Source: Promethearchaeota archaeon
Lineage (GTDB): Archaea; Asgardarchaeota; Lokiarchaeia; Sigynarchaeales; SOKP01
Assembly: GCA_004524515.1 (NCBI GenBank)
Contig: SDNV01000076.1
Location: 1-13,540 of the forward strand
Direction of reading: 5' to 3'
DNA: 13,540 nt
The stretch's first letter is position 1. Each line of letters opens with the position of its first letter. Made by a program: the position numbers and the translations under genes. This document shows, piece after piece, positions 1 to 13,540 of the stretch. The notes under the pieces were generated by a model. That model was not told the DNA's origin, made no database searches, and was given only the letters and a program-made list of their open reading frames with translations.

Positions 1-51
1 GATGATTACATTAATGAAGGTGTAGAAAAATTAGATCCAAACAATTCCTAA
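1..51 (+). CDS. C-terminal end of an unidentified protein (partial)
   Basis: Frame 1 is open from the first base and ends with TAA at 49-51, giving a hydrophilic 16-residue tail (DDYINEGVEKLDPNNS). A T-rich stretch follows the stop at once, as expected at an archaeal 3' end, and the next gene converges on it from the minus strand. The fragment is too short to identify a family, and an open frame of this length could be chance. Confidence 0.35.
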   Translation, partial: DDYINEGVEKLDPNNS

Positions 52-66
52 ATTTTTGTTCCATAT

Positions 67-519
67 CTAAATAAGAGATTCTTGCTTTTTTATAAAATAA
101 TTTTGAAGGTCTTCCTGAAATGATTCAAATTGACTAATTTCAGTGAAATCGCAACCTTCATATTTTTGAATAAATGATTCTAAGACCAGCTGTCCTTTTG
201 TTAGAAATTTTTTAACTATTTTATCGGGATTTTTTTTCTTTTTTTCTACTAGACCATATAGAATTATCGGTTCTTTCATACTCGTATCGCTAGATTTAAT
301 ATCAGACATTTTGAAAATGAATAAGATATTTCCAGATTCTAAATATTCTAAATTATTATTTGTGAATGCCGTTTCTGCAAATGAGCTTATAGCTGAAATA
401 AAAGCTCCTCGTAAGTCTTTTTTACTATCTAATTCTTTTTGAGCAGGCAATTCTTTAAAATTATAATTAACTAAAATAAACCCTCTGAATACTATTCCAA
501 TATCATATATTTCTTTCAA
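67..519 (-). CDS. Longin-like domain protein (Asgard type)
   Basis: A 150-residue soluble protein. Residues 1-20 look like a two-strand hairpin (IYDIGIVFRGFILVNYNF). A helix follows at about 36-55 with the pattern LRGAFISAISSFAET, then strands around 58-71 and 84-92 and a C-terminal helix. The helix pattern closely matches the protein encoded at 12360-12758 (LFGALMSALNTFAEH), so the two are probably homologous. Small longin/roadblock-fold proteins like these are abundant in Asgard archaea, where they are thought to act with small GTPases; no GTPase gene is visible here. The start is inferred to be TTG at 517-519, because no in-frame ATG lies between the upstream stop (538-540) and the conserved core. 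CTG at 523-525 is the alternative. The exact partner and role are unknown. Confidence 0.75.
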   Translation of the reverse strand: MKEIYDIGIVFRGFILVNYNFKELPAQKELDSKKDLRGAFISAISSFAETAFTNNNLEYLESGNILFIFKMSDIKSSDTSMKEPIILYGLVEKKKKNPDKIVKKFLTKGQLVLESFIQKYEGCDFTEISQFESFQEDLQNYFIKKQESLI

Positions 520-736
520 TTTCAGCTCAAACTTTATTTAAATTATATTTACTTCTCATTTAGATACATAAAAAAAATTTACTAAGAAATAACATATGAA
601 TATATCTATTTAATTGTTTAACTTCGATTTTAATTCTTACTTAATTGGCAAATAAGGACTATTTTTGAATCAATTATGAAAATGTCTGTTTAATTACTTC
701 AACCACTTATGTCTTAGCGATAAGTCTCGAGAGGTT

Positions 737-1450
737 TTAAAATATTAGAGATTTTCCGACACTCATACTATTATACTGTTCCGGGAATCTTTCCAATACT
801 AAGTCTAAATACTGTGTGCAATGACAAGCCCCGATAAACTTGATATTCTGCAGACAAGTGAAATTTCTCAAATTATGAAAACCACCTATTATTGCTTTTA
901 TTGGTGCAATAGATTTCGCCATAGACGTTATTTCATCGAGTCCTGGATGGGAACACCCTACAAGAATGATGATTTCATCATCAATAGTTTTCAAAAATAA
1001 AGCTTGCTCCTTTAAATACGTTCCCAATTGTCCTGTAGAATAAATATTTGAATCTATTTCAAGAAATTCTGAGACTCCAATAACATTGGCTCTGGAATAT
1101 TTTCTCTGGTATAATATTTTGTTTTCAATCGGGATATATATCTCAATATCCTTATTGGCTTCATATAAAGCATCTAAGCCACCAACATGTTCTTTATGAT
1201 TATGAGAAATGACAACCTTTTTAATTTCTAATGGAGAGATATCAAATTGTTGTATATTATTTAATAATATTTCTCCATTGGAACCGGTATCAAATAAAAC
1301 ATAATCTTCTGTGAAATGGTTATAAATTAAAATGGAAAGGCCATATCCCGACAAAAACCCCTCTTCTATAGTACTGTTTTCATATATTATTTTAATATCA
1401 AATGATGCCTGTGAAGCTTCTTTATCGTACAATACCCGTGAGGATTGCAT
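737..1450 (-). CDS. COG1237-type metallo-beta-lactamase fold protein with variant metal motif
   Basis: A 237-residue MBL-fold protein. Residues 36-43 (YGLSILIY) and 52-57 (LFDTGS) are the early strands. The metal motif at 83-88 reads HNHKEH, with Glu87 where the family HxHxDH has Asp. Later landmarks are GCSHPG (His168), IGGFH (His192) and ACHCTQY (His210, Cys211), then the family-like ending VGKSLIF. These fit the COG1237 group, often annotated as 7,8-dihydropterin-6-methyl-4-(beta-D-ribofuranosyl)aminobenzene 5'-phosphate synthase, a name I would not transfer. It is a tandem paralogue of the gene at 1549-2235, which keeps Asp, and about 98 bp separates them. It could be a hydrolase with altered metal affinity or a non-catalytic partner of its neighbour. 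ATG at 1448-1450 is the start. Confidence 0.88.
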   Translation of the reverse strand: MQSSRVLYDKEASQASFDIKIIYENSTIEEGFLSGYGLSILIYNHFTEDYVLFDTGSNGEILLNNIQQFDISPLEIKKVVISHNHKEHVGGLDALYEANKDIEIYIPIENKILYQRKYSRANVIGVSEFLEIDSNIYSTGQLGTYLKEQALFLKTIDDEIIILVGCSHPGLDEITSMAKSIAPIKAIIGGFHNLRNFTCLQNIKFIGACHCTQYLDLVLERFPEQYNSMSVGKSLIF

Positions 1451-1474
1451 ATAACATTTAAAATTACACTTTCG

Positions 1475-1482
1475 TATTTAAA
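1475..1482 (-). promoter_or_regulatory. Candidate TATA box for the first MBL gene
   Basis: On the minus strand the sequence reads TTTAAATA, preceded by an A-rich tract that could act as BRE. Its centre lies about 28 bp upstream of the ATG at 1450, so transcription would start almost at the start codon (a leaderless or nearly leaderless mRNA). AT-rich DNA makes chance matches common. Confidence 0.35.
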
Positions 1483-1498
1483 ATTTTTTTTTCACGGG

Positions 1499-1518
1499 AG
1501 AAAAAGGCAAAAAATTCA
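1499..1518 (-). terminator. Candidate U-rich terminator after the second MBL gene
   Basis: Read on the minus strand, this stretch just downstream of the gene at 1549-2235 has two T runs (TTTTTT, then GCC, then TTTTT). That suits archaeal oligo-U termination and, with the TATA-like site that follows, suggests the two MBL genes may be partly independent transcripts. Confidence 0.35.
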
Positions 1519-1548
1519 ATAATCTTTAATCCGAATAAGCATTGGATT

Positions 1549-2235
1549 CTAAAAGATAAGATTGTGTCCTACACATACTTTTTTATATTGATTGGGAAAT
1601 TTAGATTTTATTTGTTCAATGTATTGGGTACAATGGCAAGCTGCAATTATTTCTATGTCTTTTAAATAGGAAAATTTTCGGAATCCATGAAATCCTCCAA
1701 TCACCGCTTTTATTTTACCTAAAACTTGTGCGTTCATTATAAAATGTTCTAATCCAGGGTGAGAACATCCAACAATTACAATTATTTCATTCTCTTTCGT
1801 TTTTAGAAAAAGTGCCTGTTCTTTTATATGGGACCATTCAAATTGACCTGAAGAATAAATATTTTTTTCAAGAGGCGTCAAATTTGAAACTCCGTAAATT
1901 TTAGCATTTAAGTAAGCACTCTTAAATGCATGTTCATCTCCCATTGGAACGAAAATGTCAATCTTGGGATTTATAGAATAAATATCCCTTAAACCTCCGG
2001 CATGATCAAGATGGGAGTGAGATATTATTACTTTATTAATATCTGAAATATCCACATTGAATCTTTGAATATTGTTAATCAAAACATCGCTTTTTGCTCC
2101 TGTATCAAATAATAGGTAATTTCCACTAAATTTATTATAAATAAGCGCGGAAAAACCAAAACCCGTTAAAAAATCTTTTTCATGACATCTATTATCATAT
2201 ACAATTTTAATTTCAAAGGAAAAGTCAGAACTCAT
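1549..2235 (-). CDS. COG1237-type metallo-beta-lactamase fold hydrolase
   Basis: A 228-residue MBL-fold protein with the full canonical metal motif HSHLDH at residues 73-78. It also has LLFDTG (41-46), GCSHPG (His159), IGGFH (His183), ACHCTQY (His201, Cys202) and the ending VGHNLIF. The metal ligands expected for a dinuclear MBL hydrolase are therefore present. It aligns along its whole length with the protein at 737-1450, so this is a tandem duplication in which this copy kept the active-site Asp77. It starts 35 bp after the Fe-S protein gene on the same strand and is probably co-transcribed with it. Family members carry the dihydropterin ribofuranosyl-aminobenzene phosphate synthase label, but the substrate here is unknown. 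It has no signal peptide and is cytoplasmic. Confidence 0.9.
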   Translation of the reverse strand: MSSDFSFEIKIVYDNRCHEKDFLTGFGFSALIYNKFSGNYLLFDTGAKSDVLINNIQRFNVDISDINKVIISHSHLDHAGGLRDIYSINPKIDIFVPMGDEHAFKSAYLNAKIYGVSNLTPLEKNIYSSGQFEWSHIKEQALFLKTKENEIIVIVGCSHPGLEHFIMNAQVLGKIKAVIGGFHGFRKFSYLKDIEIIAACHCTQYIEQIKSKFPNQYKKVCVGHNLIF

Positions 2236-2270
2236 AATAATAAAGAAAATGAATCAATATTCAAAAATAA

Positions 2271-3071
2271 TTAACATTTTCTTTTAAGAGTTATCGCATT
2301 ATTAGAGCATTTTGAAATACATATTCCGCATCCAAAACAACTAATTGAATTGAATTGAAGTTTATTATCGACTAATCTCCTAGCCCCAAAATAACACCAC
2401 TCTTCGCATTTTCCACAATTTATGCATATACTGCTATCGGTTACAGCAATGAAATCACTCTTTATCATCTGAGGGGAGCCTGTTTTTAGGAATTTATTCA
2501 TCACAACACAGCAGCAAGGACAACAATTACATACGATATAATAAAATTGAGGACTCGGAAAGTAAATCAATTGATGAATTAATCCTCGATTATCCGCATC
2601 CTCTAAAAGTTGTTTGATTTCTTGCTTTGATACTTCTTTTAATTTTTCTGATTTATAGGGTACTTGATATAAAGATTTTCCAAAACTAAGGTGTATGCAA
2701 GTGTAGAGAGGATGGTCACAATTTGGTTTTTCATATTTTCTTTGAACCGATCGACAATAACACCACCCAATTCCTACAACATTGGAGCGACTCAAAAGCT
2801 CTAATACTTCCTGGGTTGGAAGAAACCTCGTGTCCGCATGGATATTTTTATTGAGGGGAATAACCTTTCCCCCCCATCTACCCTTTAAAAAATATTTATT
2901 AAGTATTCCCATGGTATATGTATTGAATTTATGGTCAATCCTTCGAAATAATTCTAGGACAAATAATTCTGAGAGACCAAAAATGCTAGAAAGAAGAGTA
3001 CCTAATGAGGGAATCTTTTTGAGTAATTTATCGAATTTTGATTGAAAGACTCTATAAGGTAGTATTGTCAA
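2271..3071 (-). CDS. Cysteine-rich iron-sulfur protein with two C-terminal 4Fe-4S sites
   Basis: A 266-residue protein with 19 cysteines in distinct groups. Residues 104-125 carry CYCR...C...C (Cys104, 106, 118, 125). Residues 181-188 form a dense CNCCPCCC block. The C-terminus is ferredoxin-like, with CINCGKCEEWC (Cys216, 219, 222, 226) and CFGCGICISKC (Cys245, 248, 251, 255). The Pro that usually follows the fourth Cys of each cluster is Tyr or Ser here. The combination CxCR / CNCCxCCC / 2[4Fe-4S] is a recognisable family of putative electron-transfer or metal-binding proteins in anaerobes, without an assigned reaction. The apparent start is TTG at 3069-3071 behind AGGA; the first in-frame ATG would remove about 53 residues. 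It is the first gene of the Fe-S/MBL/MBL cluster. Confidence 0.85.
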   Translation of the reverse strand: MTILPYRVFQSKFDKLLKKIPSLGTLLSSIFGLSELFVLELFRRIDHKFNTYTMGILNKYFLKGRWGGKVIPLNKNIHADTRFLPTQEVLELLSRSNVVGIGWCYCRSVQRKYEKPNCDHPLYTCIHLSFGKSLYQVPYKSEKLKEVSKQEIKQLLEDADNRGLIHQLIYFPSPQFYYIVCNCCPCCCVVMNKFLKTGSPQMIKSDFIAVTDSSICINCGKCEEWCYFGARRLVDNKLQFNSISCFGCGICISKCSNNAITLKRKC

Positions 3072-3137
3072 TTTCCTAATTTAGAATGAGAATTATGTTA
3101 GTAGTGGAAATCATCAAATCAATTTAATAATTATCAT

Positions 3138-3145
3138 TTTATAAA
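3138..3145 (-). promoter_or_regulatory. Candidate TATA box for the Fe-S/MBL cluster
   Basis: TTTATAAA sits about 70 bp upstream of the Fe-S gene's TTG in the 254-bp divergent gap shared with the zinc-finger gene at 3326. The site is palindromic, so it could serve either strand. A second similar element (CTTTATAAAA, 3201-3210) could serve the plus-strand gene. The support is motif and position only. Confidence 0.3.
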
Positions 3146-3325
3146 TGAACAGAGAATATCAATCGTTAATTTTAATAAAGTTAAGTATGAATGCAAATTC
3201 CTTTATAAAAAGAGAATAAAATCCAATATAAAGCTAAAAGCTTAAATTATAATTTTTTCTAAATTTTATTATAATTATTATTTTAAAATTTAATTTATCA
3301 CTAATCTATAAAATCGGGAAAAAGT

Positions 3326-3571
3326 ATGACTAAAGACGAAGAAGGTCGAAAATGTCCGTATTGTGGAAAATTGTTGCACCATCCATATTGGCAACATGTT
3401 ATGACGGAGCATGAAGATGAGTACCATAAAAATGAAGTTTGGATACAACTTTACCGTGACTATACGTCAATGGGGATGTCTCAAGATATGTCATTGATGG
3501 TTATATCTGAATTATTTAACCAACCAATAGATGATGTGAAAGAATATCTTGAAAAAAGCGATATATTATAA
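3326..3571 (+). CDS. Small C2H2 zinc-finger protein
   Basis: An 81-residue protein. Residues 10-29 form one zinc site of spacing C-x2-C-x10-H-x4-H (Cys10, Cys13, His24, His29), with the typical start KCPYCGK. The remainder (about 36-81) looks like two or three helices (WIQLYRDYTSMGMS, then a helix-turn-helix-like DMSLMVISELFNQPIDDVKEYL). One finger followed by a small helical bundle would suit nucleic-acid or protein binding, possibly transcriptional regulation, but nothing proves this. It is transcribed divergently from the Fe-S/MBL cluster, so it could regulate that cluster (inference from position only). The ATG is preceded by a weak GGGAA. Confidence 0.75.
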   Translation: MTKDEEGRKCPYCGKLLHHPYWQHVMTEHEDEYHKNEVWIQLYRDYTSMGMSQDMSLMVISELFNQPIDDVKEYLEKSDIL

Positions 3572-3662
3572 ACTTCTTTTTTATGATTAGATTAGTAAAA
3601 GATGTTAAAATAAAAGGAATAGTAAAAAAATTATTTTTTAAAAATACCATTTTCAATTTCAG

Positions 3663-3956
3663 TTAAAATTCTTCTTCTTCGTCCTCAATTAAGAGCCCTG
3701 CTTGCTTTAATAAATCTTCGACAGTATCCCTTGTTTTTATGACCTGTTCATTTTCACTAAGATTTAGCTTTTCAAGCATATCATCTGAAAATTCCATGAA
3801 TTTTTTAATGGATGAGGTCGAAAATTCTTTTATTTTTTCAGATGTTTCGTCAATGAAGTTTTTTCCTGACTCTCCAAAAACGTTTCCCACGAAATCCCCG
3901 AAAGATTTATTTAGTTTCTCTAAAATATTTTGTTTTTTTTCTTCTTCTTCACTCAT
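3663..3956 (-). CDS. Small charged helical protein of unknown function
   Basis: A 97-residue protein with acidic ends (SEEEE at the N-terminus, EDEEEEF at the C-terminus). Between them are amphipathic helices spanning about residues 8-88 (ILEKLNKSFGDFVGNVF, then SSIKKFMEFSDDMLEKLNL). It has no cysteines, no signal peptide and no membrane segment. I do not recognise a family; the repeated Phe/Leu on one helix face recalls phasin-like or lipid-associating helices only superficially. It converges on the zinc-finger gene with a T-rich gap of about 90 bp. The minus frame is chosen over the opposite-strand open frame because its composition is protein-like, whereas the opposite frame is a Ser/Phe-rich mirror of the Glu/Lys codons. 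Confidence 0.65.
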   Translation of the reverse strand: MSEEEEKKQNILEKLNKSFGDFVGNVFGESGKNFIDETSEKIKEFSTSSIKKFMEFSDDMLEKLNLSENEQVIKTRDTVEDLLKQAGLLIEDEEEEF

Positions 3957-4166
3957 AATCTTTCAATTTTTTTTTAGTTAATTTTAATGAGTATATTTTT
4001 TAAAAAAATTCAAACCTTATTAATAATATTTTCCATTCTTGCCTAATATTATGAATATAATTCTAATAATTTAATGAATCAATAAAGAGATTAAAAATTA
4101 TCTCATAGATAAAAGTAGAACTTCAATTATTTAATTCATTGAACTATTTAGAAAAACAGACAATTT

Positions 4167-4173
4167 AAAAAAA
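4167..4173 (-). terminator. Candidate oligo-U terminator after the CoA-transferase gene
   Basis: Seven consecutive T on the minus strand begin 18 bp past the stop codon of the CoA-transferase ORF. Such oligo-T runs are enough for archaeal termination; no stem is visible. Confidence 0.35.
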
Positions 4174-4190
4174 TTAGATCATTTAAAAGA

Positions 4191-5234
4191 TTAGATTAGT
4201 TTTTTCTTCTTCCATTTTTTCAAATCATTTTCCGAATATCCTAATAATTTAACATAAATCTCTTCATTATCAGCCCCAAATTCAGGGCCAGGAACCTCAA
4301 CCGAGCCTTTGGTTTCTGAAAAATTTATAAGCCTATTAGGTATAGTTGCTTTTTCGACATCCCATTTAGAAAAATCGAATTGATCGCATAACATCCCTCT
4401 TGCTTTAAGCTGAGGATGGTTATGGACCTCAAACATCGTTAAAGTTTCGCCGCACGGAATCCTTGCTGCTTCTAATTTTTTAATCGCCTCTTCTCTAGTA
4501 ACATTCTTGGTCCAATTTTCAATAATATCATCAAGTTCATCAACATGATAAAATCGCTTGATGGGGTTATCATATTTAGAATTTTTTGCCAACTCGGGGT
4601 TCTCTAATACATTTTCACAAAGTCTTTTCCATTGGTTCTCTGTGATAGTGGTAAAAGCCACTAATCCATCTTTAGTATGGTATTGATTGTATACAGGTAA
4701 AAATTTTGTGCCTAAATCCAATTTGGTTGCCATTGGCATAAATTCTTTAACTTGAGCTCTCATATTAATCGCAAACATGAGATCATGCATGGATATATCA
4801 ATAAATTGTCCTTTTCCTGTTTTTTCTCGGTAATATAAGGCTTGACTTATTCCTATAGCCGCAACATGACCTGCGGTATAATCTGCAATGGGTAATCTGG
4901 GAGGCCCTTCTTTTAAATCTAAAGCATCCAATATTCCAGCTTGCGCCTGAATAATTAAATCAAATGCTGGTTTTTGGATATACCTTTTTAAACCTTCATT
5001 TCCAAATCCAGAAATCTTCGCATGTATTAATCTTGGATTAATCTCCTTTAAAATATCATATCCTAATCCCCATTTTTCCATAGTTCCTGAAACGAAGTTT
5101 TCTACTAAGACATCCGATTTTTCCACTAGTTTTAAAAAAATTTCTTTAGCTCCCTCTTTTCTTAAATCTAAAGAAATTGATTTTTTCCCTCTATTTAAAA
5201 TACTAAATAAGGGAAAGAAGGTTTTATCAAACAA
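4191..5234 (-). CDS. CaiB/BaiF-family CoA-transferase, body of a gene with a disrupted 5' end
   Basis: A 347-residue ORF that matches family III CoA-transferases from their NRGKKSISLDL segment (residues 14-24) onward. It has SGFGNEG (75-81), PAFDLIIQAQAG (89-100), PIADYTAG (115-122) and GKGQFIDISMHD with the expected catalytic Asp at 151. The C-terminal part has IPCGETLTMFEV...HPQLKARGM. Such enzymes move CoA between carboxylic acids. The nominal TTG start at 5234 is unlikely to be real, because families begin some 50-60 residues earlier with a GP..A.LLAD.GAEVIKVEPP segment. That segment is present upstream in the same frame (5301-5399) but cut off by two stop codons. The gene is most likely a recent pseudogene or carries an assembly error; the intact remainder argues for recent damage. 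Confidence 0.85.
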   Translation of the reverse strand: MFDKTFFPLFSILNRGKKSISLDLRKEGAKEIFLKLVEKSDVLVENFVSGTMEKWGLGYDILKEINPRLIHAKISGFGNEGLKRYIQKPAFDLIIQAQAGILDALDLKEGPPRLPIADYTAGHVAAIGISQALYYREKTGKGQFIDISMHDLMFAINMRAQVKEFMPMATKLDLGTKFLPVYNQYHTKDGLVAFTTITENQWKRLCENVLENPELAKNSKYDNPIKRFYHVDELDDIIENWTKNVTREEAIKKLEAARIPCGETLTMFEVHNHPQLKARGMLCDQFDFSKWDVEKATIPNRLINFSETKGSVEVPGPEFGADNEEIYVKLLGYSENDLKKWKKKKLI

Positions 5235-5270
5235 AGTGAAAAGACGGATGGACTCGCCGAAAGGGGGTGG

Positions 5271-5300
5271 TTGTAGTACAGACGCTTAATGCGTTCAGAT
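5271..5300 (-). other. 30-nt stop-containing insertion in the CoA-transferase gene
   Basis: On the minus strand the reading frame runs GTA GAA (VE, ending 5301), then 10 codons including TGA (5297-5295) and TAA (5288-5286), then CCA CCC CCT TTC GGC (PPPFG, from 5270). Removing exactly 30 nt restores the expected VIKVEPPPFGESIR. The insert contains an inverted repeat, ACGC-ATTAA-GCGT, and GTAG at 5306-5303 can pair with CTAC at 5276-5273 around it. The frame is the same on both sides. Confidence 0.7.
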
Positions 5301-5399
5301 TTCTACCTTAATTACTTCGGCGCCTTGATCTGCGAAAAAGGTACATGCCCATGGACCACTAATGAATTCTACTCCTTTAGGCGATATGCCTATTCCATT
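5301..5399 (-). pseudogene. Detached N-terminal segment of the CoA-transferase
   Basis: In the same frame as the ORF at 4191-5234, this segment translates to KGVEFISGPWACTFFADQG followed by AEVIKVE. That is the N-terminal beta-alpha-beta signature of CaiB/BaiF enzymes. It has no in-frame start: a TAA at 5400-5402 precedes it, and the nearby ATG (5396-5398) is in another frame and meets TAG after one codon. The stretch between KG and GPW also looks several residues short for the family. So there appear to be two lesions, one near the start and the 30-nt insertion after it. A 5-bp inverted repeat (TAGGC...GCCTA, 5378-5392) sits at the first lesion. Confidence 0.65.
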
Positions 5400-5759
5400 T
5401 TATTTATATTATAGAAAGTGTGAGCAGTCCAATAAACGAATATCTTCAAAAATCTTCGGCAATCTATTTCCCTATTTAATCTAATTTTTTATAAATCTGT
5501 TGATTTGAATATTTGCTTTAAATTGCTAAAAATTAATAAATTTTCATATTACTTTTTGATAAGATTACCTAAACGAGAAGTTAAATTATTTTAAATCCTA
5601 ATCATAAAAAAATAGTTATAAATTATTAATTAATTGATTTAAAGTTCTCTAAATATTAATATTCAAGGCAAAATGGCTAATAATTTGAAGCTAATAATTT
5701 TTTAATTCAATATTTCTTATTTTCTTAATAGAAATCTATATGGAGATGATGATATAAAA
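5400..5759. other. Intergenic stretch, no gene seen
   Basis: About 360 bp of AT-rich DNA between the divergent CoA-transferase remnant and the small zinc protein. On the minus strand, TATAATATAAATA at about 5402-5414 may be the old TATA region of the CoA-transferase gene. I see no ORF with protein-like composition and no tRNA-like fold. Confidence 0.5.
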
Positions 5760-5942
5760 ATGAAAAATATGATTTGTTATAATTGTGGAAATTTAATAGA
5801 AACAATACCACTCCATTGTGGTCATAGTATGACACTTAATGAGAATACAAATCGATGGGAATGTTTCATGGGCCCAGATTGTGGTTTCATTAATCTTGAT
5901 GAAATGTTATGTTCAAAATGTGCTCAAAAATGTAATATGTAA
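5760..5942 (+). CDS. Small zinc-binding (zinc-ribbon-like) protein
   Basis: A 60-residue protein with eight cysteines: CYNC (Cys6, Cys9), HCGH (His19, Cys20, His22), Cys35, Cys41, and CSKCAQKC (Cys51, Cys54, Cys58). These suffice for two zinc sites. The central WECFMGPDCGF resembles the C-x-MG-x-x-CG piece of small archaeal zinc proteins of unknown role. It has no signal peptide or membrane helix. The start ATG follows GGAGATGATG by about nine bases, a reasonable Shine-Dalgarno. The gene stands alone: a run of 11 T follows it, and the aldehyde dehydrogenase downstream has its own promoter-like sequence. Function is unknown. Confidence 0.75.
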   Translation: MKNMICYNCGNLIETIPLHCGHSMTLNENTNRWECFMGPDCGFINLDEMLCSKCAQKCNM

Positions 5943-5962
5943 TCCTAATATATTTATACGAC

Positions 5963-5973
5963 TTTTTTTTTTT
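5963..5973 (+). terminator. Oligo-T terminator after the small zinc protein
   Basis: Eleven consecutive T begin 20 bp after the stop codon at 5942. This is the longest T run seen in the window and a good archaeal terminator candidate. Confidence 0.55.
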
Positions 5974-6131
5974 GAAATTTAAAGACGGTAATGTTTTGAT
6001 AAGTGATATTTCTTCTTAATGAACTTATGATAAAATACAGAGTACACAAATTCAACATATTTTAGATTTTATTTCTAATTTATTTATAGAATTATGAAAA
6101 GTAAGATAAGAATTTAGTAAACCCGCGAAAT

Positions 6132-6146
6132 CTTATATATAATATA
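6132..6146 (+). promoter_or_regulatory. Candidate BRE/TATA promoter of the aldehyde dehydrogenase gene
   Basis: CTTATATATAATATA is preceded by CGAAAT, a fair match to an archaeal BRE. It lies about 90 bp upstream of the ATG at 6230, giving an expected leader of roughly 65 nt. Confidence 0.45.
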
Positions 6147-6229
6147 GGGAATACAAATAAGTAGTTAAAATTTTATATTAAAATAATAGAAAAATAAAAT
6201 ATTAATAATTAATCAAGGAATTGAAAAAA

Positions 6230-7774
6230 ATGAGTAGTATAACATCATATAATCCCGCAACATTAGAGGCAATTGGAAAATCTGAAAAAATTTCGGCAGA
6301 TGATCTTCCAAATATCATTTTAAAAGCCCGAAAAACCCAAGAATATTGGAAAAATATAACAATAAAAGATAAAAAAAGGCTCTTAAAGAATTTATTAAAC
6401 TATATTAGTGAAAATGTGGAAGATATTGCTAAAATTATTTGTTTAGAAACGGGAAAACCGAAGTTAGAGGCCATTAATTCAGATATATTAGCAGGCATGG
6501 CTTCTTTAAGATATAGTATGGATTTTTTAAAAAAAATTTTAAAAAGTCATAGGATTAAATTTAGTGGTATGAAATTTCCTTTAACTTTAATGGGAAGAAA
6601 ATCATATATAAATCCAAAACCATTGGGAGTGATTGGGATAATTTCACCATGGAATTTTCCTTTTGGTATCCCATTTAGTCAAACCATTATGGCAGTAGCA
6701 GCAGGTAACTCAGTTTTATTGAAACCATCTTCAGAAACACCTTTAACTGGATTAAAAATTGGAGAACTTTTTAGTGCAAGTGGGTTTCCAAAAAATCTTG
6801 TTAATGTTATACCTGGAAGTGGAAGTGTAATAGGTGATGCACTAGTTAAATCAAATATAGACAGAATTATTTTTACTGGAAGCGTGGCAGTAGGGAAGAG
6901 AGTTATGCAAATGGCTGCCTCAAGATTAACTCCTGTTACTCTCGAACTTGGAGGAAAAAGTCCAATGATCATTCTAAAAGATGCTAAATTAGATCGAGCG
7001 GTGGATGGGGCAATATGGGGTTCCTTTGTAAATGCTGGTCAGATGTGCGCTGGAATTAAAAGAATTTATGTTCAAGAAAATATATATAAAGAATTCTTAA
7101 AAAAATTTAAAGAAAAAGCGGAAATAATAAAACAAGGATATGGATGGGATGATCCCAATATTTCAATGGGACCATTAATTAATGAACAAGCATTAAAAGA
7201 AATGGAAAAACATGTTAAAATCGCAATTGAACAAGGAGCAGAGATATTAATTGGAGGTAAAAGAAATTCTAACTTAAAAGGGTACTTTTTTGAACCTACA
7301 ATTATTATTAATGCTAAACAAAATCATGACGTAGTTCAAAATGAGATTTTCGGACCAATCGTACCAGTTTTACCTTTTTCAACTGATGAAGAAGCAATTA
7401 TTTTAGCAAATGATACAAATTTCGGTCTCTATGGTTCGATATGGACAGAAGATCTCAAAAAAGGAAAGAAATTAGCAAAACAATTAACAATGGGTACTAT
7501 CGCTATTAATAATCACGCCTATACTTACGGAATTCCCCATACTCCATGGGGGGGAAACAAAAATAGCGGATTTGGGAGAACCCATGGTAAATTCGGGTTT
7601 GAAGAATTAATTGATCAACACCATATTCATATTGATAAGCAAAGAATTAAAAAAGATCCATGGTGGCAACCTTATAACAAGACAAAATTAGACCTTCAGT
7701 TTGATATTAAGGACTTTTTCTTTCTTAAAAAATATCATAAAATATTTTCTTTAATTCACAAAATAAAAAATTAA
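6230..7774 (+). CDS. NAD(P)-dependent aldehyde dehydrogenase
   Basis: A 514-residue member of the aldehyde dehydrogenase superfamily, which oxidises an aldehyde to its acid with NAD(P)+. Visible landmarks are SPWNFP with the oxyanion Asn at 142, KPSSETP (Lys165), the cofactor loop FTGSVAVG (215-222), LELGGKSP with the general base Glu239, NAGQMC with the nucleophile Cys273, and EIFGP (372-376). All catalytic residues are present. The usual 450-480-residue core is followed by a Lys/Phe-rich C-terminal extension after WWQPY. I take ATG at 6230 rather than TTG at 6221, because ATG is stronger and follows AAGGA at a suitable distance. Two microprotein ORFs lie directly behind it. The substrate cannot be told from sequence. 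Confidence 0.93.
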   Translation: MSSITSYNPATLEAIGKSEKISADDLPNIILKARKTQEYWKNITIKDKKRLLKNLLNYISENVEDIAKIICLETGKPKLEAINSDILAGMASLRYSMDFLKKILKSHRIKFSGMKFPLTLMGRKSYINPKPLGVIGIISPWNFPFGIPFSQTIMAVAAGNSVLLKPSSETPLTGLKIGELFSASGFPKNLVNVIPGSGSVIGDALVKSNIDRIIFTGSVAVGKRVMQMAASRLTPVTLELGGKSPMIILKDAKLDRAVDGAIWGSFVNAGQMCAGIKRIYVQENIYKEFLKKFKEKAEIIKQGYGWDDPNISMGPLINEQALKEMEKHVKIAIEQGAEILIGGKRNSNLKGYFFEPTIIINAKQNHDVVQNEIFGPIVPVLPFSTDEEAIILANDTNFGLYGSIWTEDLKKGKKLAKQLTMGTIAINNHAYTYGIPHTPWGGNKNSGFGRTHGKFGFEELIDQHHIHIDKQRIKKDPWWQPYNKTKLDLQFDIKDFFFLKKYHKIFSLIHKIKN

Positions 7775-7780
7775 AAATAA

Positions 7781-7785
7781 GGTGA
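7781..7785 (+). promoter_or_regulatory. Strong Shine-Dalgarno site (GGTGA) of a microprotein gene
   Basis: GGTGA lies five bases before ATG 7791 and is complementary to the archaeal 16S 3' end. The same core precedes hsp20 (GAGGTGA) and recurs at 8074-8078. It is the main reason for accepting the short ORF at 7791. Confidence 0.65.
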
Positions 7786-7790
7786 ATCAA

Positions 7791-7952
7791 ATGATTATTC
7801 GAAATGGGAAGAAAAAGACTATTGAAAAATCATTTAAAGATTCTAGTATGCAATATTGTTTCTATACCAATGATTTTTCAAAATGGTTAAAAGATCCCGA
7901 TTCTAAAGAGAATTTAGATAAGTGTTTAAATGATCTGCTATTTACACACTAA
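7791..7952 (+). CDS. Microprotein of 53 residues, unknown function
   Basis: ATG 7791 to TAA 7952, 16 bp after the aldehyde dehydrogenase stop and on the same strand, so very likely co-transcribed. Translation begins with a basic segment (RNGKKKTIEKSFK). A mid-region with aromatic residues follows (MQYCFYTNDFSKWL), then a charged helix-like end (DSKENLDKCLNDLL). Two cysteines (23 and 45) are too far apart for a typical metal knuckle. There is no membrane segment. GGTGA five bases before the ATG is a strong ribosome-binding site, which makes this short frame credible. I recognise no family. It could be a partner or regulator of the dehydrogenase, which is inference from position alone. Confidence 0.6.
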   Translation: MIIRNGKKKTIEKSFKDSSMQYCFYTNDFSKWLKDPDSKENLDKCLNDLLFTH

Positions 7953-7991
7953 TTTCAATTTTGTCAAATTTTTTCCTATTTCCTCTACTTA

Positions 7992-7999
7992 TTTTTTTT
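7992..7999 (+). terminator. Candidate oligo-T terminator after the dehydrogenase/microprotein unit
   Basis: Eight consecutive T, about 40 bp after the microprotein stop, within a pyrimidine-rich stretch that also contains a T6 run near 7969-7974. Confidence 0.4.
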
Positions 8000-8074
8000 A
8001 TATGATGAGATAAATTTAGGGAATTTGACTAAAAACACTAAATCTAAAATATAATTTAAAAATTCTTAATATAG

Positions 8075-8233
8075 GTGAGAAATATTATAATTGAAAAAAA
8101 AACAAAAAAAGAATGTATTGATAAGATTTCAAAAGAAAAAATTTTGCCTCATAAATCATACAATATTTTAATGGATTTGGAATTCGATGAGCAAATTTTA
8201 TTAGATGATATATGTGATAATTTAAATAATTAA
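8075..8233 (+). CDS. Possible second microprotein, 52 residues, non-ATG start
   Basis: An open frame from GTG 8075 to TAA 8233 reads RNIIIEKKTKKECIDKISKEK, then ILPHKSYNILMDLEF and DEQILLDDICDNLNN. The charge pattern is basic first and acidic last, and the product looks like a small helical protein. There is no ATG near the front. Two starts are possible: GTG 8075, which overlaps the GGTGA motif at 8074-8078, or ATT 8084, which sits exactly five bases after GGTGA, the same spacing as in the preceding microprotein gene. Size and position echo the 53-residue ORF upstream, but I see no convincing sequence similarity. It may be a real gene, a remnant of one, or chance. Confidence 0.4.
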   Translation: MRNIIIEKKTKKECIDKISKEKILPHKSYNILMDLEFDEQILLDDICDNLNN

Positions 8234-8366
8234 ACTTCGATAAGATTATGAATTTTTAATTAAACAATTACCATATCCTTAACTTTTTGATATCTAAATT
8301 AATGTTATATTTGTATACTATATTAAAATTGTTAATAAATCGATTCTATTTGATATAGTTATCCTA

Positions 8367-8421
8367 AATTCAAACGTAAGATTTTGTTTGAATTATAAAA
8401 ATTTACAAAAATTTATAATTC
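8367..8421. repeat. Two overlapping, mutually exclusive inverted repeats
   Basis: AATTCAAAC (8367-8375) pairs perfectly with GTTTGAATT (8386-8394), a 9-bp stem with a 10-nt loop. GAATTATAAA (8390-8399) pairs perfectly with TTTATAATTC (8412-8421), a 10-bp stem. The two share GAATT at 8390-8394, so both cannot form at once in one strand. The site lies after the microprotein ORFs and about 80-130 bp upstream of the next TATA-like box. Confidence 0.6.
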
Positions 8422-8500
8422 CACTTGATTTATTGCAGATTCTTCCAATTTTTGCTTCCTATATCTTAAATCAATAATCTTAGTAAATTTTAGAAATTAA

Positions 8501-8510
8501 CTATATAAAA
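8501..8510 (+). promoter_or_regulatory. Candidate TATA box of the MBL-rhodanese gene
   Basis: CTATATAAAA preceded by purine-rich GAAATTAA. It lies about 98 bp before ATG 8604, so the leader would be roughly 70-75 nt. Confidence 0.4.
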
Positions 8511-8603
8511 TTTTTCATGGAATTAATAATTCTAAAATGTAAACTTTTTAAGTGTAATAATCTCTTTATTGAATACTAAAATTATTGAAGAACTTGAATA
8601 ATT

Positions 8604-9977
8604 ATGAAAATAAAAAGAATTATTTCTGAAGGATTGGCCCACATTTCTTATTTACTCATTTCTGAAAGAGATGCTTGTGTGATTGACCCTCGTAGGGATG
8701 CTAAAGTTTATCTTCAAAAGGCATATAAAGAAGAAGTTAATTTAAAATATATCTTTGAAACGCATAGAAATGAAGATTATGTTATTGGATCTATGGAATT
8801 AGCGGATATCATAGATATAGAAATATTTCACGGTCCTGGATTAGATTGGAAATATGGAACTACTCTTAAAGATAATCAAGAATTTGAATTAGGGTCCTTA
8901 AAGATAAAAGCAATTCACACTCCAGGACATACTGACGAAAGCACATCCTTTGCTGTTTACCAACCTGATATAGGAACAGATACAATATTAATATTTACCG
9001 GAGATACTTTATTCATTGGAGATACTGGCCGGATTGATATGTACGGCCCCCATCAAGAGAAAAGATTGGCGGAAAATCTTTACCATAGTTTATTTGATAA
9101 GATTTTGCCACTTGGGGATCAAGCTATTATTTTGCCCGCTCATGGCGCGGGTTCAGTATGTGGAGCTGCAATAAGTAATAGAGAATATAGTACTATTGGA
9201 TTGGAAAAAAGTCAGAATCCAGCATTACAATATACTAAAAAAGAGGATTTTATTAATTTTAAGCTTACAGAAAATCATTATTATATTCCTTATTTTCAAA
9301 AAATGGAGAAATTAAACTTAGAAGGTCCTCCTTTATTAAGAAATGTTAAACGGTTCAAACCATTGGAGCCCGAAGAATTTAGACTAGCACAGAATAATGG
9401 AGCGGTCGTTTTAGATACAAGGGAACCCTCATCCTTTGGTGGTGCCCATATACCCGGATCCTATAATATTTGGCTTGAGGGATTGCCATCTTATGCAGGG
9501 TGGGTGATACCTTATGAAAATCCTCTATTATTGGTTGTAAGAGATTTTAAAAATCTAAATAAAGTACATCGTTATCTATTAAGACTGGGGTATGATAATA
9601 TTATGGGTTACTTAACTGGTGGTTTGAAAGCTTGGTATAGTCAAAATTACCCGATTGATTCTTTAGGACTAATAACGGCAAAACAATTGAAAAATTTTTT
9701 GGATCAAGATTCAGACATCTATTTATTAGATGTACGCTCTCTTACAGAAAGGGAAGAAGGGTACATTAAAAATTCAAAGCATATCTATTTTGGATATCTC
9801 CCAGATCGATTAAATGAAATACCCAATGATAAGTTAATAATAACTTACTGTGGAAATGGTAGTCGAGCAAGTTTAGCAGCGAGTATTCTTAAAAAAGCTG
9901 GATTTGATAGAGTGTCAAATTTTTTAGGCAGCATGATTGCTTGGTTAAATGCTGGATATCCGATAATCACAAATTAA
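8604..9977 (+). CDS. Persulfide dioxygenase-like MBL protein fused to two rhodanese domains
   Basis: A 457-residue, three-domain protein. Residues 1-about 245 form an ETHE1-like MBL domain. Its first metal motif reads THRNEDY (His54, Asn56, Asp58, Tyr59) instead of HxHxDH. PGHT (His109), FTGD (Asp134) and PAH (His180) follow, and the family motif CGAAISNREYSTIGLEK lies at 186-202. The three ligands of the mono-iron site known in ETHE1 (first His, His109, Asp134) are kept, while second-site residues are changed. Residues about 253-350 are a rhodanese domain with no active-site Cys. Residues about 356-455 are a second one with the loop CGNGSR (Cys416 to Arg421), so it can carry a persulfide. 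Expected role: oxidation or transfer of sulfane sulfur in the cytoplasm, as in CstB-like fusions. It is a single-gene unit. Confidence 0.9.
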   Translation: MKIKRIISEGLAHISYLLISERDACVIDPRRDAKVYLQKAYKEEVNLKYIFETHRNEDYVIGSMELADIIDIEIFHGPGLDWKYGTTLKDNQEFELGSLKIKAIHTPGHTDESTSFAVYQPDIGTDTILIFTGDTLFIGDTGRIDMYGPHQEKRLAENLYHSLFDKILPLGDQAIILPAHGAGSVCGAAISNREYSTIGLEKSQNPALQYTKKEDFINFKLTENHYYIPYFQKMEKLNLEGPPLLRNVKRFKPLEPEEFRLAQNNGAVVLDTREPSSFGGAHIPGSYNIWLEGLPSYAGWVIPYENPLLLVVRDFKNLNKVHRYLLRLGYDNIMGYLTGGLKAWYSQNYPIDSLGLITAKQLKNFLDQDSDIYLLDVRSLTEREEGYIKNSKHIYFGYLPDRLNEIPNDKLIITYCGNGSRASLAASILKKAGFDRVSNFLGSMIAWLNAGYPIITN

Positions 9978-10216
9978 AATAAAATTATTAAAAATATGTA
10001 AATTTCTGATGGATCTAAAAGGAACTATTTTAAAATATCTTTAAATGCGAATATAACTAATCAAATTTTTTTCTTTATGATGGATTAATATTAAAAATTA
10101 GATAAGAATGAAATAATCCACATTTTGTTAATAACAATAAATACTATATTTTTTCTTATTTAAAACAAATTAAAAGGTTTTATTTGTAAGATTTCAATCA
10201 TTTAAAATAAAATAGA

Positions 10217-10242
10217 AAAAGTAGAAGAATTATTCTACTTTT
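10217..10242 (-). terminator. Hairpin terminator overlapping the hsp20 stop codon
   Basis: AAAAGTAGAA (10217-10226) and TTCTACTTTT (10233-10242) form a perfect 10-bp stem with a 6-nt loop. On the minus strand the loop contains part of the hsp20 stop TAA (10232-10230), and the stem is followed by a T-rich run (TCTATTTTATTTT). It looks like an intrinsic-type terminator whose first arm encodes the last residues of the protein. Confidence 0.6.
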
Positions 10243-10583
10243 ACTTCTATAGTCTTCAAATCGGGTTCCATGAAGGGGACATGAACTTTTAGTAGACCCT
10301 CTTTATATGTTGACGTTGCCTTTTCAGGATCAATCGGGCAACATAATCCATAAGAACCCACATATCGAACAGTATCCGTTTCACCAGTTATATAGAGCGA
10401 TTCTCTATCCATCCTTAAATCAATAGTATCTCTATCTACCCCTGGTAAATAGATTTCTATATCATAACCCGTATTATCATCATTTACATATGAACATACT
10501 TGAGGAAATGCCCTTAATTTGGATGGTCTCGTTTCTACTTCTTCTATTTCAGTACTTTTTTCTTCTTTTACTGTTTCAGACAT
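10230..10583 (-). CDS. Hsp20/alpha-crystallin small heat shock protein
   Basis: A 117-residue ATP-independent chaperone. Residues 1-30 are a charged, probably disordered arm (SETVKEEKSTEIEEVETR). The alpha-crystallin domain spans about 31-110, with YDIEIYLPGVDRDTIDLRM, then SLYITGETD, then YKEGLLKVHVPF (93-104), which is the family's G-L-L signature. LCCPIDPEKA (80-89) is typical of the short archaeal branch. The end, KTIEVKVE, supplies a V/I-x-V/I type tail used for oligomer contacts. It would form oligomers in the cytoplasm and hold unfolded proteins. The ATG has a strong GAGGTGA Shine-Dalgarno four bases upstream. The gene converges on the MBL-rhodanese gene and ends in a clear hairpin. 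Confidence 0.93.
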   Translation of the reverse strand: MSETVKEEKSTEIEEVETRPSKLRAFPQVCSYVNDDNTGYDIEIYLPGVDRDTIDLRMDRESLYITGETDTVRYVGSYGLCCPIDPEKATSTYKEGLLKVHVPFMEPDLKTIEVKVE

Positions 10584-10921
10584 ATTTTCACCTCAATTTT
10601 TATTAATTAAATTTCTTATGTTACTTTACATCAGTCTACTAATTTGTTTTTATGTTTAATCTAATATAATAAATTTTAATCCTAAGCATAAGAAAATTAA
10701 ATCAAAACTAATATTGATATATAAAATAAAAAACGGGTCTGAAATACGGCTCTAACTTATGATAATCAATGAATTTTCGCATTTAGATTAAATTTAAAAA
10801 AATCATTTATTCTGATATTTTTAATAGATAACTCTTTAATTATAATGGGATCTTAGAGTATTTATTGAAATCATGAAAATATGAATTAAAAAATATCATT
10901 AATCTTATATGGTGCTAATAA
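10584..10921. other. Divergent promoter region between hsp20 and the flavodiiron gene
   Basis: 338 bp without a gene. At the hsp20 end is GAGGTGA (10588-10594, minus), the strong ribosome-binding site. At the other end is GGTG (10911-10914), seven bases before the flavodiiron ATG. AT-rich TATA-like stretches are too many to choose one with confidence. I see no heat-shock operator that I can name. Confidence 0.5.
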
Positions 10922-12163
10922 ATGAGAGCTGTTAAAATGGCAGATAACATATATTGGGTAGGAGCTAATGTTCATACAGAAGATTTATTTGAAGGAATCT
11001 GGCCTATTCCTAATGGTGTTGCTTTAAATTCATATGTTGTAAAGGGAGAGAAAGTTGCAATAGTGGAACTCGTTAGAGAGTGGGCTGGGGCTTCCCATAT
11101 TTTATTAAACAACATTAGATCTATTCCATTAGAAGTTAAAGATATAGATTATATTGTATTTAATCATATGGAACCTGATCATACGGGATTTACCTACTTA
11201 TTTGAACTTCTTGCTCCTGGAGGTGAAATTATAACCACAAAGCGTGGAGCTGAGTTGGTTGAGGGCTTTTATGGAATTACTGATAACGTGAGGGTAGTTA
11301 AGACAGGAGATGAGTTAGATCTGGGGCAAAAAAAAAAATTTATTTTCACGGAAATACCTAATGTACACTGGCCAGAAACCATGGTCACTTATGAAACCGA
11401 CAGTAAAATTTTATTCTCTGGAGATGCATTTGGAGCATTCGGAGTGCATCGCGGGGACATTTTTGATGATGAGACTCCGGAAGTGCATAAAGCATATTGG
11501 GAAGAGGAAATGTTACGATATTATGCAAATATAATTGCTATGTTTTCTCAAAGCGTAATAAAGGCGATTGATTCATTAAAGGGTTTGGATATTAAAATGA
11601 TTGCGCCGTCGCATGGTCTGATCTGGAGAGGTAATCCTGATGTGGTTATTAAAAAATATCTTCGCTATGCCAATTATAACAAAGATTTTGCTGAACCAGA
11701 AATTTGTATAGTTTGGGGGAGTATGTACGGCAACACGGAAGCGATGCTTGACGCTATTCTTAGTGGAATCGCAAAAGAAGGAGTGCCTGTTACAGTACAT
11801 CGTGTCCCTAATGAAAATCCTTCTTTTATTCTTTCGGATGTATATAAATCAGCGGGATTAATAATAGGAACTCCTACTTATGAGTATGAAATGTTCCCTC
11901 CTATGAAATATTTGATGGAGCTACTGAGTAAAAAACGTATGAAATATAAAAAAGTGTTATTTTTCGGATCCTACGGTTGGAGTGGGGGTGCAAAGAAAGT
12001 TTTTGATGAGTTATCCGATAATATGGAATGGGATATCTATGATCCAGTTATTTTCAGGGGATTTCCTAAAAAAGATCAATTAGAAAAAGGGGAATTACTT
12101 GCTTCTAAACTTGCGAAGGAAGTAAAAGACATACCATCTAAAATAAAAGATGAAAAATACTAA
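10922..12163 (+). CDS. fprA: Flavodiiron protein (FprA-type, class A)
   Basis: A 413-residue enzyme with the two-domain layout of class A flavodiiron proteins. Residues 1-about 255 form the MBL-like domain carrying the diiron site, with the ligands of NHMEPDH (His82, Glu84, Asp86, His87), His149 in NVHW, Asp168 in FSGDAFG and His231 in PSHG. LFEGIWPIPNG (22-32) is characteristic of the family. Residues about 260-405 are a flavodoxin domain with the FMN phosphate loop GSMYGNT (266-272) and GTPTYEYEMFPPM. All metal ligands are present. Such proteins reduce O2 to water or NO to N2O, with electrons from rubredoxin or, in methanogens, coenzyme F420H2; the donor here is unknown, and no rubredoxin gene is in the window. 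It protects anaerobes against oxygen. A U-rich terminator follows. Confidence 0.95.
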   Translation: MRAVKMADNIYWVGANVHTEDLFEGIWPIPNGVALNSYVVKGEKVAIVELVREWAGASHILLNNIRSIPLEVKDIDYIVFNHMEPDHTGFTYLFELLAPGGEIITTKRGAELVEGFYGITDNVRVVKTGDELDLGQKKKFIFTEIPNVHWPETMVTYETDSKILFSGDAFGAFGVHRGDIFDDETPEVHKAYWEEEMLRYYANIIAMFSQSVIKAIDSLKGLDIKMIAPSHGLIWRGNPDVVIKKYLRYANYNKDFAEPEICIVWGSMYGNTEAMLDAILSGIAKEGVPVTVHRVPNENPSFILSDVYKSAGLIIGTPTYEYEMFPPMKYLMELLSKKRMKYKKVLFFGSYGWSGGAKKVFDELSDNMEWDIYDPVIFRGFPKKDQLEKGELLASKLAKEVKDIPSKIKDEKY

Positions 12164-12181
12164 TTTTTAGTTTCTTTTCTA

Positions 12182-12188
12182 TTTTTTT
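12182..12188 (+). terminator. Candidate U-rich terminator of the flavodiiron gene
   Basis: Seven T in a row, after two shorter T tracts (TTTTT and TTTCTTTTCT), begin 19 bp past the stop codon. No stem is visible, as is usual for archaeal oligo-U termination. Confidence 0.4.
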
Positions 12189-12248
12189 GTTGCTGAAATT
12201 AATAAATAACTTGTGAGAAGATCACGAACTTGATTAGAAATTGTATTT

Positions 12249-12352
12249 TTTAAATAGTCAATCTTTTTTATTACAATTGAATAAAATTTATAAAATAAAT
12301 TTTAAATAGTCAAATTTTTTTATTACGTTTGAATAAAATTTGTAAATTAACT
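12249..12352 (+). repeat. 52-bp tandem duplication upstream of the longin-like gene
   Basis: Two adjacent 52-bp units (12249-12300 and 12301-12352) share TTTAAATAGTCA, then T-rich and TTGAATAAAATTT segments. I count seven mismatches over 50 compared bases. Each unit carries a TTTAAATA TATA-like core. The second copy lies about 55 bp before ATG 12360, so the duplication covers the promoter region. Confidence 0.75.
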
Positions 12353-12359
12353 TTTAAAA

Positions 12360-12758
12360 ATGACAGTCTTACAAGATATATGGATCTTATCACATTCTGG
12401 AGTTGTTTTATTTAGTCGAGTTTTCGAGTCAAGATTGGAAGAACAACTCTTTGGAGCTTTAATGTCTGCTCTAAATACTTTTGCAGAACACTTAGCTAAT
12501 GGTGGTTTATCTAGTTTTGAATTATCAGAAAAGAGATATATTATAAAAAAGATAAGTTGTTATATATTTGTAGCGAGCTCATCTAAACAAATTAAAGAGA
12601 AAAAATTAAAAGAAGAATTAGAAATAGTTGTAGAAAAATTTCTTAAAGATTATCCCCCGGACTGGTTTATTAATTGGGATTATGATTCAAGTGTATTTGA
12701 TTGTTTTATAGAGGAGATAGAAGAAACACTTGAGAATCCAATAAAGCAATTTTGGTAG
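12360..12758 (+). CDS. Longin-like domain protein (Asgard type)
   Basis: A 132-residue soluble protein with a clear longin/roadblock-fold outline. Residues 5-22 are a beta hairpin (QDIWILSHSGVVLFSRVF). A helix at 27-46 carries LFGALMSALNTFAEHL, strands follow at 50-73 (SSFELSEKRYIIKKISCYIFVAS), and a long C-terminal helix runs through KLKEELEIVVEKFL. The IWILSHSGVVLFSR start and the GAxxSAxxxFAE helix are typical of the many such proteins in Lokiarchaeia, where longin and roadblock domains are linked to small GTPases. It resembles the product of 67-519. The ATG has no Shine-Dalgarno and stands in a duplicated TATA-bearing region, so a short-leader mRNA is likely. Its specific function is unknown. 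Confidence 0.85.
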   Translation: MTVLQDIWILSHSGVVLFSRVFESRLEEQLFGALMSALNTFAEHLANGGLSSFELSEKRYIIKKISCYIFVASSSKQIKEKKLKEELEIVVEKFLKDYPPDWFINWDYDSSVFDCFIEEIEETLENPIKQFW

Positions 12759-12873
12759 AATTTTAAAAAGTAACTCAAATACATAACGATTTATTAAGAA
12801 TAAAAGCTAAGTAAATTACTAAGGATAATTAATTAGGAATTTTATTTATTTTACGTTAATAAGAAGACTAAAA

Positions 12874-13540
12874 ATGACATCTCAAAAATATTTTGAATCT
12901 TTTAAAGATAACGAAGGTTTTGAATATGGATTAAGATTTGGGATCGAAGATGATGCAGAAGAAATATCTAAAATGTTTATTGAAGCGTATGGATATAATT
13001 ATCTTTATAATATGGTGTATGAGCCCTCGGAATTAAAAAATAAGTTAAGCGATCCTAATAATTTCTGGTTCATTTGTGAACACCTTGATAGTAGACAGAT
13101 TGCTGGAGTTGGATTAATGCAGAAAAGAGAATCTATCATATATATCGGGAAAATGATAATTAAGCAGAAATTTCAAAAAAAAGGAATCGCACGAGTGTTA
13201 GGATCTCGGGGTATAATGACTTGTTTAAATAAGCCTGAATTTAAAGAATCCTATAAACTTTATACAGAAGCAAGAACGGAAGAAATTAATGCACAGAAAA
13301 TGATGGAAAGAATTGGTATTCCATACGCATTTATTCCAGAATTTATCAATTTTGGGGACAGAAGGATGTTTGATTTTTCAAAAGGGGAGCCTTTTGTTGA
13401 CGGAGAAAAAGAATCTGCACTCCTATTTATTATCCCTTTTGAACGGTTATGGCAAGATAGAGAAACCAAAATATATATGCCGAAAAATGAAGATCTTTTA
13501 TATTTTTATAACTATATAAAATCTTACAACAAAAAGACAC
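12874..13540 (+). CDS. GNAT-family acetyltransferase (3' end beyond the window)
   Basis: The frame is open from ATG 12874 to the last base, 222 residues without a stop, so the C-terminus is missing. The N-terminus, RFGIEDDAEEISKMFIEAYG (21-40), is the usual first strand and helix of GNAT enzymes. Motif A is IGKMIIKQKFQKKGIARVL (91-109), with the acetyl-CoA pyrophosphate loop Q-K-K-G-I-A (101-106). A motif B-like helix is TEARTEEINAQKMMERIGI (131-149). GNAT enzymes move an acetyl group from acetyl-CoA to an amine. After about residue 150 the protein continues past the usual GNAT length, so a second domain or a longer family is likely. The acceptor is unknown. Confidence 0.85.
   Translation, partial: MTSQKYFESFKDNEGFEYGLRFGIEDDAEEISKMFIEAYGYNYLYNMVYEPSELKNKLSDPNNFWFICEHLDSRQIAGVGLMQKRESIIYIGKMIIKQKFQKKGIARVLGSRGIMTCLNKPEFKESYKLYTEARTEEINAQKMMERIGIPYAFIPEFINFGDRRMFDFSKGEPFVDGEKESALLFIIPFERLWQDRETKIYMPKNEDLLYFYNYIKSYNKKT

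Follow-up and report, generated by a model that had tools for sequence, protein, structure and literature searches.

In the 13,540-nt stretch of Asgard DNA analysed here (the window), the reading frame of a CoA-transferase gene on the minus strand breaks off after ...GAEVIKVE and resumes at PPPFGESIR, and the 30 nucleotides in between (5300-5271; ATC TGA ACG CAT TAA GCG TCT GTA CTA CAA) place TGA and TAA in frame. Is such a gene dead, wrongly assembled, read across by the ribosome or spliced? The original prediction, made from the letters of the window, noted that exact deletion of this in-frame insert restores the family sequence and pointed to an ACGC-ATTAA-GCGT hairpin, its GTAG/CTAC flanks and two GTA codons, all of which are present. 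It preferred a recent pseudogene or an assembly error, named translational bypassing and a processed insert as speculative alternatives, and suggested comparing the locus in relatives. Our analysis supports the processed insert, in the form of an archaeal RNA intron of the bulge-helix-bulge (BHB) type.

A second insert, overlooked in that reading, carries stops and sits between LLDCS and FISGPW. With both inserts (A and B, in order of transcription) left out, the frame reads LPKIFEDIRLLDCSQFISGPWACTFFADQGAEVIKVEPPPFGESIR... and gives 396 residues, and the whole gene, of CoA-transferase family III (CaiB/BaiF type), occupies 4191..5462 on the minus strand. Exon 1 (5420..5462, 43 nt) opens with a TTG start at 5462 and encodes LPKIFEDIRLLDCS plus the first base of a Gln codon; intron A (5369..5419, 51 nt) is followed by exon 2 (5301..5368, 68 nt), which encodes QFISGPWACTFFADQGAEVIKVE, and intron B (5271..5300, 30 nt) by exon 3 (4191..5270, 1080 nt including the stop), which runs from PPPFGESIR... 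to ...KKKKLI. The 5' end had been held to lack an in-frame start, but the TTG lies beyond intron A. Against Pfam CoA_transf_3 (PF02515), the spliced product aligns over positions 2-366 of 366 and scores 320.2 bits, compared with positions 54-366 and 265.6 bits for the 347-aa open reading frame alone. All NCBIfam equivalogs scored below cut-off for the CoA-transferase product, and its substrate is for that reason left unnamed. We conclude that the gene is very probably intact, with two very small introns of the tRNA-intron kind inside it. Elsewhere on the minus strand of the window, 737-1450 and 1549-2235 encode adjoining, similar proteins of the metallo-beta-lactamase fold, perhaps a tandem duplication.

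A scan of contigs revealed two Lokiarchaeota loci, each with a 30-nt insert at the identical place and with different letters. Across 227 Asgard genomes, 28 loci were found, of which 15 are close orthologues, with identities of 69-77%, and the other 13 are more divergent. Insert B is present at the identical position in eight of the 15 close orthologues as well as in the window, and measures 30 nt in L001, L002 and L009 and 31 nt in L010, L011, L017, L018 and L019. Insert A shares its site with three of the 15 (L009, 32 nt; L010, 34 nt; L019, 33 nt), its length in the window being 51 nt, and the insert lengths in this gene (30-34 and 51 nt) take all three values modulo 3. Seven of the close orthologues have neither insert and read without interruption. 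Of the 13 distant loci, 12 are likewise uninterrupted, and in the thirteenth (L028) the match starts too late to be informative. Mapped onto a 24-sequence tree, insert B requires six changes, not below the number in most shuffles (85 of 500 as low). A well-supported pair (100/99), in which L008 lacks the inserts and L009 has both, shows a recent and exact gain or loss.

The comparison with relatives bears directly on the explanation first preferred for this locus. In-frame stops are what a recent pseudogene or an assembly error would leave behind, and the L019 orthologue has an extra frame lesion, yet the insert lies at the identical position in independent genomes, its structure covaries (see below) and the remaining frame of the window is intact. 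For the insert as such this explanation is already refuted, and we assign it a vanishingly small probability; because the position is kept among the close orthologues and the pairs covary, as the suggested comparison brought out, the insert is more than chance. The spliced frame of L019 (G127:C102) is cut short at 119 aa, by a frame lesion or by an indel of the assembly, downstream of both introns.

The annotated relatives show a related pattern. A protein database held 179 relatives past 1e-100, from which the best 120 were taken; 116 with at least 65% identity were kept and four dropped. Among these 116 listed relatives, the start falls at residue 10 or earlier in 60, at residue 17 in one, at residues 33-34 in five, at residues 45-62 in 39 (the class of the window's own open reading frame) and later in 11. 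Altogether, 56 of the 116 lack the N-terminus, with the start falling at residues 33-62 in 44 cases. Late starts are the expected behaviour of gene callers if intron B is widespread, and contig ends may explain some of them.

Both inserts fit the archaeal BHB motif, with a 4-bp helix between exon and intron, 3-nt bulges and junctions that restore the family sequence. On the minus strand, the central helix of intron A pairs exon GCTC (5422-5425) with intron GAGT (5371-5374), with AC^A as the 5' bulge and AG^A as the 3' bulge, and the intron ends in a terminal hairpin TAGGC-ATATC-GCCTA (5378-5392). Intron B pairs exon GTAG (5303-5306) with intron CTAC (5273-5276), with bulges AA^A (5') and AA^C (3') and the hairpin at 5282-5294. 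All four central pairs form in each of the two, and cutting the 3-nt bulges after their second base yields GTAGAA^CC (B) and GCTCAC^AA (A), in which the family sequence is restored.

Other copies of insert B repeat this anatomy: exon GUAG is matched by CUAY near the 3' end of the insert, three bases stay unpaired on each strand and a hairpin lies inside. Both sides are changed in L018 (GUGG/CCAU), and one central pair is lost in L002. For insert A, the partner of GCUC is GAGU, GAGU, GGGC or GGGU. Over the nine copies of insert B, 84.6% of cells are paired, against 17.9-47.3% when the structure is slid, and six pairs show changes on both sides. The covariation score of 0.348 (0.175 when shuffled) was reached by none of 500 shuffles, a test that is inflated by the kinship of the copies, so that the slid control carries more weight. 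The inner helix of intron B (helix 2), which adjoins the 5' bulge, has 79% of its cells paired; that of intron A is imperfect in several copies. Folding energy by itself would not have revealed these introns: z is -0.61 for intron B of the window (an equally good fold in 48 of 200 shuffles) and -1.64 for intron A, and the minimum-energy folds of L018 and L002 leave out the central helix.

The same pairing bears on translational bypassing, in which the ribosome would take off at GTA or GAA, skip the insert and land on a matching codon. T4 gene 60 and the mitochondrial byps are bypass elements of this kind, short, hairpin-bearing interruptions with stops, much like the inserts described here; in the window, moreover, GTA recurs at a distance of 27 nt, an arrangement that the original prediction likened to such elements. 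Unlike those elements, the inserts lack a conserved pair of take-off and landing codons: the codon before CCN, where the ribosome would land, is TAA in six of the nine B copies and CAA, AAT or TAC in the rest. Lengths vary, the same gene holds a second insert at an unrelated codon, and exon and insert pair exactly as splicing needs, in a conserved splice geometry. It is the GTAG/CTAC pairing, and not the repeated GTA, that suits a mechanism. We consider bypassing extremely unlikely. Readthrough was rejected as well, given that the stops differ and the lengths are not multiples of three.

The geometry extends beyond this gene. Our tabulated set contains 27 copies at eight sites in five genes, the eight sites being the independent units since copies at one site share ancestry. 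Four of four central pairs form in 21 of the 27 copies and three of four in the other six, L002 among them. The register was chosen among the few that the protein permits, partly by best pairing; the leading base played no role in that choice, and yet each bulge begins with A in all 27 copies. Where a site was discovered independently of the BHB rule, as four were, all four pairs form in 17 of 20 copies, compared with 35 of 1820 (1.9%) slipped registers. The outer helix, between exon and exon, has only 0-3 contiguous pairs in the 14 copies checked, and we accordingly propose a relaxed form of the BHB motif and do not claim the canonical hBHBh'. Nineteen of the 27 copies have five-base terminal loops, and 15 of these 19 end in UC, a mark common to introns of different genes.

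The near absence of an outer helix and the recurrent UC ending could instead point to excision from RNA by an undescribed mechanism, a different nuclease or a self-cutting RNA, possibly acting through the five-base loop. We know of no reason for a UC-ended loop in the known endonuclease, and Rfam covariance models, those of group I and II introns included, gave no match at gathering score in window 4100-5700; introns of 29-34 nt are too small for either group. Against such a mechanism, the central helix, the 3-nt bulges with their leading A and the cut after the second base (2^1) coincide with junctions that were set by homology. In addition, heteromeric (alpha-beta)2 endonucleases are described as tolerating relaxed motifs (PMC6379350). 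An undescribed mechanism appears to us very unlikely, if the least improbable of the rivals.

The two probable BHB introns of the window belong to a larger Asgard set, spread over the eight sites and five genes mentioned above. Among the matches listed, rtcB carries an intron in at least 7 of 227 genomes, at two different sites. At the first (GVGY^DINCG), L045 (G106:C222, about 700-760) and L092 (G143:C295) have a 29-nt intron with UUGG/CCAA, a nine-pair inner helix and the full motif. At the second (LPD^AHQGYGF), five loci (L113, L114, L115, L116 and L105, in G160, G081, G079, G080 and G078) have 30 nt with an in-frame stop, and the central helix is CCCG/CGGG in three copies and has one mismatch in two. 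The rtcB stop of L117 (G035:C198) was rejected as an intron: a single in-frame TAA (GRGKN*LGTLGSGNH) is present without any insert, a nonsense mutation or sequencing error. A separate observation concerns rtcB of G010, G030, G031, G032, G033 and G034 (L090, L091, L093, L095, L106), in which the match breaks near residue 50, close to the first intron site, and resumes about 1.5 kb further on within one open frame of about 780-1000 aa, an intein-like arrangement.

A porB-like gene has two intron sites only six bases apart. The downstream one (G002:C6:79408-79438, 31 nt) was suggested by the contig scan for BHB motifs and then confirmed by homology; once joined, its product shows no gap at the junction when aligned with a solved pyruvate:ferredoxin oxidoreductase beta chain. 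The upstream one was found by the phylum search in G001 (L187), G156 and G104. G001 and G002 are sister genomes (tree 100/100), and the different positions of their introns may reflect either intron sliding or independent gain. The search matched 66 of 227 genomes; it looked for introns chiefly at loci with a reported stop, and most intron-free calls depend on those stop reports. The gene itself is unusual (G002:C6:79300-80400; L187, L189 and others), as the C-terminal half of PorB (116-289 of 300) precedes an N-terminal-like stretch, and this swapped order is kept over about 340 residues in many relatives.

The remaining two genes are small, have no Pfam match and are called "coiled-coil-looking" and "CNLC-motif" as descriptive labels. 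The former has a 30-nt intron in G114, and its joined product aligns without a gap with one intron-free orthologue, in G002. The latter has a 30-nt intron in G124, where a tandem paralogue aligns ungapped across the junction; uninterrupted orthologues exist in G123 (89%) and G126 (88%), and the phylum search located the intron in G116 too, as well as in another copy of the gene in G124. A relative of this gene in G157 (L251), which has a stop and lacks the insert, was discarded.

How abundant such introns are per genome is not shown by our scans. BHB-like inserts in coding context were sought de novo, each time with the mirrored motif as a control. A 366-kb scan gave no excess (7 hits against 11 mirrored), a 1.5-Mb scan of three genomes gave 33 against 28 overall and 9 against 2 at a score of at least 18 (two of the nine overlapping), and both miss intron B of G002 with its three central pairs. 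Relaxed rules gave 106 against 125 mirrored hits at a score of at least 20, and requiring a leading A in both bulges gave 16 against 11 at the same score. In this leading-A scan, the three confirmed introns of the porB-like, coiled-coil-looking and CNLC-motif genes rank highest among the BHB hits of 26-36 nt; most other hits are probably chance. Two candidates of the 1.5-Mb scan, at 8314 and 146151 of G124:C1, were judged false, their unspliced frames looking natural. A covariance model of intron B (R1), run on the 227 genomes, recovered the eight known CoA-transferase loci strongly and ten others weakly (E 9.2e-4 to 0.099). Seven of these ten, all but L073, L078 and L080, were inspected: four lie in uninterrupted frames (L076, L077, L079, L081) and are probably chance, and three have no clear frame. 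R1 added no further convincing intron B-like site in the 227 genomes. ARAGORN, run on the contigs of relatives, reported five intron-bearing tRNAs of doubtful quality, which were set aside.

The enzymes that such splicing would call for are encoded by relatives of the window's genome. Eight intron-bearing relatives were examined, and all eight have two PF01974 tRNA-splicing endonuclease genes, both subunits of G002 matching solved tRNA-splicing endonucleases. RtcB, the ligase that joins exons after the endonuclease has cut, was found in seven of the eight, with no match in G001. In the transcript of the CoA-transferase gene, GCUC and GUAG at the ends of the two upstream exons would each pair with a four-base stretch close to where the respective intron ends, leaving a 3-nt bulge on each strand and the intron's own hairpin as the inner helix. 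The heteromeric endonuclease would then cut both bulges after the second of their three bases, RtcB would join the exons, and the 396-aa protein would be translated. Cutting and joining, and the part of these enzymes in both, we infer. Several observations weigh against a BHB reading, namely the weak outer helix, the folds of L018 and L002, the unremarkable energies, the three-pair copies, the missing RtcB match in G001 and the L019 lesion. BHB introns in mRNA are favoured on account of their anatomy, conserved position and covariation, the restored family sequence, the existence of sister genes with no interruption and the endonuclease and ligase genes of relatives. Judged from sequence, it is highly likely that the CoA-transferase pre-mRNA carries two minimal archaeal BHB introns and that its gene product is intact.

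The rules of the BHB motif, by which exon 1 and the intron form a short central helix accompanied by bulges, are given in PMC2738675, which also describes the nearest precedent, the BHB intron of crenarchaeal cbf5 pre-mRNA, cut between the second and third bulge residue by a hetero-oligomeric endonuclease, and dates its discovery paper to 2002. The Asgard introns resemble it in being short, within coding sequence and of BHB type, in sharing its cut, as predicted here, and in their patchy presence with lineage-specific loss, a hetero-oligomeric endonuclease being implicated in both. They differ in the genes affected (CoA-transferase, rtcB, porB-like and two small proteins) and the phylum, both new, in the presence of two introns in one gene, in a minimal and near-uniform length of 29-34 nt (one of 51), in the outer helix, mostly absent, and in the recurrent UC-ended loop. 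Splicing of cbf5 was demonstrated on RNA, whereas for the Asgard genes we infer it. A central helix with bulges and a weak or missing outer element is likewise described for relaxed HBh'-type archaeal tRNA introns, which broad-specificity endonucleases process (PMC6379350); those studied here lie in mRNAs, between codons or within a codon. Haloferax HVO_1309 carries its BHB intron in the 5' UTR (PMC7714728); this intron too is an mRNA substrate of the tRNA endonuclease, but it is situated in an untranslated leader, whereas here the coding frame depends on removal. That 2020 paper names cbf5 as the only mRNA example reported besides its own 5'-UTR case. For three complete Asgard genomes, PMC11291895 reports that 92-95% of the tRNA genes contain introns. 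Among the papers listed by searches of open-access full text, which leaves preprints and most subscription papers outside, no title or opening of an abstract reports BHB introns in Asgard coding sequences, and the extracts of PMC12397907, PMC12558985 and PMC12918454 do not mention Asgard mRNA introns.

Beyond the CoA-transferase gene, we tentatively propose, as possible rather than probable, that minimal BHB introns of about 30 nt form a dispersed and perhaps mobile family in Asgard protein-coding genes. The tRNA endonuclease would recognise them, a five-base loop ending in UC would be their mark, and they would have arisen many times over, often within codons of motifs under strong conservation. 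Two independent sites lie in rtcB, whose ligase would then be needed for splicing its own message; splicing capacity would in that case regulate itself, which suggests a feedback circuit. Gene models are affected already, as the truncated N-termini among the listed database relatives illustrate. Introns in archaeal coding sequences have been thought nearly confined to one gene, and their presence in several Asgard genes, some of them for central enzymes, would widen the reach of mRNA splicing by the tRNA machinery. Asgard archaea being the archaea closest to eukaryotes, this bears on what mRNA splicing may have been before the spliceosome, with no descent of one from the other implied.
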